This document shows, in pieces, positions 1 through 64,000 of a stretch of 64,000 bases of DNA. The stretch is from Verrucomicrobiota bacterium (GTDB taxonomy: Bacteria > Verrucomicrobiota > Verrucomicrobiia > Opitutales > Opitutaceae). How positions within the stretch are numbered: position 1 is the stretch's first letter; each line of letters begins with the position of its first letter. Location: positions 62,001 to 126,000 of the forward strand of contig JACRKC010000006.1 in assembly GCA_016235555.1 (NCBI GenBank), in the 5' to 3' direction. A model generated the notes under the pieces. It made no database searches. It was given only the letters and a program-made list of their open reading frames with translations, and was not told where the DNA came from. The position numbers and the translations under genes are program-made.

Positions 1-207
1 ACGGGCGTCGAGCGCAAGATTCAATGGCTGGCGGAGAATGCCAGCGGCATGGTGCATCGCCGGTTAGTCGGAATGCCGGACGATTTGGCGGGATTGTGCA
101 AACTGCGGGTCGGCGACTATCGGATTCTCTACTGGGTCTATCATCCACAGGCCATCGTCCGCATCTATCGTGTGCAGCACCGCTCGGAAGTTTACCGCCA
201 GTTGTAG
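1..207 (+). CDS. RelE/ParE-family toxin, C-terminal part (cut by window start)
   Basis: The first 69 codons are open from the window edge to a TAG stop. The translation contains LCKLRVGDYRILYWV followed by QHRSEVYRQL. This is the usual C-terminal half of RelE/ParE toxins, where a Leu-Arg-x-Gly-Asp-Tyr-Arg strand is followed by a final His-Arg-x-x-x-Tyr strand. Family knowledge says such proteins are mRNA interferases or gyrase inhibitors controlled by a partner antitoxin. The N-terminus and any antitoxin lie outside the window, so the pair cannot be confirmed. The gene was read directly and carries no visible disruption. Confidence 0.75.
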   Translation, partial: TGVERKIQWLAENASGMVHRRLVGMPDDLAGLCKLRVGDYRILYWVYHPQAIVRIYRVQHRSEVYRQL

Positions 208-239
208 TTTCCGGGTGGCGGCAGATATCTGAACGTGGC

Positions 240-3200
240 TCAAAACCTGCCGTTCACGCCGGCGGTGACGGTGGTGCCGCCGAAGAGTTTGAACTGCATT
301 TGATCCGGGATGCCGCGGTAGGCGGCCTGGGGAGCGTTGGTGACGTTGTTGACGTCGATCGAGAAGGTGACGGATGGCTTCCACTGGTAGCCGATGCCGG
401 CGTTGATGACGGTGCGGGCGAAGAGGTAGCGGCTGCGCGCGGGCGAGCCCACGGTGAATTCGGTGATGGATTCGCCGGTGTAGTTGACGATCACGCGCGA
501 GGTGAAGCCGCGGTGGCGCCAGAACACGCTCGCGTTGGCGACGCGCGGGACGAAGCCCTCGACATCGCGGCCCTCGCGGCGGCCGCGGCCGCCGTAATCG
601 CCGTGGGCATTGAGCGCGGTGAGGTTCACGCTCGCGCCGAGGCCCTTCAGGAAGCCGGGCAGAAAAGTGAACTGCTGCTGATAGCTGAGCTCCCAGCCTT
701 GGACAAACGCCGTGCCGGCGTTGGCGCTGCTGAGGCGGGTGAAGCCGCCGTATTCGCCGTCGTAGCCGTTGTCACGGCCGGTGCCGATGGTGCCGGAGGC
801 GAGGCCGTTGACGATGAAGTCGGTGATCTTTTTGTGAAACCAGCCGACGGTCACGCTGCCGACCGGCTCGAAGTAGTATTCGAGCGCGGCGTCCCAGTTG
901 CTCGCGGTCTGGGGCAGCAGGGCGGGGTTGTTCACCGTGAGGGTTTGCTGGGCCTCGTTGATGGTTTCGTTGGGCAGCAGTTGCGCCATGGGCGCGCGGC
1001 CAAAACTCGTCGACCAGCTCAGGCGGGCTTTCCAATTCGGCGCGATGTCGTGGGTGAGGTGCGCGCTGGGGAGCGTCTTGCTGTAGCCGCCGCGGAGTTC
1101 GCGGCGGGTGTTGGAGTAGTCGCGCAAGGCGGAACCGACGGGATCGGCGGCCTGCTGGGCGGCGGTGCTCGGCACGCGGGCGCGCACCCAGCCCCAGCTG
1201 TTCGTGTCGGTGTCCTCGACGCGCACACCGGTGACGAAGCCGGTGTTTTTCACCCGACCCTGCGCCATAAGATAGCCGGCGGTGACCGTCTCGGTGACGC
1301 GGCGCGTGCCGGTGAAGCGCTGCATCGTGCCCCAGTAGCGGTCTTCGTTCCAGAGGGCGGGATTGATCGGGTTGCGGTCGGCGAAAAACTGCGACGCATA
1401 CCAGAACGGAATGATGAGGCCGGTTTTTGTGCCGTTGATGTTCCGGATCGACGGATCGGACGGGAGCGTGGTGCCGAGGTAGCTCCAGCGGCGGTGGCGA
1501 TTGAAGTCGTGAGCGAACTGCTCGCGCCAGTGGACGCCGGTCTTGAAGAACGTGCGCCAGTCGGGCACGTCGAACTTCACGTTGGCACGGCCCTCGCGGA
1601 CCTCGTGGTCGTTGTCTACGTTGTTGTTTTGGAAGAAGCCGTTGAGGCGGTAGCTGTCGGGCTTGGTGAGATCGAGGCCGGCGGTTTGGGTGAGGCGCGG
1701 GTAGAGGTCGGACTGCGTGCGGTCGAGGACCCAGCCGATGTTGGTGACGCGCATGGTGAACTGGCCGCCGTCGTTGCCGAAGCCGTTGTTGATATGGGTG
1801 GCGCTGAACATCCCGCCGTAATCGAGCGACCAGCGGCCCAGCGTGTGCTCGGCCCCGAGATCGAAATTGCGCGTGCGCAGGAAAAAGTTGTTCGGCCCCT
1901 GCGTGAGCACGTCGAAGTTGGACGCCGTGGACTGGCGCACCGTGGTGATGCGATCCGTCCAGCCCGGCATGATGCCGGCGGTGGCGTTGGTGCCGGTGAC
2001 GGGTGCGGCGGGATTGAAGACCACCTGGTTGGTGAAGGCGCGGGTGGTGAAGCGCAGTTTACCCATTTCGTTCGCGTCGTTGTAGATCGAGTTGAACGTG
2101 AGCTTGGTCGCGGGCGAGAGGCGGTATTCCGCCTTCAGGTTCACGCTGGCCTGCTTGCGGTTGTTGTATTGGTCGAAGGTATTGTAGTCCCAGAGGAACG
2201 CGGGCTGGGTCGTGGTGTTCTGAAAGTCGCGCGTGGTGCTGTGGGCGGCGCCGACGTTTTCGCTGTAGAACGTGTTCACGGTGACGCCGAGGTTGCGCTG
2301 GCCGCCGGCGACATCGAAGACCTCCCACCAGCCGACGTTGAGCAGCGGATGGGTGCGGTGCGGCTCGCGCAGCGGGATCTGCTCGGTGAAGGGAGGGGCC
2401 CAGCGCAGGGCGAAGTTGTAGGTGAGGCGGCGCTTTTCCTTCATCGCGAGCGGCGAGCGGCTCTTGAGGTTGATGGTGCCGCCGAGGGAGTCGGCCGGGC
2501 GGTCGGGCAGGTGACCCTTGATCAACTCGAGGCCCTCGAACATGGCGCCGGTGAGATTGTTGATCCGGCCCTGACGCTGCATGGCGCCCTGCGTGGAGAG
2601 CATGCCGCCGTCGAGCGTGATGTTGTTGAGCGTGGGGCCCATGCCGCGGACGGTGAAGCCGTCGATGCCGTTCTCGAGGTTAAGGGCGGCGGTGACGCCC
2701 GGGAGCAAAATGGCGAGTTCACTGGCGCTCATGTTGGGCAGGTTGCCGTAGGAATCCATCGCCACGACGTTCTTCGTGTTGGGCGCGTTGCGCTGGGCGG
2801 TGATGGCGGCGGCGCCGCCCTCGCGTTCGGCGGCGACAGTGAAGGCGGACAACTGGTAGATGCCGGTGGTCAGGTCGAAGTTGCGTGTCGCCGGCTGGCC
2901 GGTCGTGACGGCCACGGTGGCCCGCACCGGATCGAGGCCGGTGTAGGTGACGACGACTTCGTGCGCGCCGGCGGGCAGCGCGGGGAGGACGTAACGGCCG
3001 GTGTTGTCGGTGAGGACGGAGAGGCCGAGGGCGGGGATCTCGACGCGCGCGCCCGAGAGCAGATCGCCGGTGGAGACGTTGGAGACGTTGCCGGTGAGGG
3101 AGGTGGCGTGGTCTGCGGCGGCGGCGGGCGGCGCCGAGAAAGAGAGAAGGAGCGCGAGGGAGACGGAGCGAAGGAGAGACGCGAGGAGGCGGAGGTGGGG

Positions 3201-3284
3201 CGAAGCGGGTCGCTGGGAAATCGTGGACGAGGCGTCCCGCCTCGTGATCGTGTGGGTGGAGGTGGCGGCTTGAGGCGGCTGCAT
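240..3284 (-). CDS. TonB-dependent outer-membrane receptor (paralogue 1)
   Basis: About 1014 residues from the chosen ATG at 3284. A hydrophobic signal segment (LLASLLRSVSLALLLSFSA) is followed by a carboxypeptidase-regulatory-like beta domain (about residues 45-125, with the DNTGRYVLPALPAGAHEV strand pattern). Next come a plug domain with GFTVRGMGPTLNNITLDGG and a long beta-barrel ending in Phe. Such receptors import large ligands across the outer membrane with energy from TonB-ExbBD. The ligand cannot be read from sequence. It lies directly upstream of nothing related except its paralogue at 3347, with the same orientation and domain order, so the pair looks like a tandem duplication. The reading frame continues upstream to 3338, but that part is a palindromic repeat and is probably not translated. 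A second copy of the palindrome lies inside the N-region of the signal peptide. Confidence 0.88.
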   Translation of the reverse strand: MQPPQAATSTHTITRRDASSTISQRPASPHLRLLASLLRSVSLALLLSFSAPPAAAADHATSLTGNVSNVSTGDLLSGARVEIPALGLSVLTDNTGRYVLPALPAGAHEVVVTYTGLDPVRATVAVTTGQPATRNFDLTTGIYQLSAFTVAAEREGGAAAITAQRNAPNTKNVVAMDSYGNLPNMSASELAILLPGVTAALNLENGIDGFTVRGMGPTLNNITLDGGMLSTQGAMQRQGRINNLTGAMFEGLELIKGHLPDRPADSLGGTINLKSRSPLAMKEKRRLTYNFALRWAPPFTEQIPLREPHRTHPLLNVGWWEVFDVAGGQRNLGVTVNTFYSENVGAAHSTTRDFQNTTTQPAFLWDYNTFDQYNNRKQASVNLKAEYRLSPATKLTFNSIYNDANEMGKLRFTTRAFTNQVVFNPAAPVTGTNATAGIMPGWTDRITTVRQSTASNFDVLTQGPNNFFLRTRNFDLGAEHTLGRWSLDYGGMFSATHINNGFGNDGGQFTMRVTNIGWVLDRTQSDLYPRLTQTAGLDLTKPDSYRLNGFFQNNNVDNDHEVREGRANVKFDVPDWRTFFKTGVHWREQFAHDFNRHRRWSYLGTTLPSDPSIRNINGTKTGLIIPFWYASQFFADRNPINPALWNEDRYWGTMQRFTGTRRVTETVTAGYLMAQGRVKNTGFVTGVRVEDTDTNSWGWVRARVPSTAAQQAADPVGSALRDYSNTRRELRGGYSKTLPSAHLTHDIAPNWKARLSWSTSFGRAPMAQLLPNETINEAQQTLTVNNPALLPQTASNWDAALEYYFEPVGSVTVGWFHKKITDFIVNGLASGTIGTGRDNGYDGEYGGFTRLSSANAGTAFVQGWELSYQQQFTFLPGFLKGLGASVNLTALNAHGDYGGRGRREGRDVEGFVPRVANASVFWRHRGFTSRVIVNYTGESITEFTVGSPARSRYLFARTVINAGIGYQWKPSVTFSIDVNNVTNAPQAAYRGIPDQMQFKLFGGTTVTAGVNGRF

Positions 3285-3338
3285 GGCGGGGCGGTTGAAA
3301 GTGAGCGATGGCCAGACGAGGCGGGACGCCTCGTCCAC
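3223..3338. repeat. Inverted pair of palindromes (stem ACGAGGCG/CGCCTCGT)
   Basis: Two near-identical hairpins lie in opposite orientation at 3223-3246 and 3313-3338. Each has the stem ACGAGGCG, a 3-4 base loop and the complement, bordered by GTGG. The first sits inside the 5' coding part of the receptor ending at 240. The second lies between that gene's start and the stop of the next receptor. The same stem returns at 54118-54143. The layout fits a REP pair. Confidence 0.75.
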
Positions 3339-3346
3339 GACTGGAG

Positions 3347-6313
3347 CTAGAAGCGGCCGCTGACGCCGGCGGTGAGGGTGGTGCCGGGGTAGTTGAAATA
3401 TTCGACGTTGGTGGGAACGCCGCGGTAACGCTGCTGCGGGACGTTGTTCAGATTGTCGATGTCGAGGGTGAGCGTGAGCGACGGGCGCAGTTGGTAGGAG
3501 AAGCCGAGGTTCACGAGGGTGCGTTCGAGGCGGTAGAGGTTGCGCGCGGGCGAAGTGGCGTTGTAGGCGGTGAGGAAGGTGCCGGCGTAGTTGACGAGCA
3601 GGCGGGTGCTGAACGCGCGGTAGCGCCAGGTGAGGCTGGCGTTGGCGGTGCGGGGGACGAAGTTCGGGATCTGGCCGGTCTCGCGGCGCGCGGCGCCGCC
3701 GAAGTTGCCGTGCGTGTCGAGCAGCGTGTAGTTCACCAGGCCGCTGAGGCCCTTGAGGAGGCCGGGGAGAAACGTGAACTGCTGCTGGTAGGAAAACTCC
3801 CAGCCCTGCACGATCGCGGTGCCGGCGTTGGCGGAGGTGAGCATGGTCCAGCCGGGATACTCGCCGTTGAAGCCGTTGTCGGCGCCGGTGCCGATGGTGC
3901 CGGAGTCGATGCCGCTCACGATGTAGTCGCGGATCTCCTTGTGAAACCAGCCGACGGTGAGGTTGCCAACGGGCTCGAAGTAATACTCGAGCGTGGCGTC
4001 CCAGTTCCGCGCGGTCTGGGGGAGGAGCGCGGGGTTGTTGATCGTGACGGTGCGGGCGGCCTCGGCGGGCGTCTCGGCGGGCGAGAGGTTGCCGAAGGCG
4101 GGGCGCCCGAAGCTGGTGGACCAGCTGAGGCGCGTCTTGAGGTTGGGCGTCCAGTCGTGCCAGGCGTGGAGGCTCGGGAACGCCTTCGTGTAATCGCCGT
4201 CGAGGGTGCGGCGGTTGTTGGCGTAGTCGCGTGCGGCGGAGCCGGCGGGATCGGCGGTCTGCTGGGCGGCGGTGCTGAGCGTGCGGGCGCGCACCCAGCC
4301 GTCGGCTTCATTTTCGGTTTTTTCCCAGCGCACGCCGCCGAGGAAGCCGGTGCGACCGCGCCAGCCGTCGCGGCCGAGCTTGCCCTGGGCCATCAGGTAG
4401 GGCGCGGTGACCGTCTCGGTGACGTCGCGGTAGGTGGTGTATTTGGTCGTCTCGCGGAAATAGAGATCCTCGCGCCAGAGCGTGGGGTCGATGACCTCGC
4501 GGGCGCGGATGAACCACGCCGCCTCCCACTGCGGGATGCCGCGGCGGGTCTGGCGCTCGTCCATCGTGAGGAGGTTGGGGTCGCGCGGGAGCGGGCCGGT
4601 GCCGGTGTAGCTCCAGCGGCGCGAGGCGCTGCGCACGCCGACGTGCTGCTCGCGCCAGTGCACGCCGGCCTTGGCGAAGACCGGCGCGGCGACCGGCAGG
4701 GTGTAGCGCACATCGACGCGGCCCTCGGCGACCTCGTGGATCTGCCGGTCGTTCTGGTTGGAAAGGCCGTTGGCGGTCGGGCGGTAGTTGGCGGGGTTGG
4801 TGAAATCGAGTCCGCCGTTCGGCAGGAAGCGCGGGAACAGATCCGACGCGGTGCGATCGAGGATCCAGCCGGTGCCGGTGATGCGGTTGACGAGCACGCC
4901 GCCCTCGCCGTTGCCGATGTTGATGTGGGTGGAGGTGTAGCGGGCGTTGGCTTCAAGCTGGAGCGGGCCGCGCGTGTGCTCGACGCCGGCGTCGGCGCGG
5001 CGCAGACGGTTGAAGAAGTTGTTCGGGCCGGTCATCGTGACGTCGATGGCGGAGGCGGCGACGGGGCGGAAGGTCGTGACGCGATCGGTGTAGCCGGGGA
5101 CGATGGCGGACGTGGTGGCGTTGGGGACGGTGTCCTGGTTCTGGCCGTTGCTGAAGGCGCGGACGTTGTATTGGCGGCGGAAGATTTCGGAGTGATCGAT
5201 GTAGGTGGCGAGGAACGAGAGCTTGGTGGCGGGGGTGAGGCGGTAGTCGGCCTTGGCGGTGATGTTTTTCTGGCGGCGGTGGTTGTAGAGATCGCTCGTG
5301 AGGTAGTCCCAGACGAAGGCGGGCGAGGCGGTCGTGTTCTGGAAATCGCGCTGGGTGAAAAACGAGCCGATGCCGGTCTCGCTGTTGAAGAGCGTGACGG
5401 AGACGCCGAGGTTGCGGCTGCCGCCAAAGGCGTCGAAGACCTCCTGGTAGCCGAGGTTGGCGAGGCCGTGCAGGCGGCTTTTCTCCCGCTGCGGCGTCTG
5501 CTGCGTGAACGACGGCGCGATCCGGCCCGAGAGGGTGTAGGTGATGCGACGCTTCTCGCGCATGGAGAGCGGCGAGCGGCTCTTGAAATTGATCGTGCCG
5601 CCGAGGGAGTCGGCGCCCTTGTCGGGCGTGTGGCCCTTGATGAGTTCGACGGTCTCGAACATCGCGCCGGTGATGTTGTTGACGAAGATGGAGCGGTTCA
5701 TGCCGCCCTGGCCGGTCATGAGGCCGCCGTCCATCGTGACCTGGTTGAGCCCGGCGGCCATGCCGCGCACGCTGAAGCCGGAGAGGTTGCCGCCGGCGTC
5801 GAGTTCGCCGTAGATGCCGGGCAGGCGGATGGCGACCTCGCCGGCGTTCAGGTTGGGCAGGTTGCCGAAGGAGTCGGTGGCGGCGATGTTCTTGAGGTTT
5901 TCGGAATTGCGGTAGGCGGTGATCGCGGCGGCGTCGCCCTCGCGCTCACCGGTGACCTTGAACGCATCGAGTTTGTAGATGCCGGTGGTGAGATCGAAAT
6001 TGCGGGCGACGCGCTGGCCGGCGACGGCGGTGACGGTGGCGCGGGCGGTGTCGAGGCCGATGTAGGAAACCACCAGTTCGTGCGCGCCGGCGGGCAGATC
6101 GGCGAGCGTGTAGAGGCCGGTGTTGTCGGTGAGGGCCGAAAGGCGCAGCGCGGGAATCTCCACGCGGGCGCCTTCGAGCAGATTGCCGGTGGCGATGTTG
6201 TTGACGGTGCCGGCGATGGTGGCGGAGCCGGAGTCGGCCGAGAAGGCTGCGACGATGGTGCTGCCGAGCACGACCAGGAAACGGAGCAGGGAGGGCGGGA
6301 GTAGTCGGGGCAT
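3347..6313 (-). CDS. TonB-dependent outer-membrane receptor (paralogue 2)
   Basis: About 988 residues from ATG 6313; the frame extends five codons further to a TTG, which is less likely. The signal peptide is MPRLLPPSLLRFLVVLGSTI. It is followed by a carboxypeptidase-regulatory-like domain with DNTGLYTLADLPAGAHELVV, a plug with GFSVRGMAAGLNQVTMDGG and a barrel ending LTAGVSGRF. Extended stretches match the receptor at 240-3284, for example ADSLGGTINFKSRSPLSM and SWSTSFGR, so the two are tandem paralogues. Expected location is the outer membrane, with TonB-dependent uptake of an unknown large ligand. The stop codon TAG lies in a CTAG at the edge of the palindromic repeat that separates the two genes. 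Confidence 0.88.
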   Translation of the reverse strand: MPRLLPPSLLRFLVVLGSTIVAAFSADSGSATIAGTVNNIATGNLLEGARVEIPALRLSALTDNTGLYTLADLPAGAHELVVSYIGLDTARATVTAVAGQRVARNFDLTTGIYKLDAFKVTGEREGDAAAITAYRNSENLKNIAATDSFGNLPNLNAGEVAIRLPGIYGELDAGGNLSGFSVRGMAAGLNQVTMDGGLMTGQGGMNRSIFVNNITGAMFETVELIKGHTPDKGADSLGGTINFKSRSPLSMREKRRITYTLSGRIAPSFTQQTPQREKSRLHGLANLGYQEVFDAFGGSRNLGVSVTLFNSETGIGSFFTQRDFQNTTASPAFVWDYLTSDLYNHRRQKNITAKADYRLTPATKLSFLATYIDHSEIFRRQYNVRAFSNGQNQDTVPNATTSAIVPGYTDRVTTFRPVAASAIDVTMTGPNNFFNRLRRADAGVEHTRGPLQLEANARYTSTHINIGNGEGGVLVNRITGTGWILDRTASDLFPRFLPNGGLDFTNPANYRPTANGLSNQNDRQIHEVAEGRVDVRYTLPVAAPVFAKAGVHWREQHVGVRSASRRWSYTGTGPLPRDPNLLTMDERQTRRGIPQWEAAWFIRAREVIDPTLWREDLYFRETTKYTTYRDVTETVTAPYLMAQGKLGRDGWRGRTGFLGGVRWEKTENEADGWVRARTLSTAAQQTADPAGSAARDYANNRRTLDGDYTKAFPSLHAWHDWTPNLKTRLSWSTSFGRPAFGNLSPAETPAEAARTVTINNPALLPQTARNWDATLEYYFEPVGNLTVGWFHKEIRDYIVSGIDSGTIGTGADNGFNGEYPGWTMLTSANAGTAIVQGWEFSYQQQFTFLPGLLKGLSGLVNYTLLDTHGNFGGAARRETGQIPNFVPRTANASLTWRYRAFSTRLLVNYAGTFLTAYNATSPARNLYRLERTLVNLGFSYQLRPSLTLTLDIDNLNNVPQQRYRGVPTNVEYFNYPGTTLTAGVSGRF

Positions 6314-6602
6314 GGGGTTTGGGGTCAAAGGAACAACCGCGTGCGACGCGGCAGGCGGCGCACATGTAGCCGTGAAGGCATGGGGGTAATGGCGCCGGGA
6401 AAGTTACAGCCCGCCGGAACGAAGTGGGCAAGGCGCAATGGGAGGCGGACGGGCGCATCCCACTTTATTGGCGGAGGTGTGTAGCGATGGGCGTCCCTGA
6501 AGGATGACCGTCACCACCGCACAGGCGATGCGCACATAACGAGGGACTATTTCCAGCCTCCGACGCCGGGGCGAGAGTGGCGGGCGGAAGAACACCAGCC
6601 GG

Positions 6603-6956
6603 CTACGCCACGGGTTTCACAGCAAGGCGATCAATCTCGACCAGGGTGTGTTTCTGGAACTCCGCCTCCACCGTGGTGAGATTGCGTTCAAGCAGAGCGC
6701 AGAGGTCGGCGGTCGAAATATTCCCGGTCCGGACGAGCAGCAATTTCCACGGCCGTCCGTGCAGGAGATGCGAGTAAAAGAAGTCGGTGTCCTTCGAGAT
6801 CACCACGCGTCCTTCATCAAGGGAGCGTTGATTGATCGCGCCATCCTTGGTTCGGTTCTGATCCGGCAGATCAAGCGTGTGAATGGCGTCGTGCCCGTGG
6901 AGCGCCAGGACCGCGCACAGACGGCGCGGGAGATGCGCATCCACGAGGAACTTCAT
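6603..6956 (-). CDS. DUF5615 PIN-like protein, predicted toxin of a DUF433 pair
   Basis: A protein of 117 residues starting MKFLVDAHLPRRLCAVL, with GHDAIHTLDLP and later VVISKDTDFFYS. This is the DUF5615 (COG4634) pattern, a small PIN-like fold whose acidic residues (the Asp of LVDAHLP and the Asp-Thr-Asp of SKDTDF) are thought to form a nuclease-like site. Its start ATG overlaps the stop of the upstream DUF433 gene by four bases (ATGA), so the two are translationally coupled. DUF433/DUF5615 pairs are commonly listed as putative toxin-antitoxin modules. The activity of this one is inferred, not shown. Its TAG stop lies within a GTAG. Confidence 0.8.
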   Translation of the reverse strand: MKFLVDAHLPRRLCAVLALHGHDAIHTLDLPDQNRTKDGAINQRSLDEGRVVISKDTDFFYSHLLHGRPWKLLLVRTGNISTADLCALLERNLTTVEAEFQKHTLVEIDRLAVKPVA

Positions 6957-7192
6957 GCCAGCGTGAGGTGGACGCTGCGGGCCGCCAGCATGCGGCGCGA
7001 GAATTCATGGCAAGCGAGAATGTCCTCGCGCTCCAAGTCGGGAAACTCCCTGAGCAAATCCTCGATCGAGTCTCCGCCGGCGAGGTATTCGAGAATTGTC
7101 TCCACCGGGTAGCGCAGACCGCGCACGCAGGGCTTGCCGTGGCAGACCTCCGGATCGACCGTGATGCGGGAGAGGAGATTTTCGTTCGTCAT
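6953..7192 (-). CDS. DUF433 protein, predicted antitoxin
   Basis: A 79-residue protein that reads RITVDPEVCHGKPCVRGLRYPVETILEYLAGGDS and continues into LLREFPDLEREDILACHEF. This is the hallmark DUF433 (COG2442) sequence, in which Cys-His-Gly-Lys-Pro and an Arg-Gly-x-Arg loop precede a helix-turn-helix-like region. It is the first gene of a two-gene unit and ends by ATGA overlap with the DUF5615 gene. Its likely role is neutralising and autoregulating that partner. No operator could be picked out upstream, where a single palindromic repeat lies at 7237-7262. Confidence 0.8.
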   Translation of the reverse strand: MTNENLLSRITVDPEVCHGKPCVRGLRYPVETILEYLAGGDSIEDLLREFPDLEREDILACHEFSRRMLAARSVHLTLA

Positions 7193-7236
7193 GCTGGGAC
7201 CCTATCCATTTGGCATCCGCTGCCAAGTCGGAGATT

Positions 7237-7262
7237 GGCCGTGCGCGGAGCGCCCGGCCCAC
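7237..7262 (-). repeat. Single REP-like unit, GTGG head
   Basis: A 26-base unit identical to 59671-59696 and one base different from the second arm at 31976-32001. On the minus strand it begins GTGGGCCGGGCGCTCC and ends in GGCC, so it can fold. Unlike most others in the window it has no inverted partner next to it. Confidence 0.65.
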
Positions 7263-7270
7263 CGCGGAGA

Positions 7271-8014
7271 TTACGGCAGCGTCTTCAGCCGCACGTCCTT
7301 GAACTCGATGGTCATCGGCGGGCCTTGGTGGAGTTGGAGGGCGATCACGCCGGACTTCGGGGCGCGCTCAGGATCATTGTCGGTCACGTCGGCAGAGAGC
7401 TTGCCGTTGAGGAAGTGCTGCACGTGGTTTCCCTTGGCCACGACGCGGAGCTCGTTCCACTCGCCGAGCTTGTAGGCGGCGAGGATCTCGGCGGGCGGCG
7501 TCGCACCGGGGAGTTTTTCGACGGCGGTCGACGAGCGCTTGCCGCCTTTTTTCTTCGTGTCCTCGACCTGCGTGGTGGCGCCGATTTTGATTTTCTCGCC
7601 GGGGCCCATCAAAATGCCGCGGCCCTTTTCCTCGTAGAGCATGCCGGCGTATCTGCCGTCGGAGTCGATGTCGGCCTGATAGCCGGCGACGACGAAGGCG
7701 GCGGCGTCGACGACCTTGCTGCGATACTGCACGCCGGAGTTGCCCCATTTTTTTTCGTTCTGGCCGGTGAGGCGGAACTGGACCTTCAGCTCGAAGTTGG
7801 CCGGCTGCGCGTCCTGATAGACGAGGAACGTGTTCCCTTTGGTCGGCTTCTCCGCGGTGGTCTGGCCGACGATGGTGCCGTTTTTGACGGACCAGAAATC
7901 GAGGCCTTTCCAACCGGAGAGGTCCTTGCCGTTGAAGAGCGGCTTGAAGCCGGCGTCGGCGGCGAACGCGGCGGCGGCGGTGGCGAGTGAGAGGAGGGCG
8001 AGACGGAGTTTCAT
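7271..8014 (-). CDS. Secreted DUF1080 (3-keto-disaccharide hydrolase-like) protein
   Basis: About 247 residues from ATG 8014 with a clear signal peptide (MKLRLALLSLATAAAAFA). The mature part begins GFKPLFNGKDLSGWKGL, the standard opening of the DUF1080 concanavalin-like domain, and continues with GNSGVQYRS and YQADI. The family is abundant in Verrucomicrobiota and Planctomycetota, and some members hydrolyse 3-keto sugars. Substrate is unknown here. The reading frame continues 32 codons upstream, but the signal peptide fixes the start. A periplasmic or secreted location is expected. It stands alone, between the DUF433/DUF5615 pair and the VapC-like gene on the same strand. Confidence 0.82.
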   Translation of the reverse strand: MKLRLALLSLATAAAAFAADAGFKPLFNGKDLSGWKGLDFWSVKNGTIVGQTTAEKPTKGNTFLVYQDAQPANFELKVQFRLTGQNEKKWGNSGVQYRSKVVDAAAFVVAGYQADIDSDGRYAGMLYEEKGRGILMGPGEKIKIGATTQVEDTKKKGGKRSSTAVEKLPGATPPAEILAAYKLGEWNELRVVAKGNHVQHFLNGKLSADVTDNDPERAPKSGVIALQLHQGPPMTIEFKDVRLKTLP

Positions 8015-8076
8015 GGGGAGATTTGTGGCAGATGAGAATTGGAAAGGAAGCATCAGAGGATGCACCGGGGGCGACC

Positions 8077-8478
8077 TTAGTCGATCGTTCGGGCAGGCAC
8101 GAAGAAGCAAGTCAGGTCGGGAATGTGGCGGAAGTCCCGGTCCGTCGAAAGCAGCGGCAGCCTCTTCTCCATCGCATGGGCCGCGATCCAGTAGTCGGGG
8201 TCGGGCAATCTGATGCCACCGGCTGCGAGTTGCGCCCGGATCTGCGCATAGTGTGCGGCGGTGCTTTCCGTGGGGCAGAGGATTTCGAATTCATCCAGAA
8301 ATTTCCGTGCCTCCTGCAGGGCGTGACGCGAGGCTTGGACGTTTTCGAGTCCGAAAAGAAACTCCGCCACAGAATGCAGCGCAATCACGGGTGGAAAATG
8401 GCGAAGGGCGAGCGTTTCGGCCCGGCGTTCCCGGCGGCGCAGGAGTTCGAGTGCGCCGGTATCAACGAGAATGGCCAC
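8077..8478 (-). CDS. VapC-like PIN-domain ribonuclease, predicted toxin
   Basis: Starting at GTG 8478 the product is about 133 residues and opens (V)AILVDTGALELL. This is the first PIN-domain strand with its catalytic Asp. Later parts read HSVAEFLFG (second acidic position), PDPDYWIAAHAM and LSTDRDFRHIPDL, the usual Asp-x-x-Ile-Ala and Thr-x-Asp-x-Asp-Phe of VapC toxins. PIN proteins of this type cleave RNA with a metal ion. The open frame continues upstream to 8634 but becomes a proline/serine-rich sequence without homology, so the GTG is preferred. It overlaps a small upstream frame (8462-8638) by 17 bases, as expected for an antitoxin-toxin operon. Confidence 0.72.
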   Translation of the reverse strand: MAILVDTGALELLRRRERRAETLALRHFPPVIALHSVAEFLFGLENVQASRHALQEARKFLDEFEILCPTESTAAHYAQIRAQLAAGGIRLPDPDYWIAAHAMEKRLPLLSTDRDFRHIPDLTCFFVPARTID

Positions 8479-8638
8479 GAGCAGGAGCGTCGGCGCGCAA
8501 CGAACCGAGGTTGGCCAGCAACCAGTCGCCGGCACGGTCGAGTTCGGCGTTAGACTTGCGGGCCCAGAACTTCCGGCGGATGGGGGTGCGGGGGGACTTG
8601 GCGGCGGGCCGGCGGGGCGCCTTGAGGGTCGCAATCAT
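8462..8638 (-). CDS. Small basic protein, candidate antitoxin for the VapC-like gene
   Basis: A 58-codon frame from ATG 8638 to TGA 8462, read by hand. It is rich in Arg, Lys, Pro and Ala at the start (MIATLKAPRRPAAK) and then has SNAELDRAGDWLLANLG. The end overlaps the PIN gene start by 17 bases. Position, size and overlap are those of a VapB-type antitoxin, although no known antitoxin fold was recognised. Some PVC antitoxins begin with a similar basic tail, but this is inference. It could also be an untranslated leader. Confidence 0.4.
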   Translation of the reverse strand: MIATLKAPRRPAAKSPRTPIRRKFWARKSNAELDRAGDWLLANLGSLRADAPARGHSR

Positions 8639-8704
8639 CGTGGTGGTTGAATGCAGGGACGTGGAGAACGGCGCAACGTCAAAGGTGGTGTGCTCCGTTA
8701 CGCG

Positions 8705-8828
8705 GGGTGTAACTCAAACTGAGGTCAGATATCGAATGCCTCGGTTGTAGCGGCGGGCCGGCGCGGGTGAGCGCGCGCCTTTGGCAGGCATCTTCGCCGT
8801 TTTCTGACCTCAGTTTGAGTCTCACCCC
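8705..8828. mobile_element. MITE-like element with terminal inverted repeats and 9-base target duplication
   Basis: About 124 bases. The outer ends are GGGTGTA and GGGGTGAG-type sequence and lead into a perfect 18-base inverted pair (ACTCAAACTGAGGTCAGA, 8712-8729, complement 8803-8820). The element is flanked on both sides by the direct repeat CGTTACGCG (8696-8704 and 8829-8837). There is no gene inside. It is probably a non-autonomous insertion; no matching transposase is in the window. Confidence 0.65.
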
Positions 8829-8830
8829 CG

Positions 8831-9070
8831 TTACGCGATCAGGAAAAACCAGGCTGCGGCCAAGACTGCGAGGCCGATCAATCCGGAATACAGCGGGCCG
8901 TTCGATTTCTTGGGTCGGCTGCCTGGTTTGAAATGCGAAACCAGTCCCACAATGACCAGCGCGACCGAAACGAGCGCGAGCGCGGCCATCGAACCGAAAA
9001 GGTAGAGTGCGCCTTCGCCGTGGGCAAAGAGAACGGGTGCGTTCACATCCTCAGTGCTTGTGCTCAGCAC
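8831..9070 (-). CDS. Small two-helix membrane protein, unknown function
   Basis: A 79-residue frame with two hydrophobic helices (about LYLFGSMAALALVSVALVIVG and LIGLAVLAAAWFFLIA) joined by a basic loop FKPGSRPKKSN. No family was recognised. The frame opens at GTG 9070, overlapping the end of the large upstream gene by 20 bases, and a second GTG at 9046 is an equally good start. The overlap suggests translational coupling to the secreted multidomain protein, perhaps as a small membrane partner, but nothing else supports this. Confidence 0.5.
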   Translation of the reverse strand: MLSTSTEDVNAPVLFAHGEGALYLFGSMAALALVSVALVIVGLVSHFKPGSRPKKSNGPLYSGLIGLAVLAAAWFFLIA

Positions 9071-12000
9071 TTGTGGCCGGAGCGGCAGCCGGGGAGGCGG
9101 GGGCGGGGTTGGCTTTCAGGTAGGCGGTGACGTTTTTCGTGACCACGAGCTGGCCCCACATGAGCACCCAGTGGCCGGGGAAGGTGCAGACGTATTCGTA
9201 AACGCCTTCGTCGCGGATCTGGGCGCCGGGGATGCGGAGCGTCTCGTTGCGGCCGGGTTCGAGGAGCTTGGTGGCGGCGAGGATGTCGGTGGATTCGCTC
9301 ACCCAGGCGCGGCCCTGGCGGTCGGTGAAATCGGGCGCGAGCTGGGAGGTTTCCTGGCCGACTTTCTCGCGGGTGCCGGGTTTCACGACGACGAGGTTGT
9401 GGGGCATCACGTCGGGATTTTCGAAGATGATCTCGAACGGGCGGCCGGCCTGGACGACGATGCGCGGCACGTCGTATTTCATGCCTTCGGGCACGGCGCG
9501 AACGACGAACATCGCGACCCGCAGGCCGGAGAGTTTGTCGCGGAGGGCGTCGGACTCGGCCGCGGGGAGCGTGCCGGCCAGATCGTCGGCGACCTGGATC
9601 GTCTCGACGTAGTCGCGGCTGGTGCGTTCGCTGGCGTGCGTCTTGGCGGCCCAGGCGACGAGGGCCTTGGCGGCGGTGGCGGCGGCCGCCGGCGTCCAGC
9701 TCGTGCGCGGGAGGCCGCGGATGCCCTGGGCGGCGGTGGTCGCCTCATAGCCGCGCTCGATCATGGAAACGAGGGCGGCGAAGACCTTTTCGGGTTCCTG
9801 CCGGGAGGAGACGGCGCAGCGGATGGCATCGCGCTGGATCGCCTGCACGACGCGGTCGGGTCCTTCGATTTCCGTGATCGACTTGGCGAGGATGGGCATC
9901 ACCCGGGCGTAGGCCTTGGCGCGGAGCGCGGCGTCGGGGACGAGGTGGATGCCGCCGAGGAGCGAGGCGAACGAGAGCGGCGAAGGCGCGGCCTCGGCCC
10001 AGACTTTGTCGAGCGTGCCGTCGGCCACGGCGGCCGCGGCGAAACCCCAGGAGCGGCCCTCGGAATTGTCGGCGAGGCCGAGTTTCAGGAGTGCGGCGCG
10101 GTGTTTGGCGAGGTCGGCGGCGGGCTGTTGCACGAGCAGGCGGCCGACGTTGCGCACGTCGATCTCGGCGGGAGAGTCGATCGTTTCGAGCAGGACCGCG
10201 ACGGGCGCGGCGTGGCGGAATTTGGCGAGCGCGGCGAGGGCTTCGGCGCGGATCGCGTCGGGCACGCCGGTGCGGCCGAGCAGATTTTCACATACGTCGG
10301 CGGTGCGGGGCATTTTCTGGATTTCGGCGACCGAGAGGGTGCGGAGGAGGTAGCGGGTGGCGGCGGGGTCGCCCTGGGCGAAGGTGGCGCCCTCGCCGAG
10401 CTTCTTGCGCCAGAGCGGGCGGAGCTGGCGGAGCGTCTCACCGATCACGTAGTCGAGGTAGTAGTCGATCGGGAGCTTGGTGGCGGCGAGGGCGACGTTG
10501 GTGGCGGCGACATCGTCAAAGAAACTTGCGGCGCGCACCGCGTGGAGACGCACGCGTTGGTTTTCGTCGGTGGCGAGTTTCTGCAGCAGCGCGAGCGCGC
10601 CGGGCACGCGGTCGCGCCAGTAGCAGAGCACGCGGGTGGCGGCGGCGCGGGCCTCGGCGACGGGCGAACGCAGGAGCTGCTGGAGCAGGTCGACGTTGGG
10701 GACGTTGTGCCATTGGTGAACCCAGAGAGCCTCGAGGAGGTGGTGGGCGTGGGAGGCCTCGGCGGAACGGCGGTCATAGCCCGCCGCTACAGCTTTGGCG
10801 TGTTCGGCATCGAGCGCGGCGACCCAAGTCTTGAGGGCGGCGAGGACGGCGGGGGTGGGGTGCTTCGCGAGTTCGATCTTCGCGAGGTTGCGGATCTGGT
10901 TTTCCTCGCGCTTCAGCAGATCGAGCAACGCGGGAATGGGCTCGCCGTCGATCTTCGGCTGCCAGGTGAGCGGGCGGCCCTCGGCGGTGATGCGATAGAT
11001 ACGGCCGTGCTCGTGGTCGCGGTTCGAGTCGCGCAGATGCGACTGGAGGTGGCCGATGAGCGGGTTGTGCCAGTCGCAGATGTAGAGGGCGCCGTCGGGA
11101 CCGGTGGCGGTGTCGATGGGGCGGAAGTTGAAATCCTTCGACTGCACGATGTCGGGCTCGCGCTTGCCCTGGATGCCGGCGCCGTCGTCGCTGAGGTGGA
11201 CGCGGTAGATGCCTTGGAAGCCGATGCAGTTCGGGTTCAGGTAGTCGCCCCAATACTCGTCGGGAAAATGGCGGCTCGTCAGGATCGTGCTGCCGGCGCT
11301 GGGACGCGACGGGCGGTCCCAGATGGTTTTCAGCTTCGGGTGCTTCGCGGGGTAGTCGATGCGGCCGGAGAACGCCGGGCCCCAGTAGGTGTTGTTGCCG
11401 GTGGCGTCGGTGATGATGTCGTTGCCCCAATAGTCGAACGCGCGGCCGTGGGGGTTGGCGAAACCGTAGGAGGCGTAGACCTCGAACCTGCCGGTGAGCG
11501 GTTCGTAGCGGTGGATCGCACCGTCGAGGTTGCGCACGGCGCCGGTGACCGACTCGACCTGCGTGCGGTGGAACACGCCGTCGCTCAGGAGCAACGCGCC
11601 GCCGGGTTCGTAGACGAGCGAGTTGGCGGTGTGGTGCGAATCGGCGGAGTCGAGGCCCATGAGCACGCGCTCGACGATCTGGCCGCGGCCGCCGACGTCG
11701 CGCACGTAGAGGAGATTCGGCGCCTGCACGAGGAGGATGCCGTCCTTGTAGAACTGGAAGCCGGTCGGGCAGTTGAGGCCGTCGAGCCAGACGGTGCATT
11801 TGTCGGCGCGGCCATCCTTGTCGGTGTCCTCGAGGATGAGGATCTTGTCCTTCACGCGGGCGGTCGGCGTGAGCTCGGGGTAGCTCGGCCAGGCGGCGAT
11901 CCAGAGCCGGCCCTTCGTGTCGAACACCATCTGCACCGCCTTCGCGAGTTCGGGAAACTGCTTCTCGCTCGCGAAGAGGTTGGCCTTGAGGCCGGGCGCG

Positions 12001-14246
12001 AGCGTCATCTTGGCGATGGCCTCGTCGCCATCGACGAACGGATAGGTGCCGTCGATGTTGGAGCCGGGTTTGTTGGTGCCGAAGGCGGTCACGACGGGCA
12101 GCGGGACTTGCTCGGCGGTCGAGGGGGACTTGCCGGCGGCGATGGCCCAGGCGCGGCGCTCGAGGTTGGTCGTCATCGCATCGCGCTGCGCCATTTCCTC
12201 CATCATGATCTGCGTGTTGGTGATCTTGGGCGTGTCGGGGTGGGAAACGTAGGCGATCTTCGAGCGGTCGCCGTAGATGTTGTAGCCGTCGACGCTGCGG
12301 TAGTGGGAGTGCCACATTTCGTTCTTGGCGTTCACGGCGGCGCGCAACTCGGCGGTGGCGGGCGTGTCGATCGCGGGCGCGGCGTCGCCGAAGAGCGTGG
12401 GGTAGATTTTCTGCGTGAGCTTGGCCTCGCCGTCGCTGCTCAGATGGACGCCGTTGATGGTGAGGGGGGGCTGGCCGTTTTTCGCGGCCTCGGCGTAGAG
12501 CTGCTGCGAGGGCGCCATGAGGTCGACGAACGTGACGCCGGCCTGATCGGCGCAGACCTCGCGCATGGCTTGGGTGTAGGCGGCGAGGTTCTCGTTGATC
12601 TTGGGGTCGTAGGCGAAGTTGGAGTCGGGGTGTTTTTCCGCGGCGATCGGTGAGAAAATCACGAGGCGCGGGGCGCCGGTGCCGCCGTAGTTCTTGGCGC
12701 GGGTGTCGGCGATGAATTTGCCCAGGTCCTCCTTGAATTTCGGGAGGCCGTCCGCGCCGGCGAACGACTCGTTGTAGCCGAAGAACGAAAACACGACGCC
12801 GGCCTGAACCTTGGCGAGCCATTCATCGGGGGTGCCGAAATCCTTCGAGCGGGCACGGGTCGTGACCTCGTCGCCGGCGAAGGCGAGGTTGCGCACGACG
12901 ATGCGGTGCGCCGGGTGCTTCGCGTGGATCATCGTCTCGAGCCACCCGTGATGCTGCATGCGATCGGCGAGGGCATTGCCGACGATGGCGACACGGTCGC
13001 CGACGTTGAGCGTGAACGGAGCGCCGTTGGCGCTTGGGGTCTGGGGTTTGGGGTCTGGGGTCTGGGATTTGGGGTCTGGGGTTGGAGGGGCGGAAGCTGG
13101 CGCGGCGGCCACGGAACCGGCGGCGGCCGTGGATGCGGGTGCAGTGGTGGAGACGTTTTTCTTTTTAGCCGCGGGTGGCGCGGGCTGGGGCGGGGGCGGG
13201 CCGCCCTCGGCGAGGACCTTGCCGAGCGCGTGGTCGGCGGGGCGGAGCTGGGTGCGGTAGCCTTTGAAGCCGTAGACGCGCGGGGTGTAGCTGTCGAAGG
13301 TCGTGACGTCGGCGCGCGCGGGAATGTCGGGCCCGGTGGCCCAGTAGACGGCGTTGACGATCAATCGGCGCAGCGACTCGTCGGCGAGATCGCTCGCAGC
13401 GCCCATGGTGGTGGTGAAAATCTTGTTGTAGCGGCCGGCCTCGTTGCGGACGGATCGCGTCCAGGCGACGGGCATCGCGGGGGAGTTGACGGGCTGTTCG
13501 CCGCGGCCGCCGGCGAGTTTTTTCACGGTGTCGGCGGGGGCGTCGGTGCGGTTCATGCCCTTGAGCACGAGGCCGCGGAGAAGCACGCGAGCGTCGGCCG
13601 GCGGAGCGGCCTCGTAGACATCGCTCGTGCAGAGAATCTCGCCCACACCGCGGAGCAGCGGGTCCTTGGCGGCGTCGGGTTCGACGACGGTGCGGGTGGC
13701 CTCGAACTTGTGGCGGCCCCAGTGGGAGATCCAGGTTTCGCCGAGCACGTGTTTGCCGAAACCGCCGGGCCAGGCGCCGCTGCGGGCGTTCCACGAATAG
13801 TCGGCCCACTTGCTGCCGGCGGGGAAGTTGAACGCATGCGTCGAGGTGCGCAGCGCGATCATCGGCGTGCCGCGGAGGTAGGCGGCTTCGAAGCGCTTCA
13901 TCACCTCGTCCGGCCAGGCGCGGAAACGCAGCGACATCACGATCACGTCGGCCGAGTCGAGCGCCTCGGCGCCGGGGAGCGACTGCTGGTTGTCGGGGTT
14001 GATCGTGCCGTCGGCGTCGAGGGCGAAGAGCACGGTGCACTTGAAGCCGTGGCGCTGGCTGAGGATTTTCGCGAGCTGCGGGAGCGCCTCCTCGGAGCGG
14101 TATTCCTCGTCGCCGGAGAGGAGCACGACGTGCTTCCCGCCGGCGGCACCGGCGGGCGGCGTGAGGACGAGGGTCGATTGCGCAAAGGCCGCGGTGGCGG
14201 CGAGGATGAGCGACGAGAACAGGCGGGGCAGGAGGCGGAGGATCAC
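9051..14246 (-). CDS. Secreted ThuA / SGNH-like / PVC beta-propeller / HEAT / cupredoxin fusion protein
   Basis: From GTG 14246 the product has about 1731 residues. The order is: signal peptide (ILRLLPRLFSSLILAATAAFA); ThuA-type glutamine-amidotransferase-like domain (about 37-290, VVLLSGDEEYRSEEALPQLA); low-complexity Pro/Ala/Lys linker; SGNH-like hydrolase fold (about 400-590) whose block I reads GNALADR without the usual serine but which keeps a final GVHLSSDG; PVC membrane-bound-dehydrogenase-type beta-propeller (about 680-1110); HEAT-like helices; and a C-terminal azurin-like cupredoxin. The copper ligands are visible as H1616, C1687, H1692 and M1696 (CTFPGHWVLM). PVC proteins of this class often end in a CxxCH cytochrome; none is present here and the cupredoxin takes that place. 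This suggests a periplasmic sugar or alcohol oxidation role with electron transfer to copper. An upstream extension of the frame to 14618 has no homology and was rejected. Confidence 0.82.
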   Translation of the reverse strand: MILRLLPRLFSSLILAATAAFAQSTLVLTPPAGAAGGKHVVLLSGDEEYRSEEALPQLAKILSQRHGFKCTVLFALDADGTINPDNQQSLPGAEALDSADVIVMSLRFRAWPDEVMKRFEAAYLRGTPMIALRTSTHAFNFPAGSKWADYSWNARSGAWPGGFGKHVLGETWISHWGRHKFEATRTVVEPDAAKDPLLRGVGEILCTSDVYEAAPPADARVLLRGLVLKGMNRTDAPADTVKKLAGGRGEQPVNSPAMPVAWTRSVRNEAGRYNKIFTTTMGAASDLADESLRRLIVNAVYWATGPDIPARADVTTFDSYTPRVYGFKGYRTQLRPADHALGKVLAEGGPPPPQPAPPAAKKKNVSTTAPASTAAAGSVAAAPASAPPTPDPKSQTPDPKPQTPSANGAPFTLNVGDRVAIVGNALADRMQHHGWLETMIHAKHPAHRIVVRNLAFAGDEVTTRARSKDFGTPDEWLAKVQAGVVFSFFGYNESFAGADGLPKFKEDLGKFIADTRAKNYGGTGAPRLVIFSPIAAEKHPDSNFAYDPKINENLAAYTQAMREVCADQAGVTFVDLMAPSQQLYAEAAKNGQPPLTINGVHLSSDGEAKLTQKIYPTLFGDAAPAIDTPATAELRAAVNAKNEMWHSHYRSVDGYNIYGDRSKIAYVSHPDTPKITNTQIMMEEMAQRDAMTTNLERRAWAIAAGKSPSTAEQVPLPVVTAFGTNKPGSNIDGTYPFVDGDEAIAKMTLAPGLKANLFASEKQFPELAKAVQMVFDTKGRLWIAAWPSYPELTPTARVKDKILILEDTDKDGRADKCTVWLDGLNCPTGFQFYKDGILLVQAPNLLYVRDVGGRGQIVERVLMGLDSADSHHTANSLVYEPGGALLLSDGVFHRTQVESVTGAVRNLDGAIHRYEPLTGRFEVYASYGFANPHGRAFDYWGNDIITDATGNNTYWGPAFSGRIDYPAKHPKLKTIWDRPSRPSAGSTILTSRHFPDEYWGDYLNPNCIGFQGIYRVHLSDDGAGIQGKREPDIVQSKDFNFRPIDTATGPDGALYICDWHNPLIGHLQSHLRDSNRDHEHGRIYRITAEGRPLTWQPKIDGEPIPALLDLLKREENQIRNLAKIELAKHPTPAVLAALKTWVAALDAEHAKAVAAGYDRRSAEASHAHHLLEALWVHQWHNVPNVDLLQQLLRSPVAEARAAATRVLCYWRDRVPGALALLQKLATDENQRVRLHAVRAASFFDDVAATNVALAATKLPIDYYLDYVIGETLRQLRPLWRKKLGEGATFAQGDPAATRYLLRTLSVAEIQKMPRTADVCENLLGRTGVPDAIRAEALAALAKFRHAAPVAVLLETIDSPAEIDVRNVGRLLVQQPAADLAKHRAALLKLGLADNSEGRSWGFAAAAVADGTLDKVWAEAAPSPLSFASLLGGIHLVPDAALRAKAYARVMPILAKSITEIEGPDRVVQAIQRDAIRCAVSSRQEPEKVFAALVSMIERGYEATTAAQGIRGLPRTSWTPAAAATAAKALVAWAAKTHASERTSRDYVETIQVADDLAGTLPAAESDALRDKLSGLRVAMFVVRAVPEGMKYDVPRIVVQAGRPFEIIFENPDVMPHNLVVVKPGTREKVGQETSQLAPDFTDRQGRAWVSESTDILAATKLLEPGRNETLRIPGAQIRDEGVYEYVCTFPGHWVLMWGQLVVTKNVTAYLKANPAPASPAAAPATSAEHKH

Positions 14247-14648
14247 GGCAGGGAGATGTGAAGAGTGAACAGGGCGGACCGCGCACAAGACGCGACCGGG
14301 GTGGCGGGGGTGACGGGAAAGGGAAATGAGGGCGAAACGCTCAACACTTAGCGCCGAACATTCAACGCTCAATGCCGGCACCGTCACGAAGCGCACCGCG
14401 TGGTCACGCAGGACACCAAGCCCCGGAATGAATGGCCGCAAAAAGGCGCAAGCGATCATCCTGGCTGCGGCGCTCGCCCGCGCGCCTATAGGCGCACGCA
14501 CGGCTTCTTTCGCTTCTGGTTTTCTTGCGCTTCTTGCGGCCAAAAAAAGTTTGCAGATTGGTGCTGGACTCGCGCTCTCCGGCAGCTCGATTTCGACAAC
14601 TTGAGTCTTGGTGAACACGCGGCGCGAGCCGCGACGGCTCGTCCACGA
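14247..14648. other. Gene-free interval with inverted repeats
   Basis: No gene was found in these 402 bases. It holds a degenerate tandem of the type CGCTCAACACTTAGCGCCGA (14338-14372). It also holds an inverted pair whose arms are TGGCCGCAAAAAGGCGCAAG at 14433-14452 and its near complement at 14524-14542. At the right end is the REP-like hairpin that ends in the stop codon of the next gene. A promoter for the large gene must lie here but could not be singled out. Confidence 0.5.
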
Positions 14649-14652
14649 CTAC
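14613..14652 (-). repeat. REP-like hairpin; GTAG head forms the stop of the TIR-TPR gene
   Basis: Read on the minus strand it begins GTAGTCGTGGACGAGCCG, then loops and returns as CGGCTCGC. The TAG of the head (14651-14649) is the stop codon of the TIR-TPR gene. The stem is related to that at 3223-3338. Confidence 0.6.
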
Positions 14653-16973
14653 AGTGGCGCGGAGTTTTTCGGATCGGCGAGCAGGGCTTTGAACGCGGGG
14701 TCGTCGCGGACGGTGTCCCAGGTGGGGTCAACCTTCAGCATGGGCACGGTGAGGCCGCTGGGGACGCGGAGGAGTTTGGCGAGCAGCTCGACGCACTCGC
14801 GGGGGCGTTTCGCGTGGGCGTAGATTTTCGCGAGGACGATTTCCCGCTCCCAGCGCAGCGCCACGTGCGACTCCGCGGGCGCGGCCGCCACCGCGCGCTT
14901 CGCGGCGGCGATGGCCTCGTCGCCCCGGCCCGCGCGCACGAGGGCGGCCGCGAGCCAGCCGGGCTTTTCCGTCGGCCCGACTTCCTCCACGCGTTGCAGC
15001 CGCTCGGCGGTCGCGAGCGCGTCGCGCACGGCGGCAGCGGCCTCGGCCAGTTGCCCAAGGCGGGCGCAGACATCGGTTCGCGCACAGAGGAGCGACCAGC
15101 GCTGAACGTCGTTGCTTTGCTCGTTGTGCAGTTCGGCGTCGATCGCCGCCTGCGCCTCGGCCCAGCGACGTCCACGCCATAGCCACGAGACCAAATTTCT
15201 ACCCGACAGGCCTTCCGTGGACGCGGGCAGTTCACCGGTGGCGACAAATCGGGCGGTGGCGATGATGTCCGTGTTGCCCGCAAGGCCCTTGGTCACGGCT
15301 CTGGCCGCCGCCTGACGCGAGTCTTCGACTCGTCGCACTACGGCTAACGCCGAACAAAAGTTTCTTTCGTAGATGGCCGCGCTCGGGTCCAACTCGACGG
15401 CGCGTTGATATTCGGCCACCGCCTCGATTCCCCGCCCTAAATTCTGCAACGCGCGTGCAACTTGATAGTGACTCTCAGCCGCATTTGGCATCGCGCGGAC
15501 CTGGTTTTCCGCGAAAGCGAGCGCCCGCAGACCATCTCGCTCAACCAGCAGGTAGTAGGTGACAAGCGCGCCGTCCCCGGCTCCGCCCGGAACCATGCGC
15601 GCCGCCGCTTCGGCCCAATGCTTCGCCTCCGTGGCTTGACGCAGGCGCTCCGCCAGCGGCGTGCCGGGGCTGGTGGCCAGAAGCGACCGACAGAAAGAAA
15701 GGTGCGTGGCGGCCAGCATGAAATCCGGATCGAGCTCGAGGATGGCCTCGCACTGGGCGGCGGCTTCGGCCCACTTTCCGGTTCCATCATCGAAGAGTTT
15801 CCGCACTTTCACGAACAAATCGTAGGCGCGCGGATCTTTCGTCATGAATCGCGCCACGGCGGCGGCACCGCCCTTGATTTCGCGCGCTTGCAGCACGCGC
15901 GCGACCTGCTCGGCGATGTCGCTTTGCAGCGCGAGCGCATCCTTTAGCTCATAGTCGCGCCTCGGCAGCGACCACAGCAGGGCATCGTCGCTCGCGCGGC
16001 GCAGCTCGAGCGTGATGCGCACGCGGTCTTTTTCCCGGCGCACGCTGCCGGTGATGACGTGGGCCACGGCCAGTTGTCGCGCGATCTCGGCGGTCGGGGC
16101 CGTCGAGCCCTTGAACGCCAGCGCCCGCCCGCGCGAGACCACCTTCAGGTCCGAGAGCAGTTGCAGGTTGGAAATGATCTCCGTGTGCATGCCCTCGGTG
16201 AACAGCGCGTTCTCGGGATCGGGGCTGAGATTCTCGAACGGGAGGACGGCGAGGGACTTGTCGTTCGCGGCGGGCGCGGTGGGTTTTTCCGCGGTGGACG
16301 GGCCCTTCGGCGGGCTCGGGGCAGGTGCGGTGACTGGCAGGGATCGGTTGAAGAAAAAGTAGCCGGCGATGGCGAGGGCGGCGATGGCGGCGAGGGACCA
16401 CTTCGCGGCGGAGGGCGCGCGGCGGGTGGAGTTCGCCGGTAGGGACGTCTCTCCGAGACGTCCGGGATTGAGATTCGATTCGGACGGACGCCTCGGAGAG
16501 GCGTCCCTGCCATCGCGGCCGAGGAGGCGCTGCACCTGCGTGCAAAAAGCAGCCATGGTTTCGGCCGGCGGCTCGCCCTGAGCTGGTCGAAGGGGCAGGC
16601 GCGTCCACTGCACGGCGAGAAACGCATCGGGCACATGGGCGTCGCGTTCGCTGGTGTCGTCGACCACGACGGGCACGAGGAAGGGTTTGCCCTTCGCCAT
16701 GAGGTGGGAGCGGTCCTCGGCGAGTTTCCATTCGAGCCGGAAGTAGCCTTCGAGGCGCGACTGGGTGTTGGCGGAGATAAGCGGGAGGAAGAGCGCGCAG
16801 TCGCGGATCTGCGTGCGGATCTTTTTGTCCCAGGCGTCGCCGCCGCGCAGCTCGCTCAGGTCGAACCACACCTCGACGCCGGCGGCGCGGAGCGCGTCGC
16901 ACACGCGTTGCGCCGCCGCGGCATCTTGCGAGGCGTAGCTGAGGAAGACCGCGGCGGGAGCGGGGGCGGGCAT
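14649..16973 (-). CDS. TIR-transmembrane-TolB/FlgO-like-TPR protein (TIR protein 1)
   Basis: From ATG 16973 the product has about 774 residues. Residues 8-125 form a TIR domain (FLSYASQDAAAAQRVC, then VWFDLSELRGGDAW and LPLISANTQSR); Glu81 in YFRLEWKLA is at the place of the catalytic Glu of NAD-cleaving TIRs. A linker leads to one membrane helix (about 191-209, KWSLAAIAALAIAGYFFFN). After it comes a domain starting SLAVLPFENLSPDPENALFTEGM, typical of TolB/FlgO-like modules in cyclase-TPR proteins, and then TPR helices to the end. The TIR would face the cytoplasm. NADase or scaffold activity is unproven. It follows the SLOG/TPR gene at 17087 on the same strand with a gap of 113 bases. A REP-like pair is embedded at residues 155-179, and the stop codon lies in another repeat. 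Confidence 0.8.
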   Translation of the reverse strand: MPAPAPAAVFLSYASQDAAAAQRVCDALRAAGVEVWFDLSELRGGDAWDKKIRTQIRDCALFLPLISANTQSRLEGYFRLEWKLAEDRSHLMAKGKPFLVPVVVDDTSERDAHVPDAFLAVQWTRLPLRPAQGEPPAETMAAFCTQVQRLLGRDGRDASPRRPSESNLNPGRLGETSLPANSTRRAPSAAKWSLAAIAALAIAGYFFFNRSLPVTAPAPSPPKGPSTAEKPTAPAANDKSLAVLPFENLSPDPENALFTEGMHTEIISNLQLLSDLKVVSRGRALAFKGSTAPTAEIARQLAVAHVITGSVRREKDRVRITLELRRASDDALLWSLPRRDYELKDALALQSDIAEQVARVLQAREIKGGAAAVARFMTKDPRAYDLFVKVRKLFDDGTGKWAEAAAQCEAILELDPDFMLAATHLSFCRSLLATSPGTPLAERLRQATEAKHWAEAAARMVPGGAGDGALVTYYLLVERDGLRALAFAENQVRAMPNAAESHYQVARALQNLGRGIEAVAEYQRAVELDPSAAIYERNFCSALAVVRRVEDSRQAAARAVTKGLAGNTDIIATARFVATGELPASTEGLSGRNLVSWLWRGRRWAEAQAAIDAELHNEQSNDVQRWSLLCARTDVCARLGQLAEAAAAVRDALATAERLQRVEEVGPTEKPGWLAAALVRAGRGDEAIAAAKRAVAAAPAESHVALRWEREIVLAKIYAHAKRPRECVELLAKLLRVPSGLTVPMLKVDPTWDTVRDDPAFKALLADPKNSAPL
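16439..16510. repeat. REP-like inverted pair inside a coding sequence (72 bp)
   Basis: Begins GTAGGGACGTCTCTCCGAGA and ends with CGCCTCGGAGAGGCGTCCCTGC, so two hairpins face each other. Its 72 bases equal 24 codons and keep the TIR protein frame open. It encodes roughly GRDASPRRPSESNLNPGRLG in the linker between TIR and membrane helix. The same head and stem occur at the ends of the 52446-52731 element. Confidence 0.8.
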
Positions 16974-17086
16974 GGGAAGCGGGACGGCGGGGCGACGAAA
17001 AGGGCTGACACCACCGCGGGCAACGCTGGAGGGCGGACGACTTTGCAGCGCACCTGGAACGGCGGCGGGTGAAACGTGGTCCCGGC

Positions 17087-19090
17087 CTACGCGGATTTGC
17101 GGCTGCGGCGGTCGAGACGGTAGAGCGGGGCTTCCTCCATGAGTTTCGCGGTGCGGAGATTGCCGAGGAACTCGAAGCTCACCGCCGACAAATCCTCGGC
17201 GCTGCACAGCGCGGCGAATTCCTGCGTGGCGTAGACCTGGCCGGGCGGCGTGATGGGCTCGATGCGCGCGGCGCGACCGAGGTGCAGGCCCATGCAGGAC
17301 TGGCGTTGGAGGACGGGATCGACGAAGGCGTAGACCGGGCCGGCGTGGAGCACGAGGCGGATGCCGAGATCCGCGGGCAGGCCGTGCTCGCTCCACTTGG
17401 TGCGGCCGACCAGGTCGCGCAGCGCCAGGGCGAACAGCGCCGCTTCCTGCAGGCTGTCGAAGGTGAAGGACTGGGACTTACCCCAGCTTTCGGCGACCTG
17501 CGGCTGGAGCTTGGTTTCGCCGATGAGCCGGGCGATGGCGCCCTTGAACTCGCGCACGAACAGCGGCAACTGGCGCTCGCCCAGCTTGTGGTGGTTGATC
17601 ACCTCCGCGAAGACGAGGGCCTTGATCTCGTGCTTGATGCCCCCGGCCTCGGTGGGCGAGGCGGTGTCGAACGGCGGCATCGAGGGCTGGGTCAGGCCGG
17701 AGGCCGGGCCGGTCGACGGGTGGCTCGGGAGGCGGACGATGTGGGGATTGAGCTGACGCTCGTTCCACTCGGCGATGACGCTGCCGGTGCCGCCGCCGTT
17801 GATACCGTTGACGCCGTTGCCATCCCAGACGGCGAGGGCGCGCAATTCGAACTCGAGCGCCTGCGCCTGCAGCACCGCGAGGCCGGTGATGATGCGGTTG
17901 GCATAGACGAGGCCCATGGTGGGCGCCGGCTCGGTGTCGGAGCCCGCGTAGTCGGCGGGGCTGGCGACGAGGGTGTTGGTGGCCATCGAGAGCACGTTGA
18001 GGAAACGGCGCTCCCACTCGGGGCCGGCCCAGCTCACGCTCTGGCGTTTGAACGCGTTGACCGGGCACGGGAGCACGAGGTGGACCTTGGCGTCCATTTC
18101 GAGCAGGCACTCGCAAAAGATGATGTCGGCGCCGCACGCGGCCGAGGAGTAGCCGAAGCCGGCGTTGACGCTGCGCAGGTAGGCCTTGATCTCCTCCTTC
18201 ACGCGGGCCTCCTCGCTCGCGGGGAAGCGGGCGGGGTTGCGGCCGGGCCGGTCGATCATGTGGCCGGAAAACACGACCACGGTCGGAAACTCGAAACACG
18301 CGTCGAGCCACTCCTGCCCCTTCTGGCTGCGGCCGACGAGTTCGCGGGCGCGGCGCTTGATCGAGGCGAGGTCATACCAGGTGCCGCGCGAGCTGTCGGG
18401 CGCCTTGGAGGCGAAGCCGATGATCTCGCGGGCCTGTTTGCGCATCGAGGCGAGGTCGCGCCACCGGCCTTTGAACATCTCCGCGGCCCGCTTGTAATTC
18501 TCGGCGGCCGCCGCGGTGGCGCCCTGGTGCGTGAGCGCCTCGGCGAGCGTGGCGAGCAGCCAGCCGTCGACCTTGTCGGGCTTGGCCTTGATCTCGGCGT
18601 GGCAGAATTTCTCGACGTGGCGCGCGATCTCCTCGGCCTGCTTCAACTCGCCGGCGGCGGCGAGCGTGAAGGCGAGATTGATGCCGGGGTAGTAGGCGTT
18701 GCGGATCGCAAAGGCGTCGCCGTAAAATTTGCACGACTGCTTGAGCGCATCGGCGGCGACCGCGGGATCGGAGGAGCGGCGCCACAGCTCCTTGTAGACG
18801 CGGCCGAGCAGCGAGAGCGTTTCCTCGTCGGTGGCGGACTCGGAGATGAGTTCGCCGAGCACCTCGCGGGCGCCGTCGAGCGCGCCGGTCTGCGCGAGCG
18901 CGAGGGCGAGCTGCTGCTGCAGCACGCGGTTCTGGCCGTAGCGCTTGAGTCCGTCGCGGGCGACCTCGATGGCGGTGAGGAGCTGGCCGGCCGACGCGGA
19001 TTTGCGGGCGGTCTGCTCGTATTCGAGCACGTCGTGGGACAGGGGCGGGGTGGTTTTGCCGGACTCTTCCGAGTTTTCGTAGACAATCAC
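17087..19090 (-). CDS. TPR/TRAFs-binding-like, SLOG-like and degenerate cyclase-like protein
   Basis: About 667 residues from a GTG at 19090; the start is uncertain because the frame is open to 19507 with no homology. Residues 20-260 are TPR-type helices resembling TRAFs-binding (DUF4071) proteins. Residues 270-425 look like a SLOG/Rossmann-type domain: VVVFSGHMIDRPGR, then SSAACGADIIFCECLLE and VHLVLPCPVNAF. Residues 488-655 resemble a class III nucleotidyl cyclase (ALVFAEVINHH, RLVLHAGPVYAF, GLHLGRAARIEPITPPGQVYATQEF). The Gly-Asp-Gly hairpin with the second metal Asp is missing (AESWGKSQSFTF), so catalysis is unlikely. SLOG domains bind or process nucleotide-derived ligands in conflict systems. 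It is the first gene of an apparent operon with the TIR protein at 14649. Confidence 0.65.
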   Translation of the reverse strand: MIVYENSEESGKTTPPLSHDVLEYEQTARKSASAGQLLTAIEVARDGLKRYGQNRVLQQQLALALAQTGALDGAREVLGELISESATDEETLSLLGRVYKELWRRSSDPAVAADALKQSCKFYGDAFAIRNAYYPGINLAFTLAAAGELKQAEEIARHVEKFCHAEIKAKPDKVDGWLLATLAEALTHQGATAAAAENYKRAAEMFKGRWRDLASMRKQAREIIGFASKAPDSSRGTWYDLASIKRRARELVGRSQKGQEWLDACFEFPTVVVFSGHMIDRPGRNPARFPASEEARVKEEIKAYLRSVNAGFGYSSAACGADIIFCECLLEMDAKVHLVLPCPVNAFKRQSVSWAGPEWERRFLNVLSMATNTLVASPADYAGSDTEPAPTMGLVYANRIITGLAVLQAQALEFELRALAVWDGNGVNGINGGGTGSVIAEWNERQLNPHIVRLPSHPSTGPASGLTQPSMPPFDTASPTEAGGIKHEIKALVFAEVINHHKLGERQLPLFVREFKGAIARLIGETKLQPQVAESWGKSQSFTFDSLQEAALFALALRDLVGRTKWSEHGLPADLGIRLVLHAGPVYAFVDPVLQRQSCMGLHLGRAARIEPITPPGQVYATQEFAALCSAEDLSAVSFEFLGNLRTAKLMEEAPLYRLDRRSRKSA

Positions 19091-19186
19091 GGGGGCCGAC
19101 GCTGAGAGAAATTCGGCGCGGGGCAATCCTCGCGTGCAGATCGAGCGCCAGCTTGACGGGTCGGGGGCTTCGGCCAACGTGCCGCC

Positions 19187-19381
19187 ATGAGCCTCCTCGA
19201 GCTGAAGCAGCGCATTTCCCGGCTTTCGCAGCGAGAGCGGTCCGAGTTGCAGGCCTACCTGATTCGTCTCCGACACGGCACGCCGGCGTGGAAACGCGCC
19301 ACGGCGAGGAGAATCCGCGAGATGAAGGCGGGAAAGTTCACGACGATCGAGGAACTTGAAGCCCGATTCGCCCGTGGCTAG
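19187..19381 (+). CDS. Antitoxin-like small protein (RelE-type addiction module)
   Basis: A 64-residue protein, MSLLELKQRISRLSQRERSE and onward to KAGKFTTIEELEARFARG. The helix-rich N-terminus followed by a Lys-Phe-Thr-Thr-x-Glu-Glu-Leu end is the common form of small antitoxins paired with RelE-like toxins. Its stop TAG overlaps the original GTG start region of the downstream toxin, which is now broken by an inserted element. If still expressed, it is an antitoxin without a functional toxin. Confidence 0.65.
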   Translation: MSLLELKQRISRLSQRERSELQAYLIRLRHGTPAWKRATARRIREMKAGKFTTIEELEARFARG

Positions 19382-19766
19382 TGCAGCGACACCGGGATTT
19401 CGTGGGGTGTAGCCGCGAGCGTGAGCGAGTGGTTTCCGGTCGAGCCACTCGCTCACGCTCGCAGCTACCCGGCGTTGCGCTGTCTCGTTTCTTCCGGGGC
19501 GCTGCACTAGCTGGCTTGGCTACCGGCCGGTTTTTTCCGACTCCGCGGTCGAGTTTTTCGCGACGCGCTCGCGCCGCCAGCAGCGGCGCTTGCTGGATCG
19601 CGCGCACGAACTCGCGGCGGATCCATTTCTCGAACCGGATTACTACAGCGACGATGCCGATGGGCACAAGGTGGCCAGCGTCGTGACGGGCGACTTCGTT
19701 TTTTCCTACTGGGTGGATCATGCGGTGAAGCGGGTCATGATCACTGAAATCGCGCTGGCCGAGTGA
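19374..19766 (+). pseudogene. RelE-like toxin gene disrupted by a CTAG-flanked element
   Basis: Without the inserted element the sequence joins as GTG GCT AGC TGG CTT GGC, giving MASWLGYRPVFSDSAVEFF. It then continues to VTGDFVFSYWVDHAVKRVMI and TEIALAE before TGA at 19764-19766. This is a complete RelE-type toxin of about 87 residues, overlapping the antitoxin stop. In the real sequence the frame from GTG 19374 stops inside the element. The body (from 19512) extends upstream only to a TGA at 19422-19424 with no ATG, GTG, TTG or CTG start. The toxin is therefore very probably inactive. Confidence 0.75.
19382..19506. mobile_element. 125-bp palindromic element with CTAG target duplication
   Basis: It starts TGCAGCG and ends CGCTGCA, and carries the inner inverted pair GTAGCCGCGAGCGTGAGCGA against GCTCACGCTCGCAGCTAC. 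CTAG lies immediately on each side (19378-19381 and 19507-19510). Removing the element plus one CTAG restores an intact toxin gene, which fixes both borders. Four-base target sites of the YTAR type are known for IS5-family transposons; assignment to them is inference. Confidence 0.75.
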
Positions 19767-19773
19767 CAATCTC

Positions 19774-19892
19774 CGGGGCCTTTGATCGAGCCCGCATGAT
19801 GCCTACGTAAACCGCGGTCTCAGTCGTAGCCGCGAGCGTCAGCGAGTGGTGGTTCGCCCGCTCGCTGGCGCTCGCAGCTACCCCAACCCTGC
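19774..19892. repeat. Copy 1 of a long dispersed palindromic repeat
   Basis: The stretch CCGGGGCCTTTGATC...CCCGCATGATGCC, then CAGTCGTAGCCGCGAGCG, a loop and CGCTCGCAGCTAC resembles 31736-31862 along its whole length. The core is an inverted pair with GTAG/CTAC ends. It lies in the 325-base interval 19767-20091. The remainder of that interval is GC-rich and holds no gene I can support. Confidence 0.65.
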
Positions 19893-20091
19893 CGTCGCAA
19901 GTTTACCGCCTCTGGCGGCGCCGCCGGCGACCAGGCCTTCGGGGGGATCGGACCCATGGCGAAGGAAGGCGCAACCGTGCGCGCCTCGCGGCCACGGCAC
20001 GGCCGGCTTGCGCCGGTGAATAGGTGGCGCGGTTTTCGGTTCGCGTGCGCCGCGGCTTAGCTCTGAGTTGGAGGCTACACCCCGCCTCCCC

Positions 20092-21645
20092 ATGACCACC
20101 GATCAACTCGCCCTCTGGCAGCGTATCGCGGCGCATGCTTTCGACGACCCCGCGGCGTCGCATCCGTTTTCAATTCGGCTCGCGAAGGAGAACCGCTGGT
20201 CGCTCGCCTACACGCGCCGGGCGATCGACGAGTATCGGCGCTTCGTGTTTCTGGCGGTCGCGTCGGGTCATCCCGTGTCGCCGTCGGACGCGGTCGACCA
20301 GGTGTGGCACCTGCACCTCCTCTACACCCACGACTACTGGGGCGAGTTCTGCCCCGACGTGCTGCGCACGTCATTGCACCACGGGCCGACACGCGGCGGG
20401 CGGACGGAGGTCGCGAAATTTTCGGACTGGTATGCGCAGACGCTCGCGAGCTACCGGCGTTTCTTTGGCGAGCCGCCGGCCGACTTGTGGCCGGTGCGGC
20501 CGCACCACCCGCGGGCTGCGCGCGTCGATCTCGACACGCACTGGGTCGTGCCCAAGCCACGCCTCGGCCGCCGGCGCGCGACGCGCGTGCCGCCGGCCCC
20601 GATGTCGTCCGCGCCCGCGATGCTGGCCGTGCAAAGCGGCGCGCTTCCGGCGCTCGCGCTGATCGGCGCGCTCGTGGCGCTGCCCACGCCGGCGCACGCC
20701 GCGGAGGATATGTTCTGGCCGTTCAATCTCCGCGGGCCGGAGTTCCTCGGCTTTTACGCGTGGTTCGCACCGCTGATGTTCGTGCTCGCGTTGGCGTTGC
20801 GCTGGTATGCGAGCCGCGGGGCGGCGCCGCGCGTCCATGCCGCCAAGCTCGATCCCTACGAAATCGCGCATCTGGCCGGCGGCGAGACGCGCGTGCTCGA
20901 GGCGGTGCTCGCGAGCCTGCGCCAGAAGGGGCTCGTCGAATTTCAACTGCACAAGGTCGTCCGCGCCGCGCAACCGGCGCCGGACGACCTGCCGTTGCTC
21001 GAACGCGTGACGCTCGCGGCGATCGCGCGCGATGGATCGGACCCCGGCGACTTGCAGGATGCGATCGCCTCCGCGCTGGCCGCCAACGAGGCGACCTTGG
21101 TGGAAAACGGTTTGTTGCTCAGCGAGGCCGCGGCGTCGTCGGCCAGGAACGGGGCGTTGGCGGTCGCGCTGGTCGCGCCGGTGGTCGGTTTTGCCAAGGT
21201 GGTGCTCGGCCTCCTGCGCGAGCGTCCGGTGGCATTCATCGTGATCCTGAGTGTGATCGCGCTGCTCGTGGCGCTGGTGGCGTTCCGCCGGCGGCCGCGG
21301 CTCACGGCGCGCGGCAAGGAAGTCCTCGCCCACCTGGAAGCGGAAAACGCCCGGCTCGGGGAGATGAACGACGCCGGCCTGGCCGCGCCGGATTTCGGCA
21401 CCACGCTGCCGCTCGCCGTCGCGTTGTTCGGACTCGGCGCGCTGAGCCACACGGCGCTCGCCGGGATCGAACAGGATCTGGAGCCGCTCGCGCAGCGCCG
21501 GGCGCAGGAGGACGGCAGTGGCTATTTTGGCTGGGGAGACAGCAGCTCGTCCGACAGCGACAGCAGCGATGGCGGAGGAGATGGTGGAGGCGGAGGCGAC
21601 GGTGGCAGCGGCTGTGGTGGTTGTGGCGGCGGCGGCGGCGACTGA
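20092..21645 (+). CDS. TIGR04222-like membrane protein with Gly/Cys-rich tail
   Basis: About 517 residues from ATG 20092. The N-terminal part contains DQVWHLHLLYTHDYWGEFCP, the Trp-His-x-His motif region shared with glycine-rich-domain (GRDP/DUF1399-like) proteins. A hydrophobic stretch with an Ala-His-Ala signal-like end (PTPAHAAED) follows, then a helix near FLGFYAWFAPLMFVLALALRW, a cytoplasmic domain (AKLDPYEIAHLAGGETRVLE) and further helices (VAFIVILSVIALLVALVAF). The tail is almost pure Ser/Asp then Gly with two Cys (GSGCGGCGGGGGD). This layout matches TIGR04222 proteins, whose function is unknown. The gene stands alone between repeats and a secreted coiled-coil protein. Confidence 0.65.
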   Translation: MTTDQLALWQRIAAHAFDDPAASHPFSIRLAKENRWSLAYTRRAIDEYRRFVFLAVASGHPVSPSDAVDQVWHLHLLYTHDYWGEFCPDVLRTSLHHGPTRGGRTEVAKFSDWYAQTLASYRRFFGEPPADLWPVRPHHPRAARVDLDTHWVVPKPRLGRRRATRVPPAPMSSAPAMLAVQSGALPALALIGALVALPTPAHAAEDMFWPFNLRGPEFLGFYAWFAPLMFVLALALRWYASRGAAPRVHAAKLDPYEIAHLAGGETRVLEAVLASLRQKGLVEFQLHKVVRAAQPAPDDLPLLERVTLAAIARDGSDPGDLQDAIASALAANEATLVENGLLLSEAAASSARNGALAVALVAPVVGFAKVVLGLLRERPVAFIVILSVIALLVALVAFRRRPRLTARGKEVLAHLEAENARLGEMNDAGLAAPDFGTTLPLAVALFGLGALSHTALAGIEQDLEPLAQRRAQEDGSGYFGWGDSSSSDSDSSDGGGDGGGGGDGGSGCGGCGGGGGD

Positions 21646-21720
21646 CGCCGCGGCGCACCAGTCCGGTCTTCAACCCGTTCGCGAATTGACGCGGCGGACG
21701 GCCCGTGGCAGACGGGTGGC

Positions 21721-22614
21721 ATGAAACGCGCGATCATTACCTCCGCGGCGTTCTTCGTAGCGACCGCGACTGTTGGCCAAACTTCCTTTCAGCAGCAAAT
21801 GGCTGAGATGGATCGGCGATCAGCCGAACGAAGGAGGGAGCAGGCGCAACAGATGGAAAGGTGGGAAATGGACCGCAAACAGCGCGAAGCCCAACGTCAG
21901 GCGGAGAGCCGAATGAGGGATATCGAAGGGCAAATCCAGCAGATGCAGGCGGCAACTGCGGCGCGGCCGTTGCGGCAGTCGAACAATATCCAAGAGGAGG
22001 ATGCAACTATCAGCCGACGGCCGCCCATGTTCAATCCCGTCTACGCCGATCCGATGGGGCTTTATCGCCAACAGGCGCGCCCGGCGCAGGCGGAGCAGAC
22101 GAGGCCAGACTGGCAACGTGATATTATCAACGCCCATCTTTATGAGCGGGCCTTGATCAATGCCGAAAACGCGAGGGCACAGTCGCAGCGGGAGATTCAA
22201 CAACAGGTCGGTGCGGCCTATGCTGAAGGGCGCCGGGCTGAGGCTGAACGAATCGCGAGAGCGCAGTCGGAAGCACCGATGATTTTGAATCTTGAGAGCG
22301 TGAAAGTGCCGCAACCTGCGCCCGCACTCCCAACGGAGCCGGAATTATCCGCCGAGGAACAGGAATATCGCCGGGCGGTGACGGTATCTCGCATCCGGGC
22401 ATTCGCGCTTTACCCGATGTTCGCCAATCCAGACGGAGCCTGGCGGCAAAGACTCAATGCCTACGTCGAGGGAGAGTTTGAAAAGAACTCCCCAGAACGG
22501 GAAAATTTTTTCGCGAACACAGATTGGCCGCTCCATATCGTGATCGAATATCTGGCCAAGAATCAGATGCTCGGACCTGACGGGAAGCTGAAGCCCGAGT
22601 TCGTCAGGAAGTAG
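21721..22614 (+). CDS. Exported Gln/Arg/Glu-rich coiled-coil protein, unknown function
   Basis: About 297 residues with a short signal peptide (MKRAIITSAAFFVATATVG) and then a long charged region (QQQMAEMDRRSAERRREQAQ, further RQAESRMRDIEGQIQQMQ) that should form coiled coil. The C-terminal 90 residues are more globular (YRRAVTVSRIRAFALYPMFA, then DWPLHIVIEYLAKNQMLGPDGK). No family was recognised. Base composition is lower in GC than its neighbours, and it lies next to a phage remnant, so it may be acquired. Periplasmic location is expected. Confidence 0.6.
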   Translation: MKRAIITSAAFFVATATVGQTSFQQQMAEMDRRSAERRREQAQQMERWEMDRKQREAQRQAESRMRDIEGQIQQMQAATAARPLRQSNNIQEEDATISRRPPMFNPVYADPMGLYRQQARPAQAEQTRPDWQRDIINAHLYERALINAENARAQSQREIQQQVGAAYAEGRRAEAERIARAQSEAPMILNLESVKVPQPAPALPTEPELSAEEQEYRRAVTVSRIRAFALYPMFANPDGAWRQRLNAYVEGEFEKNSPERENFFANTDWPLHIVIEYLAKNQMLGPDGKLKPEFVRK

Positions 22615-22737
22615 GCCGCTTTGATTTCGCCACCAGCCCGCTCGAATCGCTCGCCCCGCAGCTCGCGCTTTCCGCGTAGGGCCGGAAATGCAACCACTGG
22701 ACGCGCGCTGGGGTGACGGCGTGTTTTCGGCGCAAAG

Positions 22738-23256
22738 ATGCGCCAGAGCACGCTCAGACTCACCCAGTCGCAGGAAGTCGCGTTCAAGGACTACTTGAAC
22801 CGGCGGCTGCGCGAGTTGCGACGCGACAACAAGGACCGCATTGATGCGGACAAGGAGTCGGACCGCATCTATCGCCTGCAGCGGGAGGACCGGGCGCGCG
22901 TGGGCACGGTCTTCGAGAAGAGCAATTTCCCGGTGCCGCTCATTTCGTGGGTGATCGACCATTTCGCGGCGCGCACCGAGGATGAGGTAATGAGCCGGAC
23001 GCCGCCGGCCAAGTTTCAGCCGCAGGGGCCGACGGACGACGATCTGGTCCGCGGCACCAACCGGCTCGTGGCCTACAAGCTATTCGAATAGGGCGGCACG
23101 CAGGCCGACCTCCAGCGGTCGATCTACCCGATTTTCGCGCACCGGGCGCTCATCCTGAAGGCGGTCCACGCCGAGAAGTTCAACGACGCCGCCTATGCCG
23201 CGCGGCGGGCTCGACGAGGTCGCGGTGTTCGGCTGAAGTCGTCCGTTCCGCGATGA
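22738..23256 (+). pseudogene. Phage portal-protein-like fragment with an in-frame amber codon
   Basis: The first 117 codons read MRQSTLRLTQSQEVAFKDYL and on to SNFPVPLISWVIDHFAARTE, resembling the N-terminal arm of a phage portal protein. They end at TAG (23089-23091). The same frame stays sensible after it (GGTQADLQRSIYPIFAHRAL, then ILKAVHAEKFNDAAYAAR), so the TAG most simply replaces a Gln codon (CAG). The frame degenerates and stops at 23256, overlapping the start of the next gene. Only this fragment remains; no other head or tail gene is near. The portal assignment is by pattern only. Confidence 0.45.
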
Positions 23257-24200
23257 TGTCCTATTGGCAACTGCTGCTGCTGGTGCTGCCCGTGTTCGCC
23301 GTGATCGGCGTGGGCGTGGCGGTGCGGCGCGTGCACTGGATCGAGGGCGAGGCGGAGACGAGTCTCATCCGGCTCGCGGTGAACGTCTGCTATCCGTGCC
23401 TCATCTTCGAATCGGTGGCGGGCAATGCCGCGCTGCGCACACCGGGCAACCTCGTGCTGCCGCCGCTGGTGGGTTTCGGCGTCACGTTTCTCGGCATCCG
23501 CGCGGGCCTGCTCGTGGCGCAGGCGATCGGGTTGCACGTGGGGCAGGGGCTGCGGACGTTTGCGCTCGCGGTCGGCATCACCAACTACGGCTACCTGCCG
23601 CTGCCGATCATGGAGGGCATCTGGGGGCCGGAGAGCCGCGCGGTGCTCATGGTGCACAACGTGGGTGTCGAGGCCGCGATCTGGACCGTCGGCCTGCTCG
23701 TGCTCAGCGGCGAATCGCTCCGCGACGGCTGGCGGCGGCTCGTGAGCCCGATCGTGGTCGCGCTGGGCCTGGCCGTCGCGTGCAACCTGTCCGGCCTCAC
23801 GCCGCACTTGCCGAAAGTCGTCACCGACACGATCCACGCGCTCGGCGTGTGCGGCATCCCGCTCGGCCTGATCATGACGGGCGTGAGTCTCGCCAGCTAC
23901 GTCGACAAGCCGAGCGAACTCTTCGACGCGAAGGTGAGCGGGGCCGCGATGGCGCTGCGCCTGGGCGTGCTGCCGGTGGCGATGCTGCTGCTCGCGAAAT
24001 ACGTGCCCTTCTCCAGCGAGTTGAAACGCGTGATCGTCGTGCAGGCGGCGATGCCGACGGCGATGGTGCCGGTGATCATCGCGCGCCTCTACGGCGGCCA
24101 CCCCCGCACCGCGGTGCAGATCGTGCTCGGCACGACGGTCGTCGGCATCTTCACGATCCCGCTGTGGATCGGAGCGGGGCTGAAGTGGGTGGGGGTGTGA
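23253..24200 (+). CDS. AEC-family (auxin efflux carrier-type) membrane transporter
   Basis: About 315 residues with some ten hydrophobic segments, opening MMSYWQLLLLVLPVFAVIGV and containing RLAVNVCYPCLIFESV, then GITNYGYLPLPIMEGIWG and later VVQAAMPTAMVPVIIARLYG. These are the conserved parts of the Mem_trans/AEC family, with an Asn-Tyr-Gly-(Tyr/Asn)-Leu-Pro-Leu-Pro kink in the first half and a pseudo-repeat in the second. Family members move organic anions or metabolites across the inner membrane; the substrate is not predictable. The start overlaps the portal remnant, and a second ATG three bases on is equally possible. Confidence 0.82.
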   Translation: MMSYWQLLLLVLPVFAVIGVGVAVRRVHWIEGEAETSLIRLAVNVCYPCLIFESVAGNAALRTPGNLVLPPLVGFGVTFLGIRAGLLVAQAIGLHVGQGLRTFALAVGITNYGYLPLPIMEGIWGPESRAVLMVHNVGVEAAIWTVGLLVLSGESLRDGWRRLVSPIVVALGLAVACNLSGLTPHLPKVVTDTIHALGVCGIPLGLIMTGVSLASYVDKPSELFDAKVSGAAMALRLGVLPVAMLLLAKYVPFSSELKRVIVVQAAMPTAMVPVIIARLYGGHPRTAVQIVLGTTVVGIFTIPLWIGAGLKWVGV

Positions 24201-24206
24201 GCGAAA

Positions 24207-24300
24207 TCTTTCTCTTTCCTCTTTCTCTCAATCTTTCTCCCCGCACCGCCAACCGCCCGAGCCCTGACGAAAGAGAAAGATAAAGAGGAAAGAGAAAGAA
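24207..24300. repeat. Pyrimidine/purine inverted repeat
   Basis: The left arm is TCTTTCTCTTTCCTCTTTCT and the right arm its near complement, AAGATAAAGAGGAAAGAGAA. A GC-rich loop of about 35 bases separates them. It lies between the AEC gene and the opposing TPR fragment and could act as a bidirectional terminator, since it can form a long stem. Confidence 0.6.
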
Positions 24301-24331
24301 ACGGGCCTGCGTTCGCTTGCCGGCGCGCGTC

Positions 24332-24652
24332 TCACTTCAACTGGTCGTCGGACAGGCCGAATCTCTTCCAAAACGCCGGCCAGCGTGGATCGGAGTGCAG
24401 GCTTGCCAGCGCGAAGGAGGCCTTGGTCCAGGCGAGTCCGCCGTCGTGCTGGCGGTAGGCGCGCTCCAGCCATTCGAAGGCGCGGTCGCTCTCGCGCCGA
24501 TAGCCATAGGCCCACGCGATCTGGACCGCGGCGATATCGGCGGTCGAAGAGATGCGCCCCCACCGGATGGCGGGATCCGGCGCGCTTGCTTGAACTCGGA
24601 AATCCCGCCACGTTGGCTCCGCTCCTCCAACGCGTCCGCCCTCTCCGACCAT
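24332..24652 (-). pseudogene. C-terminal TPR fragment of a truncated signalling protein
   Basis: About 106 codons. Only the last 70 show homology: IAWAYGYRRESDRAFEWLER, then AYRQHDGGLAWTKASFALAS and DPRWPAFWKRFGLSDDQLK. This is the standard end of TPR repeats in cyclase- or kinase-linked proteins, with the Asp-Pro-Arg-Trp-x-x-Phe close. The first 35 codons have no such pattern, and the start overlaps the oppositely oriented gene at 24651 by two bases. The rest of the parent gene is missing, so this is probably a relic left when the neighbouring pair was inserted. Confidence 0.5.
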
Positions 24653-24896
24653 GACCTACACCGAAGCCCTTCGTCATTTCGTGGCCGCGCTCCGGGTGGA
24701 CCCGCACACGCCGCCGCCGGCGTTGCGCACCGGGACGGTCGATGAGTTTCATGCGTGGAAAGCGGAAATGCGCGCCTTCGACGCCGCCCGGATCGAACTC
24801 GGACTCGCGACACCCGAGGGCATGCAGGAGGAGAACGCCGCCGTGCGGCTGGCGGGACGTCCGTGGCGCATTGTCGAGCATGCCCGGCATCCCTGA
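24651..24896 (+). CDS. Small protein, likely partner of the downstream nucleotidyltransferase
   Basis: An 81-residue protein (MTYTEALRHFVAALRVDPHT, then VDEFHAWKAEMRAFDAARIE and NAAVRLAGRPWRIVEHARHP). No family was recognised. It ends 17 bases inside the next gene, so the two are coupled. The size and order resemble an antitoxin preceding an AbiEii-like toxin, but no DNA-binding motif is visible. Confidence 0.5.
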   Translation: MTYTEALRHFVAALRVDPHTPPPALRTGTVDEFHAWKAEMRAFDAARIELGLATPEGMQEENAAVRLAGRPWRIVEHARHP

Positions 24897-25626
24897 GCGC
24901 ACGCCCGCGGACTTTGCCGAGGTCCTTTCCGGTCCGGAGCTGCCGCTCATCGTCGGTGGGCAGGCCGTTAATCTCTGGGCGGAGCTTTACGTCGCCGAAC
25001 TTCCCGCGCTCGACGATTTCAAGCCCTTCGTCAGCAAGGACGCCGACATCTACGGCACGCGCGCCCTTGCCGAAACGCTCGCGCGCCGGTCCGGCTGGGA
25101 GTGCATCTTCGATGCCCGAAAGGCCCCGGTGATTGCCGCCATCCTCCGCAAACCCGGCGCCGGGGCGGGCGAGGCCGCGCTGACGATCGAGGTGTTGAGC
25201 GAAGTCAACGGACTCACGACCGCGGATCTGGACGCGAGCACCGTGGTCGAGCTGGGCGGCGCGGACCGCTACCGGATACCGCCCCCGACCGTCCTCCTGA
25301 AGGCCAAGCTCTACAACCTCGCCTCGCTGTTCTTCACCGAGCGCCCGCAGGATTTGAAGCACGCGCGGATGCTGTGTGCGATGGTCCCGCATTTCCTGAA
25401 CGAGCTGCTGGCCGAGTGCAGCGCGGGCCGTGTGGACGAGGCGACGTTGGTCGGTGCCGTCCGCTACACCGCGGACGTGATCACCGCCGGCTACGCGGGC
25501 AACGCCGCCCGCAGCTACGGCCTCGCCCTGGACCGCGTCGTTCCGCGCTCGCTCTGGCTGGATGGCCCGGCCGCCCTCCAGCCGATCCTCGCGCGCTTGC
25601 ACGCCGCCGGCCTGGGGCCGCCATAG
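24880..25626 (+). CDS. Nucleotidyltransferase-fold protein (AbiEii-like), putative toxin or defence component
   Basis: About 248 residues from ATG 24880. The N-terminal part reads ELPLIVGGQAVNLWAELYVA, then FKPFVSKDADIYGTRALAET. The Gly-Gly-x-Ala-x-x-x-(W/L) strand followed by a Lys-Asp-x-Asp-(I/F) pair is the nucleotidyltransferase-fold signature used in AbiEii-type proteins. A helical C-terminal part follows (LLKAKLYNLASLFFTERPQD). Type IV toxin-antitoxin AbiEii enzymes pyrophosphorylate or nucleotidylate tRNA; this activity is only an analogy here. The frame is open upstream to 24742 but out of register with any homology. Confidence 0.62.
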   Translation: MPGIPERTPADFAEVLSGPELPLIVGGQAVNLWAELYVAELPALDDFKPFVSKDADIYGTRALAETLARRSGWECIFDARKAPVIAAILRKPGAGAGEAALTIEVLSEVNGLTTADLDASTVVELGGADRYRIPPPTVLLKAKLYNLASLFFTERPQDLKHARMLCAMVPHFLNELLAECSAGRVDEATLVGAVRYTADVITAGYAGNAARSYGLALDRVVPRSLWLDGPAALQPILARLHAAGLGPP

Positions 25627-25765
25627 CTTCGCCGGCAGCTTGCCACGCTTGGGAGGCGCTGAACGGCGGCAGGGGCCGGGCTCCGAAATCCTGCGGAAGC
25701 AACGGTGCGGATCGCGGAAAAAAATCCGACAAGAAGGCCTGGCTGTTGAGCGATGATCCAACCGC

Positions 25766-27679
25766 TCATTTCAGTTGCACATCCACGTAGACGGCCCGGG
25801 CTTTTTCGGCCAGCGCGGCGTAGCTCGGGTGCGCGCGGAGCGCGGTGAGCTCCGGATCGAAGAGAATGAAACTGGCAGCGGTGTTTCGGCTCCGGGAGGT
25901 AAGGTTCTTGTCCAAGGCCGCGACGACCTCCGGGATGCGGCCGAGCAGCGTTTTCACGATCAAGACGCGTTGCTCGTTCTGCGCGTTTGCAGGGACGAGT
26001 TGCTGGTAAAGTTCCAGCGCTTCGGCGGCCTCGGCGTGGCGCCCCAAGTGAGCGAGCGTCGCCGCCTTCATCCTCAGCTCGATCCGGGCGGTCGGGATGG
26101 CGTCCAGTCGCCGTTGAATTTCCTTCAGCGCGACATTCCACTCCGTCGCAGCCGCCGAGGGGCGATTGGCCTGCTGGTGGGCGAGGCCCTTGAGATAGGG
26201 CGTGGGACCGTTGAAGGAGTTCGCGCTCAGATACGGATAGGTGGAGCCGAGGAGACGCAGAGCCTCATCGGTTTCGCCGGTCGCCAGAAGCACGCGCGTG
26301 GCGATGGTGATGACGGGGTCCTCGCGCAGCGCGGCCTCCGGGACTTCCCGCAGCGCCTGCCGGGCGGCGGGGAGATCTCCGGCCAAGCGGAGGAGCAGAT
26401 CGATTTTGTAGCTGTGCGTGCGATGAGCCAGGGGCGCCAATTTGAGGGAGCGATCAAAGGCAGCCAGGGCCTCCTTTAGGTTCCGCGACCCGCCCATCTG
26501 AGTCTGGCCGATGTTGAACTCCGCTACGGCGTCTCCGCCGGGGAGCGCGGTCGCCCGGCGATACACGGCCAGCCCCTCGTCCCGCGTCTCGGCGCGGGCA
26601 GCCAGAGGGTGGGCGAGACCCCGCAGCATCAGTCGATTCTCCGGATTGCGGGCGACCACATCGCGCAAGATGGGGACCGCTTCCTCCCACGCGCCGGGTT
26701 TGCCCTCGAGGCGAATGGCAAAGGCCCGCGCGAATCGCGCGTTGTCGGAGTTGGGCGCGAGTTTGACCGCGCGCTCCGCCTGCAAACGCATCTCGACGCG
26801 GCGATCTTCCAGCGTGGCCGACATGGCGACGAAGGCGCACGAGACGAGCGCTTGGTGGGCCCACACTTCACCATCGGTCGGATCGAGTTCGATGGCGCGC
26901 TTGAGAAACTGGTCCGCCATCACGAGGTCGTCCTTGGTGGCGAGATCCCAGGGTTCGTAAAGGACGCGGGCCTTTTCAACGAGCTGCCGGGCGGGGGAAA
27001 GCGGCGCCGCGGCCTTGGCAGTGGCAGGCGGGGGCGTCGCGGTTGACGAGTTCGAACTCAGGGCAGGTTTTGCGTCGGTATTCTGGGTCGGGCGCAACGC
27101 GAAGTAGAGTGCGGATGCGGCAACAACGGTGGCGGCAGCGATCCATACCGGCGCTGGGACGCGCCGGCTTGTCTTCGGAGTGGCACGGGCTTTCCAGCCC
27201 GTGTCGCTCGGACTCACGGGCTGGAAAGCCCGTGCCACGTCCGAACCGCCGAGCAGCGTCTTCACCCGCGCGCAGAATTTCTCCGACGCCTCGCCGCCCG
27301 GCAGTCGCGTCCACTGCACCGCTTTGAACTCGGCGGGGACGCGTGCGTCGGCATCGCGCGTTTCGTCGATCACGACCGGGAGCAGAAACGCGGTGTCGTC
27401 GGACATCGCGTGCGTGCGCTGCGCAGCCAGCCGCCACTCGATGCGGAAATAGCCTTCGCGACGCTCCTGGGTATTGGCCGAGATGATCGGCACGAAGAGC
27501 GCACACGTCGCGATCTGCCCGCGGATTTTTGCGTCCCACACGTCGCCGCCGACGAGTTCGCTTTGGTCGAACCACACCTCGACGCCCTCGGCGCGCAGCG
27601 CTTCGCAAATGCGCCGCGCCGCCTCGGCGTCTTGCGAGGCGTAGCTGAGAAAAACCGCACGGCTGGATTCGGCGGGCAT
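25766..27679 (-). CDS. TIR-transmembrane-TPR protein (TIR protein 2)
   Basis: About 637 residues from ATG 27679. TIR domain at 8-125 (VFLSYASQDAEAARRICEAL, then EVWFDQSELVGGDVWDAKIR), with the candidate catalytic Glu81 in YFRIEWRLA. The linker is followed by one membrane helix (about 175-195, APVWIAAATVVAASALYFAL). From about residue 230 there is a TPR domain with repeats such as LVMADQFLKRAIELDPTDGE and VAEFNIGQTQMGG. It is a paralogue of the protein at 14649 in the TIR and membrane parts but lacks the TolB/FlgO-like module. It faces the TerC gene divergently. A REP-like pair is embedded at residues 148-167, the same linker as in the paralogue but of different sequence. Confidence 0.8.
   Translation of the reverse strand: MPAESSRAVFLSYASQDAEAARRICEALRAEGVEVWFDQSELVGGDVWDAKIRGQIATCALFVPIISANTQERREGYFRIEWRLAAQRTHAMSDDTAFLLPVVIDETRDADARVPAEFKAVQWTRLPGGEASEKFCARVKTLLGGSDVARAFQPVSPSDTGWKARATPKTSRRVPAPVWIAAATVVAASALYFALRPTQNTDAKPALSSNSSTATPPPATAKAAAPLSPARQLVEKARVLYEPWDLATKDDLVMADQFLKRAIELDPTDGEVWAHQALVSCAFVAMSATLEDRRVEMRLQAERAVKLAPNSDNARFARAFAIRLEGKPGAWEEAVPILRDVVARNPENRLMLRGLAHPLAARAETRDEGLAVYRRATALPGGDAVAEFNIGQTQMGGSRNLKEALAAFDRSLKLAPLAHRTHSYKIDLLLRLAGDLPAARQALREVPEAALREDPVITIATRVLLATGETDEALRLLGSTYPYLSANSFNGPTPYLKGLAHQQANRPSAAATEWNVALKEIQRRLDAIPTARIELRMKAATLAHLGRHAEAAEALELYQQLVPANAQNEQRVLIVKTLLGRIPEVVAALDKNLTSRSRNTAASFILFDPELTALRAHPSYAALAEKARAVYVDVQLK
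27180..27238. repeat. REP-like inverted pair inside a coding sequence (GTGG head)
   Basis: Begins GTGGCACGGGCTTTCCAGCC and ends GGCTGGAAAGCCCGTGCCAC. Each arm is itself a hairpin (CACGGGCT, loop TTCC, AGCCCGTG). It encodes about 20 linker residues (VARAFQPVSPSDTGWKARAT) of TIR protein 2. Confidence 0.8.
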
Positions 27680-27834
27680 GGGCGGTGGGAGACGGCCCGC
27701 CAGCGTGGCACCGCGTCGATGCGAATCAAACCTTCCGTGCGCGCCGACCCGGTTGCCGGCTCGAATTGCCACGCCCGATTCCAACGCGCGGCGCGTTGAC
27801 CGCGCCCGTCGCGTCCGTCTTCCTCGGCGCCACC

Positions 27835-28587
27835 ATGGACTGGCTCACCGACCCTCAGATCTGGATTTCGCTCCTCACCCTCACCGGGCTCGAGATCGTG
27901 CTCGGCATCGACAACGTGATCTTCATCTCGATCCTCGCCGGCAAACTGCCGGCCGACCAGCAGGAGCGCGCGCGCAAGCTCGGACTCTCGCTGGCGCTGA
28001 TCACCCGCGTGCTGCTGCTGCTGAGCCTCACGTGGATCATGGGTCTCACCAAACCGCTTTTCACGCTGCCCGTGATGAACCAGCCCATCTCCGGCCGCGA
28101 TCTTGTGCTGCTGATCGGCGGGTTGTTCCTGATCTGGAAAAGCGTCAAGGAGGTGCATGAAAAACTCGAAGACGCCGACGGCCACGCCACCGCGGGAGCG
28201 CGCGGCGTGACGTTTGCCGGCGTGATCGTGCAGATTCTGATTCTCGACGTGGTGTTCTCGCTCGACTCGGTGATCACGGCCGTGGGCATGGCGAACCAGC
28301 TCGGCGTGATGATCGCGGCCGTGGTGATCGCGCTGGGTGTGATGCTGGCGTTTGCGGGGGCGATCGGCGATTTCGTCAACCGACACCCGACCCTCAAGAT
28401 GCTGGCGTTGAGTTTTCTGATTTTGATCGGCGTGACGCTGGTCGGCGAGGGACTCGGCCAGCACATTCCGAAAGGCTACATCTACTTCTCCATGGCCTTC
28501 GCGTTCGGCGTGGAAATGCTCAATCTCAAGTTGCGCTCGAAGGAGCGGAAGCAGCAGCCGGTGGAGCTGCACCAGCCGTATCGGTGA
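27835..28587 (+). CDS. TerC-family integral membrane protein
   Basis: About 250 residues from ATG 27835. It opens MDWLTDPQIWISLLTLTGLE and has LGIDNVIFISILAGKLP and ILDVVFSLDSVITAVGMANQ. These are the two conserved Asp-containing membrane motifs of TerC (Gly-Ile-Asp-Asn and Ser-Leu-Asp-Ser). Seven or more helices are expected in the inner membrane. TerC proteins are linked to tellurite resistance, and in several bacteria to Mn2+ export or metalation of secreted proteins; the role here is not known. The C-terminal tail is short and basic (LRSKERKQQPVEL). The frame is open upstream into the TIR gene's leader, but the ATG before MDWL is the family start. Confidence 0.85.
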   Translation: MDWLTDPQIWISLLTLTGLEIVLGIDNVIFISILAGKLPADQQERARKLGLSLALITRVLLLLSLTWIMGLTKPLFTLPVMNQPISGRDLVLLIGGLFLIWKSVKEVHEKLEDADGHATAGARGVTFAGVIVQILILDVVFSLDSVITAVGMANQLGVMIAAVVIALGVMLAFAGAIGDFVNRHPTLKMLALSFLILIGVTLVGEGLGQHIPKGYIYFSMAFAFGVEMLNLKLRSKERKQQPVELHQPYR

Positions 28588-28606
28588 ACCGGCCATGCAG
28601 TCGGCC

Positions 28607-28852
28607 GTAGCAGCCGACGTGAAGAGGCTGGGATCGGATGAACGTCGATTCCGCAATTGAACCGCAGAGAGCGCAAAGCACGCAGAGAGAAAAAGCGCGT
28701 TGGCTGCACGTCATCCCCATGCACCCACGAGGTGAACGCCGCGTGACCAGCACGAAAAACCGGCGAGTCTCTCGTTGCGCTCTTTGTGGTTAATTCCAGC
28801 TGCGCCTTCTAGGAGCAACGTCGCAACCCAGCCTCGTCACCTCGGCTGCTAC
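28607..28852. repeat. REP-like pair (outer element) carrying another repeat inside
   Basis: The outer arms are GTAGCAGCCGACGTGAAGAG at the left and CCTCGTCACCTCGGCTGCTAC at the right end. Each can form a CAGCC/GGCTG hairpin. A second, unrelated element (28646-28812) fills the space between them. The same outer family occurs at 34953-35023 without an insertion. The interval 28588-28986 holds only repeats. Confidence 0.75.
28646..28812. repeat. Copy 1 of a ~170-bp dispersed repeat, nested in a REP pair
   Basis: The unit runs from ATTCCGCAATTGAACCGCAG through GCGCAAAGCACGCAG and GTGAACGCCGCGTG to CTCTTTGTGGTTAATTCCAG and CTTCTAG. It closely matches 52512-52681. The ends are partial complements (AACCGCAGAGAGCGC... 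against ...GCGCTCTTTGTGGTT), so it can fold. AACGTCG lies on both sides. Confidence 0.75.
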
Positions 28853-28929
28853 GCCGTTTTGCGGGTTTCGTCTGCCTCGTTTTGAGCTGAGCGGACGGTG
28901 GGCGGGCGGGGTGAACGTCGGACAATTTC

Positions 28930-28990
28930 AGGCCCGTAGAGCCCGACCTACGGGCCGGCGATCGGGCGGCGGAGGCTCTCCGCCGGCTAC
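28930..28990 (-). repeat. REP-like hairpin; GTAG head forms the HPF stop
   Basis: On the minus strand the unit begins GTAGCCGGCGGAGAGCCTCC and folds as GGCGGA/TCCGCC. A second GTAG-headed stretch follows at about 28933. The TAG at 28989-28987 is the stop codon of the HPF gene. Confidence 0.6.
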
Positions 28991-29376
28991 GCGAGCTTGG
29001 GTAGCGCGGCGCCAATCTCGGCGGCGTGCGGGTGGTTGCGCTTGTCCTTGCGGCGGCCGTGGCGGCGGCGCAGGAGGCCGTCGAGTTTGTCGACGAGCAG
29101 GTCGAGCGACTTGTAGGCGTCGTCGCTCGCCACGCTCGCGATCAGATCGGGGCCGGCGATTTCGATGTGGCCCTTGGCGAGAAACTGGCGGCCGATGGCG
29201 CGGGTGCGGTCGAGTTCGAGGTCGACGCGGAGGCGGATAATGTGGGCGTTGTGCCGGAGCACGCGGGCGGTCTTGTCAAAGACGGCGGCGCGGAGGGCCT
29301 GGGTGAGGTCGAGATGGATGCCGCGGAGCAGCAGCTTCGAATCGAGCGCAGGGGCGGGGAGTTTGGTTGTGAACAT
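28987..29376 (-). CDS. hpf: Ribosome hibernation promoting factor (HPF/YfiA family)
   Basis: About 129 residues from ATG 29376. The fold pattern is visible: KLLLRGIHLDLTQALRAAVF, then TARVLRHNAHIIRLRVDLEL, KGHIEIAGPDLIASVASDDA and YKSLDLLVDKLDGLLRRRHG. This is the beta-alpha-beta-beta-beta-alpha order of S30AE/HPF proteins, with the conserved Asp-x-Tyr-x-(S/A)-(L/I)-Asp that leads into the last helix. These proteins sit in the decoding centre of resting ribosomes. The length is between the short and long forms, and no C-terminal dimerisation domain is seen. The TAG stop is part of a GTAG-headed repeat. Confidence 0.82.
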   Translation of the reverse strand: MFTTKLPAPALDSKLLLRGIHLDLTQALRAAVFDKTARVLRHNAHIIRLRVDLELDRTRAIGRQFLAKGHIEIAGPDLIASVASDDAYKSLDLLVDKLDGLLRRRHGRRKDKRNHPHAAEIGAALPKLA

Positions 29377-29506
29377 GCACAAGGGAAGACTCCGCCCGCG
29401 GCGAGTTGTTGAATGGAAAATCCCGCGGGTTTTCGAACGCGGGCCGCAGCGTCAACCGCGGCGATGGTCAGAGGCTGTCATGCACCTTGCGCAGCGATCG
29501 TCCGAG

Positions 29507-29567
29507 GTAGCGCGGTGCTTGAGCCCGCGCCTCAGCGTGTCCTGCGCGGGCTGAAGCACCGCGCTAC
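29507..29567. repeat. REP-like inverted pair, GTAG/CTAC ends
   Basis: It begins GTAGCGCGGTGCTTGAGCCC and ends GGGCTGAAGCACCGCGCTAC, with a short loop. The whole unit can form one long stem or two hairpins. It lies between the HPF start and the end of the ATPase gene, both on the minus strand. Confidence 0.78.
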
Positions 29568-29600
29568 CTCGGAGGCGTGACTCAAAGTGCCTGACCGCCT

Positions 29601-31001
29601 CTAACGCCGGCCATACAAGGCGGCGAGATGGTGCCAGGACTCCGGCGGCGTGCCGGCCGCGGCGGCGGGCGGCGCGCAACGATCGCGCGTGAAGTAGCGC
29701 AGGTGCACCGTGGCGTGGCGCCGGTTCGGGAAGAGCGGGACTTTGGTGGCGAGTTCGGCGCGCAGCGCGGCGGGCGAGCGGACCGGACCCCATTTGCATT
29801 CGCCCAGTTCGATGAGGCCGTCGTCGCGGAGCGTCACGTTGTCGATTTGCACGTCCTTCGCCCAGAATTCGCCGATGGTGGCGGCGGCGGCGACCTGCTC
29901 ATCGGCGTGCAGCAACGGGAGCGCCTCGCGGCAGAGCCGCTCGAAGGCCTCCCCGCAAAACGCCGCCCAGCCCGGGCGCACGAGTTCGCGCACCGCGCGC
30001 TCGGGCCCGAGCACGGGGATGCGGCTGAGATTCGGGTAGACGAAGCGAAACCAGAAGCGCAGCAGCGGATCGGCGATGGCGTAGCGGGTCTCGCGCGCGG
30101 TGTTGGCGGCGCCGTGCAGCGGGTGGCGGCGGCGCACGTAGCCGAGTTCCATGAGCGTGCTGAGATAGTAGTGCAGCGCGCGGTCGCCGAGGCCGGCCGC
30201 ACGGGCGATGCCGCTGTTGGTGCTCTCGCCGCCCGCGGCCATGGCGTGGAGGATCGCGTGGTAGTTGGCCACGTCGCGCAGCTCCTCGCGCAGGAGAAAC
30301 TCGGGTTCGCGGGCGAGCGGGCCGTTGTCGCGGAAAAAATTGGCCGCGAGATTCTGCTCGATCGAGCGGTGGCGCTCGAAGCATTCGAGGTAGGCCGGCA
30401 GGCCGCCGCAGACGAAGTAGGCCTGCGCGTGGTCGGCGGACGCCCAGCCGGGATGAAACGCCGCCGCGTCGCGGAACCCAAAGGGTCGCAGGAGCATTTG
30501 CGCCGTGCGCCGGCCAAAGAGCGGGCTCTTCTTCCCCAGCACCTCGCGCTCCATGAAGCCGAGATACGAGCCGCAGAGGATGAGCATGACTCTGCCCGAT
30601 TTCTGCCAGCGCCGGTCCCACGCCTCCTGTAGCACGGAGGGCAGCTCGGGACTGCTCTCGGCGGTCCACTGAAACTCATCGAGCGCGAGCAGGAGTTTGC
30701 CGGGGCCGCGCCAGCGCTCCTCGACGAGCTTGAAGGCCTGCGCCCAGCCCTCGACGGCCACCTGGGCGAGCAGCGGCTCGCCGAGGGCCGTCGCGGCGAG
30801 CTGCATGAACTCGGCGCGCTGGAGCGCAGCCGGCGCCTGTTTGCCGACGTGGTAGATCGCGGGCCTGCCCTGCGCGAACTCCACGATCAGCCGGCTTTTG
30901 CCGGTGCGGCGCCGGCCGTAGATCGGGATGAAGGCGGACTTGGCGCCCGTCCACGCCTCGGTCAGGGCGGAGAGTTCCGGGGTGCGGCCGACAAAGGACA
31001 T
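29601..31001 (-). CDS. AAA-type ATPase with C-terminal DUF234 domain
   Basis: About 466 residues from ATG 31001. It begins MSFVGRTPELSALTEAW, then a Walker A IYGRRRTGKSRLIVEFA and a Walker B LLLALDEFQW. A sensor-like LILCGSYLGFMEREVLGKKS follows, then a winged-helix region (GDRALHYYLSTLMELGYVRR). The DUF234 end carries GEAFERLCRE, IDNVTLRDDGLIELGECKWG. The last part has the Glu-x-Lys of PD-(D/E)xK-type nucleases. Such ATPases (archaeal-type ATPase_2 with DUF234) are widespread in mobile and defence neighbourhoods, but their function is unresolved. Upstream lies an AT-richer 70 bases with TTGACA-like sequence. It is a single gene between repeats. Confidence 0.82.
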   Translation of the reverse strand: MSFVGRTPELSALTEAWTGAKSAFIPIYGRRRTGKSRLIVEFAQGRPAIYHVGKQAPAALQRAEFMQLAATALGEPLLAQVAVEGWAQAFKLVEERWRGPGKLLLALDEFQWTAESSPELPSVLQEAWDRRWQKSGRVMLILCGSYLGFMEREVLGKKSPLFGRRTAQMLLRPFGFRDAAAFHPGWASADHAQAYFVCGGLPAYLECFERHRSIEQNLAANFFRDNGPLAREPEFLLREELRDVANYHAILHAMAAGGESTNSGIARAAGLGDRALHYYLSTLMELGYVRRRHPLHGAANTARETRYAIADPLLRFWFRFVYPNLSRIPVLGPERAVRELVRPGWAAFCGEAFERLCREALPLLHADEQVAAAATIGEFWAKDVQIDNVTLRDDGLIELGECKWGPVRSPAALRAELATKVPLFPNRRHATVHLRYFTRDRCAPPAAAAGTPPESWHHLAALYGRR

Positions 31002-31106
31002 GGCGGGAAGGCAAGCCACGGCGGTGGCGTAGTCAAGACATGACTTGTCAAGTTGTAACTTGAATAAGTGGCGGCATCGGGCGGCGGCGAGCGATGCCGG
31101 CGGATT

Positions 31107-31772
31107 TCACCCCAGCAGCGTCAGCGCGATGCCGGCGAGGAGGCCGAGGACGGCGGGGAGTTTCTGGCGGCCGTTCACCTCGCCATAGAGCCAGATGCCG
31201 CCGGCAAACGCGACCAGCGTGCTGCCGCGGCGCAGACTGGCGACGAGCGACACGAGCGCGTCGGGGTGGCGCAGCGCGTCGAAGTAGAGGAAGTCCGCCA
31301 CGAGCAGCCCGAACGAGATCACGAGGATGCTCCAGCGCCAGTGGAACTCGTTGCGCGTCCAGAGGCGGAACTTCCAGGCGAGGGCGAGCGGCAGGAAGAT
31401 CGCGGCGAGGTAGATCGCGAACCACGCCTGCACGGTCGCGGCACTGAAACCCTGCCGGTGCAGCAGAAAGCGATCGTAGAGGCCGCTCGTGGCGCCGAGC
31501 AACGTGCCGGCGACGAGCCAGCCGACCCATTTGTCACGGTGAAACTGGACGCCCCCGCGCGCGCCGGCGAGCGCGAGCCCGACGAAGGACGCGAGCGTGA
31601 TGGCGACGCCGAGAAGCTCGAGCCCGCTCGGGCGCTCGCCGAGGAGCAAGAGGGCGCCGAAGAGTGTCCAGACCGGTCCGGTGGCGCGAATGGGCGACGC
31701 AAGGGAGACGGGCAGGTGCTTGACCGCGAAAAGGCCCCCCCGGGGCATTTGCTCAAACCCGCATGATGCCAA
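31107..31772 (-). pseudogene. EamA/DMT-family transporter truncated at its 5' end by a repeat
   Basis: Residues from about 14 on read FAVKHLPVSLASPIRATGPV and WTLFGALLLLGERPSGLELL, then a complete second EamA half (FHWRWSILVISFGLLVADFL, YFDALRHPDALVSLVASLRR). A normal DMT transporter has about 290 residues and ten helices. Here roughly the first 70-75 residues are absent. The present first codons, including the apparent ATG, are encoded by the right part of the dispersed repeat 31736-31862. The protein, if made, would lack the first two to three helices, so loss of function is likely. A run of seven G lies just inside the junction. Confidence 0.65.
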
Positions 31773-31862
31773 CTCAAGCCGTGGCCCCAGTCGTAGCCGC
31801 GAGCGCCAGCGAGCGGTGGTTTGCCCGCTCGCTGGCGCTCGCAGCTACACCAACCAAGGCGA
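31736..31862. repeat. Copy 2 of the long dispersed palindromic repeat
   Basis: This resembles 19774-19892, including CCCGCATGATGCC, the stretch CAGTCGTAGCCGCGAGCG and the returning CGCTCGCAGCTAC. It fills the space between the EamA remnant and Tex and supplies the first codons of the former. Confidence 0.7.
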
Positions 31863-31882
31863 AGCATGCTTACCGCATGGCG

Positions 31883-34336
31883 CTACTTCTTCTTGTTGAG
31901 CGCAGCGCTGAACCAGTCGCCGGTGAGGTTTTGCGGCGCGCGGGGGGAGGTGGGTGGCGCACTCCGTGCGCCGCCGGCCGCGCGCGGAGCGCCCGGCCCA
32001 CCGGGCGGTTTCTGCCCCGGCGCCGTCTTCGGGCCGATCACGGGATTGCTCCGCATCGAGAGCGCGATGCGCTGGCGCGGGAGATCGACCTCGGTGACGG
32101 TGACCTGGACCTTCTGGCCGGGTTTCACGACGGTGTTGGGTTCCTTCACGAACTGATCGGCGAGCTGGGAGACATGCACGAGGCCATCCTGATGGACGCC
32201 GATGTCGACGAAGGCACCGAACGCGGTGACGTTGGTCACGAGGCCGGGAAGTTTCATGCCGGGCTTCAGGTCTTCGGGCTTGTTGACGCCCTCGGTGAAG
32301 CTGAAGGCCTCGAACTTCTCGCGCGGATCGCGGCCGGGCTTGGCGAGCTCGGCCATGATGTCGGTGAGCGTGGGCAGGCCGACATCGGCGGTGACGTAGT
32401 GCTCGAGTTTGATCTTCGCGCGGAGTTTCGCGTCGCGCATGAGGTCGGCGACGGTGGCGCCGCAGTCGGCGGCCATCTTTTCGACGAGGGCGTAGCGCTC
32501 GGGGTGCACGGAGCTGGCGTCGAGCGGATGCGCGCTGTCGCGAATGCGGAGGAAGCCGGCGGCCTGTTCGAACGCCTTCGGGCCGAGACGCGGAACTTCC
32601 TTGAGATCGGCGCGGGACTTGAAGGGGCCTTTCTCGTTGCGGCGCGTGACGATGGCGGCGGCGACGGCGGCGTTGAGGCCGGAGACGTAGCTGAGGAGTT
32701 GTTTCGAGGCGGTGTTGAGCTCGACACCGACGCGGTTCACCGAGCTGACGACCGTGTCGTCGAGGGAACGCTTGAGCGCGCCTTGATCGACGTCGTGCTG
32801 GTATTGGCCGACGCCGATGGATTTCGGATCGAGCTTCACGAGTTCGGCGAGCGGGTCCATGAGGCGGCGACCGATTGAGACGGCGCCGCGCACGGTGATG
32901 TCGTGGTCGGGGAACTCCTCGCGGGCGACCTCGCTCGCGGAGTAGATGGACGCGCCGGATTCGTTGACCATCACGACGGGGATGGTCGATGGCAGCCCGA
33001 GGGCGCGCACGAAGGCCTCGGTCTCGCGTCCCGCGGTGCCGTTGCCGATGGCGACGGCCTCGACTTTGAAGAACTTCACGAAGCCGAGAATCTTGTCCTT
33101 CGCCTCCTCGGCCTGGCGGTCGGGGTAGACGACGTCGTTGTGCAGCAGCTTGCCCTGGCGATCGAGGAGCACGCATTTGCAGCCGGTGCGAAAACCGGGA
33201 TCGATCGCGAGCACGGCGCGCTGGCCGAGCGGGGCGGAGAGGAGGAGTTCGCGGACGTTGTCGGAGAAGACCTTGATGGCGGCTTCGTCGGCGCGCTTTT
33301 TCGATTCGAGGCGCATCTCGGTTTCCATCGCGGGGGCGAGCAGGCGCTTGGCGGCGTCCTGCACGGCGAGCGTGACGTGGTCCGAGCAGGTAAGTGGTGT
33401 GGGGGTAGGGGCGGCCGGCCCCAGCCGCCCTGGGTTGCTGGGCGCGCTGGGCGAAGGCGCGTTGGAACCCAGGCCGGCTCGGAGAGCCGGCCCTACCTTC
33501 ACGAAGAGCGACTGCACCTCGGCGAACGCGGCGGCTTCCTCGGGCAGCTGCACGCGCATCATGAGGAAGAGTTCCTTTTCGCCGCGGCGCATCGCGAGCA
33601 CGCGGTGCGACGGGGCCTTGGCGAGCGACTCGCTCCACTCGAAGTAGTCCTTGAACTTGGCCGCCTCGGGATCGCCGTCCTTACCGGGGACGACCTTCGA
33701 TGAGACGACGGCGTCTTTCTGGAAGAGGGCGCGGAGCTTGGCGCGGGCGTCTTTGTCGTCGGCGATGCGCTCGGCCAGGATGTCACGGGCGCCGGCGAGC
33801 GCTTCGTCGGTGGAAGCGATGGTGGAAACCTGATTCTTGCCATCGTCGGCGGTGTATTCGCGACCGACGTAGTCCTTGGCCGCGGCGAGCGGATCAGTGG
33901 CGGCGTCCTGGGCCCAGATGAGTTCGGCGAGCGGTTCGAGGCCCTTTTCCTTGGCGATGGTGGCCCGTGTGCGCTTCTTCGGGCGGAACGGCAGGTAGAT
34001 GTCCTCGAGGACGGCGAGCGTGTCGGCGGCAGCGATGGCCTTTTCGAGCGCGGGCGTGAGGAGGTTGCGCTCCTTGAGTGAGGCGAGGATGGAGGCGCGG
34101 CGCTCGTCGATGGCGCGGAGGTTTTCGAGACGGTCGCGGATCGTGGTGATCTGGACCTCGTCGAGCTCGCCGGTGACCTCCTTGCGGTAGCGCGCGATGA
34201 AGGGCACGGTGGCGCCCTCGGCGAGCAGCTGCGCGGTGGCGGCGACTTGGAAGACCTTGACGTTGAGCTCGGCCGCGAGGCGGAGCACGTGGTCGGCGTT
34301 GGGTTGCGTGGGGGTCGGCGTGGCGACGGCGGACAT
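31883..34336 (-). CDS. tex: Tex family RNA-binding transcriptional accessory protein
   Basis: About 817 residues from ATG 34336. The N-terminal Tex helices read AEGATVPFIARYRKEVTGEL and DIYLPFRPKKRTRATIAKEK. The YqgF-like domain follows (AVLAIDPGFRTGCKCVLLD, then AIGNGTAGRETEAFVRALGL), then the helix-hairpin-helix part (DPKSIGVGQYQHDVDQGALK, GPKAFEQAAGFLRIRDS) and an S1 domain (TNVTAFGAFVDIGVHQDGLV). The order is that of E. coli and Pseudomonas Tex. Tex binds nucleic acid and helps transcription-related processes. Two REP-like elements are embedded, at residues 281-311 (before the YqgF domain) and about 779-796 (in the tail after S1). Both lie in regions with no conserved function. Confidence 0.9.
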   Translation of the reverse strand: MSAVATPTPTQPNADHVLRLAAELNVKVFQVAATAQLLAEGATVPFIARYRKEVTGELDEVQITTIRDRLENLRAIDERRASILASLKERNLLTPALEKAIAAADTLAVLEDIYLPFRPKKRTRATIAKEKGLEPLAELIWAQDAATDPLAAAKDYVGREYTADDGKNQVSTIASTDEALAGARDILAERIADDKDARAKLRALFQKDAVVSSKVVPGKDGDPEAAKFKDYFEWSESLAKAPSHRVLAMRRGEKELFLMMRVQLPEEAAAFAEVQSLFVKVGPALRAGLGSNAPSPSAPSNPGRLGPAAPTPTPLTCSDHVTLAVQDAAKRLLAPAMETEMRLESKKRADEAAIKVFSDNVRELLLSAPLGQRAVLAIDPGFRTGCKCVLLDRQGKLLHNDVVYPDRQAEEAKDKILGFVKFFKVEAVAIGNGTAGRETEAFVRALGLPSTIPVVMVNESGASIYSASEVAREEFPDHDITVRGAVSIGRRLMDPLAELVKLDPKSIGVGQYQHDVDQGALKRSLDDTVVSSVNRVGVELNTASKQLLSYVSGLNAAVAAAIVTRRNEKGPFKSRADLKEVPRLGPKAFEQAAGFLRIRDSAHPLDASSVHPERYALVEKMAADCGATVADLMRDAKLRAKIKLEHYVTADVGLPTLTDIMAELAKPGRDPREKFEAFSFTEGVNKPEDLKPGMKLPGLVTNVTAFGAFVDIGVHQDGLVHVSQLADQFVKEPNTVVKPGQKVQVTVTEVDLPRQRIALSMRSNPVIGPKTAPGQKPPGGPGAPRAAGGARSAPPTSPRAPQNLTGDWFSAALNKKK
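31950..32001. repeat. REP-like pair in the tail of tex
   Basis: The ends are GTGGGTGGCGCACTCC and GGAGCGCCCGGCCCAC. The right arm repeats 7237-7262 with one change. It encodes the Gly/Pro/Ala/Arg-rich sequence PPGGPGAPRAAGGARSAPP near the Tex C-terminus. Confidence 0.65.
33405..33496. repeat. REP-like inverted pair inside tex (GTAG/CTAC)
   Basis: The left arm is GTAGGGGCGGCCGGCCCCAG and the right arm ends GCTCGGAGAGCCGGCCCTAC. Both continue into the CCTGGGTT/AACCCAGG pair, so they are matched although their stems differ. It encodes about 30 residues (ALRAGLGSNAPSPSAPSNPG and onward) without a stop. Confidence 0.78.
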
Positions 34337-34443
34337 GCGGAGAAAAGTTTCCGAAGACACCGCGCGCGGCAGACCGCGCAATCACGAAAACGAAATCCCG
34401 GCACATAGTTGCGTTGACGCCGCGGGGCGACACGGTTTCGCGC

Positions 34444-34938
34444 ATGAAAATCCTCCTGCGTTTTGTTGCGACGATGCTGGCCGCCGGTGTGCTCCGCGCC
34501 GCGGACGACGCCGCGGTCATCGAACAACAGGTCGCCGACGCGGTGAAATCGCCGGGCATCACGGTGGTGCATTTCTGGGCGACGTGGTGTCCGAACTGCG
34601 TGGCGGAGCTGGCGGAGGGCTGGCGGCCGTTTGTCGAGAAAAACGCCGGCGTGAACTTCGTGTTCATCAAGTCCTGGGACGAGAAACCGGGGGCGCCCGT
34701 GCTCACGAAATACGGTCTCGGGCCCCAAAAGAATTTCGTCGCCTACGACCACCCGAACCCCTCGCGCCGCGATGGCGAGAAGCTGGAGCGCTTCCTCGGC
34801 TTCCCGATGATGTGGGTGCCGACGACGTGGGTGTTTCGCAACGGCCGCCAGCGCTACGCGATGAATTACGGGCAGGTGCGCTTCTCGATCCTGCAGCAGA
34901 TGATCGACGACGCACCGGCGGGGAAGTGGGACAAGTAG
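34444..34938 (+). CDS. Exported thioredoxin-like (TlpA/AhpC-TSA) protein
   Basis: About 164 residues from ATG 34444, with a short signal peptide (MKILLRFVATMLAAGVLRA). The thioredoxin core has VVHFWATWCPNCVAELAEGW, where Trp-Cys-Pro-x-Cys is the redox motif, and a cis-Pro region near MMWVPTTWVFRNG. A periplasmic disulfide reductase role is expected. The stretch between (WDEKPGAPVLTKYGLGPQKN) is longer than in plain thioredoxin. It starts 107 bases from the divergent tex start and does not belong to an obvious operon. Confidence 0.82.
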   Translation: MKILLRFVATMLAAGVLRAADDAAVIEQQVADAVKSPGITVVHFWATWCPNCVAELAEGWRPFVEKNAGVNFVFIKSWDEKPGAPVLTKYGLGPQKNFVAYDHPNPSRRDGEKLERFLGFPMMWVPTTWVFRNGRQRYAMNYGQVRFSILQQMIDDAPAGKWDK

Positions 34939-34952
34939 GCCCCGCGCTTCGC

Positions 34953-35023
34953 GGTAGCAGCCGAGGTGACGAGGCTGGCCGACTTGACCTTCAGTCCGCC
35001 GGCCTCCTCACGTCGGCCGCTAC
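34953..35023. repeat. REP-like inverted pair (CAGCC stem), no insertion
   Basis: It begins GTAGCAGCCGAGGTGACGAG and ends CCTCCTCACGTCGGCCGCTAC. It shares head and stem with the outer element 28607-28852. It lies between the thioredoxin-like gene and uxaE. Confidence 0.75.
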
Positions 35024-35122
35024 ACTCTGACGGTCAGTCATAAAAAGCGGACACGCGTCCGCACCCGGGGCTTGTGTCGCTGGGGCGAATCTGCGGAAGT
35101 GGACCTCCCGCGCATTACCGCC

Positions 35123-36976
35123 ATGTCCTCGATCAACGCGTTTCTCCTCAAGCACAACCTCCGGATCGCGACCAATCCCTGTGTGTCGCCCGACTTCTGC
35201 CTCGATTGGGGCGCGCTCAGTGCGAAGCTGAAATCCGGCGCCGCCGGCGTGAAGGTTTACGAGAAGAGCCGGTTCGGCACCAAGGCCGGGGAGATTGTCT
35301 TGCTGGAGGATGGCGCGACTGGCGACTGCGCCTGGAAACTCGCCGCGAAAAACACCACGCTCCTCGACGGCGGCGAGGCGCTGGCGGATGGTTCGACGGT
35401 TTACCCCGCGACCTTCGCGAACCTGCTCAAGCTGAAAAATCTCGCGCAGGAGCATAATCCGGCCTGCACGATCTTCCCGACGGCCGCGGAAAAACTCGGC
35501 CAGAGCACCCTCGGCCTCGGCGCGCGTTTCACGACGCTGCACTGGCCGGCGACGGAGTGGGCGATGAGCGCGTTGTCGCTCGGCTTCACGGCCAACCAGA
35601 ATTCGATCCCGCGCGAGCTCGTCTATGACGTCGACGTGATGCTCGCCGGCCAGCTCGACACCGTGCCGTTCCCGTTCATCGGCACCAACGTCCCCGAAGG
35701 TCATCAGGGTCAGAGCGTCGAGGGCATGAGCCACGGCTGCGTGATTTCGAAGCTGAAGACCGGCTTCCATCGGCGCGGTATCGCGTGGTCGTTCAACGCC
35801 GACCACCAGCCCATCGGCGGCAAGTTCGACGTGCGCGAGGATGCGCTCGTCACCGGCTGCGTGCTCGCGAGCTACATCACTTTCGATCTCTCGCCCGAGT
35901 TGGCGCAGACGAAAGTCGCCGACGATGCCGGCGTGTGGGTGAAGGCCAATGTCCCCGCCGACCTCATCGCGAAGGTGAAGGCCCGTGTCGCGAGTGTCGG
36001 GCTCACGTTGAACGAAGCCGATTTCGCCAAGCTCCTCGCCTACGTCTGGCCGTCGCTGCAGAAGATGAAGCGCCGCGACGAAAAATACGCCGCCGCGCGC
36101 GCCAAGCTTTTCACCACCGACGTCGGCCGCAGCTACCTGCGCGAACTCTCGATCGACGAATTGCCCGGCCTCACCACGCCCGAGACGACCGCGATCATGC
36201 TGTCGCTCTGCGAGGCGCTCGGCATGAAGATCCACTTCGTGGCGCCGGCGTTCGGCTTCCAGAAGAACATGCCGTATCCCGACAACGCGCAGCTGCGCGG
36301 GCTCGCCGAGAAACAGTGGGCGGTGTGCAAGCAGTTCGGCGCGTCGATCGGGTTCCACTCGGGCTCCGGCAAGTCGGCCGAGAATTACCAGGTCATGGGC
36401 CAGGTGACCGGCAGCCGCCTCGAGATCAAGACCAGCGGACGCTACACCTACGAAATGGGCCGCGCGCTCTTCGCCTCGAAAGACATCGCCGACCAGGCGC
36501 TCTGGCGCGACTGGTATAAGTTCACGCTCGATCTCGCGGTGCTGGGCGCCTTCGCCGCTGATGCCACGGAGCAGAAGATGGCGCGCTCCTTCATTGTCGA
36601 CGCGCTGACGAAGTCGGGCGAGCCGACCGAAGTCTTCTCTACCTCGGGCACCACGCGCACCGCGCTCGAAGCGCTGCCGGCGAGTCCGGAGCACATGTTC
36701 TGGTTCGAATACAACTTCCTCTACGTGCTCGCGGCCAGCGGTCGCGCGGAGAAGGCCGCGCTCGGCGATCACACGCCGGCGGGTTACCAGCAACGCGCGC
36801 GTTTCTACACGATCAGCGACGAGGGCCGGCTCAACTTCGCCAAGAACGTCGCGAGCTACATCGTGTTCCTCGCCGAGAATACCGCTCTCGCGCCCGCCGC
36901 CACTTGCGCCGCCGCCCGGAAGCTCCTCGAGCGTTACACGACGCTCGCGGACATGCTTAACGACATCTCCAAATAA
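35123..36976 (+). CDS. uxaE: Tagaturonate epimerase family protein (UxaE)
   Basis: About 617 residues from ATG 35123. The opening is MSSINAFLLKHNLRIATNPC; conserved parts are GSTVYPATFANLLKLKNLAQ, SVEGMSHGCVISKLKTGFHR and GFHSGSGKSAENYQVMGQVT. The last resembles the phosphate/metal loop typical of the family. The characterised UxaE of Thermotoga converts D-tagaturonate to D-fructuronate with a divalent metal. This fits the next gene, UxaC, which makes tagaturonate from galacturonate. Together they replace the reductase/dehydratase branch of the E. coli galacturonate route. The protein is longer than Thermotoga UxaE. Cytoplasmic; no signal peptide. Confidence 0.78.
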   Translation: MSSINAFLLKHNLRIATNPCVSPDFCLDWGALSAKLKSGAAGVKVYEKSRFGTKAGEIVLLEDGATGDCAWKLAAKNTTLLDGGEALADGSTVYPATFANLLKLKNLAQEHNPACTIFPTAAEKLGQSTLGLGARFTTLHWPATEWAMSALSLGFTANQNSIPRELVYDVDVMLAGQLDTVPFPFIGTNVPEGHQGQSVEGMSHGCVISKLKTGFHRRGIAWSFNADHQPIGGKFDVREDALVTGCVLASYITFDLSPELAQTKVADDAGVWVKANVPADLIAKVKARVASVGLTLNEADFAKLLAYVWPSLQKMKRRDEKYAAARAKLFTTDVGRSYLRELSIDELPGLTTPETTAIMLSLCEALGMKIHFVAPAFGFQKNMPYPDNAQLRGLAEKQWAVCKQFGASIGFHSGSGKSAENYQVMGQVTGSRLEIKTSGRYTYEMGRALFASKDIADQALWRDWYKFTLDLAVLGAFAADATEQKMARSFIVDALTKSGEPTEVFSTSGTTRTALEALPASPEHMFWFEYNFLYVLAASGRAEKAALGDHTPAGYQQRARFYTISDEGRLNFAKNVASYIVFLAENTALAPAATCAAARKLLERYTTLADMLNDISK

Positions 36977-36990
36977 ACCTTCGCCGTCTG

Positions 36991-37055
36991 GTAGGTCGGG
37001 CTTTACGCCCGACACGCTTCACCGCAAAAAATGTCGGGGATAAACCCCGACCTAC
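36991..37055. repeat. REP-like inverted pair between uxaE and uxaC
   Basis: The left arm is GTAGGTCGGGCTTTACGCCC and the right arm ends GGGGATAAACCCCGACCTAC. Each is a hairpin. The same pair in swapped order appears at 61127-61186. It could attenuate transcription or protect mRNA between the two genes. Confidence 0.8.
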
Positions 37056-37067
37056 GAAATCTCAGCC

Positions 37068-38498
37068 ATGGCCAAAACCCCCTTCATCCACGCCGACTTT
37101 CTGCTCGCCACCAAGCAGGCCCGCGCTCTCTACCACGACTTCGCCGCGGACGAGCCGATTTACGATTACCACTGCCACCTGCCGCCGGACCTGATCGCGA
37201 AGAACCACCAGTTCGCCGACCTGCAGGAGCTCTGGCTCGGCGGCGATCACTACAAGTGGCGTGCGATGCGCACCAACGGCGCCAACGAGCGCTTCTGCAC
37301 GGGCGACGCCACGCCGCGCGAGAAATTCCAGGCCTGGGCCGAGACCGTGCCGCACACGTTGCGCAACCCGCTCTACCATTGGACGCACCTTGAGTTGAAG
37401 GCTTACTTCGGCGTCACCGAGCTGCTCGACGGCAAGTCGGCCGAGCGCATCTGGAAAAAAGCCAATGCCCTGTTGCCGAAGCGCCGCGTGCACGACCTCA
37501 TCAATATGTCCAAGGTCGCCGTCGTCTGCACCACGGACGATCCGGCCGACTCGCTCACGCATCACGAGGCCATCGCGAAGAACCCCGGCAAATTGAAGGC
37601 GAAGGTTTATCCCGCCTACCGCCCCGACAAGGCCCTCGCCGTCGGCAACCCCGCCGGCTTCAACGTGTGGGTCAACAAACTCGCCGCCACCGCCGGCACG
37701 GAGATCAAGAAATTCGACGACCTCCTCGGCGCGCTGAAGAAGCGCCACGACGATTTTCACGCCATCGGCTGCCGCGTGTCCGACCATGGCCTGGAGAGCG
37801 CGCTCTCCGAACCCTGCACGCATGCGCAGGCGAAGATGATCTTCGACGCCGTCCGCGGCGGCCGCGCCGCCACGCCCGAGGAAGCCGTTCGTTTCGGCTC
37901 CTACCTCATGCTCGAGATCGGCAAGTGGAACGCCGCGCGCGGCTGGGTGCTCCAGCTCCACCTCGGCGCGCTGCGCAACAACAACGCCCGCCTCCTCGGC
38001 AAGCTCGGGCCCGACACCGGTTTCGATTCGATCGGCGACTTCCCGCAGGCTGCGGCGCTCTCGCGCTACCTCAACACGCTCGATTCCACCGATCAGCTCC
38101 CGCGCACGATCATCTACAACAACAACCCGATCGATAACTACGTTTTCGGGACGATGATCGGCAATTTCCAGGACGGCTCCGTCGCCGGCAAGATGCAGTT
38201 CGGCTCCGGCTGGTGGTTCCTCGACCAGAAGGAGGGCATGGAGTGGCAGATGAACGCGCTCTCGAACCTCGGTCTCCTCTCGCGGTTCATCGGCATGATC
38301 ACCGACTCGCGCAGCTTCGTGAGCTACCCGCGCCACGAGTATTTCCGCCGCACGCTCTGCAACCTCCTCGGCGCCGACATGGCCGCGGGCCTCATCCCGA
38401 ACGACCTCAAGCTCGTCGGCCCGATGGTGAAGAACATCTGCTTCGCCAACGCCCGCGACTACTTCGGCCTGCAGCTCGCGCCGGAGTTTTCGAAGTAA
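37068..38498 (+). CDS. uxaC: Uronate isomerase
   Basis: About 476 residues. The amidohydrolase-type metal motif is visible in IYDYHCHLPPDLIAKNHQFA (His-x-His). The protein also has LWLGGDHYKWRAMRTNGANE, VVCTTDDPADSLTHHEAIAK and GWWFLDQKEGMEWQMNALSN. These match UxaC, which interconverts D-glucuronate/D-fructuronate and D-galacturonate/D-tagaturonate. Length is the family norm. It lies between uxaE and a hexuronate-type MFS transporter in the same direction, so it belongs to the uronate catabolic unit. REP-like pairs lie on both sides of the gene. Confidence 0.93.
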   Translation: MAKTPFIHADFLLATKQARALYHDFAADEPIYDYHCHLPPDLIAKNHQFADLQELWLGGDHYKWRAMRTNGANERFCTGDATPREKFQAWAETVPHTLRNPLYHWTHLELKAYFGVTELLDGKSAERIWKKANALLPKRRVHDLINMSKVAVVCTTDDPADSLTHHEAIAKNPGKLKAKVYPAYRPDKALAVGNPAGFNVWVNKLAATAGTEIKKFDDLLGALKKRHDDFHAIGCRVSDHGLESALSEPCTHAQAKMIFDAVRGGRAATPEEAVRFGSYLMLEIGKWNAARGWVLQLHLGALRNNNARLLGKLGPDTGFDSIGDFPQAAALSRYLNTLDSTDQLPRTIIYNNNPIDNYVFGTMIGNFQDGSVAGKMQFGSGWWFLDQKEGMEWQMNALSNLGLLSRFIGMITDSRSFVSYPRHEYFRRTLCNLLGADMAAGLIPNDLKLVGPMVKNICFANARDYFGLQLAPEFSK

Positions 38499-38508
38499 CC
38501 TTTTTTCT

Positions 38509-38602
38509 GTCATTCTGAGCGCAGCGAAGAATCCAATTGAACTTTCGCCGCGGTGCGCGCCGACGAATCTCCTGCTGGATTCTTCGCTTCGCTCAGAATG
38601 AC
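38509..38602. repeat. Inverted pair with ATTCT/AGAAT stems
   Basis: It begins GTCATTCTGAGCGCAGCGAA and ends TTCGCTTCGCTCAGAATGAC. Each arm can form a hairpin of ATTCT with AGAAT. A related copy lies at 56962-57043. It sits between uxaC and the transporter gene. Confidence 0.78.
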
Positions 38603-38637
38603 AAATCCAGTCAGCGCGTTCCCCACCACCCCCGCCT

Positions 38638-40143
38638 ATGACTAGCCCCGCCACCGCCGCCGCCGACAAGCGCACCAACTTTCGTTGGATGATCGTCGTG
38701 CTCCTCTTCTTCTGCACGACGATCAACTACGTCGATCGCAACTCGCTCTCGGTCCTCAAGACCATCCTCGAAAAGCAGCTGAGCTGGAGCGAGGCCGACT
38801 ACGGGTGGATCCAGTTCGCGTTCACGTTCGCCTACGCCGCGTTTCCGCTCCTCCTCGGCCGGCTGATCGACCGCATCGGCGTCAAGACGGGGCTCGCGGC
38901 GGCGCTGATCATGTGGTCGGCGGCCTCGATGGCGCTCGGCCTCGTGCACAGCGTGCTGGGCTTCGCCGCGGTGCGTTTCCTCCTCGGCCTTGCGGAGTCG
39001 GCCAATTTCCCCGCCTCGATCAAGGCGATCGCGATGTGGTTCCCGCAGAAGGAACGCGCGCTCGCCACCGGCCTCTTCAATTCGGGCACCAACGTCGGCG
39101 TGATGGTTTCGTTCGGCACGGTGTGGCTCGCGGAACAGTTCGGCTGGCAATGGGCGTTCGTGACCATCGGCGCGATCGGCTTCATCTGGCTCATCTTCTG
39201 GAAGTGGGGCTTCGACAAACCCGAGGAGAGCAAGCACGTCTCGCCCGCCGAGCTGGACTACATCCGCGCCGGGCAGCCGAAGGGCGAGGAGAAGCTCAAC
39301 CTCCCGTGGACGACGCTGCTGCGCTACGGGCAGATCTGGCCGTTCCTCATCGCGAAATTCCTCACCGACCCGGTGTGGTGGTTCTATCTCTACTGGCTGC
39401 CGTCGTATCTTTCGAAGGAGCGCGGCCGCGACCCGATGAAGAGCGCGCTGCTGCTCGCCCTCATCTACACCGGAGCGAGCGTGGGCTCGATCGTGGGCGG
39501 CTGGCTCTCCGGCTTCCTCATCGGCCGCGGCTGGAAGATCGGCGCGGCGCGCTACGGCGCGATGCTCGCGCCCGCGATCCTCATGCCGTTCTCGATCGTG
39601 GCGTATTACACGGAGAGTTTCGGACTGTGCGTGGCGCTCATCAGTCTCGCGACCGCCTGCCACCAGGGCTGGTCGGCCAATGTGTTCACGTCGGCCACCG
39701 ACCTCTTCCCGTCGAAGGTGTCCGGCTCGGTCGTCGGCCTCGGCGCGACGACGGGCGGCATCGGCGGCATGTTCCTCACGTTGCTCGCCGCGCTGGTCAT
39801 CCAGTGGACGGGGAACCAGAAGCTGGTGTTCATCTGGGCCGGTCTGATGCATCCGCTCAGCCTGTTGATTTACTGGCTGTGGCTCGGCACGAACTTCACG
39901 CCGGCCAATGTCGACACGCCGCCCGACGAGACCAAGTCGCACACGCCGCTGCTCACCGCCGGCTCGATCATGGCCGTGGCCGGCGTCGTGCTGGTCGGCC
40001 TGATCTGGCAGAACTGGGCGGTCTGCGTGAAGGCCGCGAAGCTCGCCGGCGCCGCCGGCGCCGCGACCGCCGCCTCCGGGGTGTTGATCATCGGCGTCGC
40101 GCTCGTCTACGCGGGCATGGCGAAGAAACCGGCCGCCGCGTGA
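38638..40143 (+). CDS. MFS transporter of the hexuronate (ExuT/ACS) type
   Basis: About 501 residues with twelve or more helices. The start RWMIVVLLFFCTTINYVDRN and the loop LLGRLIDRIGVKTGLAAALI are the MFS anion:cation symporter pattern. RFLLGLAESANFPASIKAIA, then FPQKERALATGLFNSGTNVG, is typical of ExuT, GudP and related uptake proteins. The C-terminal 70 residues add two extra hydrophobic segments (LTAGSIMAVAGVVLVGLIWQ, GVLIIGVALVYAGMAKK) that the common form lacks. It follows uxaE-uxaC in the same direction and probably imports hexuronates released outside the inner membrane. Confidence 0.85.
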   Translation: MTSPATAAADKRTNFRWMIVVLLFFCTTINYVDRNSLSVLKTILEKQLSWSEADYGWIQFAFTFAYAAFPLLLGRLIDRIGVKTGLAAALIMWSAASMALGLVHSVLGFAAVRFLLGLAESANFPASIKAIAMWFPQKERALATGLFNSGTNVGVMVSFGTVWLAEQFGWQWAFVTIGAIGFIWLIFWKWGFDKPEESKHVSPAELDYIRAGQPKGEEKLNLPWTTLLRYGQIWPFLIAKFLTDPVWWFYLYWLPSYLSKERGRDPMKSALLLALIYTGASVGSIVGGWLSGFLIGRGWKIGAARYGAMLAPAILMPFSIVAYYTESFGLCVALISLATACHQGWSANVFTSATDLFPSKVSGSVVGLGATTGGIGGMFLTLLAALVIQWTGNQKLVFIWAGLMHPLSLLIYWLWLGTNFTPANVDTPPDETKSHTPLLTAGSIMAVAGVVLVGLIWQNWAVCVKAAKLAGAAGAATAASGVLIIGVALVYAGMAKKPAAA

Positions 40144-40234
40144 GGTGGGCAGGCGCGTCCCTGCGCCTGCATTCGTCCCCTCCGTTCTCTTCGTCCCCTG
40201 CGCGCACGGGGACGTGCGCGCCCACCCACGGCAG

Positions 40235-41317
40235 TCACCCCCGCGCGACCGGACGGGTTGCCGGCTTCGCCGCCGGCAGACTCGCCCCATCCACCCACCG
40301 CCCCTCGACCAAAATGCGGCGGCAATAACGCGGCACGCCGCGCTCGTTTTGGTGGATGAGCCCGGCGAGCGTGCGCATCGCGACCTGGCCGATTTCGAGG
40401 GAGTTTTGATCCACCCCCGCGTCGAAATCTCCGTCCAGCACGCTGAGCGCCGCCGCCGCGAGATCGCGGGGCACTTCGATCCCGAGGTCCGTGAGCATTG
40501 CGTGGAGGCGCGCATCGGTCGTGATGATGGCGTCGGGCTTCCAGCGGCGCAGCCACGGCTTGAGCGCGCGCTCGTCGAGGCGCGCGTCGCGTTCTTCGAG
40601 CAGGAGCGGCTCGAGGTGCTCCGGCAGCGGCAGTGTCGCGTCCTGGATGGCGAGGTAGCCGGCGCGGAAGTTGCCGCCCGTATTCCGGTCGTGGCCGCGC
40701 GAAGTCACGTAGCCGATGCGGCGATAGCCGCGCTCGCGGATTTTCATGAAGGCCAGGCTGGCGCAGTTCATCTGGTCGCACGTGATGACGTGCGCCCGCG
40801 GCTCCTTGACCGACACGCCGAAGCGCACGACCGAGCACTGCGCCCAGTCGAAACCGGGCAGGCTGAATCCGTGCACGTGCGGCGGGAGCAGGATGCCCCG
40901 CACGTTGCGTGTAGTCAGAATGCGCTGCAACCGCTCTCCGGTCATCTCGCGATCGAGCACGAATTCTTCCAGCCGGTAGCCGAGGCTCGTCGCCGCCTCC
41001 TGCGCGCCGCGCCAGTAAGCGGCGAATTCCTGCAGCCGCCGCAGCGCCTTGGGATCGGGCCACTGGTTGAGCCACGCAATGGTCGAGTGGATGGTGACCG
41101 GGCGCTTCGAGTGCCGGTAGGCGGAGAGCGACGCGAGCATCGGATCCGGCCGGTAGCCGAGCTTTTCCGCCGTGGCTTTCACCTCTTCGCGCCGGGCCGC
41201 CGACACCCGCGGGTCGTCGCGCAGGGCCAGCGACACCGTCACGTGCGACACGCCCATAACGCGGGCGACATCGCGGAGCGACACGCGGGCGGGGTTGGGC
41301 GTGGCGGCCGGAGGCAT
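40235..41317 (-). CDS. LacI-family transcriptional regulator
   Basis: About 360 residues from ATG 41317. The HTH is VSLRDVARVMGVSHVTVSLA, then LRDDPRVSAARREEVKATAE and KLGYRPDPMLASLSAYR, the LacI pattern including the hinge helix. The effector domain reads GILLPPHVHGFSLPGFDWAQ and KPDAIITTDARLHAMLTDLG. It sits between the uronate catabolic genes and the TonB receptor/GH88/lyase genes, divergent from the latter. It probably represses them in the absence of a uronate or oligosaccharide. The frame stays open antisense to the receptor up to 44974, which is an artefact. A perfect 36-base palindrome lies 76 bases before its start. Confidence 0.88.
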   Translation of the reverse strand: MPPAATPNPARVSLRDVARVMGVSHVTVSLALRDDPRVSAARREEVKATAEKLGYRPDPMLASLSAYRHSKRPVTIHSTIAWLNQWPDPKALRRLQEFAAYWRGAQEAATSLGYRLEEFVLDREMTGERLQRILTTRNVRGILLPPHVHGFSLPGFDWAQCSVVRFGVSVKEPRAHVITCDQMNCASLAFMKIRERGYRRIGYVTSRGHDRNTGGNFRAGYLAIQDATLPLPEHLEPLLLEERDARLDERALKPWLRRWKPDAIITTDARLHAMLTDLGIEVPRDLAAAALSVLDGDFDAGVDQNSLEIGQVAMRTLAGLIHQNERGVPRYCRRILVEGRWVDGASLPAAKPATRPVARG

Positions 41318-41392
41318 GGCCGCAGCGTGCTCGCCGGGCGTTTCCAGTGTAAATCCAATTCGCCCTTCAACTCGCCCCCTCCACCTCATCCG

Positions 41393-41428
41393 GCCCAAAC
41401 TATGTCGCAATTGCGACATAGTTTGGGC
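41393..41428. promoter_or_regulatory. Perfect 36-bp palindrome, probable LacI-type operator
   Basis: The half site is GCCCAAACTATGTCGCAA and the second half is its exact complement, with AATT at the centre. It lies in the 243-base divergent region between the LacI start (41317) and the TonB receptor start (41561). This position rules out a simple terminator. LacI proteins bind palindromes in just such places. Binding of the adjacent protein is inferred. Confidence 0.7.
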
Positions 41429-41560
41429 AGAGCAGCCGGAGGGGTTGGTTACCAGTGAAACTGGCCGAGGCTTTGTGTCGGCGGCGGCTTCGGCGGATGA
41501 GTCGTGCGTTCCGAAGTTCACCTGCGCCCCACGTCCGCCCGTCCCAATCCTCGCCGCCGT

Positions 41561-44500
41561 ATGAAAACCTCCCGCGAATTCCGGTGTCTGTCGCTCCGCC
41601 CTTTCCTGGTGCTGGGCTCGCTCGCCGTTCCGCTCATCGCCCAGGTCGCCCCGAAACCCGGCGCGCCCATTGCTCCCGCGCCGGCGGGCGCCGTCGTGTC
41701 GACCAGCGCGTCCGCCACGCCAAAGGACGTGGTGGAGCTCTCGCCGTTCACCGTAAACGCCGAAAAAGATAACGGCTTCGCCGCCACCAACGCCGGCACC
41801 GCCACCAAGCTCGGTCTCGATATGAAAGACATGGCCGCACCGTATTCGGTCATGACGGGCGAGTTCCTCGCCGCCCTCGGCATCACCGACATCCAGGAGG
41901 CCGCGTTGTGGTCCACCAACGGCGCGCCCGTGATCGACGGCCAGGGCGCCGACCAGTTCGCGTTGCCCGCGATGTATAACATCCGCGGCCAGGTCATCAA
42001 CGCAGGGCAGCAGCGGAATTTCTTCACCACCGCCTCGCCCGCCGACACCTACAACACCGAGCGCGTCGACTTCGGCCGCGGCCCCAACGCCGTGCTCTTC
42101 AACACCGGCGCCAACTCCGTGCTCGGCGGCGGCATCAGCAGCCAGACCAAGCGCGCACGCCTCGATCGCGATGCCGACACCGTCGGCGTCACCGTCGGCT
42201 CGTGGGACAACTACCGTTTCACGCTCGATGTGAACCGCCGCCTCACCGACAAGCTCGCCGTGCGCGGCAACCTCCTCTGGCAGGACAAGCAGGGCTACAT
42301 GGATCACGAGTTCGAGAAGCGCAAAGGCGTCACGCTCGACGCCACCTACCGCCTCACACCGAAGACCGAGGTGCGCGCGCAGTTCCTCAACGACAAGGTC
42401 TCGCGCACGCGGCCCACGTTCCCGTCGTTCGACCGGCTCAGCGGCTGGGATGGCACGACGGTCTTCGATGCGCCGATCACCAACGCCCAGCTCACCGCGC
42501 TGGGCGTCAACGGCGAGCGTCAGGGCATCGAGCGCCTCGGCAACGATTTCGTCTTCATCCCCGGCGAGACCACGATCATGAACTGGACGAACATGGCGCG
42601 CACCCGCCGCGGCGACTCCACCGCCAACGTCCCGCTCTACGTCGGCGGCAACGTCTACACGCGCGGCGGCAACACCGAGCTGCTTTCCTTCGGCAACTGG
42701 GCCACGCAGCAGCGCCCCGCCACGCCGAGCGTCACGCAGAACGGCGACCAGGTCCCCTTCGGCTGGAATTTCGCGCTGCCCGACAACCGCTTCGACCGCG
42801 CCATCGCGGCGTCGAAGTTCCGCGTGCCCGGCAAAACGTTCACCAACATGCCCGAGGACCCGACCTACGTCTCGTGGGACAAGAGCGTGAGCCTCGGCTT
42901 CACGCACCAGTTCAGCGACCGGCTCTACTTTGAGCTCAACTCCACCTACGACCGCTATCACGAGCGGCTGCTGAACAACATCAACGGCTTCCGCGATTCG
43001 TTCATCGACATCAACAAGAACCTCCCGAACGGCCAACCCAACCCGCACTACCTCGACGTCTACGGTCAGGGCCAGGAGCGCATCCGCGAGCGCTGGATCG
43101 ACAACGGCGGCGTGCGCGCCTCGCTCAACCACCTCCTCGATCTCGGCAAGTGGGGCAGCTACACGTTCAACCTCACCGGCGCCTTCACGCGTCTCGAGCG
43201 CGACAACCGCCAGTCCGTCGCCTCCATCGCCATCGCCGCCGACCCGCGCGAGTGGCAGGGCCAGGCGGTCAACATCCGCGAATATTGGAGCGACACCGCG
43301 CGCACGTTCGCGACGAACCGCCTGCCGACGAGTCTCTTCAACCGCGTCGCCGACTCGACGGGCAACGCCTTCACCACCTCCACCTCCACGATCACGCCGC
43401 GCTGGGTGCTCAACGGCTGGGGCGACGAGACCGAGACGCAGCGGCAGGGCATCTTCGCGATGGCGGGCCGCTACTTTGGTGGGAAGCTCGTCTTCTCCGG
43501 CGGCGCGCGCCTCGACAACTGGAAGCGCGAGGTCCGCAGCCAGCCCACGTCGATGGGCTTCCTGCCCGTCGCCGCGAACTGGGATGGCTACACCCTCGAC
43601 GATCGCTACTGGCGCCCCAACGCCCCCGCCGACTGGGCCAAGCTCACCTACACGCCGAAGGACGCCGCCGGCAACCCGACCTCCACGGTCCCGCTCCTCG
43701 CCGTCGATCGCCCGACGGTCGCCGGCACCAACGGCGTCAACACCCAGAATCCCCTCTACGCGAACGATCGTTTCCGCAACGACTACAACGCGCCCGTCCG
43801 CAAGGCCACCGGCGTCAACACCACCGCGAGCCTCGTCTATCACCTCACCTCGTGGATGTCGCTCGGCGGCAGCTACGGCGACAGCTACGCGCCGCGCACC
43901 GGCGGCGCCTACGAACTCGACGGCACCGACGCAAAGCCCGAGACCGGCAAATCCTACGACGGCGTCGTGCGTTTCACGCTCTTTCAACAGCGCGCGCTCG
44001 GCGGCATCGACATCTCCGCGCGCACCTATTTCAACCGCCGTCAGAACGCCCTCGGCGATCCTCCCGGCAAATCGAATTTCAACGCCCTGCTCGGCCGCAA
44101 CGATGCGCGCGACGCCACGCCCAACGGCCGCAACCAGCTCGGTTTCCAGGACCTCATCGGCCAGGATTATACCGCGCAGAAAAACAAAGGCATCGAGATC
44201 GAGGTGAGCGGCCGCCTCACGCGCGGCTGGCGCATGACCGGCAGCCTCGGCACCGGCCGCATCGACGACTACGATCGCTGGAAGAAAACGCAGTCCTACT
44301 TCTCGGGCCGCGTCGCCGATATGCGCGCCGTGCTCGAAGCCGCCGGCGGCCGTCTCGATACTTCGCTGAAACCCGCCGGCTCCACGAGCGCCCCCGGCCT
44401 CGCCCTCGTCAACCCCGCCATCACGGCGGCGATCCCCAGCGAGCAGCAGAACGCCGTCAACGACTACAATGCGTTCTGGGTGAACTACGACACCATCCCC

Positions 44501-45016
44501 ACGCTGGCCGACACCATCGGCATCAAGCGCATGACGATCAAACTGTTCACCGACTACTCGGTGCAGCAGGGCCGCTTCAAGGGCCTGCGCTTCGGCCTCG
44601 GTGCGAACTACGTCGACCACGTCGTCGCCGGCTACCGCTCGGGCGACACCATCGCGAACCCGAACTACAACCCCGCGCTGCCCGTCACCGCGACGAACCG
44701 CCCGTGGGTCGACGATCCGAAAGTCGACGCCAACACGCCGGTGTGGATCAAGCAACCCTTCGAGCTCACCGGCACGATCGGCTACTCGCTGCGGCTGAAA
44801 TCCGGCCCGCGTTTCGTGCAGGGACGGGAGCTGCAATTCCACCTCGTCATCCGCAATCTCGCGAACTGGCAGAAAATTTTCAACCAGGACGAAGGCGTGT
44901 CCCTGCGTCCGCCCGACGGCAACCTCGCGCTGCCGTATCGCACCGCGGTGCCGAGCCGCATCGGCCAGTTCCAACGCCCGATCAACTTCGAGTTCACCAC
45001 GACCCTGAAGCTCTGA
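41561..45016 (+). CDS. TonB-dependent receptor of the uronate-polymer locus
   Basis: About 1151 residues from ATG 41561. Signal sequence SLRPFLVLGSLAVPLIAQV, then the Opitutaceae-type KDVVELSPFTVNAEKDNGFA. The plug contains FALPAMYNIRGQVINAGQQR and ERVDFGRGPNAVLFNTGANS. There is no carboxypeptidase-like domain, unlike the pair at 240-6313. The barrel runs to INFEFTTTLKL. It is first in an apparent operon with the GH88 hydrolase and the lyase and is divergent from LacI. It is likely to take up oligosaccharides of a uronate-containing polymer. A second ATG-like start at 41504 lies before any signal sequence and was not chosen. Confidence 0.88.
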   Translation: MKTSREFRCLSLRPFLVLGSLAVPLIAQVAPKPGAPIAPAPAGAVVSTSASATPKDVVELSPFTVNAEKDNGFAATNAGTATKLGLDMKDMAAPYSVMTGEFLAALGITDIQEAALWSTNGAPVIDGQGADQFALPAMYNIRGQVINAGQQRNFFTTASPADTYNTERVDFGRGPNAVLFNTGANSVLGGGISSQTKRARLDRDADTVGVTVGSWDNYRFTLDVNRRLTDKLAVRGNLLWQDKQGYMDHEFEKRKGVTLDATYRLTPKTEVRAQFLNDKVSRTRPTFPSFDRLSGWDGTTVFDAPITNAQLTALGVNGERQGIERLGNDFVFIPGETTIMNWTNMARTRRGDSTANVPLYVGGNVYTRGGNTELLSFGNWATQQRPATPSVTQNGDQVPFGWNFALPDNRFDRAIAASKFRVPGKTFTNMPEDPTYVSWDKSVSLGFTHQFSDRLYFELNSTYDRYHERLLNNINGFRDSFIDINKNLPNGQPNPHYLDVYGQGQERIRERWIDNGGVRASLNHLLDLGKWGSYTFNLTGAFTRLERDNRQSVASIAIAADPREWQGQAVNIREYWSDTARTFATNRLPTSLFNRVADSTGNAFTTSTSTITPRWVLNGWGDETETQRQGIFAMAGRYFGGKLVFSGGARLDNWKREVRSQPTSMGFLPVAANWDGYTLDDRYWRPNAPADWAKLTYTPKDAAGNPTSTVPLLAVDRPTVAGTNGVNTQNPLYANDRFRNDYNAPVRKATGVNTTASLVYHLTSWMSLGGSYGDSYAPRTGGAYELDGTDAKPETGKSYDGVVRFTLFQQRALGGIDISARTYFNRRQNALGDPPGKSNFNALLGRNDARDATPNGRNQLGFQDLIGQDYTAQKNKGIEIEVSGRLTRGWRMTGSLGTGRIDDYDRWKKTQSYFSGRVADMRAVLEAAGGRLDTSLKPAGSTSAPGLALVNPAITAAIPSEQQNAVNDYNAFWVNYDTIPTLADTIGIKRMTIKLFTDYSVQQGRFKGLRFGLGANYVDHVVAGYRSGDTIANPNYNPALPVTATNRPWVDDPKVDANTPVWIKQPFELTGTIGYSLRLKSGPRFVQGRELQFHLVIRNLANWQKIFNQDEGVSLRPPDGNLALPYRTAVPSRIGQFQRPINFEFTTTLKL

Positions 45017-45030
45017 CCATGGATCCGAGG

Positions 45031-45105
45031 GTGGAGCGGCTTGACCCCAAGCCGCTTCGTGCGCCTCCGATTCCGGATCAGCGGCTTGAGGTCAAGCCGC
45101 TCCAC
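45031..45105. repeat. REP-like inverted pair with GTGG heads
   Basis: The left arm is GTGGAGCGGCTTGACCCCAA and the right arm ends TTGAGGTCAAGCCGCTCCAC. Each folds as AGCGGCTTG/CAAGCCGCT. It lies between the receptor and the GH88 gene and ends 9 bases before the GH88 start, so it could lie close to the ribosome site. Confidence 0.8.
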
Positions 45106-45114
45106 CTTTCAGCA

Positions 45115-46308
45115 ATGAAACCCTCCGCCGCCATCCCGGTCGCGAACCACTCCTCGTCCGCCGCCTACGACCGCGCCTACGCCGTCTGTGTCGACAAGGC
45201 CCGCCGCAACCTCGCCCGCCTCGCCGCGCGACCGGTCGCGGGGCCGTTCGCCCGCGATGGCGATTACTTCGCGCATCCCGAAGGCTTCTTCGACATCGGC
45301 AACTGGACCTCGTCGTTTCACACCGGCATGGCGTTGCAGGCCTTCGAGTCCACGCACGATCCGGAGTTCGTCCAACTGGCCAACCGCCTCGGCGATTCCT
45401 ACCGCGCAAAGGTCACGCGTGCCCGCATGGACACCATGCACGACCTTGGCTTCCTCTACTCGCTCTACTCCGTCGCGCTCCACCGGCTCACGGGCGACGT
45501 CGAGCACCAGCGCACCGGCCTGCTCGCGGCGGACGAACTCGCGAAGCGCTTCAGTGCGCGCGGCGGCTACATTCGCGCCTGGGGCCGCATGGACGAAAAC
45601 GACACCGACTACGCCGGCCTCGCCATCATCGACTGCATGATGAACCTGCCGCTGCTCTTCTGGGCCGCGCGCGAGACCGGCAGCCGTTTCTACTCCGAAA
45701 TCGCCGTCGCGCACGCCGACACGACGCAGGCGAACTTCGTCCGCGCCGACGACAGCGTGTGCCACGCGTTCCGCTTCGATTTGACCACCGGCGCGCCGCT
45801 CCGCCCGGAAAACTACTGCGGCTACGCCGTCGATTCGCACTGGGCGCGCGGCACGGCGTGGGCGATCTACGGCTTCGCGCTGGCCTTCCGTCACACGGGC
45901 CGCACCGCGTATCTCGACACCGCGGCGCGGCTCGCGAAAAAATTCGTCGCACTCCTCGATCGCGAAATCGTCCCGCTCTGGGACTTCCGCCTGCCCGCCG
46001 GCAGCGAGCCGGTTCGCGACTCCTCCGCGGCCGCGATTGTGGTGTGCGGCCTCGATGAAGTGTGCGCGCACCGGCCCGACACCGCGCTCTCCGCGGCGGC
46101 CGAAAAATTGCTCGGGCGGCTGTGCTCCGCCGGGTATCTCGATCCGAATCCGGAGTGCCCGGGCGTGTTGCGTCACGCCGAGGTCGGGGCCGGACCCGGC
46201 GTCGTCCCCGGCACGATCAAGGCCCAGGACGTTTACACGAGCTGGGGCGACTACTATTTCATGGAGGCGCTCAGCCGGCGATTGAACCGGACCGCCGACT
46301 GGTGGTAG
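45115..46308 (+). CDS. GH88-family unsaturated uronyl hydrolase
   Basis: About 397 residues from ATG 45115. The alpha/alpha-barrel signature is present: FFDIGNWTSSFHTGMALQAF, TRARMDTMHDLGFLYSLYSV, then DENDTDYAGLAIIDCMMNLP and SHWARGTAWAIYGFALAFRH. The Asp residues of MHDLGF and IIDCMMNL are at the positions of the catalytic acids of GH88. The enzyme removes the 4,5-unsaturated uronate that lyases leave at the non-reducing end, giving 5-keto-4-deoxyuronate. No signal peptide was seen, so it probably works in the cytoplasm on imported fragments. It is followed by a lyase gene after 11 bases. Confidence 0.9.
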   Translation: MKPSAAIPVANHSSSAAYDRAYAVCVDKARRNLARLAARPVAGPFARDGDYFAHPEGFFDIGNWTSSFHTGMALQAFESTHDPEFVQLANRLGDSYRAKVTRARMDTMHDLGFLYSLYSVALHRLTGDVEHQRTGLLAADELAKRFSARGGYIRAWGRMDENDTDYAGLAIIDCMMNLPLLFWAARETGSRFYSEIAVAHADTTQANFVRADDSVCHAFRFDLTTGAPLRPENYCGYAVDSHWARGTAWAIYGFALAFRHTGRTAYLDTAARLAKKFVALLDREIVPLWDFRLPAGSEPVRDSSAAAIVVCGLDEVCAHRPDTALSAAAEKLLGRLCSAGYLDPNPECPGVLRHAEVGAGPGVVPGTIKAQDVYTSWGDYYFMEALSRRLNRTADWW

Positions 46309-46319
46309 ACCGGCGCCGC

Positions 46320-48341
46320 ATGCTCTTGTCTCTCCGGTTGTGGTGCCTCGCCAGCTTCGTGCTCATCGCGCAGGTCGTGGCGGCGGATTTTTCCTTCACG
46401 CACCCGGGCTTGCTCCACTCGGCCGCCGATCTCGCCCGCCTGCGCGCCGCGATCGCGGCGAAGGCGGAGCCGACCTTCGCCGGTTTCGAGAAACTCCGCG
46501 CGCATTCCGCTTCGCGCGCGACCTATGTGCTGCGCGGCCCCGGCGAGGAAATCGGGCGTGCGCCCACGGTGAATTTCGGCGAGTTCGATGCCGACGCCAA
46601 CGCCGCCTACCAGAACGCACTCCTCTGGTGCCTCACCGGCCAACGCGCTCACGCCGAGAAGGCGAAAGAGCTCGTCAACGCCTGGTCAGCCACGCTGAAA
46701 CGCGTGAGCGGCGCCGACGCCGTGCTCATGGCTGGACTCGGCCCGTTCAAATTCGTCAACGCCGCCGAACTGCTGCGCCACACCGACGCCGGCTGGCCTG
46801 AGGCCGACGCGCGCCGCTGCGAGCGCCTGCTGCGCGAGGCGATTTATCCGGCGCTCAAGGACTTCGCGCCTTTCGCCAACGGCAACTGGGACACCGCCGC
46901 GATCAAGACCGTGCTCGCCATCGGTGTGTTCTGCAACGACCGCGCGATCTTCGAGCGGGCGCTGCGCTACTACACCGACGGCGCCGGCGACGGCCGTCTC
47001 ACGCACTACATCATCAACGACGCCGGCCAGTGCCAGGAAAGCGGCCGCGACATGCCGCACACCCAGCTCGGCCTCGCGCACCTCGGCGACGCGTGCGAGA
47101 TCGCGTGGCACCAGGGCCTCGATCTCTACGGCCACGCGCAGAGCCGCCTGCTCGCCGGCTTCGAATACACCGCGCGCTACAACCTCGGCGAAAACGTCCC
47201 CTTCGTCGAAACCCTCGATCGCACCGGCAAATATCACCACATGCGCATCGCCACGCAGGGTCGCGGCAACCTCCGTCCGGTCTACGAACAAATCTACCAC
47301 CACTATGTGAACCGTGCCGGTCTCGCCGCGCCGTGGACGCAGCGCGCCGCGGAGAAACTTCGCCCTGAAGGCGAAGCCCGCCCCGGCGCCGACCACCCCG
47401 GCTTCGGCACGCTGCTCTACACGCGCTCACGTGGCGAAGAACTCGTCGCGCGCCTCGCCGCTCCCGCCGCCGTCATCGCGCGCGGCACTCCCGCGGCCAA
47501 CACGCTCGCGTGGATCGCCGTGCGCGGCGCCACGCGCTACACGATCAAGCGCGCCACCACGCCGGCCAACATCTTTGCCATCGTCGCACGCGACGTGACC
47601 GCGACGCATTTCACCGACGCGGATGTTACGCCCGGCACGCTCTACACCTACCTGGTCACCTCCACTAATGCCGCCGGCGAAAGTCCCGCCTCCTTCGCCA
47701 CGACGATTGCCGCCGGCCTGCCGCGTCCATGGGAATCCGCGGACATCGGCGCTCCGCCCACCACCGGCGGCACGAGTTTCAATGGCCGCACCTTCACGCT
47801 CGAAGCGGCCGGGACGGGAATGACTGCCCTGGCTGACCAGTTGCACTTCGTCCATCAGCCGCTTGCCGGTGATGGCATGATCGTCGCGCGCTTCGTGCCG
47901 CAGGTGAGTTCGCAGTTCAGCCAGTTCGGCGTGATGGTGCGCAGCTCGCTCGCGCCCGACGCACCGGCCGTGGCAGTGTTGCTCGCGCCCGTTTCGACTG
48001 AAGACCGCGAGCGCCCGCGTTGGCGGCCCACATTGCTCGTCCGTCCGGCGCCAGGACTCGCAGTCCAGACCGTGTCGGCATTCGAACCACTTCAGGCTCC
48101 GATTGTGACCTATGGCCGCCTGATGCAGCCCTGCTCGCTCCGGCTCGAACGCCGCGGCGACACGTTCACGGCGGCGTTCTCCGCCGACGGTCAGACTTGG
48201 ACCACCGTGGGCACGGTGACCACCCGGTTGTCGCACGGCACCCTGATCGGACTCGCTGCGTGTTCGCATCTCGCGACACTGACCACCACGGTCGCCTTCG
48301 ATCGGGTGGATGTTGGAGGGGCCACTCCGGCGCACCCCTGA
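46320..48341 (+). CDS. Secreted alginate-lyase-like polysaccharide lyase with C-terminal beta domains
   Basis: About 673 residues from ATG 46320, with signal peptide MLLSLRLWCLASFVLIAQV. Residues 20-390 are alginate-lyase-family helices: NWDTAAIKTVLAIGVFCNDR, then a conserved GQCQESGRDMPHTQLGLAHL (Arg-Asp-x-x-His) and DACEIAWHQGLDLYGHAQSR. The latter combination suggests the PL38-type branch, which includes glucuronan lyases, rather than classic PL5. A fibronectin-III-like domain follows (ATRYTIKRATTPANIFAIVA), and then a concanavalin-like domain of the DUF1349 type to the end. The exact substrate cannot be told. With GH88 and UxaC/UxaE it points to a polymer rich in glucuronate or galacturonate. 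Its stop is 10 bases from the opposing engB stop. Confidence 0.78.
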   Translation: MLLSLRLWCLASFVLIAQVVAADFSFTHPGLLHSAADLARLRAAIAAKAEPTFAGFEKLRAHSASRATYVLRGPGEEIGRAPTVNFGEFDADANAAYQNALLWCLTGQRAHAEKAKELVNAWSATLKRVSGADAVLMAGLGPFKFVNAAELLRHTDAGWPEADARRCERLLREAIYPALKDFAPFANGNWDTAAIKTVLAIGVFCNDRAIFERALRYYTDGAGDGRLTHYIINDAGQCQESGRDMPHTQLGLAHLGDACEIAWHQGLDLYGHAQSRLLAGFEYTARYNLGENVPFVETLDRTGKYHHMRIATQGRGNLRPVYEQIYHHYVNRAGLAAPWTQRAAEKLRPEGEARPGADHPGFGTLLYTRSRGEELVARLAAPAAVIARGTPAANTLAWIAVRGATRYTIKRATTPANIFAIVARDVTATHFTDADVTPGTLYTYLVTSTNAAGESPASFATTIAAGLPRPWESADIGAPPTTGGTSFNGRTFTLEAAGTGMTALADQLHFVHQPLAGDGMIVARFVPQVSSQFSQFGVMVRSSLAPDAPAVAVLLAPVSTEDRERPRWRPTLLVRPAPGLAVQTVSAFEPLQAPIVTYGRLMQPCSLRLERRGDTFTAAFSADGQTWTTVGTVTTRLSHGTLIGLAACSHLATLTTTVAFDRVDVGGATPAHP

Positions 48342-48351
48342 TCGGTCGACC

Positions 48352-48945
48352 TCAGTCGGCGAGAATCGCGGCGATGTGGCCGAGGATTTCGGCACGGCCG
48401 GAGTTCGTTTTCGACGAGGTGACGAATGTCTCCGGCGGGCTGCTCCGCATCCGGGCGAGCTGCGCCATGAAGACGGCGATGTTGGCGCGTGTGGCGGTGG
48501 GCGACTGCTTGTCGGCTTTGGTGAACACGAGTGAGTGCGGTGCGGCGGTCTGCCCGAGCCATTCGAGAAACTCGAGATCGATGGCCTGCGGAGGCAGGCG
48601 CGAATCGATGAGCACGAACACGTGCGCCAGATTGGTGCGGCGGGCGAGGTAGAGCGCGACTGCTTGGTTGAACCCGGCACTCACCTGTTTCTCGACGCGG
48701 GCGTAGCCGTAGCCCGGCAAATCCACGAGACTCCAGCGGCCGTTGATCACGAAGAAATTGAGCAGCTTGGTCTTGCCTGGCGTGTTGGACACCAGCGCCA
48801 GTTCCCGCCGGCCGGCGAGCACGTTGACCAGTGAGGATTTTCCGACGTTGGACCGGCCGATGAAGGCAAACTCCGGCAGTTGCCAGTCGGGGCACTGATC
48901 GAGGCCCGGGGCGCTGGTTTTGAATTCGGCGGTGCGGATGGTCAT
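48352..48945 (-). CDS. engB: Ribosome biogenesis GTPase EngB/YsxC
   Basis: About 197 residues from ATG 48945. G1 is FIGRSNVGKSSLVNVL. The G2 threonine is in SNTPGKTKLLNFF, G3 in LVDLPGYGYARVEK (Asp-x-x-Gly) and G4 in VFTKADKQS. G5 is near VTSSKTNSG. This is the compact TRAFAC GTPase that acts in 50S assembly. It is a housekeeping gene and convergent with the lyase gene. An alternative ATG five codons upstream would lie close to the divergent neighbour. Confidence 0.92.
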   Translation of the reverse strand: MTIRTAEFKTSAPGLDQCPDWQLPEFAFIGRSNVGKSSLVNVLAGRRELALVSNTPGKTKLLNFFVINGRWSLVDLPGYGYARVEKQVSAGFNQAVALYLARRTNLAHVFVLIDSRLPPQAIDLEFLEWLGQTAAPHSLVFTKADKQSPTATRANIAVFMAQLARMRSSPPETFVTSSKTNSGRAEILGHIAAILAD

Positions 48946-49079
48946 GGGTGCAGCCGTCACCGTGCGCAGCCGAAGCGCCCCATGCGAGCTTTGCGCGCGG
49001 GAATCGCCCCCGACCTCGTTACCCGTGGCGCGTAATCTTCAGCCTTCCCGCGCTTCCCGTTTTCCGTCTTTCTCGCCCC

Positions 49080-50117
49080 ATGCCCCTCAAGGTTCTCATT
49101 CTCGGCGCCAACGGCTTCATCGGCAGCTCGCTCACGCGGACCATCCTCACGCAAAAAGACTGGGAGGTCTACGGCATGGACATCGGTTCGCACAAACTCG
49201 AGGACAGCCTCGGCGATCCGCGCTTCAAATTTGTCGAGGGCGACATCACGATCAACCGGGAGTATATCGAATATCACGTGAAGAAGTGCGACGTGGTCAT
49301 CCCGCTCGTCGCCATCGCCAACCCGATCCAATACGTGAAGGATCCGCTGCGGGTGTTCGAACTCGATTTCGAGGCCAACCTCGGCGTCGTCCGCCAGTGC
49401 GCGAAATACAAGAAGCGGATCATCTTCCCGTCGACCTCCGAGGTTTACGGCATGTCGCCGGACACGAAGCTCGACGAGGCATCGAGCCCGCTCGTCTACG
49501 GCCCCATCGAGCGCCAGCGCTGGATCTACGCCTGCTCCAAGCAGCTCCTCGACCGCGTGATCTACGCCTACGGCGTGCGCGACGGCGTGGATTACACGCT
49601 CTTCCGGCCGTTCAACTGGATCGGGCCGAAACTCGACGACGTGATGGAACCGAAAGAAGGCAGCTCCCGGCTCTTCACGCAGTTCATCTCCAACGTCATT
49701 TTCAAGAAACCGCTCCAACTCGTCGACGGGGGCAAGCAGACGCGGTCGTTCACGTTCATCGACGATGGCGTCGATGCGCTGCTGCGCATCATCGAGAACA
49801 AAGACGGCAAGGCGTCGCGCCAGATCTTCAACCTCGGCAACCCGCGCAATGAAGTGAGCGTGGCGGAGCTGGCGAAACTGATCATCGCGGCGTTCAAGGA
49901 TTTTCCCGATTACGCCGAGCACGTGAAGGCGGCAAAGACGGTGGTCGTGCCGAGCGGAAAATACTTCGGGAAATATTACCAAGACATCCAGAAGCGCGTC
50001 CCCTCAATCGCGGCCGCGAAGACGCAGATCGGCTGGACGCCGAAGGTGAATCTCAAGAAGGCGATCAAGCTGACGCTGGACTATCACCTCGCGCACAAGG
50101 ATTACCGGCTGGAGTAG
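49080..50117 (+). CDS. ArnA-type UDP-glucuronate decarboxylase/dehydrogenase (stand-alone domain)
   Basis: About 345 residues from ATG 49080. It reads KVLILGANGFIGSSLTRTIL, the Rossmann Gly-x-x-Gly-x-x-Gly, then YIEYHVKKCDVVIPLVAIAN and KRIIFPSTSEVYGMSPDTKL. It closely follows the C-terminal half of E. coli ArnA, keeping the Ser-Thr-Ser-Glu-Val-Tyr motif and SKQLLDRVIYAYG with the Tyr-x-x-x-Lys pair. The formyltransferase half is absent. The enzyme oxidises and decarboxylates UDP-glucuronate to the UDP-4-keto-pentose or UDP-xylose. Together with ArnD at 51541 it suggests an aminoarabinose-type lipid A modification. The two genes are now separated by a restriction-modification pair. Confidence 0.85.
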   Translation: MPLKVLILGANGFIGSSLTRTILTQKDWEVYGMDIGSHKLEDSLGDPRFKFVEGDITINREYIEYHVKKCDVVIPLVAIANPIQYVKDPLRVFELDFEANLGVVRQCAKYKKRIIFPSTSEVYGMSPDTKLDEASSPLVYGPIERQRWIYACSKQLLDRVIYAYGVRDGVDYTLFRPFNWIGPKLDDVMEPKEGSSRLFTQFISNVIFKKPLQLVDGGKQTRSFTFIDDGVDALLRIIENKDGKASRQIFNLGNPRNEVSVAELAKLIIAAFKDFPDYAEHVKAAKTVVVPSGKYFGKYYQDIQKRVPSIAAAKTQIGWTPKVNLKKAIKLTLDYHLAHKDYRLE

Positions 50118-50142
50118 TCGAGGGGAACGACTCGGGCGCGTG

Positions 50143-50847
50143 TTATGAGGCAGTTTTTCGTTTGCGTCCCGGCGAGTAGGTTGCCGGTGGCTCTAGGAGA
50201 CGCATTTGCGGATCTTCGTGACCATTGCGCATGGCCACGCCGAGCCGGGTATTTTCCTCCACATCTTCATTGCCCCATTGTGCCCAGCCCGGGCGTTTGA
50301 AGCGGGCAAACAATTCCAGATACGGCCCAGGGGAGCAGCGTTCGATCAAATCGTAGATCTCGTCAGGCTTGCGGGAGTGCTCCCGTTTGCGGGTGGCCAT
50401 GATGTTCACCTGAGATCTTCCGGGTGCCAGTGTTCTCATTGAGCCTCGCACACCGAAGAGGATGAGTTCGGTCACATTACGAAAGTAAAAACCGACGCCT
50501 CGTCCATCCGGGCCGCCATCTGCCCGAATCTTATACCAGACCAGGTTGCTTTTGTAGGTAAAACCCCAGCGCCGCATGACCTCCAAGCCCTCCGCCATAA
50601 GGGCGTTGGGGACCCAAAGATAGAGGTGCGCCGTGCTGGCAGCCATCTCACGGACGGGGAGTTCGCAAATCTCCTCCAACTCCATGGTCGGGTATCTCAA
50701 CAAACGCTTGTGCTCGGGGGCCATTTTCCCGGTGCGATTCTGAAACTGCCACGGCGGGTCGGCCAAGACGGTCGTGTAGCATTGGCGGACTTTGTCGCGC
50801 AAATCGTGGGCTGCCGACGGAAGCGGCAAATTAGTCACCGTGTTCAT
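50143..50847 (-). CDS. MT-A70-family DNA adenine methyltransferase
   Basis: About 234 residues from ATG 50847. The motif is TTVLADPPWQFQNRTGK, where Asp-Pro-Pro-Trp is the catalytic motif of MT-A70-type N6-adenine methyltransferases. Further parts are HLYLWVPNALMAEGLEVMRR and RCSPGPYLELFARFKRPGWA. The N-terminus overlaps the endonuclease gene by 17 bases, and the methylase is the second gene. It probably protects the genome from that enzyme. Codon and base use are less GC-rich than the flanks, in line with acquisition. Confidence 0.82.
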   Translation of the reverse strand: MNTVTNLPLPSAAHDLRDKVRQCYTTVLADPPWQFQNRTGKMAPEHKRLLRYPTMELEEICELPVREMAASTAHLYLWVPNALMAEGLEVMRRWGFTYKSNLVWYKIRADGGPDGRGVGFYFRNVTELILFGVRGSMRTLAPGRSQVNIMATRKREHSRKPDEIYDLIERCSPGPYLELFARFKRPGWAQWGNEDVEENTRLGVAMRNGHEDPQMRLLEPPATYSPGRKRKTAS

Positions 50848-51418
50848 AGAGTGATTTCTTGATTCCAAAGACTAAGATCGGGCATCCGCCACCGCCGCCG
50901 CCTTCAATACGCGGCAATAGCTTTCTCATATGAGTTGTCGAAGCGCCATACGAAGATCCCCTTCCGAGGTCGTCGAATATTTCCTGAAGCTCGTCGGTGC
51001 GGGTGATGATCACGCCGACCGAGACGGCACGCAGGTCAAATAACAACCTGAAATTGTTGAGGTCACGGTCGTAGAACGGATCTTTGTTGTTCCATTCGAT
51101 TTCCAATGCCACCCGGTTCTTGAAGCAGTCGATCTCGTGAGTCGGCGAGTTCATCACGGTCTCATCAACCGTGATCTTGGTGTCGAAATTGCGGGCGGCC
51201 CATCCTCGCGCGATGAGCGCGGAATCGATAAACTCCGAAACCTTCGATTTTCTGCCACCGCCAACGGTGATCCACTCCTTCTGAATCCGGAACGCAGTCA
51301 AGACGGCGCCGATATCTGCAAACTCGTTCGGAAAGTCGCTCCGCAGGATGGCCAGCGCATGACGCCACTCGTGGATCTCGTAGTGGGAATCGATGAATGG
51401 AGTGATCTGGGTCGCCAC
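50831..51418 (-). CDS. BglII/BstYI-type type II restriction endonuclease
   Basis: About 195 residues from a GTG at 51418. The core reads HEIDCFKNRVALEIEWNNKD, followed by PFYDRDLNNFRLLFDLRAVS. The Asp, then Glu nine residues on, then Glu two further (D...ExE) matches the BglII active-site spacing (D84, E93, Q95) with Glu instead of Gln. Members cut AGATCT or RGATCY. A GATC-containing site is therefore the first guess here. It precedes and overlaps the methyltransferase gene, so both are translated from one message. No controller protein gene was found beside it. Confidence 0.78.
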   Translation of the reverse strand: MATQITPFIDSHYEIHEWRHALAILRSDFPNEFADIGAVLTAFRIQKEWITVGGGRKSKVSEFIDSALIARGWAARNFDTKITVDETVMNSPTHEIDCFKNRVALEIEWNNKDPFYDRDLNNFRLLFDLRAVSVGVIITRTDELQEIFDDLGRGSSYGASTTHMRKLLPRIEGGGGGGCPILVFGIKKSLYEHGD

Positions 51419-51540
51419 GGATTTTCTCTGAGCATCGTGCCTGGCCCCGTGCCGAATGCCACCCGAAATTGTCCGTCGTCGCTGTGGTTCGCCTTTATCC
51501 TTGATCGTGTCATCCGTGGATCAGCAGATAAAGGATAACT

Positions 51541-52443
51541 ATGTCCCTCCGTCTCGCGCTCAAAGTTGATGTCGACACCGACCGCGGCACGCGCGAGGGC
51601 GTGCCCGATATGGTGGCTGACCTGAAGGAAATTGGCGCGCCGGCGTGTTTCCTGTTTTCGCTCGGGCCGGATCAGACGGGGCGCGCGATCACGCGCGTGT
51701 TGCGGCCGGGGTTCTTCAAGAAAGTTTCCCGCACGAGCGTGGTCTCGATCTACGGCGTGCGCACGCTGCTCAATGGCACGCTGCTGCCCGCGCCGCATAT
51801 CGGCCGGCGCAACGCCGACACGATGCGGGCGGTGCGCGACGCCGGTTTCGAAGTCGGAATCCACTGTTACAACCACTACCGCTGGCAGGACTACGTGCAG
51901 ACGATGGCGATCGAGGAGATCCGCGCGGAGTTCGTGGCGGCGCGGGCGGAGTTCGTGCGTATCTTCGGTGGAGAAGCGCCCACGGCCGGCGCGGCGGGCT
52001 GGCAGAGCAACGCCCGCAGCCGCGAGGTCTACGACGAGGCCAACCTGCTTTACGCGAGCGACACGCGCGGGGCGTCACCGTTTTTTCCGCGCGTCGACGG
52101 CAAGGTTTTCAAAACTCTGGAAATCCCGAGCACGCTCCCGACGTTCGACGAGCTGATGGGGCGGCCGGAATATCCGGACGAGAAGATTGCCGCGCACTAT
52201 TTGTCGCTGCTGCGGGAGGATCGCGTGAACGTGCTCACGATCCATGCCGAGATCGAGGGCATGGGCCGGCGAGGGCTGTTTCGCGAGCTGCTCGCCGCGT
52301 GCCGGCAGCGCGGCGTGGAGTTCATCCGGCTCGACGACTACGCCAAACAGCTTCTCGCCAATCGCGCCGCCATCCCCGTGGGCGATCAAGTGATGGCGGA
52401 GATCGACGGCCGGAGCGGAGTGGTGGCGGTGCAGGCGGGCTGA
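51541..52443 (+). CDS. arnD: ArnD: 4-deoxy-4-formamido-L-arabinose-phosphoundecaprenol deformylase
   Basis: About 300 residues from ATG 51541, which has a good ribosome site (AAGGA at 51531-51535). It opens LRLALKVDVDTDRGTREGVP, the ArnD form of the NodB polysaccharide deacetylase fold. Further parts are GFEVGIHCYNHYRWQDYVQT (the metal-binding His-x-x-x-His) and APTAGAAGWQSNARSREVYD. ArnD removes the formyl group from undecaprenyl-linked Ara4FN before transfer to lipid A. It pairs functionally with the ArnA-type gene at 49080. arnB, arnC, the formyltransferase and arnT are not in the window. Confidence 0.85.
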   Translation: MSLRLALKVDVDTDRGTREGVPDMVADLKEIGAPACFLFSLGPDQTGRAITRVLRPGFFKKVSRTSVVSIYGVRTLLNGTLLPAPHIGRRNADTMRAVRDAGFEVGIHCYNHYRWQDYVQTMAIEEIRAEFVAARAEFVRIFGGEAPTAGAAGWQSNARSREVYDEANLLYASDTRGASPFFPRVDGKVFKTLEIPSTLPTFDELMGRPEYPDEKIAAHYLSLLREDRVNVLTIHAEIEGMGRRGLFRELLAACRQRGVEFIRLDDYAKQLLANRAAIPVGDQVMAEIDGRSGVVAVQAG

Positions 52444-52445
52444 GG

Positions 52446-52731
52446 GTAGGGACGGCTCTCCGAGCCGTCCTGGGTCGGTGGGTGATTTCGAGGCCGCGTG
52501 TATGAACCTAGCTTCCGCAATCGAACCGCAGAGATCGCAAAGCACGCAGAGAGAAAAAGCTCGGTGGCGGCACGTCGTCCCCCTTCGCCCATGAGGTGAA
52601 CGCCGCGTGGTCAGCACGAAAAACCGGAGAGTCTCTCTTTGAGTCCTTTGCGCTCTTTGTGGTTAATTCCAGCTGCGTTTTCTAGGATGAATCCGCGCTG
52701 GAGCTCGGACGCCTCGGAGAGGCGTCCCTAC
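52446..52731. repeat. REP-like pair with nested element; GTAG head forms the LptF/G stop
   Basis: The left arm is GTAGGGACGGCTCTCCGAGC and the right end is CGCCTCGGAGAGGCGTCCCTAC. Stem and head match 16439-16510. Between the arms lies a 170-base unrelated repeat. The right CTAC read on the minus strand is GTAG, whose TAG (52730-52728) ends the permease gene. Confidence 0.8.
52512..52681. repeat. Copy 2 of the ~170-bp dispersed repeat, flanked by CTAG
   Basis: It runs from CTTCCGCAATCGAACCGCAG to AATTCCAGCTGCGTTTT and matches 28646-28812. CTAG stands directly on both sides (52508-52511 and 52682-52685), a possible target duplication like that of the 19382-19506 element. Confidence 0.75.
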
Positions 52732-53870
52732 CGCTCGATCCGGCGGAACAAGTGCACGCCGAGGGCGATGAAGATCAGATTCGGCACCCACAACAGCAGG
52801 TCGGGATGATATTCGGGGTGACGGTCGAGCCACTTCACCATCACGGTGAGAAAATAGTAGCCGAGCACGAGGCCGAGGGCGACGCCGAGGTTGGCGCTCG
52901 TCTCTCGGCGCGAGACCCGGATGCCGAGCGGCACGCCGATGAGCGCGAAGGAGAACGCGGCGACCGCGAGGTTGAACTTATCCTGCACGACGAGTTCGAG
53001 CTTCATGCGCTCGCGCGCGGCGTCCTTTTCCTTGCCGGGTTCGACGGGCTTGGCGGCGAGGCGGGCGCGTTCGCGATCCAGCTCGGGGTAGGTCATCCAG
53101 TCGAGCTTCACGCGCACGCTGTCGCGGCCGAAATAGCGGTCGAGCGGGATGCGCACATCCTCGGCTTTCTCGAACGAGGCGAGCCGCGGCGCCTTGGAAA
53201 AATCCTCCGGCTTCTCGGGATTGCGCTCCTCGACCTTGGCGAGCGTGAAGGTGGGCACGAGCGCGTTGGTGGATTCGTCGAAATCGAGCCGGCCGGATTC
53301 GGCGCGCACCATGCGTTTCACGCGGCGCTCGTTGTCGAGTTCCCAGATCCAGACGTCGCGCAGCACGGCACCGCGCACCTCGCCGATGTAGACGACCACG
53401 CCCTTGAAATCGCGGATGAAGGTTTTTTCCCGGATGAAGCTCATCGGGTTTTTGCGCACGGCCTCCTTGAACTTCCGCTCGTAGGTCACGCGGCCGTAGG
53501 GCATCGCCTCGAAATTGGTCCACAGCGCCGCCGCCGCCCCGAGCACGCCGAGCAGGAAGATCGGCCGGGCGATGCGCGAGAGACTGAGCCCGGCGGCGCG
53601 CATGGCGGTGATCTCGCTGTCGGCGGAGAGCCGGCCGAGCGTGAGCAGCACGCCGGTGAGGATGCCCATCGGCAACGCGAACGGCGTGACCGCGAGCACG
53701 AGCAGGAACAGCAACTCAAAGAGCAGCCCCCAACCGATCTGGCCGGTGGCGAGCGGCGTGAGCAAGTCGCGGACGGCATTGCCGAGCAGCAGCACGAACG
53801 CGAACAACCCGATCGTCGCGGCGCAGGTGCCGAGCACACTTCGGAAGATGTAGCGATCGAGGAGGTTCAC
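52728..53870 (-). CDS. LptF/LptG-family lipopolysaccharide export permease
   Basis: About 380 residues from a GTG at 53870. The start NLLDRYIFRSVLGTCAATIG, then PFALPMGILTGVLLTLGRLS and DSEITAMRAAGLSLSRIARP are the YjgP/YjgQ hallmark, with the Ser-Glu-Ile-x-Ala-x-x-Ala-x-Gly coupling helix. A periplasmic beta-jellyroll follows (SFIREKTFIRDFKGVVVYIG), then three C-terminal helices. Together with LptB it extracts LPS from the inner membrane. Whether it is LptF or LptG cannot be decided. The frame continues upstream to 54137 through repeats without homology. The TAG stop is the GTAG head of a repeat. Confidence 0.85.
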   Translation of the reverse strand: MNLLDRYIFRSVLGTCAATIGLFAFVLLLGNAVRDLLTPLATGQIGWGLLFELLFLLVLAVTPFALPMGILTGVLLTLGRLSADSEITAMRAAGLSLSRIARPIFLLGVLGAAAALWTNFEAMPYGRVTYERKFKEAVRKNPMSFIREKTFIRDFKGVVVYIGEVRGAVLRDVWIWELDNERRVKRMVRAESGRLDFDESTNALVPTFTLAKVEERNPEKPEDFSKAPRLASFEKAEDVRIPLDRYFGRDSVRVKLDWMTYPELDRERARLAAKPVEPGKEKDAARERMKLELVVQDKFNLAVAAFSFALIGVPLGIRVSRRETSANLGVALGLVLGYYFLTVMVKWLDRHPEYHPDLLLWVPNLIFIALGVHLFRRIER

Positions 53871-54114
53871 GCGGAGGCGAGGGCGGAGTTCATCGCAGAG
53901 GGACCGGCGGCGGACAAGGCGGTTCGCGGAAAACTCATGGCGGGGGCGCAGCTCAGTTTCTTGCAGTCTGGAGAGAGCGAGGGAGCGGCGGTTTTGAACC
54001 GCCGAACTTGGGCGCTTGGAAAAGCGCCCCTCCGCAGTGCAGAAAACCGAGCTGCGCCCCCCGGCGGGGCCGGCGGGCGTTTCGCAGGTGGCGCGGCGCA
54101 AGATTCCGCCCAGC

Positions 54115-54192
54115 ACGAGGCGGGACGCCTCGTCCACGACGGCTTTTAGTCGTGGCTGAGGCGCCCCGCCTCAGCGGTCGTGCTGCCGCTAC
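54115..54192. repeat. Two palindromes next to the SRAP gene; GTAG forms its stop
   Basis: A hairpin CACGAGGCGGGACGCCTCGT (54118-54137) is followed by a second one with CTGAGGCGCCCCGCCTCAG. The CTAC at 54189-54192 is the complement of GTAG, whose TAG ends the SRAP gene. The interval 53871-54188 otherwise holds only short palindromes such as GCGGTTTTGAACCGC and GGGCGCTTGGAAAAGCGCCC. Confidence 0.65.
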
Positions 54193-54896
54193 AATCCGAG
54201 CGAGAGCTGGGGCTCATCGCCGGCGGCTTCGTCGGGCCGGGCGGGCGCGAGGCACTCGGGGCCTTCGTTACGCACATTGCTTACGAACCGGCTCACGGCG
54301 GCGGCTTGCATCGTCTCCGCGGCTTGCGGCTGAAGCAGGGCGAGCACGCGCGCCGGGTCGGTCAGGCGGTCGTCGAGCCACGGTTCGCATTGCTCGGGCG
54401 TCAGCATGATCGGCATGCGGGTGTGGATCGGCCGCATCAGCTCGTTGGGCTCGGTCGTGATGATCGAAAATGTCTCCAGCGGCCCGCCGTCGCCGCCATG
54501 CCAGGTTTCCCACAGCCCGGCGAAGGCGAACGGCGCTTCGTCGCGTCGGCGGATAAGGAAGGGCTTTTTCGCGCGGCCGACGGTCTGCCACTCGTAGAAC
54601 CCGGTCGCGGGCACGACGCAGCGGCGCAGACGCAGCGCATCGCGGAAGGCGGGCTTCTCGGCGACGGTTTCGAGGCGGGCGTTGACCAGCTTGAAACCGA
54701 CATCCTCCTTCGCCCACGCGGGCACGAGGCCCCAGCGGAGCGAGGCGGTCTCGCGTTTCGTGCGCGTGCGGATCGCTGGCACGCGGGTGTTCGGCGCGAT
54801 GTTGTAACGGGTGGCGTAGCCCGGGTCGCCGCCGAGGCCGAGCCGCTTGAGCACAGCGAGGAGATGTTCGCGCAGAAGAACGAAGCGGGTGCACAT
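54189..54896 (-). CDS. SRAP-family (YedK/HMCES-type) abasic-site protein
   Basis: About 235 residues starting MCTRFVLLREHL, with Cys2 as in all SRAP proteins (usual form MCGRF). Other conserved parts are RYNIAPNTRVPAIR, LRWGLVPAWAKED, LVNARLETVAEKPAFRDALR, RRCVVPATGFYEWQ and HTRMPIML. These give Cys2, Asn, Glu of GFYEW and His of HTRMP. The family forms a thiazolidine crosslink with abasic sites in single-stranded DNA and protects replication forks. The stop TAG is in a repeat. Confidence 0.9.
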   Translation of the reverse strand: MCTRFVLLREHLLAVLKRLGLGGDPGYATRYNIAPNTRVPAIRTRTKRETASLRWGLVPAWAKEDVGFKLVNARLETVAEKPAFRDALRLRRCVVPATGFYEWQTVGRAKKPFLIRRRDEAPFAFAGLWETWHGGDGGPLETFSIITTEPNELMRPIHTRMPIMLTPEQCEPWLDDRLTDPARVLALLQPQAAETMQAAAVSRFVSNVRNEGPECLAPARPDEAAGDEPQLSLGL

Positions 54897-54921
54897 GGCG
54901 CGTCCCGACCAAACGCCGGGC

Positions 54922-55983
54922 TCACAGCAGCGTCAACTGCTCGCCGCCGGGGCGGCGGAAGTGCGCGGTCGAGAGGCGGCGGCGTTCCGTGGACAGGCCG
55001 GCGCGACGGGCCGCGGTCTCGAACAGCGCGCGGATTTGCTCCGCAAAAATACCTTCGCCGCGGAGGCGTTTGCCCCAGGCGGTGACGTTCAGCTTGCCGC
55101 CGCGGATTTCGCGGATGCGGTCGACCACGCGGGCCTTTTTCGTCGGGGCGTGCGTGTCGAGCCAGCTCAGGAAGACCTCCTTCACCGCGTAGGGCAGGCG
55201 CAGGACGATGTAACCGGCACCGGTGGCGCCGGCGGCGGCCGCGGCGTCGAGGATGGCGGGAATCTCGTGATCGGTCAGGCCGGGCAACACGGGTGCGACC
55301 ATCACGCCGACCGGGATGCCGGCGTCGGCGAGCTCGCGGATGGCGCGCAGTCGTGCGGCGGGCCGCGACGCGCGCGGCTCGAGTTTGCCCGCGAGGTCGG
55401 GGTCGAGCGTGGTCACGGAAACGTAGGCGGCGGCGGCGTGAAGCGCGGCGAGCGGTGCGAGCAGGTCGCGGTCGCGCGTGATGAGCGCGTTCTTGGTGAC
55501 GATGGAGATCGGCTGGCGCAGTTCGGCGCAGACCTCGAGGCAGCCGCGGGTGACGCGAAATTGCCGTTCGGCCGGCTGGTAGCAGTCGGTCGCGCCGCTC
55601 ATGGCGATGTGCTGCGGCTGCCAGCGCGGCGAGGCGAGCTCGCGGCGCAGGAGCGCGGGGGCGCGGAGCTTGACCATGATCTTGGTTTCGAAATCGAGGC
55701 CGCTGCTCCAGCCGAGGTATTCGTGATAGGGCCGGGCGAAACAGTAGGCGCAACCGTGCTCGCAGCCGCGATAGGGGTTGAGGCCGAAAGTGTAGGGGAT
55801 GTCCGGGCTGTCGTTTTCGGTGAGGATGGACTCGGAGGCGTCGAAGAAGAACTGGGTGCGCGGGTGCGGCCGGTCCTCCGGCAGGCAGTCCGGGTCGGGG
55901 ACGATCAGCAGCGGCTCGAAACGGTTCGGTGGATTGACCACGGCGCCGCGGCCAGGCGGCGGGGGCTGGGTGGGGAACGCCAT
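54922..55983 (-). CDS. PA0069-family radical SAM protein (SplB-like)
   Basis: About 353 residues from ATG 55983. The cluster motif is GLNPYRGCEHGCAYCFARPY (Cys-x-x-x-Cys-x-x-Cys), followed by KIMVKLRAPALLRRELASPR and HIAMSGATDCYQPAERQFRV. This is the arrangement of PA0069/Rv2578c-type proteins, distantly related to spore photoproduct lyase. Function is unknown. It lies near the SRAP gene, so a DNA-repair link is possible but unproven. It is divergent from fdhD with 66 bases between starts. Antisense frames upstream of 55983 lack homology. Confidence 0.85.
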   Translation of the reverse strand: MAFPTQPPPPGRGAVVNPPNRFEPLLIVPDPDCLPEDRPHPRTQFFFDASESILTENDSPDIPYTFGLNPYRGCEHGCAYCFARPYHEYLGWSSGLDFETKIMVKLRAPALLRRELASPRWQPQHIAMSGATDCYQPAERQFRVTRGCLEVCAELRQPISIVTKNALITRDRDLLAPLAALHAAAAYVSVTTLDPDLAGKLEPRASRPAARLRAIRELADAGIPVGVMVAPVLPGLTDHEIPAILDAAAAAGATGAGYIVLRLPYAVKEVFLSWLDTHAPTKKARVVDRIREIRGGKLNVTAWGKRLRGEGIFAEQIRALFETAARRAGLSTERRRLSTAHFRRPGGEQLTLL

Positions 55984-56049
55984 AGTGTGCGCGCGAACAC
56001 ATGGTCGAAAAGCGTCGCGACGCCAGCTCGTTTCGCTCTTTTTCGCGCC

Positions 56050-56886
56050 ATGTTGCCCGCCAAGTCCACGCGCCCGGTCGCGCTCACGCGCTTCGACGGC
56101 GCGATGGCGCCGGAGGCGCGCGACGAGGCGCTCGCCGTGGAGGAGCCGCTGGAAATCCGCGTGGGCGGCCGCGCCGTCGCGGTCGTCATGCGCACGCCGG
56201 GCCACGACCGGGAGCTGGCGGCGGGTTTTTTGGTGACCGAGGGCGTGGTGCGGCGGCGGGATGAGGTGGTCGACATGGTTTATTGCCGGATGAGACCCGC
56301 CGCTCACGAAGCGGGCGACGGGACGCCGAACGAAAACGCCCTCGATGTGCTGCTCGCGCCGGGCGCCGCGGTCGATTGGGCGCGGCTGACGCGCCATGTG
56401 TTCACGTCGTCGAGTTGCGGCGTGTGCAGCAAGGCGAGCATCGAGGCCGTGCGCGCGCAGTTTCCGCCGCTCGCCGGGGCGCTGGCGCCGCGCCGCGAAA
56501 TCCTCGCGCAACTGCCGGACCGGCTGCGGGCGGCGCAGGCGGTCTTCGACGCCACGGGCGGGCTGCACGCCTGCGCGCTGTTCGACGCGGCGGGCGCGAT
56601 GCGGGTCGCGCGCGAGGATGTCGGGCGGCACAACGCGCTCGACAAGGCGATCGGCCACGCGTTTTTCGCCGATGCGCTGCCGCTCCCGGGTCACATCCTG
56701 CTCGTGAGCGGGCGGGTGAGTTTCGAGATTGTGCAGAAGGCGCTGGCGGCCGGCGTGCCGTGTGTCGCGGCGATCTCGGCGCCGACCAGCGCGGCCGTCG
56801 AGCTGGCGCAGGAGAGCGGGATGACGCTGGTCGCTTTCCTGCGTGGAGCGCGGATGAATGTTTACGCGGGCACTTTGGCGGGTTGA
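56050..56886 (+). CDS. fdhD: FdhD sulfurtransferase for formate dehydrogenase
   Basis: About 278 residues from ATG 56050. It contains ALAVEEPLEIRVGGRAVAVV, HDRELAAGFLVTEGVVRR and the active-site loop TSSSCGVCSKASIEAVR (Cys-x-x-Cys), then GGLHACALFDAAGAMRVARE and DVGRHNALDKAIG. FdhD passes sulfur from IscS to the molybdenum cofactor of formate dehydrogenase. No formate dehydrogenase gene lies in this window. The start follows from the alignment with the family and from the divergent neighbour. Confidence 0.92.
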   Translation: MLPAKSTRPVALTRFDGAMAPEARDEALAVEEPLEIRVGGRAVAVVMRTPGHDRELAAGFLVTEGVVRRRDEVVDMVYCRMRPAAHEAGDGTPNENALDVLLAPGAAVDWARLTRHVFTSSSCGVCSKASIEAVRAQFPPLAGALAPRREILAQLPDRLRAAQAVFDATGGLHACALFDAAGAMRVAREDVGRHNALDKAIGHAFFADALPLPGHILLVSGRVSFEIVQKALAAGVPCVAAISAPTSAAVELAQESGMTLVAFLRGARMNVYAGTLAG

Positions 56887-56961
56887 GTGTGTCGCACGGG
56901 TCTCGCCTGAATTTTTTACCACGGATTACACGGATGAACACGGATTCAACCCACTTGATTG

Positions 56962-57043
56962 GTCATGCTGAGCGCAGCGCAGAACCCGGCAGGAGGCCCG
57001 CGGGCGGGAGTCGCGGTGGATTCTGCGCTGCGCTCAGCAGGAC
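56962..57043. repeat. Inverted pair related to 38509-38602
   Basis: It begins GTCATGCTGAGCGCAGCGCA and ends TGCGCTGCGCTCAGCAGGAC. It lies between fdhD and the start of the TPR gene, next to a piece of the ACCACGGATTACACGGATGA type (56919-56938). Confidence 0.72.
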
Positions 57044-57062
57044 ACGCGGCGGGACGTTATCC

Positions 57063-57896
57063 GTGCTCGCCGTGGGCCTGTTGGTTGTTTGCCTGATGTC
57101 ATCCGCCCGCGCCGGGGAAACCACGATGGCCGAGCAGACCTTCAAACGCATCGCGGAGAAGCAGCGGGCGCTGTTCGCCGAGGCGGCGAAGCAGGGCGAC
57201 AAGCTCGACGAGGCGAGCTTCAAGACCCAGGCGCAGGAACTCGTGCACGACTACGAGCGGTTTTTGCGCGACAACCCGAAGCATGCCTCCGCCCACGCCG
57301 CCTACGGCTACCTGCTGGGCAAAGTCGGCATGCGCAAGGAAGCCGCCGCCATTTTGCTCAAGGCCAACCAGCTCGATCCCGACATCGCGCTCGTGAAAAA
57401 CCAGCTCGGCAACTATCTCGCCGAGGAGGGCCGACCGCGCGAAGCGGTGAACTACTTCCTCGCCGCCATCAAACTCGAGCCCAACGAGCCGCTCTACCAC
57501 TACCAGCTCGGCACGCTGCTCCACGAGGCGCGCGACGATTTCCTGAAGGGCGGCGAGTGGACCCGTGCCGGGCTCGACCAGTCGATGCGCAAGGCCTTCG
57601 AGCGGGCCGTCCAGCTGGCGCCGGACCGCTTCGAATTCGCGTATCGTCACGCCGAGTGTTTTTACGACCTCTCCACGCCCGATTGGGAAACCGCGCTGAA
57701 ACTGTGGGCCGCGCTGGAGGAAAAAGCCCCCACTGCCATCGAGCGCCAGACGATGCGGCTGCACGCCGCCAACGTCCTCCTGAAGATGGGCCGGCGCGAG
57801 CACGCCCGCTCCTTGTTGGGGGCCGTCGACGACCCGGCGCTGCAAAAACAGAAGCAAAAGCTCGTTGCCCAGCTCGCGGAAACCCCGAAGAAGTGA
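57063..57896 (+). CDS. Exported TPR protein
   Basis: About 277 residues from GTG 57063, which gives the signal peptide (V)LAVGLLVVCLMSSARA. An upstream ATG at 56934 is in frame but would put a repeat into the N-terminus. After a helical leader (TMAEQTFKRIAEKQRALFAE) there are three to four TPRs, for example NPKHASAHAAYGYLLGKVGM, DPDIALVKNQLGNYLAEEGR and EPNEPLYHYQLGTLLHEARD. It probably acts as a periplasmic scaffold. The stop is four bases from the start of the next gene, so it forms an operon with the protease-like membrane protein and perhaps the methyltransferase. Confidence 0.7.
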   Translation: MLAVGLLVVCLMSSARAGETTMAEQTFKRIAEKQRALFAEAAKQGDKLDEASFKTQAQELVHDYERFLRDNPKHASAHAAYGYLLGKVGMRKEAAAILLKANQLDPDIALVKNQLGNYLAEEGRPREAVNYFLAAIKLEPNEPLYHYQLGTLLHEARDDFLKGGEWTRAGLDQSMRKAFERAVQLAPDRFEFAYRHAECFYDLSTPDWETALKLWAALEEKAPTAIERQTMRLHAANVLLKMGRREHARSLLGAVDDPALQKQKQKLVAQLAETPKK

Positions 57897-57900
57897 GCGC

Positions 57901-58581
57901 ATGGATTTAGGTCTCTCGCCAGATGCGATCCGCAACGGGTTGCTGCTCTACTTGGTGCTGTTTGCGAGCCTCGTGCTGCGCACCTTCGCGCAGGCGTGGC
58001 TGGCGGACCGCTTCGGCGATCCCACGCCGCGCGACGAGGGCCGGGTAACGCTCTATCCGGTGCCGCACATCGACCTGCTCGGCAGCGTCGTGCTCCCGCT
58101 CATTTGCATCTTCTACCTGCAGCCGCAGCTCGGGCAGATCAATTTCTTCCTGGCGTGGATGAATCCGGTGCCGATGAACCCGTCCAACTTCGGCCATCCC
58201 CGCCGCGATTTCCTGCTCACGCAGTTTGCCGGCTTTGGCATGAGCGTGATTCTGGCGTTGGTGGCCGCGATCCTCGGCGGGCTCCTGCTCAGCACCAGTC
58301 GCGAGACGGTGGAGATTTTCATCCCGCTGATCGGCATCAACGCCATGCTCATGATGCTGGATTTCCTGCCGGTGCCGCCGTTGCCGGGTGGGGCGCTGCT
58401 GCGGCACTGGGGCGTGATCGGCGAGGAAGCCTATTGGTCGATCGCGCGGTGGAGCGGTCTCGTGCTGATCATCGCGTTCAATTTGCGGCCGGTGCAGCTC
58501 GTGCTTGGAATGATCGTCGGCCTGTTTCAGGCGCCCTTCATTCTGATCTACAAACTCGTCGCCGGCGCAGTCGGCTTCTGA
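57901..58581 (+). CDS. Site-2-protease (M50) homologue without zinc ligands
   Basis: About 226 residues with six hydrophobic segments. AQAWLADRFGDPTPRDEGRV, then TLYPVPHIDLLGSVVLPL and NPVPMNPSNFGHPRRDFLLT, align with the M50B pattern (H-E-x-x-H-A-W-x-A-D-x-x-G-D-P-T, G-R-x-T-L-N-P, then N-P-x-x-F). The HExxH is replaced by R27-T28-F-A-Q31, and the third ligand in PPLDGG is Pro162 (LPVPPLPGG). All three zinc ligands are lost, so it should be a pseudo-protease. It may retain peptide or membrane binding. It is translated together with the TPR protein (4 bases upstream) and is followed by the methyltransferase 17 bases on. Confidence 0.75.
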   Translation: MDLGLSPDAIRNGLLLYLVLFASLVLRTFAQAWLADRFGDPTPRDEGRVTLYPVPHIDLLGSVVLPLICIFYLQPQLGQINFFLAWMNPVPMNPSNFGHPRRDFLLTQFAGFGMSVILALVAAILGGLLLSTSRETVEIFIPLIGINAMLMMLDFLPVPPLPGGALLRHWGVIGEEAYWSIARWSGLVLIIAFNLRPVQLVLGMIVGLFQAPFILIYKLVAGAVGF

Positions 58582-58598
58582 AGCGGGGCCTGCCGCGC

Positions 58599-59540
58599 AT
58601 GACCCTCGGTGACTGGTTGACCTCGACGGAGCAGCGCTACGCCCGATCCAAGGTCGCGCTCGGCCAGGTGGCCACCAACGCCCACGACGAGGCGCTCTAC
58701 TTGCTTCTGCGCACCCTCGATCTCCCGCTCGACAGCGAGGCGCGCGTGCTGGCGAGGAAGCTCTCCGCAGCCAACCAGGCCAAACTCGACGCCGTGCTGC
58801 ACCGCCGGCTCGTCGAGCGGGTGCCGGCGGCCTACCTGACGCGCGAGGCGTGGCTGGGCGAACACCGCTTCTACGTCGACGAACGCGTCATCATTCCGCG
58901 CAGTTATTTTTTGGAGATCATCCCGCAGCTCGGCTGTAGGGCGGGGTCGCCGAACCCCGCCGTTCGGACCGCACGCCCGGATCAAAAAAAAGCGGGGTTC
59001 GGCGACCCCACCCTACAACCATCCGTTCGCCGGGTCGCCGATGTCTGCACCGGCTCCGGTTGTCTCGCGATCCTGCTCGCGCACCACTTTCCCGGCGCGA
59101 CGGTCGACGCCTGCGATCTCTCGGCCGACGCGCTGGCGGTGGCGGACATCAACGTCCGCGAGCACGGCCTCACCCGGCGCGTGAAATTATTCCAGAGCGA
59201 TGTCTTCGATGCCGTGCCCGCGGTGAAATACGACCTCATCCTCAGCAACCCGCCCTACGAGCCCAGCGCGCTCGTCGACGCGCAGGCGCCGGAGTTCGCC
59301 GCCGAGCCGCGGATGGCGCACGACGGTGGTGTCGACGGCCTTGCGATCGTGCGGAAGCTGCTCGCGCAGGCGCGCACGCGGCTCGCGCCGCACGGCATCG
59401 TCGTGATCGAGGTGGGCGGCCTGCGCGCGGCGATCGACCGGGAATTCGCGGCGTTGCAGCCGCAATGGCTGCCGACCGAAGACGGGTCCGACTGCGTGTG
59501 CCTGTTTCAGGCTGAACGATTGCGGCGGGCTGCGCGCTGA
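58599..59540 (+). CDS. PrmB/PrmC-family protein glutamine N5-methyltransferase
   Basis: About 313 residues from ATG 58599. N-terminal helical domain EALYLLLRTLDLPLDSE, then ERVPAAYLTREAWLGEHRFY and IIPRSYFLEI, the form seen in PrmB (ribosomal protein L3). Motif I is VADVCTGSGCLAILLAHHFP and the catalytic motif is ILSNPPYEPSALVDAQAPEF (Asn-Pro-Pro-Tyr). Between LEIIPQLG and VRRVADVC there is an extra stretch of 27 residues made by a REP-like repeat (58936-59016, exactly 81 bases). This lies between the N-terminal and catalytic domains. PrmB is favoured over PrmC because of the Pro-Arg-Ser block, but the difference is small. Confidence 0.8.
   Translation: MTLGDWLTSTEQRYARSKVALGQVATNAHDEALYLLLRTLDLPLDSEARVLARKLSAANQAKLDAVLHRRLVERVPAAYLTREAWLGEHRFYVDERVIIPRSYFLEIIPQLGCRAGSPNPAVRTARPDQKKAGFGDPTLQPSVRRVADVCTGSGCLAILLAHHFPGATVDACDLSADALAVADINVREHGLTRRVKLFQSDVFDAVPAVKYDLILSNPPYEPSALVDAQAPEFAAEPRMAHDGGVDGLAIVRKLLAQARTRLAPHGIVVIEVGGLRAAIDREFAALQPQWLPTEDGSDCVCLFQAERLRRAAR
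58936..59016. repeat. REP-like inverted pair inside the methyltransferase gene (81 bp)
   Basis: The left arm is GTAGGGCGGGGTCGCCGAAC and the right arm ends GTTCGGCGACCCCACCCTAC. It is 81 bases, equal to 27 codons, and is open in the gene's frame. It encodes CRAGSPNPAVRTARPDQKKA and seven more residues. Confidence 0.85.
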
Positions 59541-59615
59541 GCGATCGGAGGGCGGCCCGGGCGGATGGGGGCGCGGACGGGGGGCGCATCTCACTTTCTT
59601 GCAGCGAGGCGAAAG

Positions 59616-59696
59616 GTGGGCCGGCCGCTGCTCCGCGGGCGGCCAGGGCGAGTGAGAACTGAAGTCAACTGGCCGTGCGCGGAGCGCCCGGCCCAC
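59616..59696. repeat. REP-like pair with GTGG heads
   Basis: The left arm is GTGGGCCGGCCGCTGCTCCG and the right arm ends GCGGAGCGCCCGGCCCAC; the right arm is identical to 7237-7262. A further hairpin with CTAC end (59700-59729, CTGGCGCGCGCCAGCGCG) follows. They fill the 316-base interval 59541-59856, which has no gene. Confidence 0.7.
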
Positions 59697-59856
59697 CCTC
59701 TGGCGCGCGCCAGCGCGCTGGCCTACGCGGGAACAATTTGTGCATTCAAACCGGAAAGCCGTGCCGCGGACGGGCTGGCCTGACAATAACAGTCGCCTCG
59801 CGCGCTGTCGTCGGCCTGGATGGGCGAGCTTCGGTTTACCCCAAATCCCCGCTCCG

Positions 59857-61083
59857 ATGAGCCTCGTGTCTCCGCCCGCGTCCCCCCCGCCTGCCGCGTC
59901 CACCCGCCTGCAATCACTCGATGCATATCGCGGGCTGATCATGGTCACGCTGGCCTTCAACGGTTTTGGTCTGGCCGCGACGGCGCGGAACCATCTCCAG
60001 GCCGATCCGCAGTCGGGGTTCTGGCAGGCGGTTTATCACCAGTTCGAGCACGTCGAGTGGGTCGGGTGCGGCTACTGGGATCTCATCCAGCCGTCGTTCA
60101 TGTTCATGGTCGGCGTGTCGATGGCGTATTCCTACGTGAACCGGCAGCGGGAGGGGCAGTCGTGGGCGCGGATGTTTGGCCACGCCTGCTGGCGCGCGGT
60201 GGTGCTGGTGCTGCTCGGGATTTTTCTCACGTCCAATGGCGCCCGGGCGACGGGCTGGCAGTTCATGAATGTGCTCTCGCAGATCGGGCTCGGCTACGCG
60301 TTTCTGTTCCTGCTGTGGGGGCGCTCGCTGCGCGCGCAGGTCATCACCGCGGCGGCGCTGCTGCTCGGCACGTGGGCGCTTTACGCGTGGTTTCCGGGCG
60401 CGGGTCCCGACCTCGCGAAAGGTGCGCCGGCGGCGGGCGTGCCGGCGAAATGGGCGCAGGAACAACTCGCGGGCGTCGGGGCGGCGTGGCACAAGAACGC
60501 CAACGTCGGCCACGCGATCGACACCCGGTTGCTGAATCTCCTGCCGCGGCGCGAGCCCTTCGTCTTCAACACGGGCGGCTACCAGACGATCAATTTCATT
60601 CCGTCGCTGGCCACGATGCTCTTCGGGCTGATGGTCGGCGAACTGCTGCGTTCGTCGCGCGAGGCGAGGCGGAAGCTGCTCCTGCTCGTCGGCTGGGGCC
60701 TGGCCGGACTGGCCGTGGGCGGGGTCTGGAGCTGGCTGGGGGTGCCCGTGGTGAAGCGCATCTGGACGCCGTCGTGGGCGGTTTTTTCCACCGGCTGGTG
60801 CCTCCTCATCCTCGCGGCGCTCTACGCGATCATCGATCTGCGACAGTGGCGGGCGTGGAGTTTTCCGCTCGTCGTGGTCGGCATGAACTCGATCGCGATC
60901 TATGCGATGGGCATGTTGCTGCGGTCGTGGACGGCGAAGACGCTGCAAACGCATCTCGGCGAAAACGTGTTCAAGATGTTCGGCTCCGCCTGGGCTCCGG
61001 CCGTGCAGGCGACGCTGGTCGGCCTCATGTTCTGGCTCGTGTGCTGGTGGATGTATCGGCGGAAGATCTTTCTCCGGATCTGA
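59857..61083 (+). CDS. DUF5009/heparan-alpha-glucosaminide acetyltransferase-like membrane protein
   Basis: About 408 residues from ATG 59857 with ten or more helices. It starts STRLQSLDAYRGLIMVTLAF and continues WDLIQPSFMFMVGVSMAYSY, the opening of NagX/HGSNAT-like acyltransferases (Leu-Asp-x-x-Arg-Gly, then Gln-Pro-x-Phe-x-x-x-x-Gly). Further parts are INFIPSLATMLFGLMVGELL and NSIAIYAMGMLLRSW. The His used for acetyl transfer in the human enzyme was not identified with confidence. Family members may acetylate amino sugars or transport them. The TGA stop is part of the head (TGATACC) of the following repeat. Confidence 0.78.
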   Translation: MSLVSPPASPPPAASTRLQSLDAYRGLIMVTLAFNGFGLAATARNHLQADPQSGFWQAVYHQFEHVEWVGCGYWDLIQPSFMFMVGVSMAYSYVNRQREGQSWARMFGHACWRAVVLVLLGIFLTSNGARATGWQFMNVLSQIGLGYAFLFLLWGRSLRAQVITAAALLLGTWALYAWFPGAGPDLAKGAPAAGVPAKWAQEQLAGVGAAWHKNANVGHAIDTRLLNLLPRREPFVFNTGGYQTINFIPSLATMLFGLMVGELLRSSREARRKLLLLVGWGLAGLAVGGVWSWLGVPVVKRIWTPSWAVFSTGWCLLILAALYAIIDLRQWRAWSFPLVVVGMNSIAIYAMGMLLRSWTAKTLQTHLGENVFKMFGSAWAPAVQATLVGLMFWLVCWWMYRRKIFLRI

Positions 61084-61216
61084 TACCAACGGCTGCTGAA
61101 GAATGGACGATTGGGTCGGGTGGGTGGGTCGGGGTTTATCCCCGACGCCTGCGGTCGGACGATGTCGGGCGTAAAGCCCGACCTACGATCATCCAAATCT
61201 CAACAGCCGTTGGTAT
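61081..61216. repeat. Nested repeat: TGATACCAAC outer arms around a REP-like pair
   Basis: The outer arms are TGATACCAACGGCTG at 61081-61095 and CAGCCGTTGGTAT at 61204-61216. Inside, 61127-61186 is a pair with GGTCGGGGTTTATCCCCGAC and ATGTCGGGCGTAAAGCCCGA, the same sequences as 36991-37055. The first TGA is the stop of the acyltransferase-like gene. Confidence 0.75.
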
Positions 61217-61335
61217 GATACCAATTACGGCGCGCTTTGAGACTCCTGATCTTGCAGGCCCGCCCGGTGGGCGGGCGGCCCGGCCACCGGCCGGGCCGAC
61301 AAAAGGCATCGTCCCAAAGCGGGACGTAGTCGGTA

Positions 61336-61338
<3 letters not shown>
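61216..61338. repeat. Second TGATACC-headed repeat around a GC-rich palindrome
   Basis: It begins TGATACCAATTACG (61217 on) and ends CGTAGTCGGTATCA (61325-61338). The middle part is GC-rich (GGCCCGCCCGGTGGGCGGGC, then CGGCCACCGGCCGGGCC). The terminal TCA is the complement of the histidine kinase stop TGA. Confidence 0.65.
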
Positions 61339-63834
<2,496 letters not shown>

Positions 63835-64000
63835 CGGCGCACGCGGCGTTTGGGTGTGGGGCCGGAACAGGTGGACGACAATCGGCCAGGCACGCCGCAC
63901 TCTGACGCGAACGGTCGGGGCGGTGCAAGTCCGCCGATGGGTCCGGGCGCGACACGGGTGTGACTCATTCTCCTGCACGCCGGGCCATGGGAGCGGCGGT
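63835..64000. other. Upstream region of the histidine kinase, no gene seen
   Basis: The minus-strand frame of the kinase stays open to 63978 without homology before the signal-anchor start at 63834. No start of another gene, palindrome or promoter consensus was recognised up to the window end. Confidence 0.4.

Follow-up and report, generated by a model that had tools for sequence, protein, structure and literature searches.

Within prmB, a gene for a 50S ribosomal protein L3 N5-glutamine methyltransferase, 81 bases very probably represent a REPIN of the genome's own GTAG REP family, inserted in or copied over a loop of the enzyme and read there as a disordered loop. The element (58936–59016 of the window, as we call the whole 64,000-nt stretch analysed) is made of two inverted GTAG REPs, as judged from its sequence, its genome family and its folding, and encodes residues 113–140 (C113–Q140), the edge codons being shared with the flanks.

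The left REP (58936–58961, forward strand) matches the genome family exactly and consists of the GTAG tag followed by a hairpin, GGCGGGGT/ACCCCGCC, that can be read from the sequence. It is followed by a spacer (58962–58991) and by the right REP (58992–59016, reverse strand), which is inverted, carries one changed stem base (GTAGGGTGGGG) and was identified through its matches to the genome family. With flanking bases included, the inverted arms are 29 nt each, 93% complementary and 31 nt apart. The arm pattern matches the window twice, both times in the prmB element, compared with 0.00 matches expected from 100 shuffles. The 81 nt fold far better than shuffled sequences, both as DNA (z = −6.1, 200 shuffles) and as RNA (−58.8 kcal/mol, z = −7.3). 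An initial annotation had placed the ends exactly at GTAG and CTAC; the element does start and end there, is 81 nt long and is open in the prmB frame, but in the genome's copies the palindrome is usually one base longer on either side, with T preceding the GTAG tag in 49 of 53 copies (position 58935 here) and A following CTAC in 50 of 54 (position 59017).

The consensus of the family arm is GTAG followed by the hairpin GGCGGGGT-CGCCGA-ACCCCGCC. At two or fewer mismatches this arm occurs 100 times in the genome (8.03 Mb in 140 contigs; 51 forward, 49 reverse), against no match for a reversed-pattern control. The own-genome loci covering all 100 arms contain 24 complete doublets (both arms at three or fewer mismatches, total length 130 nt or less), 22 of which are 67–81 nt long. 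A RAYT ORF is present on contig C79 (78–614, reverse strand; NF047646, 108 bits against a cut-off of 80), flanked on either side by REPs at 42–65, 556–579 and 637–660, the second of which overlaps its predicted start; the genome has ten Y1_Tnp matches, and the two that were classified are one RAYT and one IS200-type. Because of its tag, its inverted arms, the copy number and the REP-flanked RAYT, we assign the prmB element to the REPINs of the GTAG REP family, and the REP-like pair named by the initial annotation is confirmed. The GTAG tag with an imperfect palindrome, the high copy number, the inverted doublet and the REP-flanked RAYT are all those of GTAG REPs; a mainly extragenic location holds for the family, with 47 of 56 mapped elements lacking a gene assignment, but not for the prmB copy. 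Copy number and RAYT presence also suggest that the REPIN was mobile, which favours the earlier view of a mobile palindrome turned into protein sequence, and the insertion may have been made by a RAYT.

Spacers of this family are mostly unrelated. Among the complete doublets, to which the comparison was confined, 4 of 276 spacer pairs scored above the maximum of 21 reached in 20 shuffle rounds (one at 38, the others at 24, 24 and 23). Shared spacers are probably under-counted by this figure, because doublets cut by contig ends were left out and some spacers at the contig breaks C57, C87 and C100 recur nearly unchanged. The doublets L081:5701–5775 and L083:2018–2092 share an almost identical spacer, oppositely oriented, which may reflect recent copying of a whole REPIN. 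The draft assembly tends to break at REPIN hairpins: a REP lies within 130 nt of the end at 26 of 27 contig ends examined, mostly inside a doublet. Some such ends have identical or almost identical spacers (C45/C68, C57/C87/C100 and C64/C95). A long multi-copy element beginning with a REP at contig ends was considered and not supported; most of these contigs appear to stop inside a doublet.

Other repeats were seen alongside this family. A second GTAG-type palindrome (GTAGGGACGGCTCTCCGAGCCGTCC-like) occurs as inverted copies at 33467–33501 and 52441–52475 of the window, and contig C136 ends with a similar sequence. More than one GTAG REP family seems to be present in the genome. Two inverted repeats (38508–38603 and 56962–57043) look related to each other (GTCATTCTGAGCGCAGCGAAGAATC type) and unlike the prmB REP. 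A repeat pair of 137 nt (19773–19909 and 31740–31876, 84% identical) contains an inverted repeat starting GTAGCCGCGAGC, and a GC-rich 28-nt repeat is present in three copies (7236–7263, 31975–32002 and 59670–59697; 93–100% identity with the first copy), of which the third lies some 130 nt past the prmB stop codon.

The host gene (58599–59540, forward strand; 313 amino acids plus stop) scores 287.4 bits against the PrmB profile TIGR03533 (cut-off 229.7) and has NPPY at N217–Y220, so that both marks of a PrmB are present. The profile match is split into two stretches, in agreement with the proposed position of the insert between the N-terminal and catalytic parts. The N-terminal part (58599–58934) runs through the conserved PRSYFLE (residues 100–106), in which P100–Y103 are invariant and F104 and E106 nearly invariant in an alignment of 58 PrmB sequences. 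Beyond the insert, in the same alignment, T151, G152 and S153 of CTGSG (59046–59060) are invariant, as is NPPY (59247–59258). We take CTGSG to be the SAM-binding loop, motif I of the methyltransferase family, and NPPY to be its catalytic motif. The invariant residues, T151–S153 and N217–Y220 included, are intact in the insert-bearing protein, and the enzyme motifs on either side had rightly been described as undamaged. The nearest solved fold is that of PrmC/HemK (2b3t and 1nv8).

These features bear on whether the sequence could be an assembly artefact or a decaying pseudogene. The frequent breaks of the draft at REPINs are in keeping with that idea; it is nevertheless very improbable, as both halves belong to prmB, the frame is kept, the invariant motifs are intact and comparable inserts occur in other genomes (see below). 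Moreover, a single L3-type prmB was found in the genome, the second-best methyltransferase-like match sharing 45% identity over residues 144–271. The insert-bearing PrmB may well be made and active.

Comparison with relatives indicated that the loop has lost native residues besides gaining the REPIN. From PRSY to TGSG, the protein has 55 residues here compared with mostly 33–37 in the best 80 loci from GTDB genomes (two of which could not be parsed), where five loops are clearly longer (L129, L166, L184, L192 and L207) and one is shorter (L195, 28 residues). The net gain is therefore about 21 codons against the 27 of the REPIN, and so about six native residues, a DGWLP-type tip, are gone. The 27-codon, in-frame, stop-free reading put forward earlier is correct for the REPIN itself, but not as a pure addition. 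A clean insertion of exactly GTAG to CTAC was rejected: deleting this segment from prmB leaves GGC TAA, a stop codon, and the gain is not 27 codons. That the flanking residues are also changed, so that no simple insertion took place, counts against our explanation to some extent. No relative close enough to show the exact empty prmB site was found. Independent insertion of two REPs on either side of native residues (RPDQKK, which is similar to LPDPKK in one relative) was also considered; this reading is not supported, because the spacer starts with CCGTTCGG like some other REPIN spacers and is of about the usual length.

The insert residues are absent from all 29 other PrmB loci aligned, which have a native loop, and among 139 distinct PrmB sequences the loop holds clear REP sequence in eight and a weak remnant in one. 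The idea that the residues are an ancestral, ordinary segment of the enzyme, palindromic by chance, has the open frame in its favour and nothing further; with 100 genome copies of the arm, and most relatives lacking the residues, it is refuted by the alignments and we give it practically no credence. An AlphaFold model of PrmB has a mean pLDDT of 90.4 and falls below 50 at residues 115–120, 123–126 and 129–139, all within the insert. Of the surface loop that the initial annotation proposed to look for, the model supports a loop predicted to be disordered in an otherwise confident structure. As it precedes the first strand of the methyltransferase domain, the insert is probably remote from the SAM site.

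We propose that a REPIN of the genome's own GTAG family entered, or was copied over, a prmB loop that tolerates changes in length and stands just ahead of the methyltransferase domain. The stop-free frame of the REPIN, together with small adjacent losses, would give a total length that keeps the prmB frame, and the REPIN would be translated into a disordered loop some 27 residues long. Alternatively, the hairpin may have been kept for a role in the mRNA or the protein, for example slower translation between the domains or tuning of PrmB. The very stable RNA hairpin and the use of the same loop and frame in eight genomes would fit such a role, but most relatives do without the insert, its spacer varies from bearer to bearer, and the bearers include shortened remnants (genomes G111 and G082) and a weak, decayed one (G177), which leaves retention for function an improbable account.

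REPs were also read in frame inside other genes of this genome. From the loci of all 100 arms we mapped 56 distinct elements (those less than 150 nt from a locus end were left out) and flagged in-gene candidates with a phase-aware sequence model trained on the window, requiring one coding frame on both sides. Eleven were flagged as same-frame; L010 and L016 were dropped after reading of the protein and L036 was dropped with its protein unread, while ManA (L031), unflagged, was added as it aligns with relatives on either side of its insert. We judge that nine of the 56 elements lie in frame inside genes, encoding, from Pfam matches and reading, PrmB, a GT9 glycosyltransferase, an ArnT-like protein, a DinG-like helicase, a histidine kinase, a CusA-like pump, HisC, a PMT/TPR protein and ManA. 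Pfam matches span the insert for HATPase_c, ACR_tran, Aminotran_1_2 and Helicase_C_2; those of ManA are below the cut-off. In ten genomes searched, the insert is absent from all relatives retrieved of HisC (8/8), DinG (10/10), ManA (6/6), the ArnT-like protein (4/4) and CusA (2/2); different length changes occur at this position in some of the ManA and CusA relatives. No relative of GT9 was retrieved for comparison; insert-free relatives were found for six of the nine in-gene elements, which are all those compared.

Six of the in-gene elements are doublets (72, 75, 75, 75, 78 and 81 nt) and the other three genes have a single REP. The REP is read as TGT-AGG (CRAGSPNPA) in seven of the nine and as GTA-GGG in two; the third frame has TAG within the tag. 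Selection has presumably removed REP insertions that broke genes. The in-gene rate is low in two other genomes, with one of 25 sampled elements in G176 (prmB itself) and at most two of 21 in G162. In G162, by-eye naming gave a SNF2-helicase-like ORF (L318) with a single REP read as CRAGSPNPA, and a kinase-like ORF (L310) flagged in frame that is less convincing.

A 101-residue PrmB query matched 215 of 252 Opitutaceae genomes, and 14, this one included, align through the insert. REP sequence was found in the prmB loop, in the same frame, in eight of the 252: this genome (G000), G111, G176, G090, G094, G174, G163 and G082. The REP scores of these eight loops were not reached by 500 letter-shuffles and 500 codon-shuffles. 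The G177 loop, a possible decayed REP, is weak: its score of 26 barely exceeds the best shuffle (25) and the best of 121 native loops (also 25). The insert is therefore absent from most relatives, as had been expected, but REP-derived residues do stand at the same site in other species. The long loops of G197, G245, G243, G162 and G087 (L212, L219, L221, L220 and L222; 41–54 residues from PRSY to TGSG) gave no REP remains scoring above shuffles; judged from sequence, the prmB loop appears to tolerate length change by non-REP routes as well.

The insert starts at residue 18 from PRSY in six of the bearers (G174, G176, G163, G094, G090 and G111), at residue 14 in G000 and at about that point in G082. 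Spacers differ between bearers, and G111 and G082 retain shortened forms. We compared the prmB arms with the REP type of each host, leaving the prmB arms themselves out of the host count, and they match in five of eight bearers. Among the matches listed, G000 has TCGCCGA in 39 of 42 exact sites; G176 has TCGCTGA in 50 of 58 exact sites and G163 in 14 of 14 sites, one of the two G163 prmB arms being TCACTGA. The prmB pair of G174 (ATTTCCAA/TCTCCGA) is unusual and recurs at at least three other G174 places among the matches listed. The arms of G094 fit the host type and those of G111 and G082 do so only roughly, while the G090 arms (TCTCCCGA) are absent from that genome's ten REP sites among the matches listed. 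The REP type of this genome is rare in G003 (four matches), where prmB is native.

Taken together, the tree and arm data indicate that the same prmB loop has probably received REPINs several times within the family. On a quick tree of the 139 distinct proteins, built without the loop, the nine bearers (eight clear and the weak G177) need nine changes. A 30-row DNA tree of the richest clade contains a tested group of eight rows (five clear REP bearers, G177, and two whose long loops lack REP sequence), which need eight changes; the starred branches force six. These rows formed one group in none of 200 bootstrap trees, and a single clade was rejected by the AU test (p = 9.6 × 10−32), a value to be read with care because the group was named after the first tree had been seen. 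Well supported native sisters stand beside four bearers: G175 beside G176 (100/100), G161 beside G177 (100/99), G170 beside G174 (100/99) and G091/G093 beside G090 (100/98). Between G176 and G175, identity is 82–93% in four 20-codon windows left of the loop and 95–97% in two to its right.

The flanks tell a less uniform story. They are alike in several bearers (IADLVE-C in G174, G163 and G094; IADIVE-C in G090), while loops of the EQIPQWLP type are found in the nearest relatives of these bearers; by eye, one residue directly ahead of this flank is missing from the bearers. These likenesses, the poor fit of the G090 arms to that genome's listed REPs and the rough fit in G111 and G082 speak for a single old REP insertion in a prmB ancestor, later overwritten by local REPs and lost when native alleles were exchanged in; PMC3767692 describes a comparable dilemma for RPE-4/6/7 of Rickettsia. 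Against the number of changes on both trees, the post-hoc rejection of one clade, the four native sisters and the host-type arms in five of eight bearers, we hold one old insertion to be the less probable course, though a substantial one. Either similar remodelling followed every insertion, or an old haplotype was moved by recombination, with its arms overwritten by local REPs. More tentatively still, the loop may be a real recurrent landing site, at which local-type REPINs arrived many times at the same codon and frame, each with similar remodelling of the flanking helix (one residue lost, Pro and Trp replaced). If true, this would imply target choice by the RAYT or a repeated benefit from a loop there.

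In-gene REPs are already known, and our additions are prmB as a host gene and the repeated site. PMC3733652 describes intragenic GTAG REPs, most numerous in Opitutus terrae, a relative, and most often dimers or groups encoding 20–30 residues, and reports recB tagged at about the same site in two Xanthomonas species. Like those of O. terrae, the elements found here are GTAG palindromes, single or dimeric, inside ORFs; unlike the cases described in the main text of PMC3733652, they include prmB, at the same site in eight genomes, and that text has no mention of methyltransferase, methylase or hemK. Among the open-access papers listed, none was on prmB/HemK with a REP or palindrome insert, and PMC3733652 was the sole relevant one found for REPINs, Opitutus and Verrucomicrobia. 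The resemblance to REPINs as described in PMC3116915 lies in the inverted REP doublets with a spacer and a RAYT in the genome. Those REPINs are primarily extragenic (14 of 1,067 16-mers in SBW25 overlap genes), and the definition in PMC12306157 has REPs seldom overlapping coding regions; here, unlike the REPINs of PMC3116915, we place nine of the 56 mapped elements inside genes.

The initial annotation was right to draw a parallel with Rickettsia palindromic elements (RPEs); PMC3733652 had already done so for GTAG REPs, those of O. terrae included, setting them beside RPE-4/6. As described in PMC2229807 and PMC3767692, RPEs too are translated, in-frame palindromes inside conserved proteins, with solvent-exposed inserts and same-site inserts in orthologues; an RPE-bearing guanylate kinase is translated and active with changed substrate affinity (PMC2229807), and hotspot versus common origin is discussed for RPE-4/6/7 (PMC3767692). 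Repeated use of one prmB codon can serve as a natural experiment to learn if insertions of this kind survive at random, are targeted or are of use; the RPE and REP papers cited here raise this question without settling it. Set against RPEs by description only, the prmB element differs in being an 81-nt GTAG REP pair in Opitutaceae rather than a 105–146-bp element (PMC2229807) in Rickettsia. It would work like an RPE without being filed as one and provides, beyond Rickettsia and with native sister genes for reference, an example of how conserved enzymes can acquire residues from mobile palindromes.
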